NCBI GenBank assembly: GCA_003223245.1
Contig: QHYI01000152.1
Coordinates: 1 to 64,000, forward strand
Length of the DNA: 64,000 nucleotides
Source of the DNA: Acidobacteriota bacterium
Lineage (GTDB): Bacteria > Acidobacteriota > Terriglobia > Acidiferrales > UBA7541
Direction of reading: 5' to 3'
The translations under genes were made by a program, and so were the position numbers. The notes under the pieces were generated by a model. That model ran no database searches and was not told where the DNA came from. It saw only the letters and a list, made by a program, of their open reading frames with translations. Below, piece by piece: positions 1-64,000 of the stretch (its first letter is position 1; the number at the start of each line of letters is the position of its first letter).

Positions 1-491
1 CCTCATGCAAAGCCCCGCAGGCGCGCTAGCGTGCTGCGAAGAGGTTTGACCCATCCACCCCAAAATGTTATAAAACTGCGACTTGTGCTTGCCCTGGCGC
101 CCAGCCTTATAGGCGCCTCGCCGGCGGTATCGAGGGGTAAGTCGGACCGGCGCGCGGGCGAGTTTACCCCCATCGAAGATTCCGATGCTGTCGGGACTCC
201 GGTCGGGGCCTCTTGCCGGTGGAATGAGAAAAAAATTACTGAAGCTCGCATACGATTGGGACGAGTCATTTGGAGTGCGGCGGCTTGCTTGTCCTGAGCG
301 CAGTCGAAGGGCCCCGCTTTTCTCACCTGCTCGGTCTCTCTGTTTTGCGAGAGGCAAGGATGTGTGGCTCTGCATGGAAAGCGCTCGGCGGGGTAGCCGC
401 GGCTTTACGCCGTGGCCGAAAACGTATGGCAGTAGGCGGCCCGTCCAAGAACGTTCACACCGCAAACTTTGCCATCAGGGGAGGATTTTGA
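1..491. other. Non-coding leader region before hppA
   Basis: I see no convincing gene in these 491 bases. Short open frames exist on both strands but have no start signal and no recognisable domain. The stretch at 287-316 (gtcctgagcgcagtcgaagg and its flanks) matches the style of short dispersed intergenic repeats common in environmental genomes. The only clear functional signal is the Shine-Dalgarno sequence ggggagg at about 479-485, which serves the gene starting at 492. Confidence 0.5.
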
Positions 492-2957
492 ATGCGCACC
501 TGGCTAACGAATGCCTGGTCCCATGTTTCGAGACTCACCAAGGTTGGTGCGGGAGCGGCCCTCTTCTCGCTGCTCGCCACGGCCTCCGCGCGCGCGGAGC
601 AAGCTGCCGGCGAAGCTAATTTGAAGCTGCCCGACCTTTCCCAGGTCACCTTCCTCGGCATGGACGGCCACAAACTCTTGCTTTTCGGGATTCTCTTCTG
701 CTTGTTCGGCTTGGCCTTCGGACTCACCATTTACACGCGCCTGAAACATCTGCCGGTCCACCAATCCATGCGCGACATCTCCGAGCTCATTTACGAAACT
801 TGCAAAACCTATCTCCAAACGCAAGGCAAATTCCTTCTGCTGCTCTGGGCCTTCATTGCCATTGTGATCGTGCTGTATTTCGGCTTCCTTGCCCCCATCC
901 CGGGCAAGCCCATCGCCATCGCCCTGCCCATCATTCTGGCTTTTAGCCTGCTGGGCATGGCCGGCAGCTACAGTGTGGCGTGGTTTGGGATTCGCGTGAA
1001 CACTTTCGCGAATTCGCGCACGGCCTTCGCCAGCCTTCGCGGCAAACCGTATCCCATCAATCATATTCCGCTCGAAGCGGGCATGAGCGTGGGCATGATG
1101 CTCATCAGCGTCGAGCTTTTACTGATGCTGATTATTCTGCTTTTCATTCCAGGCGATTACGCCGGCCCTTGCTTCATCGGATTCGCCATTGGCGAATCGC
1201 TCGGCGCCGCCGCCCTGCGCATTGCCGGCGGCATCTTCACGAAGATAGCGGACATCGGCTCCGACCTCATGAAAATCGTCTTCAAAATCAAAGAAGACGA
1301 CGCGCGTAATCCCGGCGTCATCGCCGATTGCACGGGGGATAATGCGGGAGATTCGGTAGGACCGACCGCGGACGGATTTGAAACCTACGGCGTGACCGGC
1401 GTTGCGCTCATCACTTTCATTTTGCTCGCAGTAAAAAATCCCGTCGTGCAAGTGCAACTGCTCGTTTGGATTTTTGTGATGCGCATCATCATGCTGGTGG
1501 CCAGCACGGCCGCATATTTTCTCAATGGCGCAATTGCCAAAGCAAAATACGGCAATGTTGACGACATGAATTTCGAGGCGCCGCTCACTTCCCTGGTGTG
1601 GATCACCTCCTTCGTTTCCATCGGTCTCACGTATCTGGCTTCGTGGTTCATCATTCCCGAGTTGGCTGGCGACTCTACGCAATGGTGGAAGCTGAGCACC
1701 ATCATCACCTGCGGCACGCTCGCGGGCGCCATCATTCCGGAACTGGTGAAAGTTTTTACTTCCGTCGAATCGCGCCACACCAAAGAAATCGTTACTTCCG
1801 CTCAAGAAGGCGGGCCCTCGCTCGGAATTTTGTCCGGCTTCGTCGCGGGAAATTATTCCGCCTACTACCTGGGTCTTTCGATGGTCCTGCTGATGTCCAT
1901 TGGCTATCTGGTCTCGCGCGGAGGACTGAGCAACTTGATGGTGGCCGAACCGGTGTTTGCCTTCGGTCTCGTCGCGTTCGGTTTTCTGGGTATGGGGCCG
2001 GTGACGATTGCCGTGGACTCGTACGGCCCGGTGACCGACAATGCGCAATCCGTTTTCGAGCTTTCGCTCATCGAGCAACTCCCCGGCATCAAACAGGAAC
2101 TGAAGAAGGACTACAACTTTGAAGTGAACTTTGAGCGCGCCAAGCACATGCTCGAAGCGAACGACGGCGCGGGCAACACGTTCAAAGCCACCGCAAAACC
2201 GGTGCTCATCGGCACTGCGGTCGTCGGAGCAACCACGATGATTTTTTCCATCATCATGGCGCTCACCAACGGCCTCGCCGCCAACGTGGACAAGCTCTCG
2301 CTGCTCCACGCGCCATTTGTTCTCGGAGTCGTCACCGGCGGCGCGATCATTTACTGGTTCACCGGCGCCAGCACGCAAGCGGTGACCACCGGCGCGTACC
2401 GCGCGGTGGAATTCATCAAAGCCAACATCCGGCTTGACGGCGTGGAAAAAGCCAGCATCACGGACAGCAAAAAAGTCGTCGAAATCTGCACGCGTTACGC
2501 GCAAAAGGGCATGTTGAATATTTTCATCGCCGTGTTTTTCGCTACGCTGGCGTTCGCTTTCGTTGAACCGTTCTTTTTCATCGGCTACCTTATCTCCATC
2601 GCCACGTTTGGCTTGTATCAGGCGATTTTTATGGCCAATGCCGGCGGCGCATGGGATAACGCCAAGAAGATTGTCGAAGTCGAGCTCAAGCAAAAGGGCA
2701 CGCCGCTGCATGACGCGACCGTTGTCGGCGACACCGTGGGCGATCCGTTCAAGGACACGTCTTCGGTCGCGCTGAACCCGATTATCAAATTCACGACGCT
2801 TTTTGGCTTGCTGGCGGTCGAGCTCGCCGTGAGCCTGACTAGCAGCCAGCAAAGCACCATGCTGACCCACATTCTGGCGGCGGCGTTCTTCCTTGTCTCG
2901 TTCTTCTTCGTCTACAAATCGTTCTACGGCATGCGCATCAAAGGTTCCGCCGCGTAA
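492..2957 (+). CDS. hppA: Membrane-bound ion-translocating pyrophosphatase (divergent type)
   Basis: This 821-residue integral membrane enzyme should hydrolyse pyrophosphate and pump H+ and/or Na+ across the inner membrane. It has a signal-like N-terminus ending near residue 35, then many hydrophobic helices. The family's substrate and metal loops are visible: DIGSDLMK near residue 254 in place of the usual DVGADLVGK, then EDDARNPGVIADCTGDNAGD, and a C-terminal DATVVGDTVGDPFKDT block. The position that is Ala in K+-dependent enzymes and Lys in K+-independent ones reads GNTFKA (Lys near 565), which by family knowledge favours a K+-independent enzyme. It is longer than typical members (about 700). 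A strong ggggagg ribosome site supports the start. The motif changes suggest the divergent subfamily rather than a canonical pump; ion specificity cannot be read from sequence alone. Confidence 0.93.
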   Translation: MRTWLTNAWSHVSRLTKVGAGAALFSLLATASARAEQAAGEANLKLPDLSQVTFLGMDGHKLLLFGILFCLFGLAFGLTIYTRLKHLPVHQSMRDISELIYETCKTYLQTQGKFLLLLWAFIAIVIVLYFGFLAPIPGKPIAIALPIILAFSLLGMAGSYSVAWFGIRVNTFANSRTAFASLRGKPYPINHIPLEAGMSVGMMLISVELLLMLIILLFIPGDYAGPCFIGFAIGESLGAAALRIAGGIFTKIADIGSDLMKIVFKIKEDDARNPGVIADCTGDNAGDSVGPTADGFETYGVTGVALITFILLAVKNPVVQVQLLVWIFVMRIIMLVASTAAYFLNGAIAKAKYGNVDDMNFEAPLTSLVWITSFVSIGLTYLASWFIIPELAGDSTQWWKLSTIITCGTLAGAIIPELVKVFTSVESRHTKEIVTSAQEGGPSLGILSGFVAGNYSAYYLGLSMVLLMSIGYLVSRGGLSNLMVAEPVFAFGLVAFGFLGMGPVTIAVDSYGPVTDNAQSVFELSLIEQLPGIKQELKKDYNFEVNFERAKHMLEANDGAGNTFKATAKPVLIGTAVVGATTMIFSIIMALTNGLAANVDKLSLLHAPFVLGVVTGGAIIYWFTGASTQAVTTGAYRAVEFIKANIRLDGVEKASITDSKKVVEICTRYAQKGMLNIFIAVFFATLAFAFVEPFFFIGYLISIATFGLYQAIFMANAGGAWDNAKKIVEVELKQKGTPLHDATVVGDTVGDPFKDTSSVALNPIIKFTTLFGLLAVELAVSLTSSQQSTMLTHILAAAFFLVSFFFVYKSFYGMRIKGSAA

Positions 2958-2968
2958 GCGCGGTCGTG

Positions 2969-3018
2969 CAGGGGCGCGCTTTAGCGCCTCCCCAAACCGG
3001 GCGCGATTCGCGCCCCTG
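2969..3018. repeat. Hairpin-forming palindromic repeat after hppA
   Basis: Arms caggggcgcg (2969-2978) and cgcgcccctg (3009-3018) are perfect inverse complements, with a second nested GC-rich complement between them. It lies 12 bases past the hppA stop, so it could act as a transcription or mRNA 3'-end hairpin. There is no T-run, and similar GC-rich palindromes lie elsewhere in the window, so a REP-like repeat is equally likely. Confidence 0.5.
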
Positions 3019-3151
3019 CGGTGCTCGCGATCTGGCAAAGGCGGAAGTTTACGCTCATAGCTTCCCAAAAAGCTGGTTCAGGCGGTTACCGGATGCCGCA
3101 TTTTCCAGATTCGCGGTAAAATCCCGGGCGCTTAGGCTGCGAGGTTAAACG

Positions 3152-3931
3152 ATGAAAAAAATTGGTCTGTTTTGTGTTTGTGCATTCGTGTTAGCAAGCC
3201 TTCCCTCCGTTTGCAACGCACAAGTGGATACAAGGTGGGAAATCCACGATCGCAACCGGCCCCTGCCGCCGGTGATCGATCCAGGGACGTCAAGCACGCA
3301 AGATGCGCCAGGGCGTCCGCCTTCGGATGCCGTGGTGCTCTTCGACGGCAAAGATCTTTCGCAGTGGGTCGAGAAAAAAGACGGCAGTCCCGCCAAATGG
3401 AAAGTCGAGAACGGTTATTTCGAGGTGGTCCCAAAAACGGGGGACATTCAAACACGCGAAGCCTTCGGCGATTGCCAGTTGCACGTGGAATTTGCCGAGC
3501 CGTCGCCCCCGAAAGGAGAAGACCAGGACCGCGGCAACAGCGGCGTTTTCCTCCACGGGCTCTACGAGACGCAAGTTCTGGACTCGTACCAAAACAAAAC
3601 CTACGCCGACGGACAGGCCGCGGCCATCTACGGCCAATATCCTCCGCTGGTCAATGCTTCGCGTCCGCCTGGCCAGTGGCAGACCTACGACATCGTTTTT
3701 CACGGCCCGCGCTTTGACGCTTCGGGAAAGCTGACGCGCCCCGCGCGCGAAACCGTTTTTCACAATGGCGTTTTGGTGCAGGACAACGTCGAGCTCACCG
3801 GCCCCACCGGGCACCATGTGCGCCCGCCGTACAAACCAGGACCCGACAAGCTGCCGCTGGCGCTGCAGGACCACAACCATCCCGTGCGCTACCGCAACAT
3901 CTGGATCCGCGAATTGAAATCTGCTGAATGA
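3152..3931 (+). CDS. DUF1080 (3-keto-disaccharide hydrolase-type) secreted protein
   Basis: This is a 259-residue exported protein with a clear signal peptide (MKKIGLFCVCAFVLASLPS, cleavage near residue 23 after CNA). The rest matches the DUF1080 jelly-roll family: the opening block VVLFDGKDLSQWVEKKDG, the central DRGNSGVFLHGLYETQVLDS, and the closing LPLALQDHNHPVRYRNIWIR. Related domains act on sugars, and some are assigned to 3-keto-disaccharide hydrolysis; the substrate here is unknown. The nearby Tat-exported Gfo/Idh oxidoreductase at 20.8 kb belongs to a family often found with DUF1080 proteins, but it is not adjacent. A gaggt ribosome site precedes the start. It converges with the DUF1501 gene. 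Confidence 0.88.
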   Translation: MKKIGLFCVCAFVLASLPSVCNAQVDTRWEIHDRNRPLPPVIDPGTSSTQDAPGRPPSDAVVLFDGKDLSQWVEKKDGSPAKWKVENGYFEVVPKTGDIQTREAFGDCQLHVEFAEPSPPKGEDQDRGNSGVFLHGLYETQVLDSYQNKTYADGQAAAIYGQYPPLVNASRPPGQWQTYDIVFHGPRFDASGKLTRPARETVFHNGVLVQDNVELTGPTGHHVRPPYKPGPDKLPLALQDHNHPVRYRNIWIRELKSAE

Positions 3932-3999
3932 AACAAAGCCGCTCTTTTTTGGGGCGTGCAGGGCTCTTCCCTCTGCGTTCTCTGCGCTAAATGCTTGTC

Positions 4000-5292
4000 T
4001 TAGGCTTTGATGAGCCCCGGGAATTTGCGGGGATTGTTGTCGAAGCCGGGGAACACCGGCTTCAAATCGGCGACGCCGATGTGTTTGGTGAGAATCTCGC
4101 CGAGCACCGAACGAAAATCCGTGGTCAGCCGAAGGTCGCGGCCTTCGTTGAGCTGATGATCGTTCAAGCCGGGCCATTTGCCGTAAACCTCTCCGCCGCG
4201 CACATCGCCTCCCATCACGAACATGCAATTCGCATGGCCATGGTCCGTGCCGCGATTGCCGTTTTCGCGCGCGGTTCGCCCGAATTCGCTCATGGTGACG
4301 ACAACGATGTTCTCCATGCGGTCTCCCATGTCCTGATGAAACGCCGCGAGGCCCTGGCCGAGATCGCGCAGCAGATTTGAGAGCTGGCCCTGCACGCCGC
4401 CTTCGTTCACGTGATTGTCCCAGCCGCCGCAATCGACAAACAGAACTTCCACGCCGATATCAGCTTTCAGAAGCTGGCCGATTTCCTGCAAGCTCCGCCC
4501 GAGGCGGCTGGTGGGATACTGCGCGCCATTTTCCGGCTGATATTTTTCGGGATCCGCTTTGCGCAGCAAGTCGATGGCTTCAAATGTTTCCGTGCCCGTG
4601 CCTTGCAACGCCTTCTCCACCGTTCGCGCGTACATGGCCTCGAAGCCGCCCTCCACCACCTGGCCCATCCCAGGCGCTTGCTCCATCACTTTGAATTGTC
4701 GCAGGTCGCGCAGCGCGATCGCGGGCTCTGCGCCTTGCAGCATGCGCGGAAGATTCGGCCCCATCGCGACGGCGCGGAACGGCGAAGCGTTTTCTTCCGG
4801 AACCGTTTTGAGCGCGCGATTCAGCCAGCCGTCTTCGGTGGATTTCAGGCCCGGCGTGCCCGATTCCATAAAATCCTGTGCGTCAAAGTGCGAGCGCGTG
4901 GGATCCGGCGAGCCGGCGGCGTGCACAATGGCGAGTTGATTTTTGTGAAAGAGCGGCTCAAGCGGCGCGAGGCTTGGATGCAAGCCAAAAAATCCGTCGA
5001 GGTCGATGGCGGCATCCGCGCCGCCGCGCTTCGGTTCGGGAATCGCGATGCTCGCCCGCATGCGGTAATAATTCGGTTCGCCAAAGGGCACGACGATGTT
5101 CAAACCGTCCGCCGCGCCGCGCTGAAACAGTACGACGAGTTGCTTCTTGTTCGGCACCGCTGTTGCGGCGACGGCGCGCTGCAAAAACACGGGCATGGCG
5201 CTGAGACCCACCAACGCCACGCCACCCTGCTTGAGGAAATACCGCCGCGAGAATTTCAGCCCGCGCAGGCCTTCACAGCATTCGTAGCTCAT
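4000..5292 (-). CDS. DUF1501 secreted protein (Tat substrate)
   Basis: This 430-residue protein has a twin-arginine signal (SRRYFLKQGG, Arg16-Arg17) followed by a hydrophobic stretch, so it is probably exported folded by Tat. It then carries DUF1501 hallmarks: QLVVLFQRGAADGLNIVVP at the start of the mature part, LFVDCGGWDNH mid-protein, and MSEFGRTARENG...TDHGHANCMFVMGG near the end. The family is related to alkaline-phosphatase-fold sulfatase-like proteins but its activity is undefined. It lies downstream of a DUF1800 gene on the same strand, a pairing seen in many bacteria and thought to act together at the cell surface. A gagaggg ribosome site supports the start. Function beyond family membership is unknown. 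Confidence 0.9.
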   Translation of the reverse strand: MSYECCEGLRGLKFSRRYFLKQGGVALVGLSAMPVFLQRAVAATAVPNKKQLVVLFQRGAADGLNIVVPFGEPNYYRMRASIAIPEPKRGGADAAIDLDGFFGLHPSLAPLEPLFHKNQLAIVHAAGSPDPTRSHFDAQDFMESGTPGLKSTEDGWLNRALKTVPEENASPFRAVAMGPNLPRMLQGAEPAIALRDLRQFKVMEQAPGMGQVVEGGFEAMYARTVEKALQGTGTETFEAIDLLRKADPEKYQPENGAQYPTSRLGRSLQEIGQLLKADIGVEVLFVDCGGWDNHVNEGGVQGQLSNLLRDLGQGLAAFHQDMGDRMENIVVVTMSEFGRTARENGNRGTDHGHANCMFVMGGDVRGGEVYGKWPGLNDHQLNEGRDLRLTTDFRSVLGEILTKHIGVADLKPVFPGFDNNPRKFPGLIKA

Positions 5293-5325
5293 TGCACCCT
5301 CTCAATACCCGGACTAAGGTTTTAC

Positions 5326-5399
5326 TGTAGCGCCGCGCTCTGGGGTGGCATCTTCCTCGTCGGAGAAACTAAGGTGCCGCGTTGAAGCACGGCGCTACA
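5326..5399. repeat. Inverted repeat between the DUF1800 and DUF1501 genes
   Basis: Arms tgtagcgccg (5326-5335) and cggcgctaca (5390-5399) are perfect reverse complements separated by 54 bases. They lie in the 276-base spacer between the two genes, which otherwise shows no clear coding sequence. It may be a small mobile palindromic repeat rather than a terminator, since no T-run follows either arm. Confidence 0.5.
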
Positions 5400-5568
5400 T
5401 AAAAACCTGCGGCCCTAAATTCCGAAGCCGCTGCCGGCAGGATAAACCCGCCGCCAGAGATTTTTACCGGCGGTGAAATTCCGGCGCGTCGGAGCAAAGC
5501 AATAAAAAAATGATCTCTTAGCCTCTTCGACCTTTAACTCTTTGACTTTCAACTTCGCACTTCCTTCT

Positions 5569-7737
5569 TTATCTCCTTTGAAATTCCGGCGCGCCGAGCA
5601 CTAAGCCTGCGATCACGCCCAGATCCACTTGCTTGTGCGGATCGTCCAGTTTCGCTCGCAGCACTTGCGGATTATCCAACTGCTTCTCGAGCGTCTCTAC
5701 GGTTGTTCGCGCAGCTTCGCCGCCGAGAAAAACCTGCACCGCGCGATCAAGGGCGATTTTCGGATCGGCCGCGGAATCCACTCCCAGCAGCGAACTTACG
5801 TCGGTGCGAGCGCCGCGCATGCGGTTGCCGGCAAGCGCCAGCGAAAAATTCAGGCGATTGAGCAGCGCGCCCGTGTTCACCCAGGTTTCGCCTTTGTCGG
5901 AATAACCAGTCGGCGGCTGGCATTGATACAGCGGCTCGCCGATGCGGCCAACCCACTGCACCAGCGGCAGCGGCGAGTCCACGTCGGTGCCGAGAGCGCG
6001 CGCCGCCGAAACCACCAATTCGAATGGCGTTTTGATTTTTGCGCGATAGGCTTCTCGCGACCAGAACTCCGGCGACCAGATCATGGTCTTCATAACCGCG
6101 CGAATGTCGCCGTCGCTGGATTGAAAAGTTTCCGCCATCCGTTCCACCAGCGCGGGCGGCGGATTGTCCGAAACAAAGCGCCGCGCAAGTTCGGTGGAGA
6201 TAAATTTCGCGGTGCTCTGCTGATGCGCCAGCAAGTCGAGCACTTGCTCGCCATCTTTCATGCCCCCCGCGTGAATCTTTTTGCCCAGCACGATTTTCAG
6301 ATCGGGATCGTGCAAACGGTCATCAAATTTGAAATCGGCGTAGACGCGCGGCTTGTCAATCGTCCAGCCGGTGAACGCGCGCGCGACTTCAGTAACGTCC
6401 TTCTGCGTGTACCCGCCGTCCACGCCCACCGTGTGCAGTTCCATCAGTTCGCGGCCGTAATTTTCGTTCAGGCCACGTTCATTCTTTTTGCCCTGTTGCG
6501 GATTCACGGGCGGGCGCGGCGGCCAAGGCCGTCCGAATCTCCCGTGCCGCATTTGCTGGCGCATGGCGCGTTCCATGGCGATACGCTGCTGGGCGCGCGG
6601 ATCGGTGCTGAGAAAATTGTCAAGATAGAAAAGCATCGCGGGACTTTTCGCCGTCGCGGTGAGCAGGTCCTTGAATTTGCCAAGCGTGTGCGGCTGGATG
6701 ACGTCGCGTTCGTAGGAAGTGAGGTAGTAGCGGTCTTCGCCTTTTCCGGCGAACACGTTGAAGTGATTGAACCAGAAATCGTCCATGACCTGCTGAAGCT
6801 GGCGCTCGCTATAAATCGCGCGCGTCACCTTGGCCATGGCGAGTTCCGCGACGATGCGTGCGGGCCGCTTGCTGTCATCGGCGATAGAGCGCGGGACGTT
6901 GTTTGGGTCGCCTCCCCCGAGCGCCTCGCGGCGGGGCCCGCCTTTCGGGGCGCTTTCTGGCGGCATCTCTGTCACTTTCATGGGAGCGGGGGCGTTGGGG
7001 TTTTCCGCTGCGGATTGCGAAGCGGATTCGGAAGTGGCAGTGCCGCTCTGCGCGTCGGAACTTGCACCCTGCCCCTGCGAAGACTGCATTTCTTTGTCGG
7101 GAGATTTTTCCGCCGCAGCGGCCGCATCGGCGCGGCGCTGTTCTTCTTGCGCTCTCTCCCGCGCCTGCCGCTCCGCTTGAACAACCGCAGGCTTGGGCTG
7201 TGGGTATTCTTCGATCAACTTTGCCGTAGACATGCGCAGCGTTGGGTAATCCTGCAGCCGCGCCTCCATCGCTTTGTCGTCGATGGAGCCGGGATTGAGC
7301 TGCTGCTCAATCCATTTGGCCAAGCCCATTTGTTTAACGCGCGCAATGTCGCCCGGCCGCGGGCCGTAGGCGAGACGATTTAGGGCGTGTAAGATGGCCT
7401 CGTCGGGGGTTAGCTCCATGATCGGTAGCCCTTTCAGAGTGGGATCCGGCTTCTGTTTTTTTCCTTTAGCGGCGGGAGGCGTGGCGGCAACGGCGGGAGC
7501 AGGCAGATCCACCCCCAGGGGTAGGCAAGAGAAAGAGAGAATCAGCGCAAGAAATGACCGCAACAGGGGAGATGCAAGCTGCACGGCAGTCTTTCGCCGA
7601 CTTCCGCGCAGAAAAAGCAGATCCCTCACCCATATTCGCAAAAACCGCGACTCGGTTCGGGATGACGGCGGGGTTGCGGCAATCGAAGGGAATCGAAAAT
7701 GAAAAAAGCTGGACGCGCGGAACTTCCTTGACCTCAT
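5569..7737 (-). CDS. DUF1800 family secreted protein
   Basis: The protein is 722 residues from the ATG at 7737, which has an aggaga ribosome site. A hydrophobic export segment (RSFLALILSFSCLPLGVD) sits near residues 58-75. The DUF1800 core follows: ILHALNRLAYGPRPGDIARV, MDDFWFNHFNVFAGKGEDRY, ENYGRELMELHTVGVDGGYT, EVARAFTGWTIDKP and a C-terminal YKTP-like PFELVVSAARALGTD block. A Gln/Ala/Ser-rich low-complexity insert lies at about residues 190-290. The first ~55 residues are odd: bases 7611-7666 match a dispersed repeat, so the true start may be further in, at a non-ATG codon, or the repeat has extended the frame. It pairs with the DUF1501 gene downstream. Molecular activity is not known. Confidence 0.88.
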   Translation of the reverse strand: MRSRKFRASSFFHFRFPSIAATPPSSRTESRFLRIWVRDLLFLRGSRRKTAVQLASPLLRSFLALILSFSCLPLGVDLPAPAVAATPPAAKGKKQKPDPTLKGLPIMELTPDEAILHALNRLAYGPRPGDIARVKQMGLAKWIEQQLNPGSIDDKAMEARLQDYPTLRMSTAKLIEEYPQPKPAVVQAERQARERAQEEQRRADAAAAAEKSPDKEMQSSQGQGASSDAQSGTATSESASQSAAENPNAPAPMKVTEMPPESAPKGGPRREALGGGDPNNVPRSIADDSKRPARIVAELAMAKVTRAIYSERQLQQVMDDFWFNHFNVFAGKGEDRYYLTSYERDVIQPHTLGKFKDLLTATAKSPAMLFYLDNFLSTDPRAQQRIAMERAMRQQMRHGRFGRPWPPRPPVNPQQGKKNERGLNENYGRELMELHTVGVDGGYTQKDVTEVARAFTGWTIDKPRVYADFKFDDRLHDPDLKIVLGKKIHAGGMKDGEQVLDLLAHQQSTAKFISTELARRFVSDNPPPALVERMAETFQSSDGDIRAVMKTMIWSPEFWSREAYRAKIKTPFELVVSAARALGTDVDSPLPLVQWVGRIGEPLYQCQPPTGYSDKGETWVNTGALLNRLNFSLALAGNRMRGARTDVSSLLGVDSAADPKIALDRAVQVFLGGEAARTTVETLEKQLDNPQVLRAKLDDPHKQVDLGVIAGLVLGAPEFQRR
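7611..7666 (-). repeat. Dispersed repeat (gtcatcccga...gagggatctgctt) inside the DUF1800 N-terminus
   Basis: On the minus strand the block opens with gtcatcccgaa and closes with gagggatctgcttttt, the same layout as copies at 29773, 30628, 35047, 36992 and 50207. Here it falls inside the open frame of the DUF1800 gene, upstream of its export signal. Confidence 0.55.
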
Positions 7738-7945
7738 TGCATTCTCCTGCGCTTTCTCCTGACCAGGAGGCAAACTTCGAGCTGGACTCTACACTTTGTA
7801 GAATAACCCGCGGCGGGCGAAAAAGTTCCTGAAGCTCGGCCGAAAATGTCGAATCCCTACAATTCACCTTATCCTTTGAGAAGAAAGGCTTATTAAGGGT
7901 CGCAAAATACAGAATTGATGATCCTTGTCAATCGGGAGCTGCTGC

Positions 7946-8242
7946 TTGAGCCGTTACATGCACACCCCAGGTCCAGAGATTTTCTCCGCCGAGTGGGTCT
8001 GCCGGACGTGCTTCTCCAACGATTCAGAGAAAAAAGAGTTAGCACGTATGGAGGTTTTTTGCGACTTTGCAACCTCGAACGGTTGAACTTTTCGCGCGCT
8101 ACTCGCCGATGCAGAAATCGGCCATGCGGTTGGTCAAGGTAAGTCTCCCGCACCTCCGGGAGAACTAGCGCGTGCCAAGCAAAAGCTAGGCAACGCGAGC
8201 ATCAACATCAATTACCCTATTGGGGAATTGCGCCAAGCTTGA
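7946..8242 (+). pseudogene. Possible small CxxC protein gene split by an in-frame TGA
   Basis: From a TTG at 7946 (gggag seven bases before; ATG also at 7958) the frame reads a hydrophilic, protein-like sequence with EWVCRTCFSNDSEKKELARM, then stops at TGA 8084-8086. The same frame continues open for 51 codons beyond the stop with equally protein-like sequence (ALLADAEIGHAVGQGK, AKQKLGNASININYPIGE) to TGA 8240. The simplest reading is one ~98-residue gene with a CGA-to-TGA or TGG-to-TGA nonsense change. I do not recognise the family. The CxxC pair could bind metal. Two short genes, or chance, remain possible. Confidence 0.35.
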
Positions 8243-8266
8243 ATCATTCATTGAAGACGTGAACTG

Positions 8267-8548
8267 CTATGCGCCTTTTCCGGTGCGAGCAAGCTCCAGT
8301 CCCAACGCAAAGGTGTTCGGCCCATCGGGGTGACAATAAACGACTCGCGCAGTCGCCCACAGATCGCCCATCCTAGATGTAAGCCTTAAGCGGCTTTCCG
8401 GCTTCCAGGGCCGGTCGGTTCGGACGCGCATTCCGTTAGAACTGATATTTTCGGTGGAAGCCCACTCCCCGGACAGGCGCTGCGTCCCACCGAAGAGCAG
8501 CACTTCTACCCTCTGGTGACTGCGCTTCTCTTTTCGGCCACCGTTCAT
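8267..8548 (-). CDS. PilZ domain protein (c-di-GMP binding)
   Basis: This is a 93-residue single-domain PilZ protein. Both c-di-GMP contact motifs are present: RxxxR as RSHQR near residues 9-13, and NxSxxG as NISSNG near residues 34-39, followed by the expected beta-strand pattern. Such stand-alone PilZ proteins usually act as small cytoplasmic effectors that pass a c-di-GMP signal to an unknown partner. About 90 bases upstream is a striking triplet of TTACAT sites, so it is probably under a dedicated response regulator. No diguanylate cyclase is encoded in the window. Confidence 0.82.
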   Translation of the reverse strand: MNGGRKEKRSHQRVEVLLFGGTQRLSGEWASTENISSNGMRVRTDRPWKPESRLRLTSRMGDLWATARVVYCHPDGPNTFALGLELARTGKGA

Positions 8549-9000
8549 GTCTTGAAATAGCTCGGATGGTGGGAGGCAAGCTGTGGCTGAAGCGTGGGGC
8601 GCAACCTAAGCCTGTCCTCCGGTGATCGTCCCGAAACAATGTAAAAAGGATGTAAGAATAATGTAAGGGGTGGAGGTGGCAATCAGGTGAACCCAGTAAT
8701 TTGAGCACATTTCTGTCCAGCCATTCCGACTGCGGTACGACTGACCTTAGCTCGAAGTCAGAAATGGAGGCATCCAAGACTGTGTACACGATGGTATTTC
8801 GCGTATTTTCAAGTGGTTACACTGTGAAAATCCGACTTCGACGAACCTTGTTCCGGTCACGGGCCCGCATCTGTCATTTCAACCCTCAGGCTGACGGGTG
8901 GCCCGACCGACCAGGAGACGGAAGGGTACCAGGCTTGGTTTCTTAAACCAGGGTCCCTAAGGTCTCTCCTCCCGTTCCAAAGCCTCCAACGTTCCTGGCC
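8549..9000. other. Intergenic region upstream of the PilZ gene
   Basis: No gene is supported in these 452 bases. Short frames such as one from 8701 have no homology signal or ribosome site. The region holds the TTACAT triplet (8639-8666) and otherwise shows no structure I can name. It separates the PilZ gene from the 3' end of the VWFA-related pair. Confidence 0.5.
8639..8666 (-). promoter_or_regulatory. Triple direct-repeat operator, TTACAT every 11 bp
   Basis: On the plus strand, perfect ATGTAA hexamers start at 8639, 8650 and 8661, exactly 11 bp apart (one helical turn). Read on the minus strand they are TTACAT-n5-TTACAT-n5-TTACAT, about 91 bp upstream of the PilZ start at 8548. This spacing is typical of OmpR/PhoB-class response regulators binding as head-to-tail dimers; the regulator itself is not identified. 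Confidence 0.6.
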
Positions 9001-10290
9001 CTACTCGGTGATGTCGAAATCGACCATGCGGTTGGGGGCGTTGTTCTTCGCGGAATCCACCGCTTGCAGCACCAAGCGGTAGGAGCCGGGCTTCAGGTCG
9101 TCGACTTTTACCTTCATGCCAATGGGAACGACAGGGTTTCCCTTTTGGATGAATTCTTCCGCGCGCACCGCGCCAGTCGAAAAGAGCTTCTGGTTGCTGG
9201 CGCGACTGAAAATGGTGTAGCCCATGGCAACCACGGGCGGGTTTTCCGAGGTCAGCAGGGGCTCATAGATTTCGCTGTATACGATCACGTTGTCGGTGTG
9301 TTTGAAGCGGTTGGTGGGGGAAGGAACGATCTGCATGCCTTTGACCACTAGGGGGGCGCGATCCTCAAGCAACACCGAATCGAGGCTTTCGGGAATATCG
9401 TTCACCCGTTGCGGCGAGTTGGTGAGCGCGATGCCGCCAAGACTGAAATGTTTGCCGTCGTACGGGTCAATCGTAAGCGGCGACTCGAATTTTCCAAAAG
9501 CATCGCCGCCGGCGCTCAGGACCACGGTGAGTTTGTAGTCTCCCGGCGTAGCGTCGAATTGATTCTCGTACTGATAGGGCGACTTAGTGAACTCCTTCCA
9601 TTCGTCTTTTTCCAGGTCGAGGTTCACAATGTCGCTGAACTTCGCGCCGATGGTTCCGTCGCTGCGATAAGCGATACCAAGAACGTTCAAGCTGGCGTGA
9701 TACTTCCGTTTTTCCTTGTTGAATTGAAACGAATCGGAAGGAATTTCCATGGCCAGATTCACACGCGCGGTGTTCGGCCCGGTGTAGAAGTACGGATCCT
9801 CGAGCACGCCGTGAATCGAGCCGGCTTGAGAGCCCGTCGCGTGTGCTTCGAGTTGCTTTTCGACCGGCTTGCCTTCGAGCACATGGGAAGTCTTGACATT
9901 GCAGTAGCCGCTGCGCGAGCGCACGTGGAGGCCGCCTTCATTCATTTTCACTTTCAGGGTGTGGCAACTGCCTTCGGGAGTGTCCGGCGGCGCGTATCCC
10001 AGGATGTAGAATTCATTTTGCTCGCGTGCGATTTTTTCCAATCCGCCAAGCAAATCGTTGGTGTTAAAAATCGTGAAGCCGCCGGTGCCTTCGGCCAGAG
10101 CGGCAAGAATTTGCTGGTTCGTGGCTACGGAAGTTGGAAAAGTAGGAACGATGGTGCGCGGCTGGCTGTAAGTGGAATTGTACAGGTTCGAATTCGGGGT
10201 TCCACCGCCGCGTGTCCCTCCGCCCGTCCCACCACCTCGCGTTCCACCTCCCGAACCTCCGCCGGGTCGGTGGCCCTCCTCCTCCCCCTC
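9001..10290 (-). CDS. VWFA-related protein, C-terminal part (frameshifted)
   Basis: This frame continues the protein that starts at 11347. It begins in the glycine-rich linker (RPGGGSGGGTRGGGTGGG), then has the rest of the domain: QILAALAEGTGGFTIFNTND, a FYILGYAPPDTPEGSCHTLK strand and KVKMNEGGLHVRSRSGYC, which are hallmarks of the acidobacterial VWFA-related family. A C-terminal beta-rich region ends in GSYRLVLQAVDSAKNN. The junction with the N-terminal frame lies in a G/C repeat at roughly 10265-10290, where one base is gained or lost. Neither half is likely to be functional alone. It could be an assembly error, slippage or real decay. Confidence 0.75.
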   Translation of the reverse strand, partial: EGEEEGHRPGGGSGGGTRGGGTGGGTRGGGTPNSNLYNSTYSQPRTIVPTFPTSVATNQQILAALAEGTGGFTIFNTNDLLGGLEKIAREQNEFYILGYAPPDTPEGSCHTLKVKMNEGGLHVRSRSGYCNVKTSHVLEGKPVEKQLEAHATGSQAGSIHGVLEDPYFYTGPNTARVNLAMEIPSDSFQFNKEKRKYHASLNVLGIAYRSDGTIGAKFSDIVNLDLEKDEWKEFTKSPYQYENQFDATPGDYKLTVVLSAGGDAFGKFESPLTIDPYDGKHFSLGGIALTNSPQRVNDIPESLDSVLLEDRAPLVVKGMQIVPSPTNRFKHTDNVIVYSEIYEPLLTSENPPVVAMGYTIFSRASNQKLFSTGAVRAEEFIQKGNPVVPIGMKVKVDDLKPGSYRLVLQAVDSAKNNAPNRMVDFDITE

Positions 10291-11347
10291 CCGGCCGGCC
10301 GCCGCCTCCTCCCGTACCACCTCCGCCGCCTCCCGTACCACCTCCGCCGGGGCGCTGCGGGTCAGGAATGGCCGCCGCCGGATAAGCCGCGAGCACCAGC
10401 CGGACATGCGACGAGGAACGCTGACTGCGGTTTCGCGAAGACGCAGCAAGCAATTTCGCCTTACTCGGAGCCGTTCGGTTCAGAGAACTTCCGGGCGCGG
10501 TGGCCTGAAGACCTCGCGCGTCCACTGCGTAGATGGCTACGTTGGATTTGTTGCAGGCATCAATCGTGGCCGTCAGTTCCGATTCGTTTTCTGGTGTCAG
10601 CGGGAAGCCGCCGGAAAAGAGAATCATCATTTTGCGGCCCGGAATACTGCGCAGATTTTTTGCCACGCTACGCACCGCGAGCAGCATGGTGCGCGCGCCA
10701 AAATCGGCTTGCGCATTAAGGAGCGAGGACATCCCGAGGGGGGGCATGGCGGTTGAGGCCACCGTGACATCCGGAGGAGGCGCGTTAGGATCCACTGCGG
10801 AAGTTTTCACGCCAGAAACGGCCGCGCTCAGCAGGCTGGCGTTGGCGGTAAAGTTCTGGACGATGCGGAGGGATCCGCCGAAATCCACAACGGCCATCAA
10901 ACTTTCCGGGCTCGCGTTCGCTTCGATGAATTTCTGCGCTGCGCCGCGCGCCTGAATCTGATCCGGGGCAGCCATGGTCGAATTGTCGAAGAACAAAATC
11001 AGGTAATGCCGCTGGCCGTTGGGTTGCGTTACAGCTTCTGCGCCGGAGGAAAAGCTGGAAATGGCCTGCTCCTTGTTGTCTTCATAGACCTTGAATACAT
11101 TCTGCGTGAGGTCGTGAACGTAGTTGCCCTTCTTGTCGGTCACTACCGCGTCGACCAGCACGAGTTTGGTTTCCTTCTGGATGACTACGCCGGATGGTTC
11201 CGCAGGAGCGGCGGCTTGGGAGGCTTGGGGCGGAGGCGGAGCGGGCTGCTGTTGCGCCCCCACCGACAAGACATTTCCAAATAACAAGGCGGCCGTTATC
11301 GCTGCCGAGAACGATATCGCTCTCAAGAAACTTCGATGTCTGATCAT
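10270..11347 (-). CDS. VWFA-related acidobacterial secreted protein, N-terminal part
   Basis: Translation should start at ATG 11347, five bases after a perfect ggagg. Residues 1-31 form a signal peptide (AISFSAAITAALLFGNVLS). After a Pro/Gln-rich linker come VDAVVTDKKGNYVHDLTQNVF and the VWA-like core with RHYLILFFDNSTMA, where DxS resembles the metal site, and MMILFSGGFPLTPENESEL. These match the VWFA-related domain family expanded in Acidobacteria; its ligand is unknown. The frame runs into a poly-Gly linker and goes out of phase near 10280, so the C-terminal half is in another frame. A second family member lies 47 bases upstream on the same strand. Confidence 0.8.
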
Positions 11348-11394
11348 GTAAACCTCCAGCCGAACCAAACTGAACTCTCCGGGCTGATGCAACC

Positions 11395-13221
11395 CTAAAA
11401 AGGGATCACCACCGCGCCGTTTCGCGCAGCCATCTGTGCGCCTTCGGCATCGCGTACCACCAGCCTGACCATGTAGGTGCCGGGCTTCACATCAAAACTG
11501 GATTTCACGATAAGCCCGGAGCGGGTGAGGCGTTCGTAGGTGGTGTCTCGCAGTTTCATGTCAACAACTTTTTGGACGCCGGTAACAAATTGTCCGTTCT
11601 CATCAAAAATTCCGGTGACGATGGTCAATTGGTCATTGTTGCGCCCGGCATCCTTCCGGAAGTGCACGCCTTTCACGTCCAGATGTGTCAGCACGGCCAG
11701 GCGAGCCTCCGCAGCATCTTTCTTGAAATATTGGGTTTGTAAATCCACAGGAATGTCGTGAATCTCTTCCTGTGAGAACAAGGCTTCCTGAATTTCTTCC
11801 TTGGTGACTTGGGCGGGATCGGCGGCAGACCGCGGCGCAAAGTAACCATGCCGCGCCCGAATATTGAATTTTTCTTTGGTGGTCAAGGCGACTTTCAAAG
11901 AGTGGAAGCGTCCGTCGAACTTCAGATTCTGTGGAGAAAAACCAAGCACATAAGAAACGTCCGGCGCCGCGCCGGCTTCGCGCATGGCTTCGTCGACGTC
12001 ATTGCGGTTGTGATAGAAAGTGCCGCCGGTGCCGTCCGCCAACTCCGCTAAGACATCTTCCTGGGCGCTCTGAGCGGCGACGCGATAGCTAGCCTTGTAG
12101 CCCGACGTGCGAACCGTATCCCGGGGCGGATTGGCGAGGTCGCCGAGCATGTCCGGAGCGTAGAGTCCGCGCGCATCAATGGTGTTGATGATGATATTGG
12201 CGCGGGTGGCGCGGTCCACCAAGTCCGATGCCTCATATTGAAGCGTGCTCAGGATGAAGCCTGGGGAAACCAAAACGAGGATGCGTTGGCCGGGCAAGCT
12301 GGTCATGCGGCGAACGATTTCATCGAGATGCCGGTAGCCGTACTGCGTCTCGTTGTCGCCTTCAGACACGGCTCTCTGCGCAGCAGCTTGCGCTTGTGCC
12401 TGGGCCGCGGCTTGCATTCGCGTGTCGCCGTTGAAGGCACACTGCAGGGTTTCCTCCGCGGCCACGGCCAGAGCCTGCAAATCGTTCTTATTGGCGATTA
12501 GATCGGCCTCGTAATAGGTCATGTCCGGGCAATCGGAAGACGTATGCTGCGTGAGAGAACGCGGGACGATTCCGAGAAGAGCTTTCGCAAGCAAGGAATG
12601 ATCGTCAGTAAATTCCTGATTGAGCTGACCGGAGGTCGTGTACATGGCTACGCGATCGCTGGGCGCCAATGCGCCAAAAAAACGCGTGGCCGAATCGCGG
12701 ACGAACACGGCATCCTCCATGGACATATGCACGTCGTCAAAAACCATGGAAACAAAGCGCTGCGCAAGCGCGGCGGCTTTCACGGCGGGAGCGGCTTCGG
12801 AAGAGGGACCACCGCCAGGTTCCCGGGCCGTTGTGAGTGGAAGGGTGTGCGTCCGCGGCGTCTCCATGGCAAACGAAGTGATGGCCTGCAGTTTCCGGCC
12901 GTCGTAGAGCTGAAAATCCTCCTTCTTCAAGTTCTGGACCACTTTGCCGTGCGAATCGCGCACCACGACGCGTACCAACACGTTGTTGACGCGCACTTTA
13001 AAGGTTGCGGGAGTGTCCTGGCTGGAAACTTCCTTGACGTCTTGCTCGGAACTGGCAACGGTCGGTTTGGCAGTGGTATCGGGACTAGCGGCCGGCGCGG
13101 CAGTTTGCGGTGGCGGAGTGGAAGGCGGTGGGTTTTGGGCGAAGACTCGGGGGATAAAGACGAGCCAGCAGCAGGCCAGAATGGCGAGGGTCGATCCCGG
13201 TGATAACAATGAGCGAAACAT
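11395..13221 (-). CDS. VWFA-related acidobacterial secreted protein
   Basis: From ATG 13221 the protein has about 608 residues. A signal peptide (LAILACCWLVFIPRVFAQ) is followed by a Pro/Thr-rich linker, then VRVVVRDSHGKVVQNLKKED, FVSMVFDDVHMSMEDAVFVR (the VWA-like metal-site strand), QRILVLVSPGFILS, AELADGTGGTFYHNRNDVDE and SYVLGFSPQNLKFDGRFHSL, the ordered signature of the acidobacterial VWFA-related family. A C-terminal beta-sandwich-like part ends at 11395. It is intact, unlike its neighbour just downstream, with which it probably forms an operon. Members are cell-surface or secreted; adhesion or protein binding is a reasonable guess but not shown. Confidence 0.88.
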   Translation of the reverse strand: MFRSLLSPGSTLAILACCWLVFIPRVFAQNPPPSTPPPQTAAPAASPDTTAKPTVASSEQDVKEVSSQDTPATFKVRVNNVLVRVVVRDSHGKVVQNLKKEDFQLYDGRKLQAITSFAMETPRTHTLPLTTAREPGGGPSSEAAPAVKAAALAQRFVSMVFDDVHMSMEDAVFVRDSATRFFGALAPSDRVAMYTTSGQLNQEFTDDHSLLAKALLGIVPRSLTQHTSSDCPDMTYYEADLIANKNDLQALAVAAEETLQCAFNGDTRMQAAAQAQAQAAAQRAVSEGDNETQYGYRHLDEIVRRMTSLPGQRILVLVSPGFILSTLQYEASDLVDRATRANIIINTIDARGLYAPDMLGDLANPPRDTVRTSGYKASYRVAAQSAQEDVLAELADGTGGTFYHNRNDVDEAMREAGAAPDVSYVLGFSPQNLKFDGRFHSLKVALTTKEKFNIRARHGYFAPRSAADPAQVTKEEIQEALFSQEEIHDIPVDLQTQYFKKDAAEARLAVLTHLDVKGVHFRKDAGRNNDQLTIVTGIFDENGQFVTGVQKVVDMKLRDTTYERLTRSGLIVKSSFDVKPGTYMVRLVVRDAEGAQMAARNGAVVIPF

Positions 13222-13337
13222 CCCACGCCCTTCTGAAATCCACGTCCTCAAGTCTGGGCTTTGTCGCAGGGCAAACGGCGCTTGGAAGGACCACCAGCAA
13301 GCCGTGGAACGACTATACGCTCCGCGTAATTTTTGTG

Positions 13338-13595
13338 TCAATCGAGTCGCGCCCAGGTCGGCCCAGGTCGAGCCCGGTAGGCGGTCAAAGTCCAGACATC
13401 TTGGGCTTCGGCGTGACGAAGAACGTAGCGGTCGCCGTCGTCGGTCAACACGCGGAAGTAAGTTTCGCCGGGGGAATACCAGCGGTCCTCGACGGCCACA
13501 ACCTCCAGGGTGCGCTCGCCCAAGTGTAATCGTAGGGGGCGCTCGTCGGCTTTGAAACCTGAATAAGTTTCCACGCGAAGGGATTGCTCAGGCAT
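13338..13595 (-). CDS. Conserved hypothetical small protein
   Basis: From ATG 13595 this encodes 85 residues: MPEQSLRVETYSGFKADERP, then LHLGERTLEVVAVEDRWYSP and YFRVLTDDGDRYVLRHAEAQ, ending in WTLTAYR. The alternation of short charged beta strands suggests a compact beta-barrel fold. I recognise the style of a small cytoplasmic protein frequent in Acidobacteria but know no function for it. There is no signal peptide and no clear ribosome site. A terminator-like hairpin lies just upstream, so it is probably transcribed separately from the toxin-antitoxin pair. Confidence 0.6.
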   Translation of the reverse strand: MPEQSLRVETYSGFKADERPLRLHLGERTLEVVAVEDRWYSPGETYFRVLTDDGDRYVLRHAEAQDVWTLTAYRARPGPTWARLD

Positions 13596-13650
13596 GGCTT
13601 TGTTCGATTGAACCTCGCTCAAGCTCGAATATAGAACAAGTATGTCGCCA

Positions 13651-13678
13651 AGAAAAACGGCAGCACATTCGCTGCCGT
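13651..13678 (-). terminator. Rho-independent terminator (minus strand)
   Basis: Read on the minus strand, an 8-bp stem (acggcagc / gctgccgt, positions 13671-13678 and 13657-13664) with a 6-base loop is followed by a T-run (13653-13657). It lies downstream of the VapC-like gene and should end that operon. A second hairpin (agcctgc/gcaggct) sits beside it at 13687-13705. Confidence 0.7.
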
Positions 13679-13756
13679 CTAAGCAGAGCCTGCCTGTAGC
13701 AGGCTGACTAGAGACCACGCTTAGCGGTGAACCACACCCCGCTCCGCTTCCCTGGC

Positions 13757-14164
13757 TCAAGGCGTGATGCAAGGGATCACTCGCAGGCGATGACGACGAT
13801 AAACTCGAAAATCCTTATTGGTCGTCAGGACCAGGGGATCCGCAAAGGTCTCCGTCATCCGCACGAGGCAAGCGTCGGCGAGGCTCGTGGGAACATCGGA
13901 ATACTTCTCCATCAACTTCTTGACCGGACCCAGGTTTTCGCCAAGCTCGAAGGCAATGCTCAAGGCGGAGCGCCGAAGCAGAGCGCCGAGACTTGGAGCG
14001 CCAGGTTGTCCAAGAAGGTGGTACGCCTCGGACAGCACCGCTTCGCAGGTGGACCAAGGTGGAGGCGAGCCGCCCACTTGGGTCATGGCCCATTGGTGAT
14101 GAGTATCGCGGTTATTGAGCAGCGCCACCAGGAAGCCGGCATCAACGAGAACGTTTCTTGCCAT
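13757..14164 (-). CDS. PIN-domain toxin (VapC family)
   Basis: From ATG 14164 the protein has 135 residues and the acidic residues of PIN ribonucleases: Asp8 in VLVDAGFLVALL, Glu41 or Glu46 in CEAVLSEAY, Asp97 in SLADACLVRM and Asp118 in TTNKDFRVYRRH. Family members cleave tRNA, rRNA or mRNA when free of antitoxin. The ribbon-helix-helix gene upstream overlaps its start by 23 bases, the usual order for a vapBC operon. It appears intact. The RNA target cannot be told from sequence. Confidence 0.88.
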   Translation of the reverse strand: MARNVLVDAGFLVALLNNRDTHHQWAMTQVGGSPPPWSTCEAVLSEAYHLLGQPGAPSLGALLRRSALSIAFELGENLGPVKKLMEKYSDVPTSLADACLVRMTETFADPLVLTTNKDFRVYRRHRLRVIPCITP

Positions 14165-14381
14165 AGCCTGAGGATCGCAAATACAAGCCGGCAGGCAGTC
14201 CGTCAACCGACCCGATGAGGTCGGCTATTGCATTGAGCGAGGCAGCACGGGGGCGCCGTTTGCGCCAAGCAAGCTCGAGCCGTTCGCGAACGACATCCGA
14301 CTCGGAAATCTTCCGCCTGCGCGATTCCTCCGCGATGCCCGCCACCAATGGCTCAGGCAATCGCACAGTGAGAGTTTTCAT
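14142..14381 (-). CDS. Ribbon-helix-helix antitoxin (VapB/CopG-like)
   Basis: This 79-residue protein starts MKTLTVRLPEPLVAGIAEES, a beta strand and helix typical of the CopG/MetJ ribbon-helix-helix fold, with RRRKISESDVVRERLELAWR completing the DNA-binding unit. The C-terminal ~35 residues would wrap the toxin. It precedes and overlaps the PIN toxin gene. It has no Shine-Dalgarno sequence; instead TACAAT (minus strand, 14388-14393) lies only six bases before the ATG, which suggests a leaderless transcript. Autorepression with the toxin is expected from the family. Confidence 0.82.
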   Translation of the reverse strand: MKTLTVRLPEPLVAGIAEESRRRKISESDVVRERLELAWRKRRPRAASLNAIADLIGSVDGLPAGLYLRSSGYGKKRSR

Positions 14382-14387
14382 GAGGCG

Positions 14388-14393
14388 ATTGTA
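14388..14393 (-). promoter_or_regulatory. -10-like box (TACAAT) 6 nt from the antitoxin start
   Basis: The hexamer is followed by six bases and then the ATG at 14381, so the predicted transcript would begin at or next to the start codon. No good -35 match is visible. Confidence 0.4.
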
Positions 14394-14438
14394 TTACATC
14401 GCTAGCAGAAGCGCAGGACAAACGGACGACCAGCTCAC

Positions 14439-15272
14439 TCATGAAGGCAGTTTGCGGCTCTCGGCGAGTTCGGCGTTCCAAGCTGCGCCCACGAAAATAA
14501 TGACCGCGGAGAGCTCCATCCAGATGATCAAGCCGATGACCGCAGCCAGCCCGCCGTAGACGATGCTGTAGGGCACGCGCCGGACGTAGGCGCCAAAGAT
14601 GACGTCAGAAATCCACCAGAGCAGCGTGGCCACGGCAGCGCCAGGCAGCACGTTGCGCAGGCTCTCGCCCTTGGGACGCGCCACGCGGTAGATCACCGTC
14701 AAAGCCATCATCGCCAGAAGCATAGCGGCAAGGGAGAAAAGGAAAATCCACCAACCTTGGCTAATGGAATGTTTGCCGGCTTCGCGCGCAATCCAGAGCC
14801 GCAGCGGCTTGCCCAGAACCCCCAGAACCGCGGCGCCCAGCAAAGGAACCATGGTAATCAGCAACAGCAGCAGACCGCGAAGCTGCCGGTGCAGGAAGCC
14901 GGGCTTTTCTTCGTCGCCATAGATAATGTGAATTCCTTCCATCACCAGCTTCATGACCTGGGAGCCCGCCAGCAGTGTGCCCGACCATCCCAACACGGCA
15001 ACTTTCCACGCCTGTGGCCCACGATTTACGAGAAACTCGGAAACGATGCCCTGACTGCTGGGCGGAAGGAATTCGGTGAAGTCCTGGATCATTTCGAGCA
15101 AGCTGGCTTTGCCGCCGAAACGGGTGTTGGCTGCGGCGACCGCAAACAGCAAGGTCGGAAAGAACGCGAGGAAAAGATTGAAGGCAATGGCCTGCGAAAT
15201 CATGCTGCATCGCGGGTAAACCCGTCGGAACAGACGGTAGCCGCGTCTTACGATGGACGCGATGGAAACCAT
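14439..15272 (-). CDS. YihY/UPF0761 family inner-membrane protein
   Basis: This 277-residue protein has five or six hydrophobic helices and the family's conserved N-terminal pattern, MISQAIAFNLFLAFFPTLLF, followed by LEMIQDFTEFLPPSSQGIV, then PGAAVATLLWWISDVIFGAY and a C-terminal YGGLAAVIGLIIWMELSAVI. It belongs to the YihY/BrkB group (historically mislabelled ribonuclease BN), whose role is undefined and may be in envelope transport. Length matches the family. A TATAAT box eight bases before the ATG suggests a very short or absent leader. It stands alone, with its start facing the decayed MerR gene. Confidence 0.88.
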   Translation of the reverse strand: MVSIASIVRRGYRLFRRVYPRCSMISQAIAFNLFLAFFPTLLFAVAAANTRFGGKASLLEMIQDFTEFLPPSSQGIVSEFLVNRGPQAWKVAVLGWSGTLLAGSQVMKLVMEGIHIIYGDEEKPGFLHRQLRGLLLLLITMVPLLGAAVLGVLGKPLRLWIAREAGKHSISQGWWIFLFSLAAMLLAMMALTVIYRVARPKGESLRNVLPGAAVATLLWWISDVIFGAYVRRVPYSIVYGGLAAVIGLIIWMELSAVIIFVGAAWNAELAESRKLPS

Positions 15273-15280
15273 ACGTGGGC

Positions 15281-15286
15281 ATTATA
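15281..15286 (-). promoter_or_regulatory. TATAAT -10 box 8 nt upstream of the yihY-like start
   Basis: On the minus strand gTATAAT is followed by eight bases and then ATG at 15272. This is a perfect -10 hexamer; no ribosome site fits in the gap. The transcript would be leaderless or carry only one or two leader bases. Confidence 0.5.
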
Positions 15287-15341
15287 CCTGCCGCACCTTT
15301 TCCGCCCTGACAGGTGTTCCCTTGAGTGGAGACGGCTTCGC

Positions 15342-15728
15342 TTAGGGTACGGAGTGGCGAGAAGAGAGATTCGGCACCGCTGCGAATGGCGAGCCGTTGG
15401 GAAACCAGAAACCGGAAAGGGCACAAACGTGCCCCTTCGCTTGCGGCCAACTCAAGCCAGGTCCCTGCCCAGAGTGAAATTTTAGTTCGCTGCTTTTCCC
15501 GCGGCGAAGGCTTTCTAGATGAATTCCCAGACCTTCTTGAATCTGCTCCAGCCGCGCGAGGTCGCCAAGGTGATAAAGGCGGTAGCCAGCCTCGGTGCGG
15601 TTGGGCTTCAGCAACCCCAGGCGGTCGTAATGGTGCAAAGCACGCACCGTACGCCCGCCAGCTTGGAAAATTCCTGGGACGCGGTGAACCTTGGTCACCG
15701 TAAATCCCTCTTCGCGAAGCAGCTTCAA
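15342..15728 (-). pseudogene. Decayed MerR-family regulator
   Basis: The centre, TVRALHHYDRLGLLKPNRTE and AGYRLYHLGDLARLEQIQ, is an unmistakable MerR winged-helix. Just before it the frame reads VPGIFQAGGR, but one base to the side reads QEFSKLAGV, the expected first helix, so there is an extra base near ccca and a missing base near gcgggcgt that cancel. After EQI the effector part is shortened and runs into unrelated sequence (GQGPGLSWPQAK) with no TipA-like domain. The gene probably no longer works. Two indels in 25 bases are hard to explain by one assembly error, so real decay is likely. Confidence 0.65.
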
Positions 15729-15833
15729 ACCTGACCTTATGCCAAGAGTCCTGAGGAATCTTACGGATCATCTTTCGAGTTAAGCAAGCCTATTTATTTC
15801 ATGAAGTTAAGGGCCGAGCGCCAGACCCAAGTG

Positions 15834-16939
15834 CTATGGGATGAGTCGCGACATGGCCAGGAACCGAATCTTCTGTTCGGCTTCGGTCACCGCCATGGGG
15901 GAATAGAAATAATAGAGATTGGCCTCCACGGTTGCTCGGCGCCCCGCGGGTAGATCAAACGTGAACGTCTCCGTGCGCGTCTCTTTCGGTGCGATTCGTG
16001 TATCCTCCACGACCTTGGCGCCTTTTAAGAAGGCCACGTGCTCGCGCTGCAGCGGTTTTCCCTTTTGGTCTTGAATCGTGCGCGCATAAACGCGCTCGAC
16101 GCGCTGCCGTCACCAAACGGATCCAGGCGAACCTCCAGAATCAGCTTGCGCATAGGTGAACCCGTGGGAACGTAATGCCCGGCCCCGGCGTTCGTCAGTT
16201 TGACGACAACTTTCACCTTATCGCCCTGACGCTTGGTGGAGATTTGCGACTGAATGGCGCGGTTGAGTTGCTCGACCGAGCGGCTGCCCGGCATGCGGTG
16301 CACGTTGAGGTTATCGCTGGAGTCGGTAGTGACGCGAACATCCACGATTTTGCCTTGCACGGCGTACATATGACAGGACTGGCATTGCTGCCCGCTTTTC
16401 GCGTAGGGGCTCTTTTCCCACTCCGAGTATGTGGTAAGCACCTGGAAGCCCAGCGCGTTGCGATATTCGTGACAGGCGCTACAAAGGAGCGAGGTGGTGT
16501 GCACCTTGGAGAAACGCATGGCGTGCACGGGGGAAACCGCGTCCGTGGATGGGCCGCTTTTGACGCCGTTGAACTCCACACGCGCTACTGCGTTGACTCG
16601 CGTCGGGGCGACCTCCTGTGCGGAGTGGCAATAATCGCAGGTGATTCCTTCCCAACTCACTTTGCGAGTCAAGGCCAAGTCACCGCTCGAGGCCGCCAAA
16701 GGGGAATGGCAGCGCAAACATACCTTACGGGCATCGCCATTAAAATCCGACTCCGCCATCTTCAGCGCATCTTGAAAGAGTCGGCTTTCCATGGCGGTGG
16801 CGTGGACAGACTTCTTCCAGCCCTCGTAAATGGCGCGGTGGCAGTCGCCGCAGTATTCTGCGGTTTGAGGAGCGTGGTTTTGGTCGGCAAAAAGGCCCGC
16901 GGGAAGGAGGAGGAGCAGGCCAGTGAACAGTATGCGCAT
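15834..16939 (-). CDS. Pentaheme c-type cytochrome (frameshifted near the 3' end)
   Basis: Start is ATG 16939 after ggagg. A signal peptide (MRILFTGLLLLLPAGLFA) leads to five CxxCH heme sites: CGDCH, CLRCH, CDYCH, CSACH and CQSCH. The heme part resembles cytochrome c554/c-type multiheme electron carriers. It is followed by a beta-sandwich-like domain (KVKVVVKLTNAGAGHYVPTG). At about 16100-16110 the frame shifts; the other frame continues without a break as ERVYARTIQDQKGKPLQREH and ends LAMSRLIP at 15834. It is periplasmic. No other electron-transfer gene adjoins it, so its redox partner is unknown. Confidence 0.8.
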
Positions 16940-17094
16940 CGGTCCTCCGGTGAAGGGCGCTTCGTTAACGGTAAAGAAGAGACCAATCGCGCCAGACACC
17001 TTAAGCGACTATCGGCAGTAGCTTTGGGGAGGCCAAGCAGCCGGCGCGATGACCTTATCTAGCAGTTAGTAAGCACGGGAAAATAGGACGCCCG

Positions 17095-17718
17095 TCACGA
17101 AGGTTCGTGACAAGGGTCACGATCTCGCTCGGCGCGTTTCTCCATGTGAATCACCGGGAGCGTTTCGCCATTGCGCAAAGGAATGGAGATTGGTTCGACC
17201 GCAACGTAGCCCCTCACGCTAAAGAGTTTGGCTCCCGTGAGTGTGGCGCCCATTTCATAGCGGGTAAAGCCAGCCGCATGCGCGGCCTTTTCACAAGCCT
17301 GGAGGAGCATGGTCCCCACGCCTTGGCGGGCCCAGGCGGGATGAATAAAGAAGGCGCGAATTTTGGCCGCGTCATGTCGCGGATCGAGCAAGGAGTCTTC
17401 GCGCCCGGTCCAATGGTCGCTGCCAAAGAGCGTTTTGCGTTTGCTCCAGCCGCCACAGCCGACAATCGCCCACGTCGACGTCGTGCCGGTGCGCTGTGCG
17501 GTTTCCTCTTGCCTCGCTGGCGTTTCTGCAACGATGTACGTGCCATCGGCAATGAGTTGGCTGTCAACACCAAAAACGGTTTTTAGCGCGCCCTCGATCT
17601 GCGCTGGGGTGTAGTCTTCGGTCTGCAACGCGCGTACGGAAGCTTCGATCAATCGGCGCAGAACCGGTACATCTTCCGGCGCGGCGAGGCGCAGGCGAAT
17701 TTCTTTTGTCGATTTCAT
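17095..17718 (-). CDS. GNAT family N-acetyltransferase
   Basis: The protein has 207 residues. It begins with IRLRLAAPEDVPVLRRLIEA, a typical GNAT first strand and helix. The acetyl-CoA pyrophosphate loop is visible as ARQGVGTMLLQACEKAAHAA after the strand KIRAFFIHPAW, and the C-terminal GAKLFSVRGYVAVEPISIPL fits the last strands. The acceptor substrate is not predictable. The gene is flanked by a PilZ gene on the same strand and appears intact. There is no clear ribosome site before the ATG at 17718. Confidence 0.87.
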   Translation of the reverse strand: MKSTKEIRLRLAAPEDVPVLRRLIEASVRALQTEDYTPAQIEGALKTVFGVDSQLIADGTYIVAETPARQEETAQRTGTTSTWAIVGCGGWSKRKTLFGSDHWTGREDSLLDPRHDAAKIRAFFIHPAWARQGVGTMLLQACEKAAHAAGFTRYEMGATLTGAKLFSVRGYVAVEPISIPLRNGETLPVIHMEKRAERDRDPCHEPS

Positions 17719-17817
17719 CTAAGCCGCACGGGAATGAGCTGCGAATTTGAGACTCTCGTGGAATTCGAGTTTGCGCTTCCAAGGAAGCGGCGGGGCTTTT
17801 CGCGCCGGAATTCTGAA

Positions 17818-18165
17818 TCACCCGCCGCCCAAGAAGTGCATCCGGCGAAGCCGGTTGATCAAAGCAGCAAGTTTGGGCCGGTCCTGCTCAGCAAGCGCGG
17901 TGAATTTCAATCCCAATCCGGCCCCGGCCCGTGCGTGCCGAACGACGGCATCCGCGCGGATCTGGCCTTCGGCCACAAGAAAGTCGAGCCGGGTAATCGT
18001 GCCGGAAGGACGGGGTTGCGGCGTTTTAATAAATAATCCGCCCATGCTTATGTTGCGGACTTGCGAAACGTCATCGCGCCCCTCGCACTTCCAATACACC
18101 CACACATCTCCCGGTGCTTGCACTCGCGAAGAAAATCTCCGGGAAGGAGCGCTGCTGGGCCGCAT
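17818..18165 (-). CDS. PilZ domain protein (c-di-GMP binding)
   Basis: The protein has 115 residues and a full PilZ signature: RxxxR as RFSSR near residues 10-14, NxSxxG as NISMGG near residue 38, then LFIKTPQPRPSGTITRLDFL and GAGLGLKFTALAEQDRPKLA. A short helical tail ends in LGGG. It is the second of three orphan PilZ genes in the window. ggag lies eight bases before the ATG. Partner and output are unknown. Confidence 0.85.
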   Translation of the reverse strand: MRPSSAPSRRFSSRVQAPGDVWVYWKCEGRDDVSQVRNISMGGLFIKTPQPRPSGTITRLDFLVAEGQIRADAVVRHARAGAGLGLKFTALAEQDRPKLAALINRLRRMHFLGGG

Positions 18166-18415
18166 TGTAGGTCTCCGATGGTCTGGAGCTAACTTGACCA
18201 GTACGGTCGAGACGAGTGTACACCTATTTATAAGCGCAGTGTCGAAATTCGTTTAATCGTTTCACCGCCTTCGAAGTCGCGCCAAAGAAAATAAACAGTT
18301 ACCCGTAGGAACCCATGCCCCAGCTTCCATAAATTGATTGTGAGTAACGCTCTCGACATCAGCGCGCGAGTTAAGGTAAACATAATTGTCCTCCTCAAGC
18401 CCTCGAAAGGCAGAC

Positions 18416-18988
18416 ATGAGAGGCCATCTAAACTATCTAGGTGCTGCTGTATTCGTTTTTGTTTTCACCGCCGCTGCTGTCGCCCAGGATACGCCGGAAA
18501 AACCCGCACCAGAGCAAAATAGGCAAGAGAAAGACAACCACGAGAAATCCAACGGCAATTCCACGCCCTGGTACAACCCGGCCAGATACAACCCGCTCAA
18601 GATCTTCAAACATTACAAATCAGCGAACGATCAACTCGCTTCGAACGGTCCATTGGAGGACAAGCTATCGAAACAGTTGCGAATTCAGGGAATCCTGCCG
18701 CAGGACGAAGAATTGCAGGCCGTCTGTTCGGACTTCAGGGATCTTTCCAGCTGCATTGCCGTGCTTCGCCTGAGCGTTAGCGTGCCGGTCGAATTCACAT
18801 GTCTGAAATGGAACGTGACCGGCGTAAAGCCAAAAGCAGCGGCCGATTCCTGCGCCGGTCCCCCTGCAGGTAAAGCCATGTCCCTGGACCGCGCTCTCGA
18901 CTTGTTGAAGCCGAAATTGAATGGCCGGGCCGAAGCGCAAACTGCCCTGAAAAGAGCTCACGACGATATTAAGGACGCGAGCTCGTAG
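18416..18988 (+). CDS. Hypothetical secreted protein
   Basis: From ATG 18416 (with aaagg before it) this encodes 190 residues. A signal peptide (YLGAAVFVFVFTAAAVAQ) precedes a charged, Asn/Lys/Glu-rich segment, then WYNPARYNPLKIFKHYK and a C-terminal part with four cysteines (AVCSDFRDLSSC, FTCLKWNVTG, DSCAGP) that could form two disulfides. The end, LDLLKPKLNGRAEAQTALKR, is helical. I do not recognise the family. Codon pattern and signal peptide support a real gene. It stands alone between a PilZ gene and a membrane protein gene on the other strand. Confidence 0.6.
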   Translation: MRGHLNYLGAAVFVFVFTAAAVAQDTPEKPAPEQNRQEKDNHEKSNGNSTPWYNPARYNPLKIFKHYKSANDQLASNGPLEDKLSKQLRIQGILPQDEELQAVCSDFRDLSSCIAVLRLSVSVPVEFTCLKWNVTGVKPKAAADSCAGPPAGKAMSLDRALDLLKPKLNGRAEAQTALKRAHDDIKDASS

Positions 18989-19045
18989 AGCTTTGTTCCC
19001 AAACCGGCTGCAAATCCTCCGCGGTTGAAAGGGCCGGCTTTTGTT

Positions 19046-19678
19046 TCAGCTTCGCACAGGAGCTTGCAGCCAGCGCACGACTTTGCGCAAGGGAGACACG
19101 CCCTTTTTCTTGCTGGACATGCTCTTGCTGGACATGGGCGTTTGCAGCCACTGAACGACGCCGCGTCCCGCAGCAGCAATATCCACGTCATTGCGCTCGT
19201 CTTCGGGCAAGGTCAACGGAGCGGCAACGTAGGGAGTTGGCTCATAGGTTGGTTCGATCGTAGCTGTTTGTGCAGGCGCCATTGCCGCGCTGGTTTGCGC
19301 TCGCCCGCTCAGTTCTTCCGTTAGCGACGGCGCTTCACCGCGTGACGGCTTCTCAAAGGCGGCGTAGGACGAGGAACTGCGCGCCGGGGCCATTTTGGGC
19401 GGCATTCGCGCGGGCGCAGGCCGATCCGCGACCGGGTTCAACATGGAAGCGGTGACCACGCTAGGGGTTGGGCTCGGCGCCGCCCCAGTCTCTTCCGGGC
19501 GCTCCAGCCCGTCGGTTATCGAGAGCCTTAGCAGCGCGGCGACTTGCTGCTGCGAAGCCCGCATGGTCTTCAAGATTTTCTGCGCGAACCACAGGCCTGC
19601 AAAAAGAAACGTAAATTGGGCCAGAAGGCTACCCAATTCGTACCAATTGTTCTGCATCCAGTCGATGATCTGATTCAT
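19046..19678 (-). CDS. Hypothetical single-pass membrane protein
   Basis: From ATG 19678 the product has 210 residues. One transmembrane helix (WYELGSLLAQFTFLFAGLWF) lies near residues 12-31, followed by a helical segment (KILKTMRASQQQVAALLRLS) and a long Ala/Pro/Ser-rich, probably disordered region with repeated PAPARMPPKMAPARS-type sequence. The C-terminus is basic. No family is recognised; it may be an envelope-anchored linker or scaffold. It is divergent from the Hsp20 gene, with a 268-base spacer. The longer frame upstream of 19678 lacks support. Confidence 0.55.
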   Translation of the reverse strand: MNQIIDWMQNNWYELGSLLAQFTFLFAGLWFAQKILKTMRASQQQVAALLRLSITDGLERPEETGAAPSPTPSVVTASMLNPVADRPAPARMPPKMAPARSSSSYAAFEKPSRGEAPSLTEELSGRAQTSAAMAPAQTATIEPTYEPTPYVAAPLTLPEDERNDVDIAAAGRGVVQWLQTPMSSKSMSSKKKGVSPLRKVVRWLQAPVRS

Positions 19679-19831
19679 GGCTGCACCTTGGCTTGGAGCG
19701 GTTTGGACAATGCTTGGACAATGCAAAGATATCTCCCCGTGAAGCGCAGGAAAACTGGCACAAAGTCCAAGAAACGGCCAGCCTCTCGCCTGCTCGCGCG
19801 TTCCATGGAAATTTTTCAGGGCGAGAATGTC

Positions 19832-19860
19832 TTGACAACATCGATAAAGTGCCTTAAGAA
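19832..19860 (+). promoter_or_regulatory. Possible promoter for the Hsp20 gene
   Basis: TTGACA at 19832-19837, a 17-base spacer and a weak -10 (taagaa, 19855-19860) lie about 90 bases before the Hsp20 start. The -35 is a perfect match and the -10 matches at three positions. No CIRCE-type inverted repeat is visible. Confidence 0.35.
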
Positions 19861-19946
19861 GTACACTCCGGCTTGGAGCGGCGTTCCTTCTGCTCCCAGC
19901 TCCAGAAAGCCTCGTTCGCCCCGCCCATTTCATCCAGGAGGCCTAT

Positions 19947-20435
19947 ATGAGAAGTCTCATTCCACGCGATACTTTCTTCCAGGATCTGTTCGACTTCCGC
20001 AGGGATTTCGACCAGATTTTCAACCGCTTCTTGAGCTGGCCCTCGGGCCAGGAAGAGTCCACGATGACGGCTGGCTTCAGCCCCGCAATCGAATCATTCA
20101 TTGACAAAGACGGACGGAAATTCCATTGCCAAGTCATGCTCCCCGGAATCGACCCGAAAGATGTCAATCTCCAGGTCCTGGGAAATACGCTGACCATCAG
20201 CGGCGAGCGTTCTAACTCTCGCGAAACCAAAGAAGCGGATTATCTCCACAGAGAGATTACCTACGGTTCGTTCCAGCGCAGCGTCTCGCTTCCGGAAGGC
20301 GTGGAGAAAGACAAACTAAACGCCGAATACCGCAACGGGATGCTCGAAATTACCGCGCCCATCGCTGCCGCGGCGCTGCCGCGCAAGGTGGAGATCAAGG
20401 CGCTTCCACAAGCCGCCAGACACGCCAACGCTTGA
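19947..20435 (+). CDS. Small heat-shock protein, Hsp20/alpha-crystallin family
   Basis: This 162-residue ATP-independent holdase has the alpha-crystallin domain at about residues 45-140: FSPAIESFIDKDGRKFHCQV, VMLPGIDPKDVNLQVLGNTL, TISGERSNSRETKEADYLHR, YGSFQRSVSLPEGVEKDKLN and the conserved A-x-x-x-NGMLEI (AEYRNGMLEITAPI). The N-terminus (FFQDLFDFRRDFDQIFNRFL) is the usual aromatic-rich oligomerisation arm. aggagg lies before the ATG (19939-19943 region). It is monocistronic, with a good terminator 84 bases downstream. It should bind unfolding proteins in stress. Confidence 0.94.
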   Translation: MRSLIPRDTFFQDLFDFRRDFDQIFNRFLSWPSGQEESTMTAGFSPAIESFIDKDGRKFHCQVMLPGIDPKDVNLQVLGNTLTISGERSNSRETKEADYLHREITYGSFQRSVSLPEGVEKDKLNAEYRNGMLEITAPIAAAALPRKVEIKALPQAARHANA

Positions 20436-20518
20436 CAAGTTAGAAACGTAGACAGCGTGAATACCTGGATCTGGTAAGCCACCGCTCAGGAGGCACAACC
20501 GATGATCGTTTCAAACGG

Positions 20519-20554
20519 CCGGGCCGCTTCTGCGCGGCCCGGTTTCCTATTTTT
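20519..20554 (+). terminator. Rho-independent terminator after the Hsp20 gene
   Basis: A 9-bp perfect GC stem (ccgggccgc 20519-20527 / gcggcccgg 20534-20542) with a 6-base loop is followed by tttcctattttt. It fits a strong intrinsic terminator for the plus strand. Confidence 0.85.
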
Positions 20555-20821
20555 AAGTTGAAGGTCTCATTCCCGGCGCGTCGAGCCATCGTCAGCCCTG
20601 CGGCCTTTTTTGAGGCTAATCCTATTTGTCCTCGGAAGAAGTTAACTGCTTTTCGCCGCCGCGTTCACGGACAGGCGCCGAAACGGCATTGCTTCTTTTC
20701 CACGTCAGACGTATAGTTCTGCTTCCCTTCAGCAGGAAGGAATCATGACGAGTTTCAGTTTATCCGCGATGGCTCTCATCAAAGCATCCTAGGGTCTGCA
20801 AAAAGGGAGGTCCACCTGGCT

Positions 20822-22219
20822 ATGAAAAAACCTATCTCCATGACTCGACGCGACTTTGTCCGGCTGGGTGCAGGAACCATGGCCGCAGGCCTCGCGGGAA
20901 AGAACGTCACGATCCTGGAACCGAGTATTCTTCGAGCCTCGCCCCCGCCTGCGGAGGTCGTGCGCTTCGGCATCATCGGCACAGGTACGGAAGGCTGCGA
21001 TTTGCTGCGAGCGAGCCGCAGGGTGCTCGGTATTGAGTGCGTGGCCGCCGCCGACGTTTATGACACGCGTCACGAGACGCCAAAAGAAATTCTGAAGAAG
21101 GATATAGACACCACCCGCGAATACCGCCGCCTCCTCGACCGCAAAGACATCGACGCGGTGATTGTCGCGACGCCGGACCATTGGCACCGGCGGCTGGTGG
21201 TCGAAGCAGCGCAGGCCGGCAAAGACGCCTACTGCGAGAAGCCCATGTCGCACACGCTCGAGGATGGCTTTGCCATGGTTGACGCGGTTCAGACGAACAA
21301 GCGCATCTTGCAGATCGGCAGCCAGCGCGTCAGCTCCATTCTTTACGCCAAGGCCAAGGAAATCTGGGATTCTGGCAGGCTCGGTGAGGTGGACACGATC
21401 GAAGCCGTCTGGGATCGCAACACGGACAGCGGCGCTTGGGTCTACCCCATCCCTCCCGATGCCAGCGAGCACACTATTGACTGGAACACCTGGCTTGGCG
21501 ACGCGCCCAAGCGCCCCTTCGACGGGCGCCGCTACGTCTCCTGGCGTTGCTACAAGGACTACGGCGCGGGCCTCCCCGGCGACCTCTTCGTGCACCTTAT
21601 CTCCGGCATTCACTACATCACTGGCACCAACGCGCCGGCCATCCGCGCCTATTCCACGGGAGGGATTTACCACTACAAGGATGGCCGCGAATTTGGCGAC
21701 CTCCAGTGGACGATCTTTGACTACCCGAAGTTCCAGGTGGTCCTACGCTGCAACCAGAACAACAAATACGAGGATCAGCTTTTCACCTTTTACGGGAAAA
21801 AAGGCACCATGTTCATTCGCGGTGAAGGCGCTCCCGCGGCCTTGGGCGCCGGCGCATCCCTCGCTTTTCGTGCTGAGCCGGAGTTTCATACCCGCGAGGA
21901 CTATTCGATCGGCTCCTGGCCAGAAAAGCAGCGCGAGGAATACATCGCGGAGTGGAATCGTGAGCACCCCCGACCTGCTCCGGGCAATTACAACGTGGAG
22001 TCAGGAGAAGAAATCTATACGGTTTCTGCGGGTTATAGCGACATGGTGGACCACCTGACCAATTTCTTCCAGGCTGTGCGAACGCGCAAGCCCGTCGTAG
22101 AAAACGAAGTCTTCGGCAACAACGCCGCAATCACGGGCTGCCACATGTCGAACTATTCCTATTTCAACAAGAACGTGGCTGTTTGGGACGCCGCTTCTAA
22201 AGCTATCAAGAGCGCCTAG
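20822..22219 (+). CDS. Tat-exported Gfo/Idh/MocA family oxidoreductase
   Basis: The protein has 465 residues. A twin-arginine signal (MTRRDFVRLGAGTMAAGLAG, Arg9-Arg10) indicates export of the folded, cofactor-loaded protein. The NAD(P) Rossmann motif GIIGTGTEG is near residue 50, IVATPDHWHRR near 117, and the family's catalytic-region EKP at about 139-141 (YCEKPMSHTLEDG). The C-terminal alpha/beta domain includes DYGAGLPGDLFVHLISGIHY. Exported members act on sugars or inositol-like compounds and often pair with DUF1080 proteins; the substrate is not known. A near gggagg site precedes the ATG. It appears complete and monocistronic. Confidence 0.9.
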   Translation: MKKPISMTRRDFVRLGAGTMAAGLAGKNVTILEPSILRASPPPAEVVRFGIIGTGTEGCDLLRASRRVLGIECVAAADVYDTRHETPKEILKKDIDTTREYRRLLDRKDIDAVIVATPDHWHRRLVVEAAQAGKDAYCEKPMSHTLEDGFAMVDAVQTNKRILQIGSQRVSSILYAKAKEIWDSGRLGEVDTIEAVWDRNTDSGAWVYPIPPDASEHTIDWNTWLGDAPKRPFDGRRYVSWRCYKDYGAGLPGDLFVHLISGIHYITGTNAPAIRAYSTGGIYHYKDGREFGDLQWTIFDYPKFQVVLRCNQNNKYEDQLFTFYGKKGTMFIRGEGAPAALGAGASLAFRAEPEFHTREDYSIGSWPEKQREEYIAEWNREHPRPAPGNYNVESGEEIYTVSAGYSDMVDHLTNFFQAVRTRKPVVENEVFGNNAAITGCHMSNYSYFNKNVAVWDAASKAIKSA

Positions 22220-22371
22220 CTCTATCTGTGCGCGCATACGGCCATCCCGGGGAGCCGAGCGTAGCATCCACGGCGCAATCTGCTTGAGGTGTCAGAGCTT
22301 TCTTGGCTGGCACCTCCTATAATAATGCCTGGGATTGTATGACTAACTTTCGTGCGCCACAGGCGTCACAA

Positions 22372-23099
22372 CTATTTTGGGGTTTGCGGCGCTTCCTTCG
22401 CCTTCGGCATGAATTTTGATTCATCGATTTCTTTTGCGCCCGGTGGCGGCGCGAACTGAAACACGTCCGGCGAGACCGGGTCATTCACCGTGAAACTCTC
22501 CACTTTGCTCGACTGCTTCATGTTCGTGGGCGTGTTCGTATTCGGCATGCTCATTTTCGTAATAGAATCCTCGCGATAGACGAGGTAGCGGTTCTTGTCC
22601 ACCCAGAGGGTTTTGCTGTGCGCGAAATCGCTAAGCGAAAATCCTGCTGCTTGCGCCTCAGCAGTCACCTCGCTTCCTGAACTCTCGTATTCCAAAGAGA
22701 CGACCCAGCAGTCCGCATCGGCGCCGTTCACGTGAACTTTTTCACTCCGGAGAATCTTGGCTTCCTTCACACCGTTATAATAGAGACATTTTTGTATTCT
22801 TCCATCGCGTTGGCGCCCCTAGACATTCCATTGCCCATGCCGGCTCGGGCGGATGTCGAGGCGCCGTTTAGGGGAAGTTTCGAGTACATATTCGCAGTCG
22901 GCATGTACATCCACATCGCGTTGCCGTCGTAGACCATAGTCATGTGCATCATGCCTTTGCTTTCCACCCGGAACTTTCCGGTAGAATCGGCAATCACGCT
23001 TATGGGCTCCTCGAAATTCCCTTGAGAGCCGGAATCGCTCATCTCGACAGTACGGGTCACCTTGGCGGAATAGCTGTTCATTGCGCGGCGGATGGCCAA
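22372..23099 (-). CDS. LolA-like outer-membrane lipoprotein-sorting-type protein (frameshifted, N-terminus lost)
   Basis: Two adjoining frames read as one protein. The first (AIRRAMNSYSAKVTRTVEMS ... VYDGNAMWMYMPTANMYSK) ends VSIITV-stop at 22765. The second starts one base out of phase (KEAKILRSEKVHVNGADADC, WVVSLEY, KTLWVDKNRYLVYREDS, PVSPDVFQFAPPPGAKE). Joined, they give the beta-sheet pattern of LolA/DUF4412-like proteins; one missing G in cggt would explain the break. No signal peptide is present, and a TGA lies just upstream of the first frame, so the N-terminus may be lost too. The gtga overlap could also couple two genes, but the domain is plainly split. Confidence 0.6.
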
Positions 23100-23286
23100 A
23101 CTACAACCTCAGAAATCGGCTTTGAGCGTCACCCAGGGTGAACCGAAACCGCAATCCGGTAAATTTCTGCGTCGAATTCAGGGGAATCCCTCATTGGAGG
23201 TGATGCGAGACACGCCCTTCAGTCACTTGTTCAGCGTCCGCAGCCTATCTTCCAGCTCAGGAATGTTCCTAATGAATGGTGAGGTG

Positions 23287-24224
23287 CTACGGCTTGCATT
23301 TCGTGTCCACGTCAATCGTCGGGTCGAGCCAATGCAAGTAGGTGTACATGGAGTGCCAGCAGACGGAGTTCCACCACTTCACCGTGCCCACAGAGGAAAA
23401 CGAGGACGCCTTGGCCACATGCTGGTAGCCAAAAAACACGGGGATAGGCAGCGGCAACCTCGGAACGATGTCCCGCGTGTTGACGATGCGCCACGAAGTC
23501 AGCGGCAATTGATTGAATTGCTCTGCAAACTGCGCTTCCCCTACACGCGGCGACGCAAAGGTGCAGATGGTTGTAATGTCGAATCTGCTTTTCTCTTTGT
23601 TCTTCATCACAAATAGCGTCGCGAGCGCGGCCCCCAGACTGTGACCCGTTACCACGAACGACCGACACGGCGGCCGTCCTTTAGCCGTCCGAATCTGTTC
23701 CTGCACGGCAGGCTCTTCCAGACTGTTCGCTAGATCCTCCAACTGCTCGCCGAAAGTTTTCTGGACTTGCTGGGGCGCCGGTAGAGGTGCGACCGGGGCT
23801 TGGCGACGGCCTCCCGGCCGGCAGGCCCGTAGCGGTTGACCACTTTCAGTGTGCCGTAAATCTTTTCGAAACCGTTCTCCACTCGCCCCGCGTTCGGCAC
23901 CTGGCGGAACGGCACCAAACGCGCCATGAAGTCGTCCAGCCACTCGACCCAGCCCTTTGTCCCGCGAATGGCCAGCACAAAATTGCGCTTCTGCTCGCGA
24001 TGGCGGGCAATGAAACCGTAGAACTTGGGCTTTTCGCGCCACCAGAAGAAGAAATCGGACATGTGGAGCCATGCCACCAGTTCGTAGGGGGCGGGAATAT
24101 CGCACGATTGAGGTTCGGGAAAAGGCATTTTGGGGTTTCTTTCGAACATCTTGTATGCCGCGTTGACAAACTGCCCATAGAGAACCGCCTCCTTCTTATC
24201 CAGTGGTCTGCCCATCGGGGACAC
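23287..24224 (-). CDS. Lipase (class 3) family protein (frameshifted)
   Basis: The N-terminal frame (from about 24224) reads YGQFVNAAYKMFERNPKMPF and FVLAIRGTKGWVEWLDDFMA, the class 3 lipase oxyanion region. It then loses phase near 23810-23830, in a GC-rich stretch. The other frame carries the rest: RSFVVTGHSLGAALATLFVM with the GxSxG nucleophile, CTFASPRVGEAQFAEQFNQL, the acid in IVNTRDIVPRLPLP and a likely catalytic His in WHSMYTYLHW. All triad residues are present if the frames are joined. There is no signal peptide, so it would be cytoplasmic or non-classically exported. As sequenced it is inactive. Confidence 0.7.
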
Positions 24225-24394
24225 CTCTTGACCGATATCGGCTGGAATATTTAACGAAGAGTAACACGAGTACCCGATTTTAAGTCACTCCAAGTCGAGT
24301 CCGTGGAGTCCGTGGAACACTTGAAGCGGTTATAAATCGCCGCGCGCCTGCGTATGCCAAGAAGGGAGGCAAGCCAAGGGGAGGCACGCGGACC

Positions 24395-25117
24395 ATGTCA
24401 CGGGCAGATTTGCCGAAAACGAGTCCGAACCGCACGCTGGCACGATTCCTCTGGATCGCGGTCATTTTTCTCGCGTTTGTCGGGCTGGCGGTCGCTGCTC
24501 GGCGAACCATCGTTTTGCTAGAACCCGGCGCTTTAAGTTCGCCGCGGAATCCCGCTCGAGAACTGGACGGGCATTTCGCGAGCGAGCGTGCGCTGGTGTT
24601 GACGCACGTCTTGCCCGCCATGCTCTTCATGCTCCTCGGGCCGCTGCAATTCGTGCGCGGCCTGCGCGCACGCCATCCGCAAGTGCATCGCTGGTCAGGA
24701 CGAATCTTTCTCGCTGCCAGCGCCTTCGTAGGCGCCACTGGGTTAAGATTGGCTTACGGAAAAACCGTAGGCGGCATAGATGAAAAAGCCGCGATCGCGC
24801 TGTTCGGAACACTCTTTCTGATTTCGCTAGGCAAAGCACTCTGGCACGCGCTGCGCCGCGAATTTGCGCAGCATCGCGAGTGGATGATTCGCGGCTACGC
24901 GATCGGACTTGCCGTCGCCACTATCCGCCCGATTATCGGAGCCTTCTTCGCCGCAGCAGTGATTCGTGGGCGGAGTCCGGATCCGCACGAATTCTTCGGT
25001 GCCGCTTTCTGGATCGGCTTCACTTTACAAGCCATCGCCGCCGAAATCTGGATCAACTACACCCGCCCTACCGCTGCGGCTCGGACCCGCACCGCCAAAG
25101 AGGCAACCGGCACGTAG
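24395..25117 (+). CDS. DUF2306 family membrane protein
   Basis: This 240-residue integral membrane protein has six or seven hydrophobic segments. It shows the DUF2306 pattern: LTHVLPAMLFMLLGPLQFVR, HRWSGRIFLAASAFVGATGL, LGKALWHALRREFAQHREWM and IRGYAIGLAVATIRPIIGAF. Conserved His in ARHPQVHRWSGR and QHREWM suggests a possible heme or metal site, but the family has no assigned function. ggggagg precedes the ATG by nine bases. It converges with the YceI/b561-like operon, which also encodes a membrane protein with helix-borne His. Confidence 0.85.
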   Translation: MSRADLPKTSPNRTLARFLWIAVIFLAFVGLAVAARRTIVLLEPGALSSPRNPARELDGHFASERALVLTHVLPAMLFMLLGPLQFVRGLRARHPQVHRWSGRIFLAASAFVGATGLRLAYGKTVGGIDEKAAIALFGTLFLISLGKALWHALRREFAQHREWMIRGYAIGLAVATIRPIIGAFFAAAVIRGRSPDPHEFFGAAFWIGFTLQAIAAEIWINYTRPTAAARTRTAKEATGT

Positions 25118-25132
25118 TCGAAACGCGCGCGC

Positions 25133-25711
25133 TTACTGGCGATGCCAGGTCATTTCCACATGAATTGGGATTTCATTCTTCACCGGAAGCGTCAAGAGCG
25201 TCGGAGCCTCGATCTTGAAATCGGATAGCGTAGCTGGAATGGTTCCCGTCACTTTGATTTCGCTTCCCTGAGGGATCAATTGGAACGGAACCTGTTTGTA
25301 ATGCGCCGTCTGGCCTGCAAACTGGATTTCCAGGTCGGCGTAGATCGTTGCAGCCTTCGCGTCGCTCTCCGGCAATCGCGTGCGCACGGTGACTATGGGA
25401 AATTCCGCGCCCTTCGTGACTTGCAGCATGTGCAGGTCGCGGTTGCTGTCGCCTGAATCGAACGACTTCACCGGCGCCGCGATCAGGAAATCGCATTGCC
25501 CTTCGTGGCAAACGCCTTTACCCCGCCCCGCGTGGCTCACGCCGTCGACTTGATGAAGCGGGTGAGAAACGTGGTAGCTCAGCGTGCATTGGTCCAGCAC
25601 CCATTGCTCTTCCGCAGCGGGCAGACCCTGCGGAAGCAAGAGAAATAGCAAAAGCAGGGAGCCCGTTACGAGTCTCGCAATCTGTTTTACATTCCTAGAT
25701 TCGCAGTTCAT
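25133..25711 (-). CDS. YceI family periplasmic protein
   Basis: From ATG 25711 the protein has 192 residues with a signal peptide (LVTGSLLLLFLLLPQGLPAA). The mature part has the YceI lipocalin-like pattern: EEQWVLDQCTLSYHVSHPLH, FDSGDSNRDLHMLQVTKGAE, FPIVTVRTRLPES and TIPATLSDFKIEAPTLLTLP. Family members bind polyisoprenoids such as quinones in a beta-barrel. Two Cys pairs are possible. It lies eight bases downstream of a gene with a b561-like membrane part, echoing the yceJ-yceI arrangement of enterobacteria, so a shared quinone or redox role is plausible. Confidence 0.88.
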   Translation of the reverse strand: MNCESRNVKQIARLVTGSLLLLFLLLPQGLPAAEEQWVLDQCTLSYHVSHPLHQVDGVSHAGRGKGVCHEGQCDFLIAAPVKSFDSGDSNRDLHMLQVTKGAEFPIVTVRTRLPESDAKAATIYADLEIQFAGQTAHYKQVPFQLIPQGSEIKVTGTIPATLSDFKIEAPTLLTLPVKNEIPIHVEMTWHRQ

Positions 25712-25719
25712 GGGAACGC

Positions 25720-26625
25720 TCAAAACCTCAGCGACACCGACAGCAGCGCGGCTCCGAACGCCCCTGCTGTCACAATGGCCACCGGCCCGTGCGCTTTGGC
25801 CATGCCCTGGACTCGCTGCCCATTATTCTTCTGCGAATACGCTATCGCTCCCAGGATGGGCGTGAGAATCATGCCGGGCCCATGAATCCAAGCCATGGCT
25901 TTGTGAAAACGAATCGGTCCTCGGGATTTTGTTCCCTCGACGCGCGGCGCGCGAATCGCAAAGTAGGCAGTCATGAAGTACAAATCCGCCGTAGCCGAAC
26001 CCAAAACCATGTGCACGGTGCGGTCGGTGTTGCTGGTGTGCCTACCCCCGGCATTAATCGACGTGGCCACCGAAGCGATCATCGGGATCGTGGTGATCAA
26101 GCCCAACCGCTGATGGATTCTCAGCATGTGCGTCCGCTTATCCAGCAGCGCTTGTTCCTTGAGATGGCTTTTGGTTTCGGCGGAAGCAAAGCCCAGGTCC
26201 GCGAGCGAGGGCTCCTTAATGCTGGATGGAGCGTTCGGCGGGTTATTCGCAGGAGCTTGCGGCTGCGGTGGAGGAGCCGAGGGCAGCCCTGACAGCGTGG
26301 CATTGAAAGTCAGCGAAGCCCCGGCCGCCAGAGTTACCTTCTCTATCTTAGCCGCGAAGCCTTCAGCCGACGCCGTCACTTCATATTCGCCCGGAGCAAG
26401 TTTGGTCAAGTTGTACGTTCCCGTTGCATCGGTTTGAACATCCATAGTTTGTCCCGTGGTCGGGTTCTTGACAGAAACCTTCGCGTTGGCCACTATCGCT
26501 CCCGAAGCGTCTGTGACCTTGCCCGACAACGTGGCCTCGCTCTCCTGTGCCCGCAAACAGGGAGCGAGCAAAAGAACGATCATTACAACTAAGGCGCTCG
26601 CTAGGTTGGCCGTTCTGTCTCTCAT
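25720..26625 (-). CDS. Carboxypeptidase-regulatory-like domain fused to a four-helix, b561-like membrane domain
   Basis: The protein has 301 residues. A signal peptide (ALVVMIVLLLAPCLRAQ) precedes a beta-sandwich domain (ATLSGKVTDASGAIVANAKV, TDATGTYNLTKLAPGEYEVT), which matches carboxypeptidase-regulatory-like folds. After a Pro-rich linker comes a C-terminal part of about four helices carrying His near membrane ends: HQRLGLITTIPMIASVATS, HMVLGSATADLYFMTAYFAI, RFHKAMAWIHGPGMILTPIL and KAHGPVAIVTAGAFGAALLS. This is the pattern of a diheme cytochrome b561-like domain, though heme binding is inferred. A strong gaggag site precedes the ATG. It is followed by YceI. Confidence 0.7.
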   Translation of the reverse strand: MRDRTANLASALVVMIVLLLAPCLRAQESEATLSGKVTDASGAIVANAKVSVKNPTTGQTMDVQTDATGTYNLTKLAPGEYEVTASAEGFAAKIEKVTLAAGASLTFNATLSGLPSAPPPQPQAPANNPPNAPSSIKEPSLADLGFASAETKSHLKEQALLDKRTHMLRIHQRLGLITTIPMIASVATSINAGGRHTSNTDRTVHMVLGSATADLYFMTAYFAIRAPRVEGTKSRGPIRFHKAMAWIHGPGMILTPILGAIAYSQKNNGQRVQGMAKAHGPVAIVTAGAFGAALLSVSLRF

Positions 26626-26826
26626 GAAACTCTCCTCGGGCCCTCATCCAACCTAATCTGATGAAGCTGTCATCGAGCTGAACCCACTAGGTTGCCACTC
26701 GATTCGCGAACTTGCCACTTCCGTAAGTCTAGCTCTACGGATGCTGCGATTTGCACCGGGGATGTACGTACGCAGGACCTTGCAGGGATGGGAAAAGGCA
26801 GCTAGCCTAACCAACAGAGGCAGGAG

Positions 26827-27540
26827 ATGATTTCACCATTTGCGGGTTTCCCGACCGAGGCTCTTCAATTTTTTCGCGGCCTCTCGCGCAACAACAATCG
26901 CAAATGGTTTCTGCCTCGCAAGCCGCTCTTCGAAGAGAAAGTCAAAGAGCCGATGCGCCAATTAGTCGACGCATTGAACGTCGCCCTCCACGATTTCGCT
27001 CCCGAATACGAAACCGACCCCGACAAGGCCATCTTTCGCATCTATCGCGACGTCCGTTTCAGCAAAGACAAGAAGCCCTACAAAGAGCAAATCGCCGCCA
27101 CCTTCCGCCGGCGCGGCACTCCGCATCACCAAGGCGGCTATTACTTCGCCATCTCGCACAAGTCCGTGGCCGTCGGCGGAGGCGTGTACATGCCCGAATC
27201 GGCGTGCTTGCTCGCCATCCGCCAGCGCATCGCCGAACGCCACGAAGAGTTTCGCCGCATTCTCACGGCGCCTTCCGTGCGCAAGCTCCTCGGCGATCTC
27301 GAAGGCGAGCAACTCTCCCGCGTTCCTCGCGGCTTCCCGCCCGACGATCCCGCCGCCGATCTGCTGCGCTTCAAATACTACATTTTGTACAAGGAACTTC
27401 CGCCGAGCCTCGTCACTTCCCCGAAACTCTACAAAGCCATCGTCGACCGCTTCCGCGTCATGACGCCCTTGCTGCAATTTTTGACTGCGTCCTTCGCCAC
27501 TGAAACCCAAAAGCCCAACGCCCGCGCCATATTCGCGTAA
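26827..27540 (+). CDS. DUF2461 (TIGR02453-type) protein
   Basis: The protein has 237 residues and the conserved start of the family: FPTEALQFFRGLSRNNNRKW, FLPRKPLFEEKVKEPMRQLV, then IFRIYRDVRFSKDKKPYKEQ and GGYYFAISHKSVAVGGGVYM. Length and motif order fit DUF2461. These cytoplasmic proteins occur widely in bacteria without a proven activity. It converges with the HExxH gene, with 52 bases between them. The DNA shows normal codon use. A gaggcaggag sequence precedes the ATG. Confidence 0.88.
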   Translation: MISPFAGFPTEALQFFRGLSRNNNRKWFLPRKPLFEEKVKEPMRQLVDALNVALHDFAPEYETDPDKAIFRIYRDVRFSKDKKPYKEQIAATFRRRGTPHHQGGYYFAISHKSVAVGGGVYMPESACLLAIRQRIAERHEEFRRILTAPSVRKLLGDLEGEQLSRVPRGFPPDDPAADLLRFKYYILYKELPPSLVTSPKLYKAIVDRFRVMTPLLQFLTASFATETQKPNARAIFA

Positions 27541-27592
27541 TGCCGTTTGGTTTTGCGCGTGACTATAAATCGAAATTTGCGGCGCACGCTTT

Positions 27593-28261
27593 TTATTTCG
27601 GTCCCCCTTGCAGCGCCCTGCGTAGCATGGCTTTATTTATGTCGCCGAGCAAAGCCTTCCCGCCAAAATCGCTCAGGGGCTCCCAGTCCGCGGGCAAGCA
27701 ACTCGCTGATTGCCCGCTGCGAAGCCGCTCGGCAAACAGCTCAGCGCGAATTTCATTGCTATCGCGGCATATAGCGTGACCGAGTTCGTGGGTAATGGCT
27801 AACAACAGCAGCCTCTGCCACGGAACGTGGTACTCGTGTTCCAATTCGCTTACGCGCTCCGCGTCTCCCGAGAATAGGCTCTCATCGACCAGCGTCTCGC
27901 GGTCCCGGAAAGAGGTCAACGCAGGGGAAGTGGTGTGAAAGCCCAACTCCAGCAAATCAGGCTTCCACCGCGTTTTGGAGACCAGCACCCATCGCCACTC
28001 CCCGAGATTTTGGGCATGGTATTGATTCAAGAGCTGCTGCAACAGACCGAGATGCCGGACACAGTCCGTAGGATCGTAGTCCACCGTGCAGTAGAAGCGC
28101 TGGTGCAGCGTATGATAGTACTCGACCACTCTCAAACTCTTTGCCCCGCACGATTCCGCGCTGAAGAGCGAAAAGAAAAGTCCGACGAGAACGAAAACGG
28201 CCGTTCGGCCAAGCACATTATTTGCGCAAATGAATTTATTTTTGAAACGTTCGTAGCTCAT
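27593..28261 (-). CDS. Putative membrane-anchored zinc metalloprotease-like protein (HExxH)
   Basis: From ATG 28261 this has 222 residues. A hydrophobic segment (NVLGRTAVFVLVGLFFSLFS) near residues 14-33 anchors or exports it. The notable motif is LLLLAITHELGHAICRDSNE at about residues 148-167: HELGH is a zinc-binding HExxH, with Glu residues in EIRAELFAERL that could be the third ligand, as in gluzincins. The rest is not recognised and shows several Cys (CGAK, CTVDYDPTDC, ASCLPADW). It may be a small protease or a fossil of one. It faces the LytS gene divergently. Confidence 0.6.
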   Translation of the reverse strand: MSYERFKNKFICANNVLGRTAVFVLVGLFFSLFSAESCGAKSLRVVEYYHTLHQRFYCTVDYDPTDCVRHLGLLQQLLNQYHAQNLGEWRWVLVSKTRWKPDLLELGFHTTSPALTSFRDRETLVDESLFSGDAERVSELEHEYHVPWQRLLLLAITHELGHAICRDSNEIRAELFAERLRSGQSASCLPADWEPLSDFGGKALLGDINKAMLRRALQGGPK

Positions 28262-28579
28262 GACGACTCCCTCCCTTGCCAAAGTGGGCTGTCGCCTGAT
28301 GTTTGTTCCCAACTCGCCAAGCGCACAATCAACAGTTGACGAATAGGCTGTTTGTCCTGACAAAGACGAGGGAATCTCGTGTCGAGCGGCAAGGCCGATA
28401 AAAAGGTTCTTCTTGGCAAGCGCGGCGGAAAGAAACGTCCGAAAAATGGCGTTCACCCCTGAAAAGGAGCGCTTTGCCTCCCGCTAAGTGGCATTGGCCC
28501 GAAAAGTATTTGCCGGCGGCTTTTCTAATGCCAAAATTCATAGTGCAAGAACAACGAGCGCGCAGAAACCGAGCAAACG

Positions 28580-29848
28580 ATGACTCAGTTTCCCGTCAAC
28601 AAGCGCAAGCTGCGCTATCCCGGAATCCCGGCGCTTCTGCTTTTTTGGAGCCTCGTCGGAAGCGTGGCCTACTCGCGCAATTACCTGCAAAACCCGGGCG
28701 TGGGGTTCGCAAGAATAGCTTCGGACCTATCGGTCGCGCTTTTTTGTTTTTGGCCCTGGGCTTTCCTCGGCCCGCTTGTCTTCCAATTGGAAAAGCGCTT
28801 TCCTTTGGGCCCCCTCGGCCCGATGGGAAAAAACCGCTGGCTGCGCAATGCCGGGATCCTTCTACTTGCGGGCTTGGGCATTTGCTACCTGGCTTACCTG
28901 ATGACCGCTTTGTTGTATCTGGTGCATGCGCTTCTTTTTTCGTTGCCTAAGGGCGATCCGTGGCGCATCTGGCAGGCCGCGGCGCCCGAGATGTTTTTCC
29001 AGGTTTTCCTGTACGTCATAACCGTGCAAGCCGCCGTTGTCTTTCGCAATTGGATGCGGCTCGAAGATCAAGAGCGCGAACGGGCGGCGTTGCTGCTGGA
29101 AAAGTCCCGCCTCGAAGCCAGCTTGAAAGCTGCCGAACTGAATGTCCTGCGCATGCGCCTCAATCCCCACTTCCTCTTCAACACCTTGCAAAACGTTTCC
29201 GTGCTCGCGCAGGAAGACCCGAAGGTCGCTAGCCAAATGCTGACGCGTTTGGGCGATCTCCTGCGCGCGGCGCTCCGCAGCGAAACGGAGCCGGAAGTGC
29301 CGCTCAGCGCGGAAATCGCGCTCACGGAATCCTATTTGCACGTGGAGAAGATGCGTTTTGCCGACCGCCTGAACGTCTCCATCGATCTTGCCCCGGGCAC
29401 CGTGCAAGCGATGGTCCCGACACTCTTGCTCCAGCCGCTGGTCGAGAATGCCATTCGCCACGGCTTGAACGGCTGCGCGAGCCGCGGCCTGATTTCGATT
29501 CGCAGCGAACTCGCGAGCCGACAGTTGGTACTCACTGTTCGCGACAACGGACAAGGCGTGGCGGGCGCGTGCCTCGACGATTTGGTGCTTGGCGTGGGAC
29601 TCGCTTCCACACGCGAACGTCTTGCGCGCATGTATAAGGAAGACGCTGAACTCGCACTGCGCGGGCTTCCCGAAGGCGGCACCGAAGTGCGCGTGCGTTT
29701 GCCCTTCCGCAGTGCCCCCTGTGTCCGGCAGCAGACCTCCTGCTATAAACCAACGCAAGACAACCAAAACTTGTTATCCCGCCTCTCAGGCGGTCTTCCG
29801 CAGCCTGAGGCCGAGGGATCTGCTTCTCCACTTCGGAATTCAAGATGA
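28580..29848 (+). CDS. LytS-type sensor histidine kinase
   Basis: The protein has 422 residues. Three or four membrane helices in the first ~170 residues form the sensor. A coiled coil (LEASLKAAELNVLRMRLNPH) leads to the His_kinase phospho-acceptor NPHFLFNTLQN, His197. The ATPase part has QPLVENAIRHGL (N-box), RDNGQGV (G1-like) and VGLASTRERLARMY (G2-like). It overlaps the LytTR regulator by four bases (atga), so the pair is translationally coupled. The last ~35 residues (after about 385) come from a dispersed repeat at 29773-29829, so the original gene was probably shorter. Confidence 0.92.
   Translation: MTQFPVNKRKLRYPGIPALLLFWSLVGSVAYSRNYLQNPGVGFARIASDLSVALFCFWPWAFLGPLVFQLEKRFPLGPLGPMGKNRWLRNAGILLLAGLGICYLAYLMTALLYLVHALLFSLPKGDPWRIWQAAAPEMFFQVFLYVITVQAAVVFRNWMRLEDQERERAALLLEKSRLEASLKAAELNVLRMRLNPHFLFNTLQNVSVLAQEDPKVASQMLTRLGDLLRAALRSETEPEVPLSAEIALTESYLHVEKMRFADRLNVSIDLAPGTVQAMVPTLLLQPLVENAIRHGLNGCASRGLISIRSELASRQLVLTVRDNGQGVAGACLDDLVLGVGLASTRERLARMYKEDAELALRGLPEGGTEVRVRLPFRSAPCVRQQTSCYKPTQDNQNLLSRLSGGLPQPEAEGSASPLRNSR
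29773..29829 (+). repeat. Dispersed repeat absorbed into the lytS-like 3' end
   Basis: The block begins gttatcccgcc, contains gaggccgagggatctgcttctcc at its end, and matches the layout of copies at 7611 (minus), 30628, 35047, 36992 and 50207. It encodes the C-terminal tail of the kinase. Confidence 0.55.
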
Positions 29849-30603
29849 ATGCGCTTCGGCTGCTCATCGTGGATGACGAGCCGCTGATCCGCCGCGGCAT
29901 CCGCAAGGGCCTCGCGAACCTCGAAGGCGTCGAAATCGTGGGCGATTGCGCGAACGGGGCGGAAGCGATCCAGACAATTTTGTCCGCGGAGCTGGATCTC
30001 GTGCTCCTTGACGTTCAGATGCCGGATTGCGACGGCCTCGAAGTGATTCGCCAGGTCGGCGCGGAGCGCATGCCGTTGGTCATTTTTGCCACCGCTCATG
30101 ACGAATACGCGGTGTCCGCGTTTGAGATGAACGCGGTGGACTACCTATTAAAGCCTTTCGATGAAGCGCGGTTGAGGGCCGCCATCGCCCGGGCGCGCGA
30201 AAGGCACGCCGCAAAAAATCGCGAAGCCGTTACGCAGCAGCTGGAGAGCTTGCTGCGAAGCGCTACGAAAGCAGCACCCGAACGCTTCGTGATTCGCAAC
30301 GGGCAACGCTACGAGTTCGTCCCCGCGGATACCGTGGACTGGGTCGAATCGGCCAACAATTACGTGCAACTGCACTGCGGCCCCAAAACGCATCTGATGA
30401 GCGAAACGCTCACTAGGCTGGAGAAACGTCTCGATCCCGCCAAATTCCTCCGCGTCCACCGCGGCCGCATCGTCAACGTCTCGCGCATCCTGGCGGTGCA
30501 CAGCCTGATGAACGGCGTCTTCGAACTGGAACTGCGCAACGGCCTCCGCATCACCACCGGCCGCCAATTCCGCGACGCCGTCCAGTCCCTCCTCCGCAAG
30601 TAG
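29845..30603 (+). CDS. LytTR-type response regulator
   Basis: The protein has 252 residues. Its N-terminal receiver domain has the acidic pair in LLIVDDEPLIRRGIRKGL, the phospho-acceptor Asp56 in LVLLDVQMPDCDG, the conserved Thr/Ser region in IFATAHDEYAVSAF and the Lys in YLLKPFDEARLRAAI. Residues ~148-252 form a LytTR DNA-binding domain (RFVIRNGQRYEFVPADTVDW, VESANNYVQLHC, KFLRVHRGRIVNVSRILAVH). It is coupled to the sensor kinase by a four-base overlap. Targets are not obvious; LytTR regulators often control envelope or transporter genes. Confidence 0.93.
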   Translation: MNALRLLIVDDEPLIRRGIRKGLANLEGVEIVGDCANGAEAIQTILSAELDLVLLDVQMPDCDGLEVIRQVGAERMPLVIFATAHDEYAVSAFEMNAVDYLLKPFDEARLRAAIARARERHAAKNREAVTQQLESLLRSATKAAPERFVIRNGQRYEFVPADTVDWVESANNYVQLHCGPKTHLMSETLTRLEKRLDPAKFLRVHRGRIVNVSRILAVHSLMNGVFELELRNGLRITTGRQFRDAVQSLLRK

Positions 30604-30627
30604 CCCTCAGTTTCGCATCCACAAATT

Positions 30628-30660
30628 GTCATTCCGAGCGGAGCAAGGAATCTGCTTCTC
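30628..30660 (+). repeat. Dispersed repeat gtcattccgagc...aaggaatctgcttctc
   Basis: A short copy of the dispersed family: gtcattccgagcggagca followed directly by aggaatctgcttctc. Closely similar blocks lie at 35047-35098, 36992-37023 and 50207-50280. Confidence 0.6.
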
Positions 30661-30752
30661 AGACTTCTTGCAGCTGTTCAAAGGGCCTGCAAAATCCTTT
30701 AGGGGATCGCCGCTTTAGCTCCAGTTTGGCGCCCGGAGCCTTTCCCATTATT

Positions 30753-30874
30753 GTCATTCCGAACGCAGCAGGCCGACGCCTTTTCTTACGCGTTCGCTCC
30801 TGCGTACTGTTTGCGTCCCTGATGGTTTTGCAAGACACAACGCGTCGGCCTGCGTTAGAGAGGAATCTCTCTTC
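30753..30874 (+). repeat. Dispersed repeat copy carrying a 12-bp inverted repeat
   Basis: The ends match the dispersed family (gtcattccgaacgcag ... gagaggaatctctcttc), but between them lie arms gcaggccgacgc (30768-30779) and gcgtcggcctgc (30842-30853), perfect reverse complements 62 bases apart. It looks like a small palindromic element inside an older repeat, or a long hairpin variant of it. Confidence 0.55.
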
Positions 30875-30928
30875 AAAACACGGCTTCGGGCTCAAATGAA
30901 CAGAGGGTGCCGGTTTTCACGCTCTGTA

Positions 30929-30974
30929 GCCGGGCTTCAGCCCGGCATTTTGGAAGGCGGCGGCTTGCCGCCGC
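30929..30974. repeat. Two adjacent perfect GC palindromes
   Basis: gccgggcttcagcccggc (30929-30946) and gcggcggcttgccgccgc (30957-30974) are perfect short hairpins with 2-base loops, 10 bases apart. They resemble REP-type units. Neither has a T-run. Confidence 0.6.
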
Positions 30975-31171
30975 TTTCACCTCGTTCGACAAGTGCAGCC
31001 GTGAGTCTGATGGGGGTACCTCTGCCCATTTTCCATTTTTGCTTTTCCAGTTGCCCGTTACCTCGCCACTCGCCACTTCCCCCGGGGCTTACCCACCACT
31101 CACTGCCCACTACGCAATGTTTCATGTCCTGTCGTACACTCGACATATCCAATTTACGCAAGGACTCTTCC

Positions 31172-32509
31172 ATGACCACTCCCGCTCATTCCGTTCCCGC
31201 ATCCAAACTCGCCCGCAGCGCGCGCAGCGACGAAGTCGTCGCTAAGCACAAGAAATACCTCTGGCCTTCGGTAACCAACTACTTCGAGCAGCCACTGGTC
31301 GCCGACCGCGGCGAGATGCAGTACCTCTGGGACCTCGACGGCAACAAGTATCTCGACTTCTTCGGGGGCATCCTCACCGTCTCGGTCGGTCACTGCAATC
31401 CCAAAGTTTCGAGCAAAGTGGCCGCGCAGGTGAACCGCCTCCAGCACACCTCCACGCTCTATCCCAACGAGCACATCGTCGCGCTGGCGGAAAAAGTTGC
31501 GCAGATCACTCCCGGCAACCTGAAGCAAAGCTTCTTCACCAACTCCGGCACGGAAGCCAACGAAGCCGCCATCCTTCTCGCGCGCATGTCCACGGGAAGT
31601 TTTGACGTGGTCGCGCTGCGCCACGCCTATTCCGGCGGCTCGGCGCTCGCCAAAGGCGTCACCGCCCACTCGAATTACCGCAAAGGCGGCGTCATTGGCG
31701 TGGGCATCGCCCATGCCGTGAATGCCTACTGCTACCGATGCCCGCTGCACTTGAAGTATCCCGAGTGCGAAGTCGCTTGCGCCGACGACGTTGAAAATCT
31801 CATTCAGACCGGCACCAGCGGCAACATCGCCGCATTCATCGCCGAGCCGATTCAGGGTGTCGGCGGCTTCATCACTCCGCCGAAGGAATATTTCAAAATT
31901 GTCTTCAAAATCGTGAAGCAATACGGTGCGCTGTTTATCTCCGACGAAGTGCAAACCGGCTGGGGGCGCACCGGCAAGAAATGGTTCGGCATCGAGCAAT
32001 GGGAAGTTGTGCCGGACATGATCACCAGCGCCAAAGGCATGGCCAATGGCGTGCCCATCGGCCTCACCGTCACCACGCCGGAAATCGCCGGCAGCTTCCG
32101 GGGCGCGAACATTGCCACTTTCGGCGGGAATCCCGTCACGAGCGTCGCCGCCAAGGCCACCATCGAATTGATCGAAGAAGAAAATCTGCTCGAAAACGCG
32201 CACGTCGTGGGAAGCTATTTCCGCGGCAAACTTGAAGAGTTGCAACAGAAGCATGCGCGCATTGGCGACGTGCGCGGCATGGGCCTGATGCAGGCGCTCG
32301 AACTCGTGAAAGACCGCAAAACCAAAGAGCCCGCTCCGGAAGCCACTACGCAAGTGATGGAGCGCGGCCGCCAGAACGGCTTGCTTATCGGCAAGGGCGG
32401 CCTCTATGGCAACGTCCTCCGCCTCGCCCCCATGCTTAATACCTCCAAAGCCGACGTCGACGAAGCCATCCGCCTCCTCGACAAATCCTTCTCCGAGGTA
32501 AAGCTATGA
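31172..32509 (+). CDS. Class III aminotransferase (AGXT2-like)
   Basis: From ATG 31172 (aagga nine bases before) the enzyme has 445 residues. Fold-type I class III features are clear: WDLDGNKYLDFFGGILTVSV, FFTNSGTEANEAAILLARMS (phosphate-binding), IAEPIQGVGGFITPPKEYF, FISDEVQTGWGRTGKKWFG with the PLP-ring Asp, and SAKGMANGVP with the PLP Lys near 288. The closest relatives by pattern are alanine-glyoxylate aminotransferase 2-like or omega-amino acid transaminases. It is cytoplasmic. The next gene starts within its last four bases (atga), so they are coupled although not evidently related in function. Confidence 0.9.
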   Translation: MTTPAHSVPASKLARSARSDEVVAKHKKYLWPSVTNYFEQPLVADRGEMQYLWDLDGNKYLDFFGGILTVSVGHCNPKVSSKVAAQVNRLQHTSTLYPNEHIVALAEKVAQITPGNLKQSFFTNSGTEANEAAILLARMSTGSFDVVALRHAYSGGSALAKGVTAHSNYRKGGVIGVGIAHAVNAYCYRCPLHLKYPECEVACADDVENLIQTGTSGNIAAFIAEPIQGVGGFITPPKEYFKIVFKIVKQYGALFISDEVQTGWGRTGKKWFGIEQWEVVPDMITSAKGMANGVPIGLTVTTPEIAGSFRGANIATFGGNPVTSVAAKATIELIEEENLLENAHVVGSYFRGKLEELQQKHARIGDVRGMGLMQALELVKDRKTKEPAPEATTQVMERGRQNGLLIGKGGLYGNVLRLAPMLNTSKADVDEAIRLLDKSFSEVKL

Positions 32510-33240
32510 TCCTGGCATGGTGCCTCGTCGCTGTAGCGCCGCTCATAATCCTGATTGGGACGATTCGACGTTGGCGGCGGACAACTCCGAGGATCATTGC
32601 GCCAGCGTGGGGGAGCTATCTCGCTATTGTGTCCATTGCTCTCGTGGGCCTGTCGGAACTGCGGTGGTTTGTCTTCGGCATCAAAGTCGCCGTGAGCGGA
32701 CAACTCACTAGCTTGGCACTCATGAGGAACACGGAGACGGCCCGCCTGTGGGCTTTCGTCGCTCCTGATATTGCTTCGGATTTTTTCAATGTGGGATCTC
32801 TGATGATCCGGCGATGCCTTAGCTCTGGATTGGTTCTGCTTGTTAGTTGTCTTGTGGTTTACCCGCAGGCCTCCCTGAACAAGAGCGTTTGGAAATCGGT
32901 GGAATTTGCGATTGTGAAATTCAATGACGAGGCACCAAAATCCTGGAGCATGTATCACACGGAGAAAAAGGGATTATTGCTGGTGCGCCTCTGGAAGCGC
33001 TATTTGCTGGTGGATGTGAAAGAGCAGGAAGTCTACGAAGTCGATCCGCAAACGGTGAAGCCCGCGGGCCATAACGTGGAATGGTCGCTCGCCGACAAAC
33101 CCAGCGAGCCGCTCGAAACTCCGGAGTGGAAGACGCGCGATGTAGGCCCCATGGAGCAGTTTTCGTTCCGCCTCGGCAAGAACGGCTATGTTTTGCAATT
33201 GCAAATTCCGCTGAAGCCCAACGGCCAGCCGATGTACTGA
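32506..33240 (+). CDS. Hypothetical protein with two membrane segments (possible fusion)
   Basis: The protein has 244 residues. Residues 1-55 hold two hydrophobic helices (MILAWCLVAVAPLIILIGTI; YLAIVSIALVGLSELRWFVF). At residue 100 a second, signal-peptide-like segment begins (MIRRCLSSGLVLLVSCLVVY), followed by a soluble beta-rich domain (KSVEFAIVKFNDEAPKSWSM, LLVDVKEQEVYEVDPQTVKP, QFSFRLGKNGYVLQLQIPL). The layout suggests a small membrane protein fused to a formerly separate secreted protein starting at 32803. No family is recognised. It overlaps the aminotransferase by four bases. Confidence 0.5.
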   Translation: MILAWCLVAVAPLIILIGTIRRWRRTTPRIIAPAWGSYLAIVSIALVGLSELRWFVFGIKVAVSGQLTSLALMRNTETARLWAFVAPDIASDFFNVGSLMIRRCLSSGLVLLVSCLVVYPQASLNKSVWKSVEFAIVKFNDEAPKSWSMYHTEKKGLLLVRLWKRYLLVDVKEQEVYEVDPQTVKPAGHNVEWSLADKPSEPLETPEWKTRDVGPMEQFSFRLGKNGYVLQLQIPLKPNGQPMY

Positions 33241-33313
33241 ATTCTGTTGTAGGGGCGCAGCTTTACCCTGAGCGTGGACGATGCTGCGCTCCTTTCGAGA
33301 AGGATGAAATTCA

Positions 33314-33874
33314 TTGAGCCGAACGAAGAAGTCCACCAGAGTGCAGCGCAAACTGACTGAGTCGCAGGCAACTGAGGAGAGTCCTGTTGGCACATGGAAA
33401 CTCGTTTCATGCATTTTCGAGGATGTGCAGACCAAGGAGCGGACGCTTCCCTACGGTGAGCATCCCAAGGGGTATGTGATTCTTACTCCGGAAGGACGCT
33501 TGATGGCGGTCATTACGGCGGCAGGCCGCAAACCGCCGCGCACCGTAGAGGATCGCGATGTCGCGTTTCGCTCCGCGGTGGCCTATTCCGGGAGGTATCG
33601 CGTTGACGGCAACCAGTTCGTCACCACCGTCGACATCGCATGGAACGAGGCCTGGGTCGGAACCGATCAGGTGCGATTCTTCCGGCGGGAAGGCCATCGG
33701 CTATGCATCGAGAGCGCACCAGCGCCCCACACCGACACCGGCCGGATGATACGGGGCATCCCTCGTTTGGGAGCGAGAAAAGAAGTGGGGGTAAGCCTTT
33801 GCGTTCCAAGAAGGAGTAGGGTCTTGCTCCCGCAGTCTATGCTTATGACTGAAAACTGTTTTCACCGGCGGTAG
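33314..33874 (+). CDS. Lipocalin-like domain protein (C-terminus frameshifted)
   Basis: The start SPVGTWKLVSCIFEDVQTKE and the body PYGEHPKGYVILTPEGRLMA, GRYRVDGNQFVTTVDIAWNE and RFFRREGHRLCIES match lipocalin-like (PF13924-type) proteins of about 150 residues. Near 33757-33760 the frame goes off: as read it gives GIPRLGARKEVG and continues to 33874, overlapping the next, opposite gene. One base less in ccc gives GILVWEREKKWG-stop at 33794, the expected family ending, and removes the overlap. So the true end is very probably 33794. The ligand is unknown. Confidence 0.75.
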   Translation: MSRTKKSTRVQRKLTESQATEESPVGTWKLVSCIFEDVQTKERTLPYGEHPKGYVILTPEGRLMAVITAAGRKPPRTVEDRDVAFRSAVAYSGRYRVDGNQFVTTVDIAWNEAWVGTDQVRFFRREGHRLCIESAPAPHTDTGRMIRGIPRLGARKEVGVSLCVPRRSRVLLPQSMLMTENCFHRR

Positions 33875-34455
33875 ATGCCGTAATACCACGGAATCCATAG
33901 CGCGCCCGGCTCGACGCCGACATTGACCTGGTCGCCGGGCTTGAAGCGGTCGAAGTCATCGGCATCCACGGCGAGCCGCTCGTATTTTTGCCCCTCGCGC
34001 CAGGAGGTCACGATGAGCCGCCGTGAGCCGCGCACGATGCCCGGCATGTTGTAACGTCCGGTGACCGTCTCAGCGTGATACACAACATTTTTGGGAGAAT
34101 CGAGTCTGCCGTTCACAAAGAGCATGCCCGCGAAAATCCAGGGCAACAAAATAAACCCTGCGTAGACGTGCTTCAGCGTTTCGAGTTCCAGGTGCTTGCG
34201 CGCGCGCCGGTCGAGAATCACGGCAATGGCCAGGGCCAGAAAGAAAATTACGCCGAAAACGACCAACATGAGGTCTACATCGAGCGGAGGATAAATCTGG
34301 CTGACATAAGGAAAAACCAACGACCCGGCAAGAAATACGCCCGTGCGCTTCAAGAATCTGCGCCGAAACATTACCTCGGCCGCCGCGGAAGTGAGCCCGC
34401 AGGCGGGACACTGATCCGCGGTTCTTGGCGATCCGCAGTCCAAGCAGCGAGTCAT
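33862..34455 (-). CDS. Zinc-ribbon membrane protein, hypothetical
   Basis: From ATG 34455 this has 197 residues (a GTG four codons upstream at 34467 is an alternative). It opens with a zinc ribbon, MTRCLDCGSPRTADQCPACG (four Cys in two CxxC pairs), then three helices (VFLAGSLVFPYVSQIY, LMLVVFGVIFFLALAIAVIL, HVYAGFILLPWIFAGMLFVN) and a C-terminal beta-rich domain (GIVRGSRRLIVTSWREGQKY, FKPGDQVNVGVEPGALWIPW). The family is unrecognised, but the zinc-ribbon-plus-helices design is common for bacterial membrane proteins of unknown role. A PilZ gene is upstream on the same strand. Confidence 0.6.
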   Translation of the reverse strand: MTRCLDCGSPRTADQCPACGLTSAAAEVMFRRRFLKRTGVFLAGSLVFPYVSQIYPPLDVDLMLVVFGVIFFLALAIAVILDRRARKHLELETLKHVYAGFILLPWIFAGMLFVNGRLDSPKNVVYHAETVTGRYNMPGIVRGSRRLIVTSWREGQKYERLAVDADDFDRFKPGDQVNVGVEPGALWIPWYYGIYRR

Positions 34456-34510
34456 TCCTCCCCACACATGGCCCGGTTGGAAACAGGGTCTACTCTAGTA
34501 TAAGCCGCCG

Positions 34511-34849
34511 TTAATCGCCGGGGGGAGCAAGCGAAGACAAAAGCTCGCGGTAGGCCTTGTGACTTTCGCTTTCGGAGAGAGCTACCGAGACACCCATGCC
34601 GCTGCCAGGTTCGACACGCTTCACCAGGCAATCGAGCTTGACCGGCCGAGGAAGATGCAGGCGGGCAGTGAAGCCCGCGCCGACCCACAAAGTGTCGGGC
34701 ACTTCGATAAACATTCCATTGGAACTGATGTCGCGCGTGTTGCCGCGCAGGAGTGCGGAGCCCCATTCGATGTCGAGGCTGGCGCGGAACGAGTAGCGCG
34801 GCGCCCAGCGGCGTTCCAGTCGCCGGGACGGCTGATCCCGCAAACTCAT
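34511..34849 (-). CDS. PilZ domain protein (c-di-GMP binding)
   Basis: The protein has 112 residues. RxxxR is present as RWAPR near residues 14-18, and DxSxxG as DISSNG near 40-45, followed by MFIEVPDTLWVGAGFTARLH and a final SGMGVSVALSESESHKAYRE strand-helix unit. Both c-di-GMP motifs are intact. This is the third stand-alone PilZ gene in the window and is next to a zinc-ribbon membrane protein gene, 55 bases downstream, that might be its partner. Confidence 0.83.
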   Translation of the reverse strand: MSLRDQPSRRLERRWAPRYSFRASLDIEWGSALLRGNTRDISSNGMFIEVPDTLWVGAGFTARLHLPRPVKLDCLVKRVEPGSGMGVSVALSESESHKAYRELLSSLAPPGD

Positions 34850-35046
34850 CTCTTGGAAGTGACCCCCTGCCTCGGTAAACGTGCTGCGGAGCCCAAAAAG
34901 AATCGCCGTATGGACGTCTCAAGCATACGCTAGTTCCCACCACAAGAAATACGACACCGGAAAACGATGTTTTGTTCCCGTCAATCGTACCTAGAGAGAT
35001 AAGCCATGCAAACCCAGTGGCAAAGTCTGCCTCTTCTTGTGCATCT

Positions 35047-35098
35047 GTGAAAAGCAGACCCTCGCTGTGCCTGTCTGCAGCAGGCAGGCTCGGGATGA
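35047..35098 (-). repeat. Dispersed repeat with internal hairpin
   Basis: On the minus strand it begins tcatcccgagcctgcctgct and ends agcgagggtctgcttttcac. A 19-base stretch at 35080-35098 (gcaggcaggctcgggatga) recurs exactly at 57755-57773. Confidence 0.6.
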
Positions 35099-35132
35099 TT
35101 CGCAATATCACTTCAAAAGAAGACCTGCGACT

Positions 35133-35972
35133 TTATTGCTCTTTGGAGGCCGGAGGACCTTTGGGGGACGCGCCGGCACCGAGGCGGCGCTGAACTTCGG
35201 CTTGGATGTAGCGGCGCAAAGTTTCAGGAACGATCCCCGGGGCAGCAAGTTCGCGAAGGTCGGAGACGGTGAGTTGTGGCAGGTAAGAAAGAATGGTGGC
35301 CAAAGGTGCGTTGGGCTGGCGAAGCAAAGCGATTCGAATGTTGTAGGAGATGGACCATTTGCGGTGTTGAATGATTGCTGGAACTACTGCGGATGGCAGC
35401 TTTTCGCGGGAAAGAGCTTTCAGGACTTGCGCTTCGGTGAGATAGGGATTGTCGAGAACCACGGAGAGCACCTGCGCATGACCTTCTGCGAGTAGCGCGC
35501 CTGCGACGCGCGCCGGACCGCGGCGGGCCAGCGTGATTTTCTGGCCCAGAGGGATTTGCGGAAGGCGCATAAGCAGTTGTTCTTCGGTGTTGCGCTTGAG
35601 TTCCGCGGGAACGCCAGGCGAAAGCGCGAGCTGGACGAGGTCCATGAGATAAAGATCGCGGATAAGGCGCAAGGTGACGAGGCGCGGTCCGCGCGGGTGG
35701 AAACAGAGCGCCTTCTTGACGCGATAGCTTTTGAGCAGCGGCTTGCGCCTGCCTACTTCTTCAAGAATTTCGCCGGGAAGGTCGTTGCGCCCCAGGAGCA
35801 AACAGAGTTGCGGTTCATCGAGCGCGGGATTGTCGAGCAGCGCCAAGAGCACATCCGAGGAGGGATGATGCAGCAGCGCGGAAAGCTCGTCGCCGGTGGC
35901 GACGGGCGCGCGCTCGCGAGCCCCGGCAACCGTCTCGCGAGCAGCGGCTTCGGGAGGGATGGATTCCGGCAT
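35133..35972 (-). CDS. Helical-repeat (HEAT-like) hypothetical protein
   Basis: The product has 279 residues, nearly all predicted helical, with repeated units of about 20-25 residues such as SSDVLLALLDNPALDEPQLC, AQVLSVVLDNPYLTEAQVLK and NIRIALLRQPNAPLATILSY. The LLDNP / VLDNP pattern looks like HEAT-type repeats. There is no signal peptide, and a Pro/Gly-rich tail ends the protein. It starts four bases after the BadF-kinase stop, so the two are almost certainly co-transcribed. A scaffold or regulator for the kinase is possible but unproven. Confidence 0.6.
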   Translation of the reverse strand: MPESIPPEAAARETVAGARERAPVATGDELSALLHHPSSDVLLALLDNPALDEPQLCLLLGRNDLPGEILEEVGRRKPLLKSYRVKKALCFHPRGPRLVTLRLIRDLYLMDLVQLALSPGVPAELKRNTEEQLLMRLPQIPLGQKITLARRGPARVAGALLAEGHAQVLSVVLDNPYLTEAQVLKALSREKLPSAVVPAIIQHRKWSISYNIRIALLRQPNAPLATILSYLPQLTVSDLRELAAPGIVPETLRRYIQAEVQRRLGAGASPKGPPASKEQ

Positions 35973-35975
35973 GAA

Positions 35976-36905
35976 TTAACTTTCGGGGATTTCGAGCGGG
36001 CTCGTCAAGGCATCGCGCGCGAGCAGCGCGGCGGATTCGGCAACTGGCCGAGGGAGCGGGCCAGGCCGCGCATTTGGAACCATCTTCCCTAGAAGAAGAT
36101 CGAATTGGCCGTTGAGAAAAGCGCTGCCGTCAAAGACTCCGCCCGTTTTTGCAAGCAAGAATTTTGTACTTCGCAATTGGAGTTGGTCGACGACTTCACG
36201 GACCTGGTCTATCAAATCCATGGCGGCGCTGGTCAGGATGGCTCGTGCGGACAGATCGCCTGATTCCGCTGCTTTCGCGACGATGGGAAACACTTTGGGG
36301 AAGATCACGGTGGGCTGCTCGCGGGCAAGATCGACAAACTGGGGCCAAGGGCAATCGAAGGTGCGGCAGATTTCGTCAGCCAGCAGAGATTTTTCCTTAT
36401 TGAGGACCTTCTGGAAGCAGCGCGCCACGGTTATCCGGCCGATATCGTTAGCGCTGCCGGGATCGCCAATAATGGGGCCGAATCCGCCGGCGCGAGCGAG
36501 TTTGAGAGGCGAAGTTCTGCCTACAACAAACGAGCCAGTGCCGGCGTTGACCACGAGGCTGGGAATTTCTCCCGTCGCGACAAGGGAAAGAATCAAGTCG
36601 CTGGTGATGACGATAGTAGCCTGCGTGAAGGCCGGCTTGAGATTCTTGTGAATTTCCGCACGGACTGATGGCTCGCCTGCTCCGGAAATACCCGCAAGAA
36701 TAAATGCGACATCAGAAGGAGATTTGGCTGCGGAGCGAAGTGCTTCTGTGCCCGCGGCAGCGAGAGCAGCAGCGGAAGCTTTTGCGCCTGCGTTAACCGC
36801 GTTCGACGCGCCGGAACGAGAGCGCGCGAGAATCGTGCCCGTTTCGTCCATCAAGACGCATTCGGTTTTTGTGCCGCCGCCATCAAATCCGAGAGCGCAT
36901 TTCAT
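35976..36905 (-). CDS. BadF/BadG/BcrA/BcrD-family kinase (GlcNAc or MurNAc kinase-like)
   Basis: The protein has 309 residues and the ASKHA fold signatures: CALGFDGGGTKTECVLMDET (phosphate 1), GISGAGEPSVRAEI, IVITSDLILSLVATGEIPSL with LVVNAGTGSF (phosphate 2), and GGFGPIIGDPGSANDIGRIT. This resembles eukaryotic GlcNAc kinase and bacterial MurK rather than the radical BadF activators: no CxxC or iron-sulfur Cys pattern is seen. A MurNAc/GlcNAc 6-kinase would feed the MurQ encoded at 60 kb; this link is inference. It leads a two-gene operon with the helical-repeat gene. Confidence 0.82.
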   Translation of the reverse strand: MKCALGFDGGGTKTECVLMDETGTILARSRSGASNAVNAGAKASAAALAAAGTEALRSAAKSPSDVAFILAGISGAGEPSVRAEIHKNLKPAFTQATIVITSDLILSLVATGEIPSLVVNAGTGSFVVGRTSPLKLARAGGFGPIIGDPGSANDIGRITVARCFQKVLNKEKSLLADEICRTFDCPWPQFVDLAREQPTVIFPKVFPIVAKAAESGDLSARAILTSAAMDLIDQVREVVDQLQLRSTKFLLAKTGGVFDGSAFLNGQFDLLLGKMVPNARPGPLPRPVAESAALLARDALTSPLEIPES

Positions 36906-36991
36906 GCAAAGAGGATACGCGAAAAGAGTTGCAGGGGAATCGATCCGATCACGAAGCGAGGCGTGTTGGACAAGAGTTTTAGCCCGGTGGC

Positions 36992-37023
36992 AAAAGCCGA
37001 TTCCTCGCTGCGCTCAAAATGAC
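36992..37023 (-). repeat. Dispersed repeat, short copy
   Basis: On the minus strand: gtcattttgagcgcagcgag followed by gaatcggctttt. It matches the dispersed family and lies between the kinase gene and the PadR promoter. Confidence 0.6.
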
Positions 37024-37061
37024 GGGCAAAAATAACCGTGCACTGTGTGTCTTCTTTCTCC

Positions 37062-37105
37062 TTGACAGCCTAGGAGAAGCGCGGTAGATTCCTAGATCAT
37101 CTAGG
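37062..37105 (+). promoter_or_regulatory. padR promoter with overlapping palindromic operator
   Basis: TTGACA (37062-37067), a 17-base spacer and TAGATT (37085-37090) form a good sigma-70 promoter. Directly after the -10 lies the perfect palindrome cctagatcatctagg (37091-37105), covering the start point. A related half-site, cctagga, is at 37069-37075 between -35 and -10. This is the expected position for PadR autorepression. Confidence 0.7.
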
Positions 37106-37117
37106 AGAGATGCTTTC

Positions 37118-37459
37118 ATGGACAAACAGATGGAATTGCTGCAGGGCACGCTGGACATGCTGATTCTCAAAGCGGTGTCGCTGGGCCCGTTGCATGGCTA
37201 CGGCGTTTTGCTACGCATCCAGCAGATTTCGAAGGACCGGCTGGAGATTCAGCAAGGTTCGCTGTATCCCGCGCTGTATCGCCTGGAGCATCAAGGCTGG
37301 ATCACCAGCGAGTGGGGCGAATCGGAAAACAAGCGCAAAGCGAAATACTACCGGCTCACCGCAGCAGGCAAACGCAAATTGCAAACGGAAGCGGAAAAGT
37401 GGAACCGCATGGCCGACGTCATTGCAGGAATTTTGCGCAGCACGCCGGAGGAAGTATGA
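37118..37459 (+). CDS. PadR family transcriptional regulator
   Basis: The protein has 113 residues with the PadR winged helix: LLQGTLDMLILKAVSLGPLH, GYGVLLRIQQISKDRLEIQQ, GSLYPALYRLEHQGWITSEW and KYYRLTAAGKRKLQTEAEKW. It ends STPEEV-stop, overlapping the permease start by four bases (atga). PadR repressors of this type control the adjacent permease; the operator at 37091 suggests autoregulation. Two other PadR genes head similar loci at 50.1 and 57.1 kb. The inducer is unknown. Confidence 0.92.
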   Translation: MDKQMELLQGTLDMLILKAVSLGPLHGYGVLLRIQQISKDRLEIQQGSLYPALYRLEHQGWITSEWGESENKRKAKYYRLTAAGKRKLQTEAEKWNRMADVIAGILRSTPEEV

Positions 37460-37712
37460 AGTTGTGGAGTCGCGTTCGGTCGTGGTTGCGGGGGGTGACG
37501 CGGCGGGGGCGGATGGAGAGCGAGATGGACGCGGAGCTGCGCTTTCACATCGAGGCGTTCGCAGAGGATTTGGTGGGCAGCGGCGTGCCGCGCGAAGAGG
37601 CGCGGCGGCGAGCGAGGATTGAGTTTGGCGGCGTCGAACGAGCGAAAGAAGAATGCCGCGAAGCGCGCGGTGTGAACTTTGTTCAAAGCATCTTTCAGGA
37701 TTTGCGATTCGG
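37431..37712 (+). repeat. Direct repeat A (PadR tail + permease 5' end)
   Basis: This stretch matches 40167-40448 at constant offset 2736 with no gaps. It covers the last codons of padR, the gaggaagtatgaagttgtgg start junction and the permease prefix domain. It marks a duplication of the padR/permease unit. Confidence 0.7.
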
Positions 37713-40123
37713 CTTGCGCACGCTGCGCAAGAGCCCCGGCTTTACGGCAGTTGCGGTGCTCACGCTGGCTCTCGGCATCGGAGCGAACGCGGCCATTTTC
37801 ACGGTGATCAATGCGGTCATGCTGAGAGCGCTTCCCGTGAAGCACCCGGAGGAGCTTGTAACCGTGGGCAATCCAGCCAAGGTTCATTCTTGGGGCACGG
37901 GAACGCCAAGGACAGATGTATTTTCTTATCCCCTCTATCGCGAAGTTCGGGACAACAACCAAGTGTTTTCCTCCGTGCTGGCCAGCTCGAATCTTGGCGA
38001 CGTACGGATCGCTGTGGATGGAGGCTCGGAGACGGCTCGGGGAAGACTGGTCACAGAGAATTACTTCGAGACGCTCGGGATCGAAGCGCTTCTGGGACGG
38101 ACATTCACGACCGGCGATGGCCGCACACCGGGAAGCGATCCTGTGCTGGTGATCAGCTATGGATATTGGCAGCGGCGGTTTTCCGGCGACGCATCGGTCA
38201 TCGGCCGAAAAGTGCGGCTGAACAATTACCCGTTCACGATCATCGGAGTCGCTCCGCCCCGCTTCCTTGGCGAGGTTGTGGGAGACCGGCCCGATTTGTG
38301 GGTGCCGATGATGATGCAGCCTCAGCTTATGCCCGGCCGGAATTTTCTAGAAAGCGTAAACGACGCGGCCCTGCTAATAATCGGGCGGCTGAAGCCGAGC
38401 GTGACCGTCGACCAGGCGCGGACCAATGTGAACGCCGTGGTGAAAGAAGCGCTCACGGTTACGCTCAATGGCAGGATGTCTTCTGATGATCGCGGCGCCA
38501 TTGGCGGAATGAAAATCGCCGTCGAGGTATCGCCGGGGAGCCGCGGGCTGTCGAGGCTGCGGCAGCAATTCTCTGCACCCTTGCTGCTGCTCCAAGGCAT
38601 GGTGGCGTTGGTGTTGCTGGTTGCGTGCGTCAACGTGGCCAACCTGCTGCTGGCCCGCTCGGAGGCGCGCCGGCAGGAAATCGCACTTCGCCTGACGATG
38701 GGCGCAGGGCCAGGACGCATTGTTCGGCAATTACTGACGGAATCGGTGTCGGTGGCGTTCTTGGGCGGCGCGCTTGGCCTGCTGCTGGCCCATTGGGGTT
38801 TGGCGGTACTTGTGAGCTTGGCGAACACCGGCGACCGCACGAGTAGTTCTCTGTCGCTGGGGCTCGACTGGCGTGTGCTCGGGTTTTCCGCCGGCATCTG
38901 TTTGTCCGCCGCGGTGGTCTTCGGACTCGCGCCTGCGCTGCGATTCCTGCACTTGAAGCCAGGCGTGGTGCTGAAGGAGGGCGGGCGTGGCACTGAGTCA
39001 GGCGTGAAGGGCAAATTCGGACGCGTTCTGATGAGCGCACAAATCGCGCTTGGCGTGCTGGTGCTGATGACTGCGGGCTTGCTGGTGCGCAGCTTGCACA
39101 ATCTGCAGGAAGCAGACCTTGGCTACAGCCGAGAGCAGCTCTTGTTGGCTCGAGTGGACCTGCTCGAGAGCGGTTACCGAGGCGCTGCCATTCAAAACAT
39201 GACGCGAGAGTTGCTGGGCCGGCTGGCGGCCGTGCCCGGCGTTCGGAGCGTCACTTGTTCCAGCAATGGACTATTCAGCGGTGACGAATCCTCCGACCTC
39301 ATTCGCATCGATGGTGCGGCTTCCACAAATCAGCAGGACGACGTGACCGCCGACGACGAAGTGGGGCCCAATTATTTCAGCACGATTGGAGTTCCGATCG
39401 TATTGGGGCGCGAAATTACTTCGGAGGATTTTGCCCGGGCGGCTCAAGTTGCTGTCGTCAATGAAACCTTTGCGAGGTTTTACTTTGGAGCACGGAATCC
39501 CATCGGACATAAGATCACGATACAAGACTCCGAACATCCGGAGACCTTCGAGATTGTCGGCGTTGCGCACGACGTCCACGACCACAGTGTCCGGGACGCT
39601 GTAAGGCGGCGCATGTACGCGCCACTAACGAGCGCAAGCTTTGACGATCTTGGAGCTTACAATTTTGAAATTCACGCCGTCGGTAATCCAGAGGCGCTGC
39701 TTAACTCCGTTCGTGCCGCAATTCGCAACGTGAATCCCGATCTAGCCGTCGACAATATCAAGGCCGCCGCCGATTTGGTGGCAGATACTCTTACTTCACA
39801 AGAGGTGGTGGCGGAGCTCTGTGGCCTCGCTCACGCGAGAAATCGGTGTGCGGATAGCATTGGGCGCTCCGCGAGAGGGCTTGATCTGGATGGTAATCCG
39901 GGAGGCTTGCTTAGAACTGGCCATCGGCGGTGTGGTTGGAATCGGCGCGGCGGTTGCCGCTACGCACTTGTTCAAGGCAATGCTATTTGGTCTGAGTGAG
40001 GCCGATCCTCTTTCGATGGGTTCAGCCGCCCTAGCAGTGGCAGCCGCTTGTCTGGCTGCAGCCGTTGTTCCTGTGCGAAGGGCCATTCGGGTGGATCCGA
40101 TGGTAGCGCTGAGGTACGAGTGA
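37456..40123 (+). CDS. Acidobacterial-type orphan ABC permease (MacB/FtsX-like), disrupted near the 3' end
   Basis: The protein starts with a permease prefix domain (EMDAELRFHIEAFAEDLVGS, EARRRARIEFGGVERAKEEC), then QDLRFGLRTLRKSPGFTAVA and the MacB periplasmic core, a first FtsX domain (LLLLQGMVALVLLVACVNVA, NLLLARSEARRQEIALRLTM) and a second core. Near 39805-39830 the frame shifts and about 25 residues expected for the first helix of the last FtsX domain are missing: EVVAEL joins directly to ASLTREIGVRIALGAPREG. The rest continues to 40123 in the other frame (RRAIRVDPMVALRYE). No ATPase gene is nearby, as usual for this family. Confidence 0.82.
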
Positions 40124-40141
40124 CGCGGTGATCGTGGCGGG

Positions 40142-40195
40142 CGGTTGGGTGATTACGTAGGCGAGATTTTGGGCGGCACGCCGGAGGAAGTATGA
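40142..40195 (+). pseudogene. Remnant of a PadR C-terminus
   Basis: Reading cgg ttg ggt gat ... gta tga gives RLGDYVGEILGGTPEEV-stop, which aligns residue for residue with the end of the intact PadR at 37459 (RMADVIAGILRSTPEEV). The tga overlaps the next permease's atg in the same way. So a whole padR once preceded the second permease and has been lost except for this tail. Confidence 0.7.
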
Positions 40196-40448
40196 AGTTG
40201 TGGAGTCGCATTCGGTCGTGGATGCGGGCGGTGGCGCGGCGGGGGCGGATGGAAGGCGAGATGGACGCGGAGCTGCGCTTTCACATCGAGGCGTTCGCGG
40301 AGGATTTGGTGCGCGGCGGCGTGCCGCGCGAAGAGGCGCTGCGGCGCGCACGCATTGCATTTGGCGGCATCGAGCGCGCGAAAGAAGAATGCCGCGAAGC
40401 ACGCGGCGTGAACTTCGTCGAAAGCCTACTTCAGGATCTGCGGTACGG
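40167..40448 (+). repeat. Direct repeat B (PadR tail + permease 5' end)
   Basis: Second copy of the repeat at 37431-37712, same orientation, same phase, no indels. Downstream of it the two permeases diverge strongly. Confidence 0.7.
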
Positions 40449-42840
40449 ACTGCGGATGCTTGGGAAGAATCCTGGCTTCACTGCCGTAGTGCTCCTCACT
40501 CTCGGACTGGGAATCGGAGCAAACACGGCCGTATTCGGGCTGGCAAATGCGATTTTCTTCAATCCTCTTCCCACGGTTCAGGAGCCGAAACGCCTGATGG
40601 TTGTACATGAAGGGCTGCCGGATGGCAGTTGCTGTGGGGTCCCGCCGAAAAGCTTTCAGGCGCTGCGCCGTGACACTCCATTGTTCGCGCAGACTGCCGC
40701 TTACATCTGGACCGAGGCGACGTTCCCCGGCGATCCGTTGCCTGAGCGCTTCGAAGCAGCCAAAGTCTCGAGGGAATTCTTTTCGATGCTCGGCGCGCGA
40801 TTCGTCCTTGGCCGCAATTTCCTCCCAGAAGAGTTCCAGCCAGGCCGGTCGGTGACCATCCTGAGTTACGGTTTCTGGCAAAATCATTTTGCAGAAGATC
40901 GAAACGTCATTGGACGGATGCTGCGATTGGAAGATCGAGAGATCACCATTGTTGGAGTTGCCGCGAGCGATTTTGATTTTCCAACAGGGGCGCAATTGTG
41001 GATGCCCTTGGCTTTGAGCGCGCAAGACTGGAATCAGGTGTCTCCCGGAGAGCTTCACACGCTCGGCATGCTGGAATCCGGGCTGGACGAAAAGCGCGCG
41101 CGGCCGAAAGCTGCGGCTCTCGCTGCCGCGCTTGAAAGGGATTATCCACCGGGAAGGCAAAAGCTCGAGCTGAAGCTCCACCCGTTCCGGGAGCAAATCA
41201 ACGGCAACTTGACTCCGGTTTTCACGATGACGCTCATGGGCGCCGCCGGATTTCTCCTATTGATCGCGTGCACGAATGTGGCGAATTTGCTGCTGGCACG
41301 CGGGCTTGCACGCAAGCGGGAAATAACCTTACGCACAGCGTTGGGAGCGAGGCCGACCCGCGTCGTACGGCAATTGCTCACGGAAACGGCGCTCGTGGCC
41401 GTTCTGGGCGCGCTGCTAGGATTAGCGCTCGCAAGGATCGGATTGGCGCTGCTGGCCTCCGGCATGCCTGCAGAAACAGCGCGGCAAATTGCCGGTTGGT
41501 CGCAACTGGGATTAGACAAGGCTTCGCTCGTTTTTGGAACCCTGGTCACTCTGCTCGTTGCGGTGTTGTGCGGCGTCATCCCTGCGATACAAACTGCGAG
41601 CCCAAAACTGATCGAATGTTTAAAAGGAGCAGGCGCTACTTCCTCTTCAGTCCCATCATCACTGAAGCTTCGCAGCGTGTTCGTGTGCGCACAGGTTTCG
41701 CTCGCCCTGATTCTGCTTACCGGAGCCGGGCTGATGATCAAGGGATTTGCGAACATGCTGGGTGATGCGCGCAGTTTTAATCCGAAGACGCTACTTACCG
41801 TGCACGTGGACCTGAGAGGATCGCGCTACGAGGATTCCCAACGGCGCAGAGCATTCCTCAACGAAGCCGTGGAACGCCTCGAGGCTATGCCCGGAGTGGT
41901 TTCCGCGAGCGTTTTCACGACTCCGCCGTTGAGTAACAACGAGACAATATGGCGGGAATTTGTGATCAACGGCCGGCCCACGTTACCGCATGAACGACAC
42001 GCCGTTGTGCAAACGGTCAGCGCAAACTTTTTCCGAACGATGGGGCTCACTGTTCTGGAAGGCCGCGGATTTGCGAAGAGCGACCGCGAATCTTCGATGC
42101 CTGTCACGATCGTCAGCGAGAAGCTGGCGAGGCTGTATTGGCCCGGTGAAAGCCCGATTGGCCAGCACCTCAAACTTGGCTTGCCCAACTCCGACGAGCC
42201 GTGGCTGACCGTTGTGGGCGTGGTAAGTGACGTTGAATACGATTGGACCGATAACGCGCCGGAAAAAGTGATCTACGTGTCTTATCGCCAGTTTCCTCCC
42301 GTCTCGAGCCACCTTGCGGCCCGCGCAGTCGGCGATCCACACAACCTCGCCGCCGGGATCCGCCATGAGTTAGCCTCCCTTGACCCTGTACTAGCCGCCT
42401 CCGATGTACGGACGCTCGAACGACTACTGTTCGGGTCGCTGGGCGGACTTTTCGAAACCGGCGGACTGATGACGGTGCTGGGCATGATTGGTTTGTGCGT
42501 TGCAGTTGTCGGCGTGTACGGTGTGATGGCCTACGTGGTCGGACAACGGACACGGGAGCTTGGAATTCGCATGGTGCTCGGCGCGAGCCGCCGCGCGGTT
42601 TTGATGCACGTTTTAGGGCGTGGAGTCTGGCTTACGCTCGTTGGATTGTGTGTTGGATTAGTCGGCGCTAATGTTCTAACGCGACTTGTTTCGAGTTTTT
42701 TCTTTGGGGTTGAGCCCACGGATGCGATGACCTTTTTGACCGTCACCCTGTTGCTGGCATTTTCAGCTTTCGTGGCTTGTTATATTCCGGCGCGAAGGGC
42801 GATGAAGGTCGATCCCATGGTGGCACTGCGGTACGAATGA
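40192..42840 (+). CDS. Acidobacterial-type orphan ABC permease (MacB/FtsX-like)
   Basis: This 882-residue permease is complete. Order: prefix domain (residues ~1-70, EMDAELRFHIEAFAEDLVRG), MacB-type periplasmic domain (SLLQDLRYGLRMLGKNPGFT, VLLTLGLGIGANTAVFGLAN), FtsX domain 1 (MGAAGFLLLIACTNVANLLL, ARGLARKREITLRTALGARP), second periplasmic domain, and FtsX domain 2 (GLMTVLGMIGLCVAVVGVYG, RTRELGIRMVLGASRRAVLM), ending RRAMKVDPMVALRYE. Eight to ten helices in total. The substrate is unknown; relatives export peptides or handle envelope stress. The start gaggaagt-atg is shared with the first permease. Confidence 0.92.
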   Translation: MKLWSRIRSWMRAVARRGRMEGEMDAELRFHIEAFAEDLVRGGVPREEALRRARIAFGGIERAKEECREARGVNFVESLLQDLRYGLRMLGKNPGFTAVVLLTLGLGIGANTAVFGLANAIFFNPLPTVQEPKRLMVVHEGLPDGSCCGVPPKSFQALRRDTPLFAQTAAYIWTEATFPGDPLPERFEAAKVSREFFSMLGARFVLGRNFLPEEFQPGRSVTILSYGFWQNHFAEDRNVIGRMLRLEDREITIVGVAASDFDFPTGAQLWMPLALSAQDWNQVSPGELHTLGMLESGLDEKRARPKAAALAAALERDYPPGRQKLELKLHPFREQINGNLTPVFTMTLMGAAGFLLLIACTNVANLLLARGLARKREITLRTALGARPTRVVRQLLTETALVAVLGALLGLALARIGLALLASGMPAETARQIAGWSQLGLDKASLVFGTLVTLLVAVLCGVIPAIQTASPKLIECLKGAGATSSSVPSSLKLRSVFVCAQVSLALILLTGAGLMIKGFANMLGDARSFNPKTLLTVHVDLRGSRYEDSQRRRAFLNEAVERLEAMPGVVSASVFTTPPLSNNETIWREFVINGRPTLPHERHAVVQTVSANFFRTMGLTVLEGRGFAKSDRESSMPVTIVSEKLARLYWPGESPIGQHLKLGLPNSDEPWLTVVGVVSDVEYDWTDNAPEKVIYVSYRQFPPVSSHLAARAVGDPHNLAAGIRHELASLDPVLAASDVRTLERLLFGSLGGLFETGGLMTVLGMIGLCVAVVGVYGVMAYVVGQRTRELGIRMVLGASRRAVLMHVLGRGVWLTLVGLCVGLVGANVLTRLVSSFFFGVEPTDAMTFLTVTLLLAFSAFVACYIPARRAMKVDPMVALRYE

Positions 42841-42982
42841 AGGCTATTTAATAACGTTCAGGGCTCATGGGTCGCTATTGTGATCCGCTGATCTAGCTCG
42901 CGGAACAAAACCCGCAGCATTTCCGTAGCTCCTGATGACGGCTCGGCCTGCTTGTGTGGGTGCGGCCAATCGGGAGCCGATC

Positions 42983-43103
42983 ATGACGCACCTTGGACAA
43001 GATGTGCGCGACGGTCTTCGCGTGCTGCGTAAAAATCCCGGATTCACTGCGGTCGCGGTGCTAACACTTGCGCTCGGCATCGGCGCGAACAGCACGCTGT
43101 TCC
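42983..43103 (+). pseudogene. 5' remnant of a third permease
   Basis: From ATG 42983 the frame reads [20 protein letters not shown] and [19 protein letters not shown], the same block that follows the prefix domain in both permeases, then passes at about 43103 into unrelated sequence that leads to the next gene. Only ~40 residues remain, with no prefix domain. It is the stub of a further permease lost by deletion. Confidence 0.65.
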
Positions 43104-43156
43104 GTCACCTATCCAGCGAGCGAAAGAAAGATGCCGGGCTGAAGTCTTGCTCTGCG

Positions 43157-43162
43157 TATAAT
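43157..43162 (+). promoter_or_regulatory. TATAAT -10 box 13 nt upstream of the 43176 start
   Basis: A perfect TATAAT is followed by 13 bases and ATG 43176, leaving a leader of about six to seven bases and no ribosome site (cccgcgcag). It lies inside the old permease remnant region. Confidence 0.45.
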
Positions 43163-43175
43163 CTTCCCGCGCAGT

Positions 43176-45308
43176 ATGGCCGCCGAAACCTCAGCAGCAA
43201 ATCCCACGGTCCAGCCATCCTTCGGGGGAAACCTAAAGCTTTTGAAGGCGCTGACAATTTTCGTGAGCGCGTTTCTGCTCTTCCAAGTCGAACCGCTTAT
43301 CGCAAAAATCATTCTTCCGTGGTTCGGCGGAGTGGCCGCGGTTTGGACGGTCTGCCTGCTGTTCTTTCAAGTGGTCCTGCTGCTCGGCTATCTCTACGCG
43401 CACTTACTGACGCGCCGGCTCGGATCGCGGGCGCAAGGCTGGCTCCACGCCGCTCTTCTTGCTGCTAGCCTGCTCCTCCTGCCAATTCTGCCGCGGGATT
43501 CTCTCAAACCGCTCGGACCCGAGCATCCTGCGTTGCACATTTTATGGGTGCTGGCGCTGACGGTGGGAATGCCCTTCTTTCTGCTTTCCACGACCAGCCC
43601 GCTTTTGCAAGCTTGGCTCGCAAGCACAAGACGAGACCGCGGCGTCTATCGTTTGTACGCACTTTCCAACGCGGGCTCGCTGCTCGGGCTGCTGAGCTAT
43701 CCCACGCTGGTCGAACCGCGGCTGTCGACCGTGCGGCAGGGCTGGAGTTGGTCTGTAGCTTACGCCGCGTTTGCGGTCGCGTGCGGAGTAATTGCCATCT
43801 CGCAACCACGCAGCAACGGAAAGTCGCGCCACCAAGAAGCGGAGGTGACACAAACTAATTGGAACACGCGGATGCTCTGGATGGCGCTTCCCGCGTGCAG
43901 TTCGGCGCTGCTTCTAGCCATTACCAATCATATTTCGCAAAACATCGCCGCGGTGCCCTTCCTGTGGATCATCCCACTCAGTCTGTACTTGCTTAGCTTT
44001 ATTTTGTGCTTCGGGAGCAGCGGCTGGTATCCCCGGATGATTTTCTTGCGGCTGCTCGGTGTTTGGTTGGGCGGGATGACTTACGCGCTTTCCCCGTCGC
44101 TCACAGCACTCCCTCTCTGGGTGTTGATTTCGTTCTTTTGTTCGGGCCTCTTTGTCTGCTGTATGTTTTGCCATGGAGAACTGGCACGATTGAAGCCCGA
44201 TCCCTCGCAACTGACGTCATTTTATTTTTGGAGCTCTCTTGGAAGCGTGGCGGGCGCGGCATTTGTCGCTCTTCTCGCGCCGCAGATCTTCTCGGGATTT
44301 TACGAACTGCATGTGGCCCTGGGGGCTTGCACGCTGTTGGTGGTTCTAGTCCATCGCGTTGATCCCGCAAGTCCTTTTTGGCAACCGCGTTGGCGGGCAG
44401 CCTGGATGATCATGCAAGCTCTGGCAGCGACGATCCTTGTTAGCTTGTTTTTCCTTGCCCGCGCCGAATCTGCTGGCACGATGCGCATGGCTCGGAATTT
44501 CTATGGGGTCTTGCGCGTTAGCGACGAAGTCGCGCCGAATGTTGTGTTGCTGAAGAATGACGAGCGGCCGGGCGCCATCAGCGATTCCCGGTTCCGGAGG
44601 CTGATGAACGGAACGATCAGCCACGGCTTGCAGTTTTTGGCGCCTGGGCGCCGGGATCAGACGACTTCCTACTACTCCACAAATTCCGGAGTCGGCGTGG
44701 CGCTCCGGGCGCTCTCCACACGCGGGCCGTTACACGTCGGTGTGATCGGGCTGGGGGCCGGCACAGTCGCCGCCTATGGGCGACCAGGCGACGAGTATAC
44801 GTTTTACGAAATCAATCCATTGGTTCTGCAGATCGCCCAGCGCGACTTCACCTTCGTGCAAGATTCGAAGGCGCACATTGCATTCAAACTGGGGGATGCG
44901 CGCCTGGCCCTGGAACGTCAACATCCGGAACAATTCGACCTACTAGCAGTGGACGCCTTCTCAGGCGATGCGATTCCGGTACATCTGTTGACGCTGGAGG
45001 CTTTCGAACTCTACTTTCGGCATCTACGAGCGGATGGCGCCCTGGCGGTCCACATTTCGAACAGGTATTTGGATCTGGACCCCGTGGTGTCGGCCGCTGC
45101 CCAGAAACTCGGCAAAGAAGCTGTGATTATCGACACAGGGGGCGACCCCGCGAACGAAATCTTTGTGGCTAGGTGGGCCCTGCTGGCGAATCGCGGCGTT
45201 CTCAAGGAATTCCCCGGCATTGAAAAAGCTGGAAAGCCGCTTGCCGCCGGTCTCGATAAACCTTGGACGGATTCTTACAGCAGTCTTTTTGCGATCCTAA
45301 AGAAGTAA
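43176..45308 (+). CDS. Fused MFS-like membrane / spermidine-synthase-like protein
   Basis: The protein has 710 residues. The first ~430 hold about 12 helices ([60 protein letters not shown]). The C-terminal ~270 residues form a class I SAM-dependent fold like spermidine synthase: [20 protein letters not shown] (SAM loop), [30 protein letters not shown] and [20 protein letters not shown]. Such fusions are common in Acidobacteria and related phyla; whether they make polyamines is unproven, and the catalytic Asp of true synthases is not certain here. It starts with a near-leaderless promoter. Confidence 0.85.
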
Positions 45309-45370
45309 GTTCCTGTGGGTTGAATGGCAGGAGGCTCAAGAAAAACCGCGAAGAAACACCCCAGGATACC

Positions 45371-45376
45371 TATAAT
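45371..45376 (+). promoter_or_regulatory. TATAAT -10 box 9 nt upstream of the 45386 start
   Basis: The sequence tacctataatctctgcgcg precedes ATG 45386. With a start point six to seven bases after the box, the leader would be only about three bases. An aggagg sits at 45330, too far to serve this ATG. Confidence 0.45.
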
Positions 45377-45385
45377 CTCTGCGCG

Positions 45386-46849
45386 ATGCGCATCCATCCG
45401 CTCGACTTGACCATCGTTATTGCCTACCTGCTCGGAGTGACAGCGCTCGGCATGCGCTTCCGCCGCATGCAGCAGGCCGGTGCGGCAGCCGACACGCAAG
45501 CCGCAGGCCGCGAGTATTTTCTCGGCGGGCGCACCGCGCCGTGGTGGGCGCTGGCTTTTTCCATTGTCGCGACGGAAACTTCGACCCTCACGATCATTGG
45601 CGCTCCCGCGATTTCTTACGCCGATAATCTGACCTTCATCCAACTGGTGTTCGGTTACCTCATCGGGCGCGTGTTGATTGTGCTGGTGCTGTTACCCGGC
45701 TATTTCCGCGGAGAACTCCTCACCGCCTACGCACTCATCGAAAAACGCTTCGGCGAAAAAATGCGCGCAGTAGCCGCCACGACGTTTCTGGTTACGCGCG
45801 CGATTGCCGAAGGTGTGCGGGTTTCAGCAATCGCTCTCGTAGTCAGCGTAGTGCTGGGTACTTCCGAGCGCCTCGCGGTCGTAATTGTCATTTCCCTGAC
45901 CATCCTCTACACCTTCGAAGGCGGCATGAAGGCGGTGATTTGGACCGACGTCGCGCAACTGCTTGTCTATATGACCGGGAGCGCCATCACGCTGGTCGTG
46001 TTGCAACACCGGATTCCCGGTGGCTGGAACGAAGTAACGCAGGTCGCGGCCGCAGCAGGCCATAAACTCCAGTTCCTCGATTTCTCCTGGAACCTCGCGA
46101 CCAAATATACGTTTTGGTCCGGAGTGATCGGCGGCTCGTTTCTCACCATGGCAACTCACGGTACCGACCAGACCATCGTGCAGCGCTTGCTCGCTGCAAG
46201 AAGTCAACGCGACAGCGGCCTTGCGCTCCTGACCAGCGGCGTTATTGTTCTCGTTCAATTCACTATTTTTCTGTTGATTGGTGTGCTGCTCTTCGTATTT
46301 GCGCGGCACACGCCACTTCTCTCTCCCGGAGATAGGGCCGATCGTATCCTGCCGCTCTTTCTCGCACGCGAGGTGCCCGTAGGGCTGGCCGGCCTGCTGC
46401 TCGCGTCCATCGTGGCGGTGGCCATGTCCAATGCCAGCGGCTCTCTAAATTCGTTGGCCGCTTCGAGCGTACTGGATTTTGGAAAGCTCTGGGGACGGGG
46501 CATTGACACGCGCAAATTCTTGCGCGTGTCGCGTGGCATGACCTTGGTATGGGGCCTCGTGTTGATGGGTTTCGGGTTCGTCAAATGGGGGCCGCTGCTC
46601 GAAGCAGGACTGACCGTAGCCTCGCTTCCCTTTGGCAGTTTGCTCGGTTTGTTCTTATTAGGAACGTTTGACCGCGGGGCAAATGCGCGTGGCGCACTCA
46701 TTGGAATGTTCGCAGGGCTTGTGGCCGTCTTGAGCATATTTCAGTTCACGAAAGTAGCGTATACGTGGTACTTCCTTATCGGCGCGTGCGTGACGCTCGG
46801 GATTGCTTCGCTTGTGAGCCGAATAGCGCGCAAGAAGAGTCCACCATGA
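45386..46849 (+). CDS. Sodium:solute symporter (SSS family)
   Basis: From ATG 45386 this has 487 residues and about 13 helices. Typical LeuT-fold SSS features: DLTIVIAYLLGVTALGMRFR, REYFLGGRTAPWWALAFSIV, ATETSTLTIIGAPAISYADN, TEGGMKAVIWTDVAQ-like sequence (FEGGMKAVIWTDVAQLLVYM), and the Na2-site region AVAMSNASGSLNSLAASSVL. It should co-transport Na+ with a sugar, amino acid or similar solute. It is followed on the same strand by an amino-acid permease gene. Predicted transcript is leaderless or nearly so. Confidence 0.9.
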   Translation: MRIHPLDLTIVIAYLLGVTALGMRFRRMQQAGAAADTQAAGREYFLGGRTAPWWALAFSIVATETSTLTIIGAPAISYADNLTFIQLVFGYLIGRVLIVLVLLPGYFRGELLTAYALIEKRFGEKMRAVAATTFLVTRAIAEGVRVSAIALVVSVVLGTSERLAVVIVISLTILYTFEGGMKAVIWTDVAQLLVYMTGSAITLVVLQHRIPGGWNEVTQVAAAAGHKLQFLDFSWNLATKYTFWSGVIGGSFLTMATHGTDQTIVQRLLAARSQRDSGLALLTSGVIVLVQFTIFLLIGVLLFVFARHTPLLSPGDRADRILPLFLAREVPVGLAGLLLASIVAVAMSNASGSLNSLAASSVLDFGKLWGRGIDTRKFLRVSRGMTLVWGLVLMGFGFVKWGPLLEAGLTVASLPFGSLLGLFLLGTFDRGANARGALIGMFAGLVAVLSIFQFTKVAYTWYFLIGACVTLGIASLVSRIARKKSPP

Positions 46850-46920
46850 GCTTCTCCGGGTTCTCTGAGCGCCCTGTACTTTCTCTGCGTTACCTTTTGG
46901 TGTCCCTTCAGAGGTAGAAA

Positions 46921-46939
46921 TGCCGTCACGAAGACGGCA
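46921..46939 (+). terminator. Possible terminator hairpin after the symporter gene
   Basis: tgccgtc (46921-46927) and gacggca (46933-46939) form a 7-bp perfect stem with a 5-base loop, followed by gtttgtc. The T-run is short, so it may only be a weak terminator or an mRNA hairpin. Confidence 0.35.
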
Positions 46940-46959
46940 GTTTGTCAAAGTGGAGGGAC

Positions 46960-48369
46960 ATGAACGGAAAGCGTCTGGGACTGGTGCAGGGTCTGGGCCC
47001 GTGGGCCGCGATGGCCATGGTGGTCGGCCACATCATCGGCACCGGTGTGTTCCTCGTGCCGAGCGCCATGACGCGCGCCACCGGTTCAGTAGGACTGGTC
47101 TTCCTGGTTTGGATCGTTGGCGGAGCACTCTCTCTATTCGGTGCATTGACCATCGCCGAACTGGGCGCGGCGATGCCCGAAGCCGGCGGTGCGTACGTTT
47201 ACCTCAGGCGTGGTTTGGGGCCCGTGTGGGGCTTCCTGTTTGGCTGGATGAACAACCTGGTGGGTAAGCCCTCCTCCCTTGCCACGATTGCCTCGGGCTT
47301 TCTGATCTTCCTGAGCTTCTTTGTGCCCGCGCTTCCCACGCCCATCTTCACCCTGCACTTGCGCGTGCCATTTACCACCCATGCGTCAGAGTTCGTGTTC
47401 ACCTGGGCGCAACCCGTTGGCGCGGCCGCCATCGCGTTCATGAGCTTTATCAATTATCTCGGCGTTCGTTTGGCGGGCCGGTTGCAAGTCTTGCTCACCG
47501 CGCTCAAAATCGGCGCCATCCTCGCGGTCGTGGTTCTGGGTTTCTTGCTTGCAGGAAAACGCCCGCCGAGCACGCACCCCCTTTTCCCGCACTCCTTGAA
47601 TCTCGGCCTCTTTCGTGCATTCTTGACCGCGATGGTCGCCGCACTGTGGGCCTATGACGGGTGGATGGACTTAACCTTCGCGGGTTCAGAAATTATCAAT
47701 CCGCAAAAAAACATTCCGCGTGCGCTGGTAGGCGGCACGATGACCGTCGGCGTGATTTATCTGCTGGCAAACGCCGTGTATTTCCGAGTCCTGCCCATGG
47801 AAGCGGTCGCCACGGCCCAAAACGTCGCTTCGGAAACCGTGCGCGTCTTTGCGGGAGCGCGCGCCGCCGCATGGATCACCGCGGCGATGGTCCTCTCCGC
47901 GTTTACCACGCTCAATTCCTCGGTGCTCACCGGTTCACGCGTGCCGTATGCCATGGCGCGAGACGGCCTGTTCTTTCGCGTGGCCGACGGAATCAACTCG
48001 CGTTACCGTACGCCAGCAGGAGCGATCGTCTTTCAAGCGGTGATTTCTTGCCTCATGGTCCTAACCGGTCAGTTCGAAGATCTTTTTTCACTATTCATCT
48101 TCGCACAGTGGATTTTCTACGCGCTCGCGGTCGCCTCGGTTTACGGATCGCGCCGCAAAGAGCCCGATCTGCCGCGGCCCTACCGTGCCTGGGGATATCC
48201 GGTGATACCAGGGATTTTTGTCGCGGGCGCTTTCGCCCTTACGGTCAATTTGTTTATCCAGCGTCCCGTGCGCTCGGCGATCGGGCTGCTCCTGATTCTC
48301 GCCGGGCTTCCCTTTTATCGCCACTGGACAAGATTTGCTTCAGTTACCGGCGACGCCGCGCTGAGTTAG
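46960..48369 (+). CDS. APC family amino-acid permease
   Basis: From ATG 46960 (gtggaggg just before) this has 469 residues and 12 helices. The first helix carries the substrate-site motif GHIIGTGVFLVPSA, followed by LTIAELGAAMPEAGGAYVYL, and later AALWAYDGWMDLTFAGSEII, typical of the LAT-like branch of the APC superfamily. It should import or exchange amino acids at the inner membrane. It lies 110 bases after the symporter gene. Its 3' end overlaps the opposite permease-prefix gene by about 30 bases. Confidence 0.92.
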   Translation: MNGKRLGLVQGLGPWAAMAMVVGHIIGTGVFLVPSAMTRATGSVGLVFLVWIVGGALSLFGALTIAELGAAMPEAGGAYVYLRRGLGPVWGFLFGWMNNLVGKPSSLATIASGFLIFLSFFVPALPTPIFTLHLRVPFTTHASEFVFTWAQPVGAAAIAFMSFINYLGVRLAGRLQVLLTALKIGAILAVVVLGFLLAGKRPPSTHPLFPHSLNLGLFRAFLTAMVAALWAYDGWMDLTFAGSEIINPQKNIPRALVGGTMTVGVIYLLANAVYFRVLPMEAVATAQNVASETVRVFAGARAAAWITAAMVLSAFTTLNSSVLTGSRVPYAMARDGLFFRVADGINSRYRTPAGAIVFQAVISCLMVLTGQFEDLFSLFIFAQWIFYALAVASVYGSRRKEPDLPRPYRAWGYPVIPGIFVAGAFALTVNLFIQRPVRSAIGLLLILAGLPFYRHWTRFASVTGDAALS

Positions 48370-49063
48370 CTTGCGCGAAGTAAAAAGGTACGCTTGCGCG
48401 CCGAGCATCAAACAAGCCCCAGGCATAAGAACCCAACCCGCCACCACGCCGAGACGTCCAAACGGTTCGCAAATCAGCGAATCAAACACGGAACGGGCTG
48501 CCGCGTCGAGCCCGTGTTCAAGGAACGCCGTGAATGGCATAGTGAGAAGGAGAATGACGAAGAACGCCAAAGCCGGGAAAATTCCGGAAATGACAATCGT
48601 AGAGCGAGCTCCGCCCGCACGCTTAGAAAGGTAGGCTCCAAGGGCGCCGATGAACGGCAGCAGCAACAGCCAGGCAGGGTATACGGGGAATGCGTAGGTC
48701 TGCCCGTGATGGCCTCGCAAAAAAAAAGGAATCAGGATTCAGTCCCAACCGTTCGAGCAAAGGTAGCAAAATCATGGACACGATTATTGTCACCAAACTT
48801 GGCAGCCAGAGGCGACTCACGCGAGGGGTCATGATGTTCTCCTTCTGTCGAGCAATCTGGATCTGCCGCCGCAATTGGTTCCAATCGGTCACCTGTGCGC
48901 GCGTGCGCTGAAATGCAACTTCCCGAGACATGCCTTCCTTGAGTAAAACTTCGTACGATTCTTCAAGGTGCGCGGCGAGTTCCGCATGGACTTCCTCTTT
49001 CGCGCACACCTCAAGTCGAAGGCCGGAGAGCCGCTCGCGAACGAGTTCTTGCCAATCAGGCAC
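48340..49063 (-). CDS. Permease prefix (HAAS-like) domain membrane protein, copy 1 (frameshifted)
   Basis: From GTG 49063 the protein reads VPDWQELVRERLSGLRLEVC, AKEEVHAELAAHLEESYEVL and TRAQVTDWNQLRRQIQIARQ, then a helix (LWLPSLVTIIVSMILLPLLE). At a run of nine A (48719-48727) the frame breaks; with eight it continues LRGHHGQTYAFPVYPAWLLL and LPFIGALGAYLSKRAGGARS to the stop at 48340, giving three to four further helices. It is a paralogue of the gene just upstream and is translationally coupled to it by an 8-base overlap (gtgcctga). The prefix domain without an ABC permease suggests a stand-alone regulator or membrane partner. Confidence 0.75.
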
Positions 49064-49772
49064 GAGTCGTCTCGCTGCCGATTGCCGTGCTTTGCGAAGG
49101 TGCACGCCGACAAAACAAAAAACTCACGAGCAAACCGCCTAGGAAAAGGGCCGCCCCAGGAACCAAGAGCCAACTCGTTCCGTCTTTCAGCATTGCGGTT
49201 GCCACAATTCCAAAATCAACGTGGTTTCCGACGACGTCCTCGATGATCATGCCTATCGGAAACATGCAGATAAGCGCTGCAGCAAGCGCAAGCACAGGAA
49301 AAACGCTGGCAAGAAGCACGGTTGACCGAGAAGCCCTCGCGCGAGCCCAGAAGTACGCTCCTAGAGCCCCAAGGAAAGGAAGCGACATCAGCCACGGCAC
49401 ATAAAAAAGAATTGTGCCTGTAGTGTCGTTCCCGGAGACGATGCGGGGTTGGAATCCAAGTTTCTGGAGCGCCATTAGGAATGTCGTGGAAAGGATCAGC
49501 GTGAGGAACCCGGGAATCCAAAGCTGGCGCGCGCGCTTCTGCATAAGATCTCCTCTTTTGGCGTCAAGTATTTCGCACTGTAATTCCCGCCAATCGGCAA
49601 CCTGCTCCTTGGTTCGACGGACCGCCTCTTTCTCGGGGAGCCCTTCTTTGCAAAATGCTTCGTACGAGTTCTCCAGGTGCGCCGCCAGCTCCGCGTGAAC
49701 TTCGTCTCTCTCCACGGTATCGAGGGCCAAGCCGGAGAGCCGCCGGCGAACGAGTTCTTGCCAATCAGGCAT
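49056..49772 (-). CDS. Permease prefix (HAAS-like) domain membrane protein, copy 2
   Basis: This 238-residue protein is intact. The N-terminal ~80 residues form the prefix domain (PDWQELVRRRLSGLALDTVE, RDEVHAELAAHLENSYEAFC, RTKEQVADWRELQCEILDAK). Then four or five helices follow (LWIPGFLTLILSTTFLMALQ, ILFYVPWLMSLPFLGALGAY, SVFPVLALAAALICMFPIGM, WLLVPGAALFLGGLLVSFLF). It overlaps padR upstream by 8 bases (atgcctga) and copy 1 downstream by 8 bases, so the three genes form one unit. The first ~20 bases of both copies are nearly the same DNA. Confidence 0.83.
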   Translation of the reverse strand: MPDWQELVRRRLSGLALDTVERDEVHAELAAHLENSYEAFCKEGLPEKEAVRRTKEQVADWRELQCEILDAKRGDLMQKRARQLWIPGFLTLILSTTFLMALQKLGFQPRIVSGNDTTGTILFYVPWLMSLPFLGALGAYFWARARASRSTVLLASVFPVLALAAALICMFPIGMIIEDVVGNHVDFGIVATAMLKDGTSWLLVPGAALFLGGLLVSFLFCRRAPSQSTAIGSETTRA

Positions 49773-50103
49773 GGGCCGCCTTCGTGAGCTGCTGCAAAGC
49801 GTGAAAAAGTTCCGCCCATTCGCGTTCGAGCGGCGATAGTTTCTTCTTCCCCGCCGGGGTCAGCCGGTAGCAGCGGCGTCGCCGGCCATTCGCGCTCGTT
49901 TCCCAACTTCCGCGAATCCATCGCTGCTGCTCCATGCGGTAGAGCATCGGATAGAGCGCCGCCAGCGTGAAGTGCAGCGCGCCGTTGGTTCGCTTTTCGA
50001 TGCGCCGCGCCAGCTCATACCCGTGCAGCGGGCCGTCCTGCAAAACGCTGAGCACCGCCAGCTCGGCCGTTCCTCGCTTGATTCCAGAACCAATCATAGC
50101 CAT
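49765..50103 (-). CDS. PadR family transcriptional regulator
   Basis: From ATG 50103 the protein has 112 residues: RGTAELAVLSVLQDGPLHGY, ELARRIEKRTNGALHFTLAA, LYPMLYRMEQQRWIRGSWET and CYRLTAAGKKKL-like sequence (CYRLTPAGKKKLSPLEREWA), the PadR winged helix. ggggg lies before the start. It controls the two permease-prefix genes with which it overlaps. The longer frame to 50388 runs through a dispersed repeat and is not coding. Promoter and a dyad lie directly upstream. Confidence 0.92.
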   Translation of the reverse strand: MAMIGSGIKRGTAELAVLSVLQDGPLHGYELARRIEKRTNGALHFTLAALYPMLYRMEQQRWIRGSWETSANGRRRRCYRLTPAGKKKLSPLEREWAELFHALQQLTKAAHA

Positions 50104-50112
50104 CCCCCTTAC

Positions 50113-50148
50113 ATATAGTATTCTTATATATTGATTGGAATTTGTCAA
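50113..50148 (-). promoter_or_regulatory. padR promoter with AT-rich dyad
   Basis: On the minus strand TTGACA (50143-50148), a 17-base spacer and aagaat (50120-50125) form a promoter with four of six -10 matches. The dyad ATATA-n7-TATAT (50113-50129) overlaps the -10 and start point, a likely PadR operator, different in sequence from that at 37091. Confidence 0.55.
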
Positions 50149-50206
50149 CTGGCCTGGGGTACAGGGGTCATCAAGCGATTGCAGCCTGCTAAAAAGTGTG
50201 CGAAGT

Positions 50207-50280
50207 GTCATCCCGGGCGAACCGGGTCCCCTGCGAGCCCGGTTTTGGCTCGCCGGGCGGGGAAGCGAGGGATCGGCTTC
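50207..50280 (+). repeat. Dispersed repeat, long copy
   Basis: It begins gtcatcccgggcgaaccggg, contains inverse complements (gcgagcccgg ... ccgggc, gttttggctc loop), and ends gcgagggatcggcttc. It matches the family seen at 30628, 35047 and 36992. Confidence 0.6.
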
Positions 50281-50371
50281 TATAAAACTCACGAATGGAG
50301 GGGCTTCTTCACCACCCCGAGGGATCACCCGTTTTTTTCGCGTTTTCTTAATCGCCTGTTGCACAGAGAGG

Positions 50372-51316
50372 CTAAACCGAGGCCGCACGCCTCGCGGCTC
50401 TCTCTAAGGGAATCCCAAGAATTGCGGCTTCCGCTTCCCTAGAGACCTGGACGGACGGCTGAAGAACTTTTGCCAGAATTTCCATGCCTGTTACCAGCCG
50501 CGGTCCGGGGCGCGAAAAATAGCTGCTGGCTTCGAGCGCGTAAACGCGGTTGTTTCGCACGGCGGGAATGGCATTCCACTGATCGGGAAAATCGAGCGAC
50601 TCGTATTCCTCACGCGCCTGCTTCGCAGTGTAGCCGCAAGGCGCAACCAGAAGAACTTCCGGCTCTCCTTCGACCACTTGTTGCAAAGGAAGCCGGAAGG
50701 AGGGTTTGCCCACGCTCCCCAAAACATCTTCTCCACCCACGCGCTGAATCATTTCGGGAACCCAGTGCCCGCCACCATAGAGCGGTTCCAGCCACTCAAG
50801 AAACGCAACGCGCTGGCGCCGGGCCGATAAATCGATTTGACGCTCCAGAGCGCCGAGCCGCTGGCCGATCTGGTCCACCAGTTTTTCCGCCTCTGGGCCT
50901 CGACCGGTCGCTTCACCAACCAAAAGCATGTCGCGCCAGACGTCGCCGAGGTCCTTAGGGTTGAGACATAGCACTTCCGGTGGGCGGTCAAAGCGCGTTA
51001 AGGCCGTGGCGAGATCCTCCGGCGAAGCCGCGCAGACCTGGCACAGGTCCTGCGTGATGATCAAGTCGGGCTGGAGTTCTTGCAGCTTTTCGACATCCAC
51101 GGCGTACAAACTGTCGCCGCGAGAAACATATTCGCGGACCAGTCGGTCAATCTCCGCCGGAGAAGCTCCGTGCGGGAAGCGCGAGTGAATGACCGCTGGT
51201 TTCGCGCGAGCCTGCGGCGGGAAGTCGCACTCATGGCTTACGCCTACAATCTCGCGATCGAGGCCGAGCAGGAAAAGCATCTCCGTCGCCGAGGGAAGCA
51301 AGGAAACGATTCGCAT
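50372..51316 (-). CDS. Cobalamin-binding (BtuF-like) substrate-binding protein, no signal peptide
   Basis: From ATG 51316 the protein has 314 residues: RIVSLLPSATEMLFLLGLDR, EIVGVSHECDFPPQARAKPA, LQELQPDLIITQDLCQVCAA and VAFLEWLEPLYGGGHWVPEM, then VRNNRVYALEASSYFSRPGP. This is the helical-backbone (BtuF/FhuD) fold of cobalamin- or corrinoid-type binding proteins. No signal peptide or lipobox is seen, so it would be cytoplasmic, as with some proteins annotated cobalamin-binding in this lineage. No btuCD genes or cobalamin riboswitch are present nearby. Confidence 0.82.
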   Translation of the reverse strand: MRIVSLLPSATEMLFLLGLDREIVGVSHECDFPPQARAKPAVIHSRFPHGASPAEIDRLVREYVSRGDSLYAVDVEKLQELQPDLIITQDLCQVCAASPEDLATALTRFDRPPEVLCLNPKDLGDVWRDMLLVGEATGRGPEAEKLVDQIGQRLGALERQIDLSARRQRVAFLEWLEPLYGGGHWVPEMIQRVGGEDVLGSVGKPSFRLPLQQVVEGEPEVLLVAPCGYTAKQAREEYESLDFPDQWNAIPAVRNNRVYALEASSYFSRPGPRLVTGMEILAKVLQPSVQVSREAEAAILGIPLERAARRAASV

Positions 51317-51397
51317 TGCAAGGGCCACTGTAGCACATTGCTGCAGAAATGGAGCAAGTTGGAAAAAAGCGCGGAAGAAGAACGTCCTACATCGGGC

Positions 51398-52642
51398 TTA
51401 CTTATAAAGGAAATACTTACGTCTTACTTGGTCGAACGCGCTGAGCGCGTCCGACCAGCTGGTCACGATTTTCTCCGGCGGCACGCCATCCTTGATTTGC
51501 TGGACGGTGTCGGCATTTCCCAGAAGCCCGACAAGTTTGTCTGTGTCAAAATCCTTGGGATAGAGTTTTTGCAGAATCTCGGCGATCTCTAGACCCAAAC
51601 GCATCGGCCTCACCACGAAGCGGTCCGTAATTCGGATGGATACGCCGCCGCATCGCTCGCCGCTGTGCGGGCCGCCGATGGGAATGAAGGTTTTCGACTC
51701 AAAACGCAGGCCCGGCAGGTGGCGTTCGTTCAGCGCAGCGGCGACTGCCTCGCCGTCCATCCACGGCGCGCCAAATACTTCGAACGGTGCTTGTGTCCCG
51801 CGGCCGACAGAGACGCCGGAGTTTTGCAGGATTTCAATCCCAGGATAAAGGATTGCGCCTTTCGTCGTTCGCAACGCGGGTGAAGGGGGAATCCACTTCA
51901 TGCCGGTGCTTTCAAAAAAATAATTGCGATGCCAGTTCCGCATGGGGATGACGTGCAGGTCGGCCCCGATGTGATTTTCCGCATTGAAAAACTGCGCGAG
52001 CTCGCCAATGGTCAGGCCGTACCGCACCGGCATGGGGTAGTAGGCCACAAAATTGGTTTTGTCGGGATCGAGCATGGGACCTTCGACAATTTCTCCACCC
52101 ATGGGATTCGGTCGATCCAGAACATAAAACGCAATCTTGCGTTTCGCTGCTTCTTCCATGCAATACGCCATCGTGACCGTGTAAGTGTAGAAGCGTACGC
52201 CGGCGTCTTGGATATCGAAGACCAGCGCATCGATGCCTTGCAGCATTTCATCCGTGGGGCGGCGCGTATCTCCGTACAGGCTGTAGATCGGAAGCCCCGT
52301 CGTAGGATCTTTCGACGAGGCCACGTTTTCGTTGGCGCCGCCGGCCAGCCCATGCTCGGGGCTGAACAGCGCTACGAGCTTCAAACCCGCGGCGTGCGCG
52401 ACCAGGTCGATGTTGCTGCGACCCAGCGCATCTACGCCTGTGTGGTTGGTGATAAGGCCGATGTGCTTGCCATGCAGCGGGTCAAACCTCTCTGCTTCCA
52501 GAACGTCGAGGCCGGTCTGCACGCGGGCTGTATGACCGGAACGTCTGGGAGAGGAACGCGCGGGGAAAGAAGAAGTCGTGAGAAGAGCAAAAGACAAAGT
52601 GAATGGAGCGAATGTGGTAAGCGCGCGTTTCGTAGCGGTCAA
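51398..52642 (-). CDS. namZ: Exo-beta-N-acetylmuramidase (NamZ, DUF1343)
   Basis: From TTG 52642 (ggggga before it) the product has 414 residues with a signal peptide (TLSFALLTTSSFPARSS). The DUF1343 body is clear: GKHIGLITNHTGVDALGRSN, LVALFSPEHGLAG, DALVFDIQDAGVRFYTYTVT, YVLDRPNPMGGEIVEGPMLD and YPGIEILQNSGVSVGRGTQA. NamZ-type enzymes remove terminal MurNAc from peptidoglycan fragments in the periplasm. It lies divergently beside a GH3 glucosaminidase fusion gene, which removes GlcNAc, so the two could degrade glycan chains together. It appears intact. An ATG start further in is not obvious. Confidence 0.85.
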   Translation of the reverse strand: MTATKRALTTFAPFTLSFALLTTSSFPARSSPRRSGHTARVQTGLDVLEAERFDPLHGKHIGLITNHTGVDALGRSNIDLVAHAAGLKLVALFSPEHGLAGGANENVASSKDPTTGLPIYSLYGDTRRPTDEMLQGIDALVFDIQDAGVRFYTYTVTMAYCMEEAAKRKIAFYVLDRPNPMGGEIVEGPMLDPDKTNFVAYYPMPVRYGLTIGELAQFFNAENHIGADLHVIPMRNWHRNYFFESTGMKWIPPSPALRTTKGAILYPGIEILQNSGVSVGRGTQAPFEVFGAPWMDGEAVAAALNERHLPGLRFESKTFIPIGGPHSGERCGGVSIRITDRFVVRPMRLGLEIAEILQKLYPKDFDTDKLVGLLGNADTVQQIKDGVPPEKIVTSWSDALSAFDQVRRKYFLYK

Positions 52643-52771
52643 ATCGTCCCCCCTGCATTCCGAGAATACAATGATATTCTGGAACGCGCTGACCACAGCT
52701 TCGTTGAGAGCACGATGCGCATGTGCTATGAATAAATGCAGACTGCGGGCGGCGCGGGGAGATTCTATCTG

Positions 52772-55744
52772 ATGGAAGGACGCCGTGTCCGCTTTCTGTT
52801 TGTGATACCCATCTTATTGTTCATCCTTATGGCCCAAAAAGCACGCCGTCAAAGTAACAATTCTTCCGGGGAACAAACTACCGCACAACAGACCATAGCA
52901 AGCGGCAAAAGGAGCACAAAGAATCTCTCGCCAGCGGCGAGCGCGTGGGTGGAGTCCACGCTGCGCAAAATGACGCTGAGCGAAAAGATCGGCCAGTTGC
53001 TGTTCACCACGTATTACGGAGGCTTTACCTCCACTGACTCGCCGGCCTACCAACAACTTTTGCACGATGTTCAGGACTTGCATGTCGGCGGATTCATTGT
53101 CATCACGCATGGTTCGCCACTGGGCATCGTAAAGAGCCAGGCGTATCCGACGGCGGTGCTCGCCAATCAGCTGCAGGCAAAGTCCAAGCTGCCGCTGCTC
53201 ATCGGGGCGGATTTCGAGCGTGGCACGGCGATGCGCTACGATGAGGGCACATCCTTCCCCACCGCAATGGCCGTGGCGGCTGGCGGCAATCCCAAAGATG
53301 CCTATACCATGGGACAAATCACCGCGCTTGAGGCCCGCGCCACCGGCATCAACTGGGTGTACGCGCCGGATTCGGACGTGAACAACAATCCCGCAAATCC
53401 CATCATTAATACGCGGTCGTTTGGGGAAAATCCGCAGCGCGTGGCGGAGTTTGTTTCTGCGTTCATAAAAGGAGTCGAGGACCACGGCGCGCTGGCCACC
53501 GCCAAGCATTTTCCGGGACACGGCGACACCGCCGCGGATTCGCACGTCGATTTGCCGGTGATTTCGGCGAGCCGCGAACGTTTGGAGCATCTGGAACTAG
53601 TTCCTTTTCGCGCGGCGATTGCGGCAGGAGTGGACAGCATAATGACCGGGCATCTTTCTGTTCCTGCGCTCGAGCCCGATCCGAACACGCCCGCAACGCT
53701 TTCTCCAAAAATTCTTCAGGGTCTCTTGCGAAAAGAACTCGGATACCGCGGACTGATTGTGACCGACGCGATGGATATGGGCGGCATCACCGTGCGCTAC
53801 GCACCAGGAGAAGCGGCCGTGCGCGCGGTGGCCGCTGGAGTGGACTGCGTGCTGATGCCGCCGGTGCCGGATGCGGCGTTCGAAGCCCTGCAAGGCGCCG
53901 TCAAGGCGGGGCGAATTTCGAAACAGCGGTTAGATGAATCGGTGCGGCACATTCTGGAAGCAAAGGCGCGGCTGGGACTGAACAAGAACCGTCTTGTGGA
54001 TGTGAATGCACTGAATCACAAATTCGGCAGCGCCGCTTGGCAAAACGAAGCGCAGGAAATTTCCGATCGAGGCGTAACCTTGCTGCGCGACACACCGCAT
54101 CGATTGCCGCTGGATGGAACAAGGCCTTCGCGCGCCCTATTGCTGGCGCTGTATGCCGATCCCGAGCCGTATCCGGGGGAGGACCTCGAGCGCGAGCTGC
54201 GCTCGCGGTTTGATTCTGTGACCACCCTTCGCGCAGACACGCGTTTCGTAAATGCGAGCACTTTGAAGGTGCCTCCGCCGGATACCTACGATGCCGCGCT
54301 TGTTGCGTTCTTTGTGCGCGTAAGTGATCGCAAAGGGAACGTGGATGTGCCGCCGGAGCAGGCCGCGCTTGCAGAACAAGTTTACAAAACAGGGAAACCG
54401 GTAATCACGGTGGGATTCGGAAGTCCTTACCTCATCGAGAGATTTCCGCAAGCGGAAACCTGGCTCGCGGCATTTGGCATCAGCGACGTCGCGCAAATTT
54501 CCGTGGCGCGCGCGCTATTTGGAGACATTCCCGTGCGCGGACATTTGCCGGTGACCGTGCCTGGCGTGGACTTGAAAGCGGGATTTGGAATCGAAGTGCA
54601 GGCGAATCCGATGACGTTACAGCCGATGGATGTGCGCGCGGATGGACAATTGCGGCCAGCGTACGAAGTCATCGAAAAGGCGATCAAAGACAAAGCGTTT
54701 CCGGGAGCGACGCTGGCGGTTGGATTTCGGGACAAAGTGGCCATACACGCGTTCGGGAAATTAACTTACGACGCGAAGTCGCCGGCGGTAAAGCCGACGA
54801 CGATGTACGACATTGCTTCGTTGACGAAAGTGCTGGTCACGACAACCCTGGTGGCAAAGCTCGCCGAGGGTGACTTCGCCGTACCACTGGATTTGGACAC
54901 GAAGATCGAGCGCTATCTGCCGGAGTGGGCGAGCGGGCCGCAGCCGGAGTGGCGGCATCGCGTGACGGTGAGGCATTTGCTGACGCACACTTCGGGATTG
55001 CCGCCGTTCCGGGAATATTGGCGCGCGTCGAAGAGCAAGCAGGACACGCTCGAGAAGATTTTTGCCGAGCCGCTCGAATACGAGCCAGGAACAAAAGAAG
55101 TCTATTCGGATCTCGGAATCATTTTGATGGCGGAAATCATCGAGCGATTGACGGGGAGAAAGCTCGATGACTTGGCGAATAGTTTTATTTTTTCGCCGCT
55201 GGGGATGAAAGATTCGATGTACAAACCGCCAAAAAAACTCTGGCCGACGATTGCGCCGACGGAGGTCGACAACAACTACCGGCACCGGCTGATCCAGGGC
55301 GAAGTGCATGACGAAAACGCCTATGCAATTGGCGGCGTGTCGGGGCACGCGGGAGTGTTCGGCACGGCGCCGGACCTGGCGGCGTTTTGCCAGATGCTGC
55401 TGAACGGCGGCACGTACGCGCATCAGCGTATTTTGCGGCGCGCAACGGTGGCGCAGTTCACCACGCCGCAGCAGCTTTCGGGCGCGACACGCACGCTGGG
55501 TTGGGCCGTGCCGACGCCAGGCGGTTTGAGCGGTCATTATTTTTCAGAGCATAGTTTCGGGCACACGGGATTTACGGGAACTTCCATCTGGATCGATCCC
55601 GACCGGCAACTCTTTGTGGTTTTCCTGACGAATCGCGTGCATCCGACGCGCGAGAATCAAAAGATTCAGCAAGTACGAAGGGATTTGCACGACGCGGTCA
55701 TGCAGGCGCTGGGATTCGCCACCGCAGCGGCGCCGGTCAAATAG
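52772..55744 (+). CDS. GH3 beta-N-acetylglucosaminidase (NagZ-like) fused to a beta-lactamase-like domain
   Basis: From ATG 52772 the protein has 990 residues. A membrane/signal segment (RFLFVIPILLFILMAQKA) leads to a GH3 domain (residues ~60-400): HVGGFIVITHGSPLGIVKSQ, TAKHFPGHGDTAADSHVDLP with the NagZ catalytic His/Asp loop near 243, and GLIVTDAMDMGGITVRYAPG. A GH3 C-terminal part follows. Residues ~640-990 are a serine beta-lactamase-like (class C/DD-peptidase) domain: SLTK nucleophile near 681 (YDIASLTKVLVTTT), VRHLLTHTSGLPPF, VYSDLGIILMAEIIERLTGR and HTGFTGTSIWIDP. It may cut both sugar and peptide parts of the wall. It is divergent from namZ. Confidence 0.9.
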   Translation: MEGRRVRFLFVIPILLFILMAQKARRQSNNSSGEQTTAQQTIASGKRSTKNLSPAASAWVESTLRKMTLSEKIGQLLFTTYYGGFTSTDSPAYQQLLHDVQDLHVGGFIVITHGSPLGIVKSQAYPTAVLANQLQAKSKLPLLIGADFERGTAMRYDEGTSFPTAMAVAAGGNPKDAYTMGQITALEARATGINWVYAPDSDVNNNPANPIINTRSFGENPQRVAEFVSAFIKGVEDHGALATAKHFPGHGDTAADSHVDLPVISASRERLEHLELVPFRAAIAAGVDSIMTGHLSVPALEPDPNTPATLSPKILQGLLRKELGYRGLIVTDAMDMGGITVRYAPGEAAVRAVAAGVDCVLMPPVPDAAFEALQGAVKAGRISKQRLDESVRHILEAKARLGLNKNRLVDVNALNHKFGSAAWQNEAQEISDRGVTLLRDTPHRLPLDGTRPSRALLLALYADPEPYPGEDLERELRSRFDSVTTLRADTRFVNASTLKVPPPDTYDAALVAFFVRVSDRKGNVDVPPEQAALAEQVYKTGKPVITVGFGSPYLIERFPQAETWLAAFGISDVAQISVARALFGDIPVRGHLPVTVPGVDLKAGFGIEVQANPMTLQPMDVRADGQLRPAYEVIEKAIKDKAFPGATLAVGFRDKVAIHAFGKLTYDAKSPAVKPTTMYDIASLTKVLVTTTLVAKLAEGDFAVPLDLDTKIERYLPEWASGPQPEWRHRVTVRHLLTHTSGLPPFREYWRASKSKQDTLEKIFAEPLEYEPGTKEVYSDLGIILMAEIIERLTGRKLDDLANSFIFSPLGMKDSMYKPPKKLWPTIAPTEVDNNYRHRLIQGEVHDENAYAIGGVSGHAGVFGTAPDLAAFCQMLLNGGTYAHQRILRRATVAQFTTPQQLSGATRTLGWAVPTPGGLSGHYFSEHSFGHTGFTGTSIWIDPDRQLFVVFLTNRVHPTRENQKIQQVRRDLHDAVMQALGFATAAAPVK

Positions 55745-55863
55745 GTGTTAGTTCTAAGTCGTGATTTTTAGGTCAGAAGAAAATCCACCTGCTGGTCATG
55801 AAGTCTCTGAGCCGCACTTTTCTTATGGGTTTTTATTGCACCCGGAGTTTTAAGCCTAGCTTG

Positions 55864-56394
55864 CTACTCCGAACGCACTTTGGCGGTTTCCTTAAGCAGA
55901 AGCTGGATTTCGCCCTCGAAGGCGGCTTTGTCGACCATGCCGAGATTGACGTCGGCGATTTTGCCGTTGCGATCGATGAGCAAACTTACCGGCATCCCTT
56001 TGTCTACGCCGAATTGCTTTGCGGATTCGAAGCTTCCAATGACGATGCGGTAGTTAATCTCATGCTCGGCCAGGTAGGGCTTGACGGATTTCCAGCCGTC
56101 GTCGTCCAGGGAAGCGCCGACAACGGACAGGCCCCTCTTGTTGTATTTGTTCTGGAATTCCATAAACCAGGGGATTTCTTCCTTGCAGCCTTCGCACCAA
56201 GTAGCCCAGAAATCGAGCAACACCACGCGGCCTTTGTAGGCAGAGAGATTGACCGGTGCGCCATTCGAGTCGGTCAGAGAAACCTCTGGAAGCGGTTTTC
56301 GAGAGGCCACCGGTGTGAGATCGGCCGGAGCATTTGTCGTTAGGGCTAAGGACGCAGACAACAAAGTGATCATGGAAACGATGTGACGCAGCAT
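55864..56394 (-). CDS. TlpA-like thiol-disulfide oxidoreductase
   Basis: From ATG 56394 (ggagg eight bases before) this has 176 residues. A signal peptide (IVSMITLLSASLALTTNAPA) precedes a thioredoxin fold: LPEVSLTDSNGAPVNLSAYK, VVLLDFWATWCEGCKEEIPW with the redox pair Cys67-Cys70, and KGMPVSLLIDRNGKIADVNL with the cis-Pro. It should reduce or oxidise periplasmic thiols, for example in cytochrome c maturation or stress. It stands alone between the GH3 gene (convergent) and the broken PadR unit. Confidence 0.9.
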   Translation of the reverse strand: MLRHIVSMITLLSASLALTTNAPADLTPVASRKPLPEVSLTDSNGAPVNLSAYKGRVVLLDFWATWCEGCKEEIPWFMEFQNKYNKRGLSVVGASLDDDGWKSVKPYLAEHEINYRIVIGSFESAKQFGVDKGMPVSLLIDRNGKIADVNLGMVDKAAFEGEIQLLLKETAKVRSE

Positions 56395-56550
56395 GTGCAA
56401 GAACCTCCATCTTCGGTTGAAATCACGTTCGTGAAAACCGGTGGGCCAACACGGATCTGATTTCTCGAACGATCACGCCGCCAAGAACAATCGCGAATAC
56501 ATCAGTGCATGACCATAAGATCCACCAAACAGCCCTTGGCCTGAGTGTAG

Positions 56551-56817
56551 CTACCTTTCCCTGCCCTTGGCAACTAGTGCGATGATACCTCCGACGAACA
56601 TCGACGCAATGATATGAACAATGGGAATGCCGTAATTCAGAGGCTTTGGCGCCAGTGCCAGCGGCGGGCAAAAGCGATTCCGGATTCCGAAACGATGTCC
56701 AGAAATTCTTGGAGAAAGATCGCCAAGGATGGACTCCGCTTGCTCGGGGGAGGCAAACAATTCGACAAGCCAGGCCGCGAGACCGGGCGGGCGAGTGTCT
56801 GCAGCCGTTTGCGTCAT
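56551..56817 (-). CDS. Permease prefix domain 2-type protein (two compensating frameshifts)
   Basis: From ATG 56817 it reads MTQTAADTRPPGLAAWLVEL and FASPEQAESILGDLS, the permease prefix domain 2 pattern. The frame then gives PRISGHRFGIRNRFCP, but an adjacent frame reads EFLDIVSESGIAFARRWHWR, the expected continuation, before the first frame resumes with NYGIPIVHIIASMFVGGIIA. So two indels near 56710 and 56648 cancel. Only one membrane helix and no permease follow. It overlaps the PadR gene by four bases (atga). It is a shortened member of the PadR/permease system. Confidence 0.6.
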   Translation of the reverse strand: MTQTAADTRPPGLAAWLVELFASPEQAESILGDLSPRISGHRFGIRNRFCPPLALAPKPLNYGIPIVHIIASMFVGGIIALVAKGRER

Positions 56818-57148
56818 GAGTGGCTCCTGGGGACTTCCAGCCCTCCGCTTAACTTCCGAATCGCACGGTGCGTACGATTGACAGCGGACACTCCTTCCGC
56901 GGTGACCCGGAAGAAGCGTTTGGACCGCCCCCCCCGCGTTCTGGCGTTGGGTCTCCAGTGCGGGATTGCACGTAGCCTTTTGCTTCCAGACGATCGAGCG
57001 TGGCATAGACAGCGCCGATCGACACTTCCCGTCTCGTACGCGCTGCAATCTCTCGCAGGACAGTCACGCCGTAGGCTTGGTCACTAAGGCGCAGAACCGC
57101 TAGCAGGACAATGTGCTCGAATTCACCGAGATAATCGAGGCAAGTCAA
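56814..57148 (-). CDS. PadR family regulator (frameshifted at a C/G run)
   Basis: The start MTCLDYLGEFEHIVLLAVLR, LSDQAYGVTVLREIAARTRR and VSIGAVYATLDRLEAKGYVQ is a PadR winged helix. At a run of eight C (56928-56935; G on the coding strand) the frame is lost; with six it continues RGGRSKRFFRVTAEGVSAVN, RTHRAIRKLSGGLEVP to TGA 56814. With eight it ends early in unrelated residues. The run length makes sequencing error or slippage plausible. The corrected gene overlaps the downstream prefix gene by four bases, the same layout as the intact PadR cassettes. Confidence 0.75.
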
Positions 57149-57177
57149 GGCACAACCGGCAGGGCTGGCGCCTTGCG

Positions 57178-58158
57178 CTACAACATTCCTTTTTTTAGGT
57201 CGATTGCGGCTTGGGAGAGGTCGGCGGGGCGGCCGAGGTCGCGCCAGTAGTAATCGTCAGCGCGGAAGGCGAGGATTTTTTCACCCTGGGCGGCGAGGCG
57301 AAGATAGGCGTCGATGATGGAGAAGGCGCCTTCTTCAGTGAGCATGGTGAGGAGACGACGGGAAATGATGTGGATGCCGGAGAAGGCGAGGGGAAGGAGT
57401 GGGTAGTGAGTAGTGAGTAGTGAGTGAGAGGAATGGGGTGCTGATGTCAGGTCGCTCGGTGCGCTACCGGTCACGGCGCGGCCAACGAGCTGGAGTTGGT
57501 CGTTGAAAAGGAGGAGGCGAGAGGACGGGCGAGACTGAACGCCAAGGGTGGCGAGGGCGTGATGTTCGTTGTGGAACTGCAGCATGCGGCGGAAGTCGAT
57601 GCTGGTGATGACGTCGACGTTGTGAAGGAGAAAGGGTTCTTCCCTTTGATCGCTGGCCTCAGGGGCTAAAGCCCGCTGATCCTGGTCACGTTCCGGCACG
57701 GCTAAAGCCGTGCCCTGGCGAGGCAAAAGCTTATCCCAAGCTGCGCCTTCCTCGGCAGGCAGGCTCGGGATGACACCGCCCCTTTTGTCTTTTTCAGGTT
57801 GCGGAAGGGAAGGCCGCAGGGCCCCGCGGATTGCGCCCTGCGCTGCGGGGCTGCGGTGGTGTTCAAGGAAGAACCAGGAGGCTTTTTTCAGGCCGCCGCC
57901 GGTGTCGAGCAAAAGATCATCCTCGCGCGAGACTTCAATACGCATGCCGAAGTTGTCGTGGGACTTCAGGTAGTCGACGACCATATCGGCTAAATGATGG
58001 ACGTTGACGATGACCTCGTTGATGCCGAAGGAACGAAGGCGAGAGAGAGTGATTTCGAGAAGTGTGCGGCCATTGATTTCGACCAGGGCCTTGGGGTGCG
58101 TGTCAGTCAGAGGCCGGAGGCGTGTGCCGAGCCCGGCGGCGAGGATCATGGCTTTCAT
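57178..58158 (-). CDS. Sugar-1-phosphate nucleotidyltransferase (MurU-like) with repeat-derived inserts
   Basis: From ATG 58158 the protein has 326 residues: MKAMILAAGLGTRLRPLTDT with the NTP-binding G-x-G-T-R, HPKALVEINGRTLLEITLSR, LLDTGGGLKKASWFFLEH, then FLLHNVDVITSIDFRRMLQF and PLAFSGIHIISRRLLTMLTE. Relatives are about 240 residues. The extra length lies in two inserts made of repeat DNA: after about residue 115 (bases 57620-57810) and near residue 245 (57400-57445, with a 7-base tandem repeat). Both keep the frame. With the AmgK-like gene 240 bases upstream it could make UDP-MurNAc or UDP-GlcNAc from the sugar-1-phosphate. Activity with the inserts is uncertain. Confidence 0.75.
   Translation of the reverse strand: MKAMILAAGLGTRLRPLTDTHPKALVEINGRTLLEITLSRLRSFGINEVIVNVHHLADMVVDYLKSHDNFGMRIEVSREDDLLLDTGGGLKKASWFFLEHHRSPAAQGAIRGALRPSLPQPEKDKRGGVIPSLPAEEGAAWDKLLPRQGTALAVPERDQDQRALAPEASDQREEPFLLHNVDVITSIDFRRMLQFHNEHHALATLGVQSRPSSRLLLFNDQLQLVGRAVTGSAPSDLTSAPHSSHSLLTTHYPLLPLAFSGIHIISRRLLTMLTEEGAFSIIDAYLRLAAQGEKILAFRADDYYWRDLGRPADLSQAAIDLKKGML
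57403..57427. repeat. Tandem 7-base repeat inside a coding gene
   Basis: gtagtga occurs three times in a row (57403, 57410, 57417), followed by gtga. It encodes SLLTTHYPLL on the minus strand. Gain or loss of one unit would shift the frame of the nucleotidyltransferase gene. Confidence 0.75.
57695..57714. repeat. 20-base perfect palindrome in the nucleotidyltransferase insert
   Basis: ggcacggctaaagccgtgcc is a perfect hairpin with an AA centre. A weaker relative, gggctaaagccc, lies 30 bases away at 57663-57674. Such ggctaaagcc palindromes are typical dispersed repeats. Confidence 0.7.
57728..57773 (-). repeat. Dispersed repeat copy within the nucleotidyltransferase insert
   Basis: On the minus strand it starts gtcatcccgagcctgcctgc and ends gggataagctt. 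Nineteen bases (57755-57773) are identical to 35080-35098. Confidence 0.65.
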
Positions 58159-58167
58159 AAAAGGACC

Positions 58168-58196
58168 AGTGGCGAGTAGCGAGTGGCGAGCGGCAA
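58168..58196. repeat. gtggcgagtagcgag-type tandem repeat
   Basis: Imperfect tandem units (gtggcgagtagcga, gtggcgagcggcaa) directly upstream of the nucleotidyltransferase ATG. A similar ctcgccactcgcc run is at about 31063-31078. The in-frame extension to 58200 is encoded by this repeat and is probably not translated. Confidence 0.5.
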
Positions 58197-58399
58197 GCAA
58201 GGAAAAGAATCAACCCAGGGAGCACAGAGAATAAGGGCCCAGAGGCCACAGAGACGAGAAGAAATCAAATTGCATAAACACAGGTAGCGGAGGGGCGAAA
58301 GATACGCACCGGAGTGAATCCTTCGCTCCGTAAATCCGTCCGAAGCGCAGAAGGCGCGCTTCGCTCGGAATTCTGACTCGCGACACGGTACAGAAACGC

Positions 58400-59863
58400 T
58401 CATTCGGCGAGATTTCCCACGACGGCGTGCAACAGGCCGAGCTTTTCGAGTTCGACGTGGCGGACGACAACTTCGACGCTGTTTCGCCCGCGCAGATGTT
58501 TGGCGAGTTGCTCGGCAAGATAGACAGAGCGATGCTGGCCGCCCGTGCAGCCGAATCCCACCATTAAATTCTTGAAGCCTCGGTGTAGGTAATTGTCGAC
58601 GGTCGCGTCGATGAGCGAGAACACGGCTGCGAGATATTGATGCACACTTTCTTGTTGATGGAGATAGTCGATTACCGGCGCGTCCTTGCCGGTGAGCGAT
58701 TTGAAGCGCTCTTCCCTGCCCGGGTTGGGAAGGCCGCGGCCGTCGAAAATAAAGCCTCCGCCATTGCCCGTTTCGTCCTTGGGCAATTCGCGGTGGAACG
58801 AAAAGCTAAAAATGCGAACGACGAGACTGTCGGCTTCGGAAGCGATGCTCTGCAATTTTTCTGAGGCCAGCATGCTCTGGAACGCGCCGAGGAGCGTCGG
58901 CAACTCGATGGCCAACTGGACGTTGTGGAGCAGCCAGCGAATGTTTTTCAAGGCGTACGGAACGCTTTGCAGGAAATGCACTTTGCGCTCGAAGAAGCCG
59001 CGATATCCGTACGCACCGAGCGCCTGCATGATGCGCACGTAAACGAAGCCATAGTAGTAGCGCAGGAAGGCTTCGCGGTCGAGATCGATGAAAGTCGCAA
59101 GCGAGTTCAGATAGTGATCCAAGAGCTGCTGACGGATTTCCGGCGGCAGATCGGCCTTGCCGTCAAACAGAAGCGAAGCAATGTCGTACTGCAAAGCGCC
59201 CTTGCGACCGCCCTGATAATCGACAAAATAAGGCATGCCGTCGCGCAGCATGATGTTGCGTGACTGAAAATCGCGATAGAGGAAGTAATCGCGCGGAGCT
59301 TTGAGAAGAAATTCCGTGAGTCGGTCGAAATCGTTTTCCAGAGCGCATTCGTTGAAGGGGATGCCTGCGAGGCGGAAGAAATAGTATTTGCAATAGTTCA
59401 AATCCCAAGCGATGGATTGGCGGTCAAAGCTGCCCACGGGATAGCAATAGCTGTAGTCAAAATCGCGGGCGGCTTCGACTTGAAAGCGCGGGAGGATGCC
59501 AACGGCTTTGCGGTACGCGTCGACAACGACAGGGGCGACGAAATCACCGGAGCGATTCTTGGAGAGAAATTCGAACAGCGAGGTGTCGCCGAGGTCTTCT
59601 TCGAGATAAGCGCCCTGGCCGAGGGCTTCTTCGTAGATTTCTGGCACGGGCAGGAGGTGCTTGCGAAAATGTCTGGAGAATGCCAGGAAGGCAGTATTTT
59701 CTTCGCGAACGCCGTAGAGAACGCCGACTGCGCTACGGCTGTCGTCGGCGAGGCGGATGATTTTTCGGCCGGAGCCGCCGAGCTCGCCTTGCAGCGGCAG
59801 AATGCGCGTGGGCTGCGTATGAAAATGCTGCTCGAAGAGCTTTTTGAGGACGTCTATAGACAT
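58400..59863 (-). CDS. AmgK-like anomeric sugar kinase fused to a RapZ C-terminal domain
   Basis: From ATG 59863 (aaggg before it) the protein has 487 residues. Residues ~1-340 are an aminoglycoside-phosphotransferase-fold kinase like AmgK: LEEDLGDTSLFEFLSKNRSG, FLYRDFQSRNIMLRDGMPYF with the catalytic Asp near 198, and VDYQGGRKGALQYDIASLLF with the Mg-binding Asp. AmgK phosphorylates MurNAc and GlcNAc at C1. From about residue 350 a RapZ C-terminal-type domain follows: FSFSFHRELP, GLPNPGREERFKSLTGKDAP and LMVGFGCTGGQHRSVYLAEQ. The RapZ C-terminus binds glucosamine-6-phosphate in E. coli. The RapZ ATPase half is absent. A feedback-sensing kinase is my inference. It precedes the nucleotidyltransferase on the same strand. 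Confidence 0.82.
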   Translation of the reverse strand: MSIDVLKKLFEQHFHTQPTRILPLQGELGGSGRKIIRLADDSRSAVGVLYGVREENTAFLAFSRHFRKHLLPVPEIYEEALGQGAYLEEDLGDTSLFEFLSKNRSGDFVAPVVVDAYRKAVGILPRFQVEAARDFDYSYCYPVGSFDRQSIAWDLNYCKYYFFRLAGIPFNECALENDFDRLTEFLLKAPRDYFLYRDFQSRNIMLRDGMPYFVDYQGGRKGALQYDIASLLFDGKADLPPEIRQQLLDHYLNSLATFIDLDREAFLRYYYGFVYVRIMQALGAYGYRGFFERKVHFLQSVPYALKNIRWLLHNVQLAIELPTLLGAFQSMLASEKLQSIASEADSLVVRIFSFSFHRELPKDETGNGGGFIFDGRGLPNPGREERFKSLTGKDAPVIDYLHQQESVHQYLAAVFSLIDATVDNYLHRGFKNLMVGFGCTGGQHRSVYLAEQLAKHLRGRNSVEVVVRHVELEKLGLLHAVVGNLAE

Positions 59864-60013
59864 GGCTGCCCTTCCATCCATTTAGAAAGATGGAGCTGGC
59901 CGGGTGGTGTCTAGCATAGCCCATTCCCGTATAAGACGCCTGGGCCAGCGTCTGTGGTTGTGCCTAGAAGTGCAGTTTGCGGGTTAAACGCCAGGTATTT
60001 CGGGCTGGCTCGT

Positions 60014-60019
60014 TATAAT
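60014..60019 (+). promoter_or_regulatory. TATAAT -10 box 6 nt upstream of murQ
   Basis: A perfect hexamer is followed by gtagct and then ATG 60026, so transcription should start at the ATG itself. No ribosome site precedes the gene and no strong -35 is visible. Confidence 0.5.
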
Positions 60020-60025
60020 GTAGCT

Positions 60026-61018
60026 ATGCCCAAGCCCTTCAGAACCTCCTTACCCAAAGAATCTCGACTGACGGAACAAAGAAACAAGGCTTCGCGAAAC
60101 CTTGACCGCATGACGGCACGCGAAATCGTCGCGCTGATGAACCGCGAAGACCGTAAAGTGGCGATCGCGGTGGGAAAAGAGATTCCGGCGATTGCGCGCG
60201 CGGTAGACGCGATTGTCGCAGGGATCCGCAAGGGCGGGAGGCTGATTTATGTGGGAGCGGGCTCGAGCGGGCGCATGGCCGTGCTGGACGCGGCGGAGTG
60301 CCAGCCGACGTTCGGAACGCCGCCGAAGCTGGTGCAGGCGCTGATCGCGGGAGGACCGCGCGCGATCACGCAGGCGGTGGAAGGGGCGGAAGATGACGTC
60401 CGCCACGCGCAGCGCGAACTGCGCAAAAGAAAACTGACGCCCTATGACGTGGTCGTAGGAGTAACGGCGAGTGGTACAACGCCATTCGTGCTGGCCGCGC
60501 TGAAGTTTGCGCGAGGACGAAAGGCAACGACCGTGGCAATTACCTCCAGCCGAAGAACGCCCGTGACACGGCTGGCGAGAATTGTGATTGCGGCGGAGGT
60601 AGGACCCGAGGTGCTGACCGGGTCAACGCGCATGAAGGCCGGGACGGCGCAGAAAATGGTGCTCAACATGCTCAGCACTGCTTCGATGGCGCGGCTCGGA
60701 CACGTATATGAAAACCTGATGATTGACGTCGTGCTGACAAATGCAAAGGTTGCGAAGCGGGCGTTACGGATTTTGGCCGAGGCGAGCGAAAAAAGTGTGT
60801 CTGCGGCAGAACACGCTCTGCGGGCGGCGGGACACAATATGCGCGTGGCGTTGATGATGCTGAAGCTGGGCGTGGAAGCGAGTGAGGCGAAGAGGGCTCT
60901 CGCGAAGGGAGGCGGAAATTTGCGGACAGCGCTCGGTGAACGAAGTTCTAGGTCAGAAAGTGTAAGTACAAAGGAAGCGTTGTCGCACAATAAGGCGATC
61001 AGCGCGAAGGCCGTTTGA
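60026..61018 (+). CDS. murQ: N-acetylmuramic acid 6-phosphate etherase
   Basis: The enzyme has 330 residues and cleaves the lactyl ether of MurNAc-6-phosphate to give GlcNAc-6-phosphate and lactate. The SIS-domain hallmarks are LTEQRNKASRNLDRMTAREI, GRLIYVGAGSSGRMAVLDAA, AECQPTFGTPP with the catalytic Glu near 91, ITQAVEGAEDD with the second Glu near 119, and EVLTGSTRMKAGTAQKMVLN. Length fits the family. A repeat-like tail (SSRSESVSTKEALSHNKAIS) is not conserved. It heads an apparent unit with murA 98 bases downstream. The MurNAc-6-phosphate source could be the BadF kinase at 36 kb. Confidence 0.93.
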   Translation: MPKPFRTSLPKESRLTEQRNKASRNLDRMTAREIVALMNREDRKVAIAVGKEIPAIARAVDAIVAGIRKGGRLIYVGAGSSGRMAVLDAAECQPTFGTPPKLVQALIAGGPRAITQAVEGAEDDVRHAQRELRKRKLTPYDVVVGVTASGTTPFVLAALKFARGRKATTVAITSSRRTPVTRLARIVIAAEVGPEVLTGSTRMKAGTAQKMVLNMLSTASMARLGHVYENLMIDVVLTNAKVAKRALRILAEASEKSVSAAEHALRAAGHNMRVALMMLKLGVEASEAKRALAKGGGNLRTALGERSSRSESVSTKEALSHNKAISAKAV

Positions 61019-61116
61019 GCCGGGCTAACAAAACCGATGCCCCGCCTCCCCTTTCATTTGTACTGAATACTTAGAAGTAGCAACTTACGACTGCGAAGAC
61101 CAAAAGAGAAGCATGA

Positions 61117-62412
61117 ATGGATAAATTTTTGATCAACGGCGGGAAGGCGCTGCGGGGGGCCGTGGCGGTCAGCGGGGCAAAGAATTCCGCGCTGCCGGCC
61201 ATGGCGGCGGCACTGCTGACCGCGGACAAAGTGGTGGTGCGCAATGTGCCGAAAGTGCGCGACCTGGTCACCATGAGCAAGTTACTGGCCTTCATGGACG
61301 CAAAGGTTTCGGTGGCGGCGGTGCCTGCGAGCGATTACGAGATTCAAGCGCCGAAGCTGAATCATGCGGAGGCGCCATACGAGTTGGTGAAGACGATGCG
61401 TGCGTCGATTCTGACGCTGGGTCCCTTGATGGCGCGTCTGGGAATAGCGCGAGTCTCGCTGCCGGGAGGATGCGCGATCGGGGCGCGGCCCGTGGATTTG
61501 CACTTGAAGGCGCTAGAGCAGATGGGCGCGGAGATCGCCACGTCACGTGGGTACATCGAGGCAAAAGTGCATGGCAACGGTTCGCAGGGGCGGCGGTTGA
61601 AGGGCGCGCACATTGTGTTTGAGAGAATTACAGTGACGGGGACGGAAAATATTTTGATGGCGGCGTCGCTGGCGGAAGGCGAGACGGTGCTGGAAAACGC
61701 GGCACGCGAGCCGGAAGTGACCGACCTGATTGCCATGCTGCGCAAGATGGGTGCGCAGATTTGCGGAGATGGCACTTCGACGCTGCGGATTCGCGGCGTC
61801 AAAGAACTGCACGGAACGGAACATACCGTGATTCCGGACCGCATCGAGGCCGGGACGTTTCTTGTAGCTGGAGCAATTACCGGCGGCGATTTGAAGATTC
61901 ACAATTGCATAGCGGCGCATTTGGGCGCGGTGATTGCGAAACTGCATCAGGCGGGAGTGCAGATTGACATCGTGGATGCGACGACGATTCGCGTGCGCGG
62001 CACAGAGAAACTGCTGGGCGCGGACGTGACGACGGAGGAGTATCCGGGATTCGCCACGGACATGCAGGCGCAATACATGGCGCTGGCGACGCAGGCGGAA
62101 GGCGCCTCGGTGATTACCGAGACGATTTTTGAAAATCGCTTCCTGCATGCCAGCGAGATGATGCGCATGGGCGCAAATATTTCCGTGGAAGGGCGGCGCG
62201 CGGTGGTGCGTGGGCCGGCGCAATTGTCGGGAACGACCGTGCAGGCGTCGGACTTGCGCGCGAGCGCAGGGCTAGTGCTGGCGGGCCTAGTGGCCAGCGG
62301 CGAGACGCTCATCGATCGCGTGTATCACATTGACCGCGGATATGAAGGCATCGTCGAGAAATTGCGCGCTGTTGGAGCTGACATCGAGCGAGTGCACGCG
62401 CCTGGGACCTAG
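61117..62412 (+). CDS. murA: UDP-N-acetylglucosamine 1-carboxyvinyltransferase
   Basis: The enzyme has 431 residues and does the first committed step of peptidoglycan synthesis. Conserved parts are [20 protein letters not shown], the catalytic loop [20 protein letters not shown] with Cys119 (E. coli Cys115), so it should be fosfomycin-sensitive, and [20 protein letters not shown] and [20 protein letters not shown]. It lies downstream of murQ, so wall recycling and new synthesis are linked in one unit. A bidirectional terminator separates it from pnp. Confidence 0.96.
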
Positions 62413-62436
62413 CGCAAGAGCAGAGGAATAAAGCAA

Positions 62437-62459
62437 AGCCTCCCCGGCGATGGGAGGCT
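62437..62459. terminator. Bidirectional terminator between murA and pnp
   Basis: agcctccc (62437-62444) and gggaggct (62452-62459) form an 8-bp stem with a 7-base loop. On the minus strand the stem is followed by ttgctttatt, a fair T-rich tail for pnp; on the plus strand ctctttg follows. It serves the two convergent genes. Confidence 0.7.
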
Positions 62460-62485
62460 CTTTGCACTTTCAGGAAGAAAACGGA

Positions 62486-64000
62486 TTATTCTGAAGAACC
62501 GGCACCGCCGCCAGCAGCTTCCTTCTTGTGCTGCTTCTCGCGCGCTTCCTTGAGCAGCGCTTTGCGCGAGAGGCGAATCTTGTTGCCTTCGATGGAAAGC
62601 ACCTTCACTAGAACCTGATCACCAAGCTTCAGTTCGTCGCGCACATCGCGGATGCGATGCTCGGAAATTTCGCTGATATGCAACAAGCCGTCGGTGCCGG
62701 GGAAGAGCTCCACGAAAGCGCCAAATTCTGCGAGGCGGACGACTTTGCCCAGGTAGGTCTTGCCGAGTTCCGCGCTCGCGGTAACCTCGCGCACCATGGC
62801 GAGAGCCGCATCGCCCGAGGCTCCGCTGGTCGAGAAAATATGCACGGTGCCGTCTTCGAGCACGTCAATTTTGACCCCGGTCTGTTCCGTAATGGATTTG
62901 ATTTTCTTTCCGCCCGGACCAATGAGGTCGCGGATTTTGTCCGTAGGAATATTGAGTTTGTAGAGGCGCGGCGCATAGGCGGAAATCTGTGAGCGCGCGC
63001 TGCTGAGCGTCTGCTCCATGGCATCGAGAATCTGGAGGCGCGCTTTTTTCGCCTGGGCCAAAGCCTCGCGCATCATGTTGATGCTGATGCCGAGAACTTT
63101 GATGTCCATTTGCAGCGCGGTGATACCGTTGCGCGTGCCGGCGACTTTGAAGTCCATGTCGCCGTAATGATCTTCGGCGCCCGCGATGTCGGTCAGGATG
63201 GAGTATTTCCCCTTGTCCCCCACGACGAGGCCCATGGCGATACCAGCGCAGGAGGACTTGATAGGAACGCCGGCATCCATCAAAGCAAGTGAGCCGCCGC
63301 AAACCGTGGCCATCGAGGAAGAGCCGTTCGACTCCATGATGTCGGAAACCAGTCGCATGGCGTAGGGGAAGTCTGCTTCGGGAGGAAGCAGGTTCGTGAG
63401 CGCACGTTCGGCCAAAGCGCCGTGACCGATTTCACGCCGCCCGGGACCGCGCAGGAATTTCACTTCACCGACGCTGAACGGCGGAAAATTGTAGTGCAGC
63501 ATGAAGCGCTTGAACTGGTCCTGCTCGAAAAGCAGATCGAGACGTTGCATGTCTTCTTTGGTGCCAAGGGTTAGTGTAGCGAGTGCCTGCGTTTCACCCC
63601 GGGTGAAGAGCGCAGAGCCGTGAACGCGCGGAAGCAAACCAACTTCGCAGGTAATCTGGCGAATCTGATCGAAGGCCCGGGCATCAGGACGGCGGCGAGC
63701 GTTTAACACATCGTCGCGGAAGAGATTTTCGCGAAGGCGTTCAAAAGCGCGCTTCGTGAGCGTGCGCTTCTCGTCCATTTCCTTCAAGGGCTCTTCCGGA
63801 ATCGTGGCCAGAATCTCTTCCTTCAGAGCATCCACCAGATGATAGCTTTCCTTTTTCGGATACTTTTCGGTGTTGAGCGCGTCGTGGAGCCGTTCGCCGT
63901 ATTTCTTCTGCAGGTCCTTGTAAATGGCCTCATCGAAAGGCAGTGGCTCGACAACAACTTTCTTAGGCTTGACTTGCCGGTGCAGCTCCTGAATGGCCGC
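62486..64000 (-). CDS. pnp: Polynucleotide phosphorylase, 3' part (runs off the window)
   Basis: The frame is open to the window edge (64000), where the 5' part continues outside; 504 residues are present of about 700. Visible parts: the all-alpha linker (QELHRQVKPKKVVVEPLPFD), the second RNase PH core (RRPDARAFDQIRQITCEVGL, PRVHGSALFTRGETQALATL, GPGRREIGHGALAERALTNL, SDIMESNGSSSMATVCGGSL), a KH domain (DLIGPGGKKIKSITEQTGVK) and an S1 domain (YLGKVVRLAEFGAFVELFPG). It degrades RNA 3'-5' with phosphate, in the degradosome or with helicases. The methionine at 63835 is internal and not the start. Confidence 0.95.
   Translation of the reverse strand, partial: AAIQELHRQVKPKKVVVEPLPFDEAIYKDLQKKYGERLHDALNTEKYPKKESYHLVDALKEEILATIPEEPLKEMDEKRTLTKRAFERLRENLFRDDVLNARRRPDARAFDQIRQITCEVGLLPRVHGSALFTRGETQALATLTLGTKEDMQRLDLLFEQDQFKRFMLHYNFPPFSVGEVKFLRGPGRREIGHGALAERALTNLLPPEADFPYAMRLVSDIMESNGSSSMATVCGGSLALMDAGVPIKSSCAGIAMGLVVGDKGKYSILTDIAGAEDHYGDMDFKVAGTRNGITALQMDIKVLGISINMMREALAQAKKARLQILDAMEQTLSSARSQISAYAPRLYKLNIPTDKIRDLIGPGGKKIKSITEQTGVKIDVLEDGTVHIFSTSGASGDAALAMVREVTASAELGKTYLGKVVRLAEFGAFVELFPGTDGLLHISEISEHRIRDVRDELKLGDQVLVKVLSIEGNKIRLSRKALLKEAREKQHKKEAAGGGAGSSE

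Follow-up and report, generated by a model that had tools for sequence, protein, structure and literature searches.

The window analyzed here is the whole stretch of 64,000 nucleotides at the start of contig QHYI01000152.1 from an Acidobacteriota bacterium, and its minus strand carries a gene (positions 58400 to 59863) that joins an AmgK-like sugar kinase to the C-terminal domain of RapZ in one protein of 487 amino acids, as identified from the open reading frame, Pfam, a PDB sequence search, and a structural model. The frame is single and unbroken from 58400 to 59881 (493 amino acids), and the length of 487 follows from a start at the ATG at 59863. The kinase part, with an APH fold assigned from Pfam, alignment, and structure, occupies residues 1 to about 340 (58844 to 59863; the boundary is approximate and was taken from the model), and the RapZ-type domain, placed by Pfam, PDB sequence search, and structure alignment, occupies residues 347 to 474 (58442 to 58825). 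Pfam matched APH at residues 53 to 259 (E value of 2e-11, over the cutoff) and the RapZ C-terminal domain at residues 348 to 472 (E value of 7.7e-33), while PF03668, the N-terminal P-loop ATPase domain of RapZ, was not found by Pfam in the fusion protein. The PDB sequence search returned the C-terminal domain of Escherichia coli RapZ (5o5s; E value of 2.4e-17) and the APH-family structure 3csv (E value of 7.2e-16). AlphaFold modeled the whole fusion with a pLDDT of 92.2 and a pTM of 0.74, using a 48-sequence alignment as input, and the C-terminal part by itself with a pLDDT of 90.6; the latter superimposed on 5o5s with a Z score of 20.1 and an rmsd of 1.5 Å over 123 residues. A preliminary description made from the sequence had read the gene as an AmgK-like kinase followed by a RapZ C terminus lacking the ATPase half, and had suggested structure prediction and comparison with RapZ for the C-terminal part; each element of that reading is supported here, and the fusion is confirmed as real.

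For the kinase half, the closest solved structure was 3csv, from Silicibacter sp. TM1040 (Z score of 28.7 and rmsd of 2.9 Å over 311 residues), which, unlike the fusion, has 333 amino acids and no RapZ-type domain in the match. NahK (4ocu) and a glucosamine kinase (6hwl) both matched with Z scores of 19.7, as did many kinases of the same fold at similar values. Residues D198, N203, and D215, which are presumably the catalytic and metal-binding residues of the APH fold, were invariant in 48 aligned relatives, and the motif surrounding them was found in 79 of 81. The 48-sequence alignments comprised the window protein and 47 of 53 nonredundant relatives, with L075, L076, L077, L080, and L084 excluded beforehand. 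The NCBIfam AmgK models were the sole kinase models that matched all 48 relatives, far below their cutoffs; the window fusion scored 40.7 of the 500 bits required by one AmgK equivalog model and 39.8 of the 550 bits required by the other. Because both cutoffs were missed by far, we call the kinase AmgK-like, a term that denotes likeness rather than membership.

The most conserved feature of the RapZ-type domain is the loop C439-T-G-G-Q-H-R445-S446 (58526 to 58549, minus strand), recognized from the sequence and from residue counts. The pocket of E. coli RapZ has been described as comprising H190, T248, G249, H252, and R253, with C247 close by (PMC5737377, PMC9841335), and replacement of H190 by alanine is reported to abolish the activity of the E. 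coli protein (PMC9841335). In all 81 fusions among the matches listed, a count that excludes the cut or frame-shifted L081, L091, and L105, the equivalents of C247, T248, G249, H252, and R253 were invariant and the equivalent of H190 was glycine, which leaves four of the five pocket residues in place. The loop pattern C-T-G-G-x-H-R-S was likewise invariant in these 81 fusions, in 63 of 63 fusion-type rows (to which Bacteroidota and split versions had been added), and in 23 of 23 rows of RapZ proper, where the H190 position was occupied by H in 14, Y in 7, F in 1, and N in 1. All 63 fusion-type rows contain three glycines in an inserted loop that was not found as such in RapZ; D363 was present in 63 of 63 fusion-type rows versus 21 of 23 RapZ rows, and D394 in 62 of 63 versus 15 of 23. 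A tree of the domain, built from few columns, separated the 23 RapZ rows from the fusion-type rows as two clades with support of 100. The preliminary description had proposed that the domain senses glucosamine-6-phosphate (GlcN6P) and acts as a direct feedback switch for the kinase. The retention of five of six pocket and edge residues agrees with that proposal, whereas the glycine in place of H190 speaks against it, and the switch itself is not established.

The architecture is widespread. A scan of named genomes confirmed at least 344 relatives, and the best 80 of these, at 48 to 88% identity and with full-length architecture, were kept as loci. These best 80 came from Acidobacteriota, KSB1, Elusimicrobia, NC10, Calditrichota, Marinimicrobia, Ignavibacteriales, and Bacteroidetes, together with one member of the Opitutia, one genome labeled Deferribacteres, and a few unclassified genomes; the survey of fusion frequency called for in the preliminary description thus extends over several phyla. 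Since the full-length architecture recurs in other phyla at this level of identity, chance and misassembly were ruled out as its origin. Closer to the source organism, the fusion-type domain occurred in 48 of 200 genomes of its own class and in 18 of 20 of its own genus; the open frame was at least 468 amino acids, enough for the fusion, in 45 of the 48 and 149 to 336 amino acids in the other 3. In a sample of 149 genomes from the phylum, 4 contained a nearly full-length match, the source genome among them.

Directly downstream of the fusion, on the same strand, lies a gene for a MurU-like nucleotidyltransferase with extra loops (57178 to 58155, minus strand; Pfam, NCBIfam, and alignment), and such a gene was found within 600 nucleotides in this arrangement at 74 of the best 80 of at least 344 loci. 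Four of the 6 loci with no adjoining MurU end at or near a contig end; L110 and L111 have room for the gene and have none beside the fusion, and both genomes encode MurU elsewhere. The NCBIfam MurU models matched all 22 MurU-like relatives scanned (22 of the 58 relatives found were taken for alignment and scanning), and the window protein and its counterpart at L042 scored 110.9 and 131.3, respectively, of the 250 bits required by the MurU equivalog cutoff. With its long extra loops the window protein reaches 325 amino acids, most relatives having about 245 to 255; in the MurU-like proteins of L034, L035, L036, and L067, additional loops of different length are inserted at one of the same two sites or at both. 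A MurU-like gene also adjoined 15 of 20 lone-kinase loci from Acidobacteriota, with none within the stretch read at the other 5.

Several other genes of the window point to the handling of peptidoglycan sugars. Divergent from the fusion gene is murQ, encoding MurNAc-6-phosphate etherase (60026 to 61018, plus strand; NCBIfam), followed by a gene for an enolpyruvyl transferase of the EPSP_synthase family (61117 to 62412, plus strand; ORF and Pfam), which we take from its sequence to be MurA. On the other side are genes encoding a NagZ-like GH3 hydrolase joined to a beta-lactamase/PBP4B-type domain (52736 to 55744, plus strand; Pfam and NCBIfam), the exo-beta-N-acetylmuramidase NamZ (51398 to 52696, minus strand; Pfam), and a sodium:solute symporter (45263 to 46849, plus strand; Pfam and sequence comparison) that is possibly a sugar importer. 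The position of the fusion among NamZ, NagZ, MurQ, and MurA genes indicates a setting of peptidoglycan-sugar salvage, and these neighbors together with the MurU pairing bear out the wall-recycling context proposed in the preliminary description. The NagZ-like/beta-lactamase-type protein has 1,002 amino acids, and both of its halves were matched at L035, L036, L046, and L050. The cluster also contains a gene for a thioredoxin/AhpC-like protein (55864 to 56400), with matches at L034 and L035.

This neighborhood is not a general feature of the fusion, since near the best 80 of at least 344 loci MurQ was found at 5 and NamZ at 2 (L036 and L050); a NagZ-like gene was found at 5, one of them a weak match. 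All of these matches were in Acidobacteriota, and short contigs often limit the view. A related arrangement occurs with a distant lone kinase in Bacteroidota (L210 to L216, which resemble Chlorobi), where a row of kinase, MurU, and NamZ was present at 7 of 7 loci and was followed by a symporter at 6 of 7; NamZ and the symporter were confirmed by Pfam at L213 and judged by sequence at the others, and the L213 symporter is 34% identical to that of the window. This row is possibly a set for MurNAc release, import, and salvage. As NamZ, symporter, and salvage genes accompany the kinase and MurU, the sugar handled is most likely MurNAc.

The kinase and the RapZ-type domain are separable in the Bacteroidota. 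Among 198 genomes, 24 contained the fusion-type domain, and all 24 also contained a close kinase (E value of at most 1e-70) and a close MurU (E value of at most 1e-60), these cutoffs having been chosen after a gap was seen in the lists. Close kinases and close MurU genes were each found in 25 genomes, and both sets consisted of the same 24 domain genomes plus one further genome, G191, which carries its kinase and MurU side by side (L209, 6590 to 8298) with no RapZ-type domain. Distant kinases (E values of 1e-40 to 1e-19) were present in 42 further genomes, and one further MurU matched at 3e-46. The domain was fused to the kinase in 20 of the 24 genomes and was encoded by a separate gene, for 133 to 135 amino acids, in 4. 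Kinase, domain, and MurU are three consecutive genes at L165, L167, and L168, and each lies on a different contig in G362; MurU and the domain were on different contigs in 6 of the 24 genomes. At L166 (6938 to 7336), a lone fusion-type RapZ domain stands beside a gene for an endonuclease I-type secreted protein, with the kinase and MurU on other contigs. In a quick kinase tree, the domain-linked kinases formed one group of 62 rows with support of 92, and the split kinases fell inside it at two places; on that tree, domain and kinase have therefore been separated at least twice.

The only PF03668 match in the source genome belongs to a RapZ of full length that is encoded apart from the fusion, on a different contig, and replacement of RapZ by the fusion was thus ruled out for this organism. 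The preliminary description had contrasted the fusion with the RNA-based circuit of enterobacteria; because an ordinary RapZ is present as well, that contrast is incomplete. Among the matches listed, PF03668 was present in 20 of 37 fusion genomes and absent from 17, which were assemblies of unstated completeness from KSB1, Calditrichota, Marinimicrobia, Bacteroidetes, Ignavibacteriales, and Opitutia, plus one from Deferribacteres and one unclassified.

We hypothesize that the fusion combines a MurNAc-6-phosphate phosphatase with an anomeric kinase, a reading that we favor over that of an allosteric sensor while giving it somewhat less than an even chance. The N-terminal AmgK-like kinase would place a phosphate on C1 of MurNAc, and possibly of GlcNAc, and the MurU-like neighbor would then make the UDP-sugar, bypassing de novo synthesis. 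The RapZ-type domain would most likely bind an amino-sugar 6-phosphate, for which MurNAc-6-phosphate made by AnmK is the first candidate, and the invariant cysteine of the CX5RS loop would remove the 6-phosphate; MurQ, the product of the adjacent gene, would be a competitor for that substrate. In this salvage module, the domain would thereby take on the role that MupP, an unrelated enzyme of the HAD type, has in Pseudomonas. That it is a Cys-dependent amino-sugar 6-phosphatase, making the fusion bifunctional and the MupP step an independent invention, is an idea we hold tentatively and would place a little on the doubtful side. The substrate, the catalysis, and the direction of the pathway are all inferred for the fusion.

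In Cys-dependent (PTP-type) phosphatases, the signature loop has the sequence C-x5-R-S, connects a strand to a helix, and lies at a phosphate-binding site. Sequence and model place a CX5R(S/T) loop in this position in the fusion domain, and in the AlphaFold model of the domain the loop cysteine is the final residue of the strand and the arginine the first residue of the helix. The likeness has been noted for RapZ, whose pocket is described as homologous to the Cys-phosphatase loop and which, as its authors speculate, may hydrolyze GlcN6P (Khan and Görke 2020, PMC7199280). A C247S variant of RapZ is reported to be inactive, and exposure to GlcN6P gave density for a likely transformed product, described as "chemically transformed" (PMC9841335). 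The main texts of PMC9841335 and PMC5737377 do not use the term phosphatase. Since the domain also occurs as a separate gene and carries the loop with the Cys-phosphatase signature, catalysis is at least as compatible with these observations as sensing is. No phosphatase family matched the domain in Pfam at E values up to 10, and no general acid for the putative Cys-phosphatase mechanism was identified in the domain. After RapZ, Foldseek and further structure comparison gave matches with Z scores of about 5 to 6 only (PFKFB, polynucleotide and other kinases, phosphofructokinase, and methyltransferases), and there were no Cys-phosphatases among the 50 structure matches listed for the domain model, too narrow a listing to count against such a fold.

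In Pseudomonas, the AmgK-MurU route is reported to need the MurNAc-6-phosphate phosphatase MupP, which completes it (PMC5371409), and AnmK, which makes MurNAc-6-phosphate, was therefore surveyed. AnmK exceeded its cutoff in 33 of 38 fusion genomes, the source genome included (two were partial at contig ends), and was present in 16 of 23 further Bacteroidota genomes with the domain, leaving 7 that lack it. In genomes with a lone kinase, it was found in 3 of 20 Acidobacteriota and in none of 19 Bacteroidota (19 of the 42 distant-kinase genomes were sampled), and it was absent from G191. The counts with and without the domain are thus 49 of 61 versus 3 of 40 overall (Fisher P = 9e-14), 12 of 13 versus 3 of 20 in Acidobacteriota (P = 1.4e-5), and 16 of 23 versus 0 of 20 in Bacteroidota (P = 9e-7), all three of these P values ignoring kinship. 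In this sample, genomes having both AnmK and the kinase nearly always carry the domain, as expected if the domain handles MurNAc-6-phosphate, and this fits removal or sensing of that compound. No HAD-type phosphatase was consistently found by eye beside the lone kinases of 20 Acidobacteriota and 8 Bacteroidota loci, a simple motif being used in the latter.

Other observations count against a phosphatase, among them the 7 Bacteroidota domain genomes that have no AnmK. AnmK follows lineages, as it was present in 16 of 17 Bacteroidota with no kinase match and hence in genomes free of the module. Of the 38 fusion genomes, 31 gave a strong MurQ match (E value below 1e-80), which in 25 exceeds the NCBI cutoff, so MurNAc-6-phosphate already has an outlet; genomes with AnmK and no MurQ were considered as proof of a needed phosphatase, and that argument is weak given the same MurQ count. 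NamZ could supply unphosphorylated MurNAc, for which no phosphatase is required. Finally, G191 keeps the kinase and MurU with no domain, which counts against a phosphatase, and which a dispensable regulator would allow.

It is possible, although less probable than catalysis, that the domain is an allosteric sensor that binds GlcN6P, MurNAc-6-phosphate, or GlcNAc-6-phosphate without turnover and tunes the kinase, or the kinase-MurU pair, to supply. The C-terminal domain of E. coli RapZ is reported to bind GlcN6P with a KD of 10 nM by SPR and to respond by releasing sRNA (PMC7073468), the anion-loop residues are kept in all 81 fusions among the matches listed, and the correlation with AnmK would also suit sensing of MurNAc-6-phosphate. 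However, the replacement of H190 by glycine in the same 81 fusions is at odds with this, the domain would need to act in trans in the genomes that encode it separately, and pure binding gives no reason for an invariant cysteine that, in the account of PMC9841335, serine does not replace in RapZ.

The tight pairing with MurU could instead indicate a scaffold, in which the domain chiefly builds oligomers or docks the kinase to MurU for the handing on of the sugar-1-phosphate, and the C-terminal domain of RapZ is described as a dimer in crystals (PMC5737377). We consider this unlikely: the invariant anion loop would be left unexplained, MurU lies on a different contig from the domain in the 6 Bacteroidota genomes mentioned above, and G191 has a close kinase and MurU and no domain for the two to be docked by. 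Binding of RNA as in E. coli RapZ, which would link the enzyme to regulation of its own mRNA or of others, is very improbable. The domain is homologous to the RNA-binding C-terminal domain of RapZ, and in the 81 fusions among the matches listed it keeps R184 in all 81 and a Lys or Arg at R196 in 63. However, all 81 have Phe in place of R238 and 71 have Gln in place of K251, and the K170 position is occupied by Lys or Arg in only 27 and by His in 53. The setting, moreover, is metabolic, and the RNA-binding domain is said in PMC7073468 to be restricted to the Enterobacteriaceae.

Returning to the proposed phosphatase-kinase, the closest functional parallel is the AmgK-MurU-MupP route as described for Pseudomonas (PMC5371407, PMC5371409), which likewise pairs an anomeric sugar kinase with a MurU-type nucleotidyltransferase and is fed by AnmK. 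It differs in that the kinase of the module studied here has a RapZ-type domain, either fused to it or encoded separately, that would replace the HAD phosphatase MupP, and in that most fusion genomes have MurQ too. With RapZ/YvcJ (RNase adapter RapZ) the domain shares the C-terminal fold and the C-T-G-G-x-H-R-S anion loop; the fusion differs from these proteins in having no P-loop ATPase domain, glycine in place of H190, loss of R238 and K251, other partners, and a separate clade. A literature search, with most subscription papers outside its scope, found nothing that joins RapZ with AmgK, RapZ with MurU, or UPF0042 with a phosphotransferase fusion, although RapZ does occur in print together with peptidoglycan recycling and together with Bacteroidetes. 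The fusion architecture is presumably listed automatically in domain databases. The domains and the pathway are known, and a description of how the combination works was not found in the literature searched.

RapZ has mainly been studied as an RNA adapter, and the papers cited here leave open why its C-terminal domain needs the cysteine and what becomes of GlcN6P. Salvage enzymes that carry the same domain with only part of the RNA-contact residues, and with a close MurU in all 24 of the Bacteroidota domain genomes, offer a simple place to answer both questions. If the domain is regulatory, it would represent a new and direct metabolite control of wall-sugar salvage. If it is catalytic, it would close the gap at the phosphatase step of MurNAc salvage in several phyla, and E. 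coli RapZ would have its sensor domain in common with a functional salvage enzyme, which would account for its indispensable cysteine.
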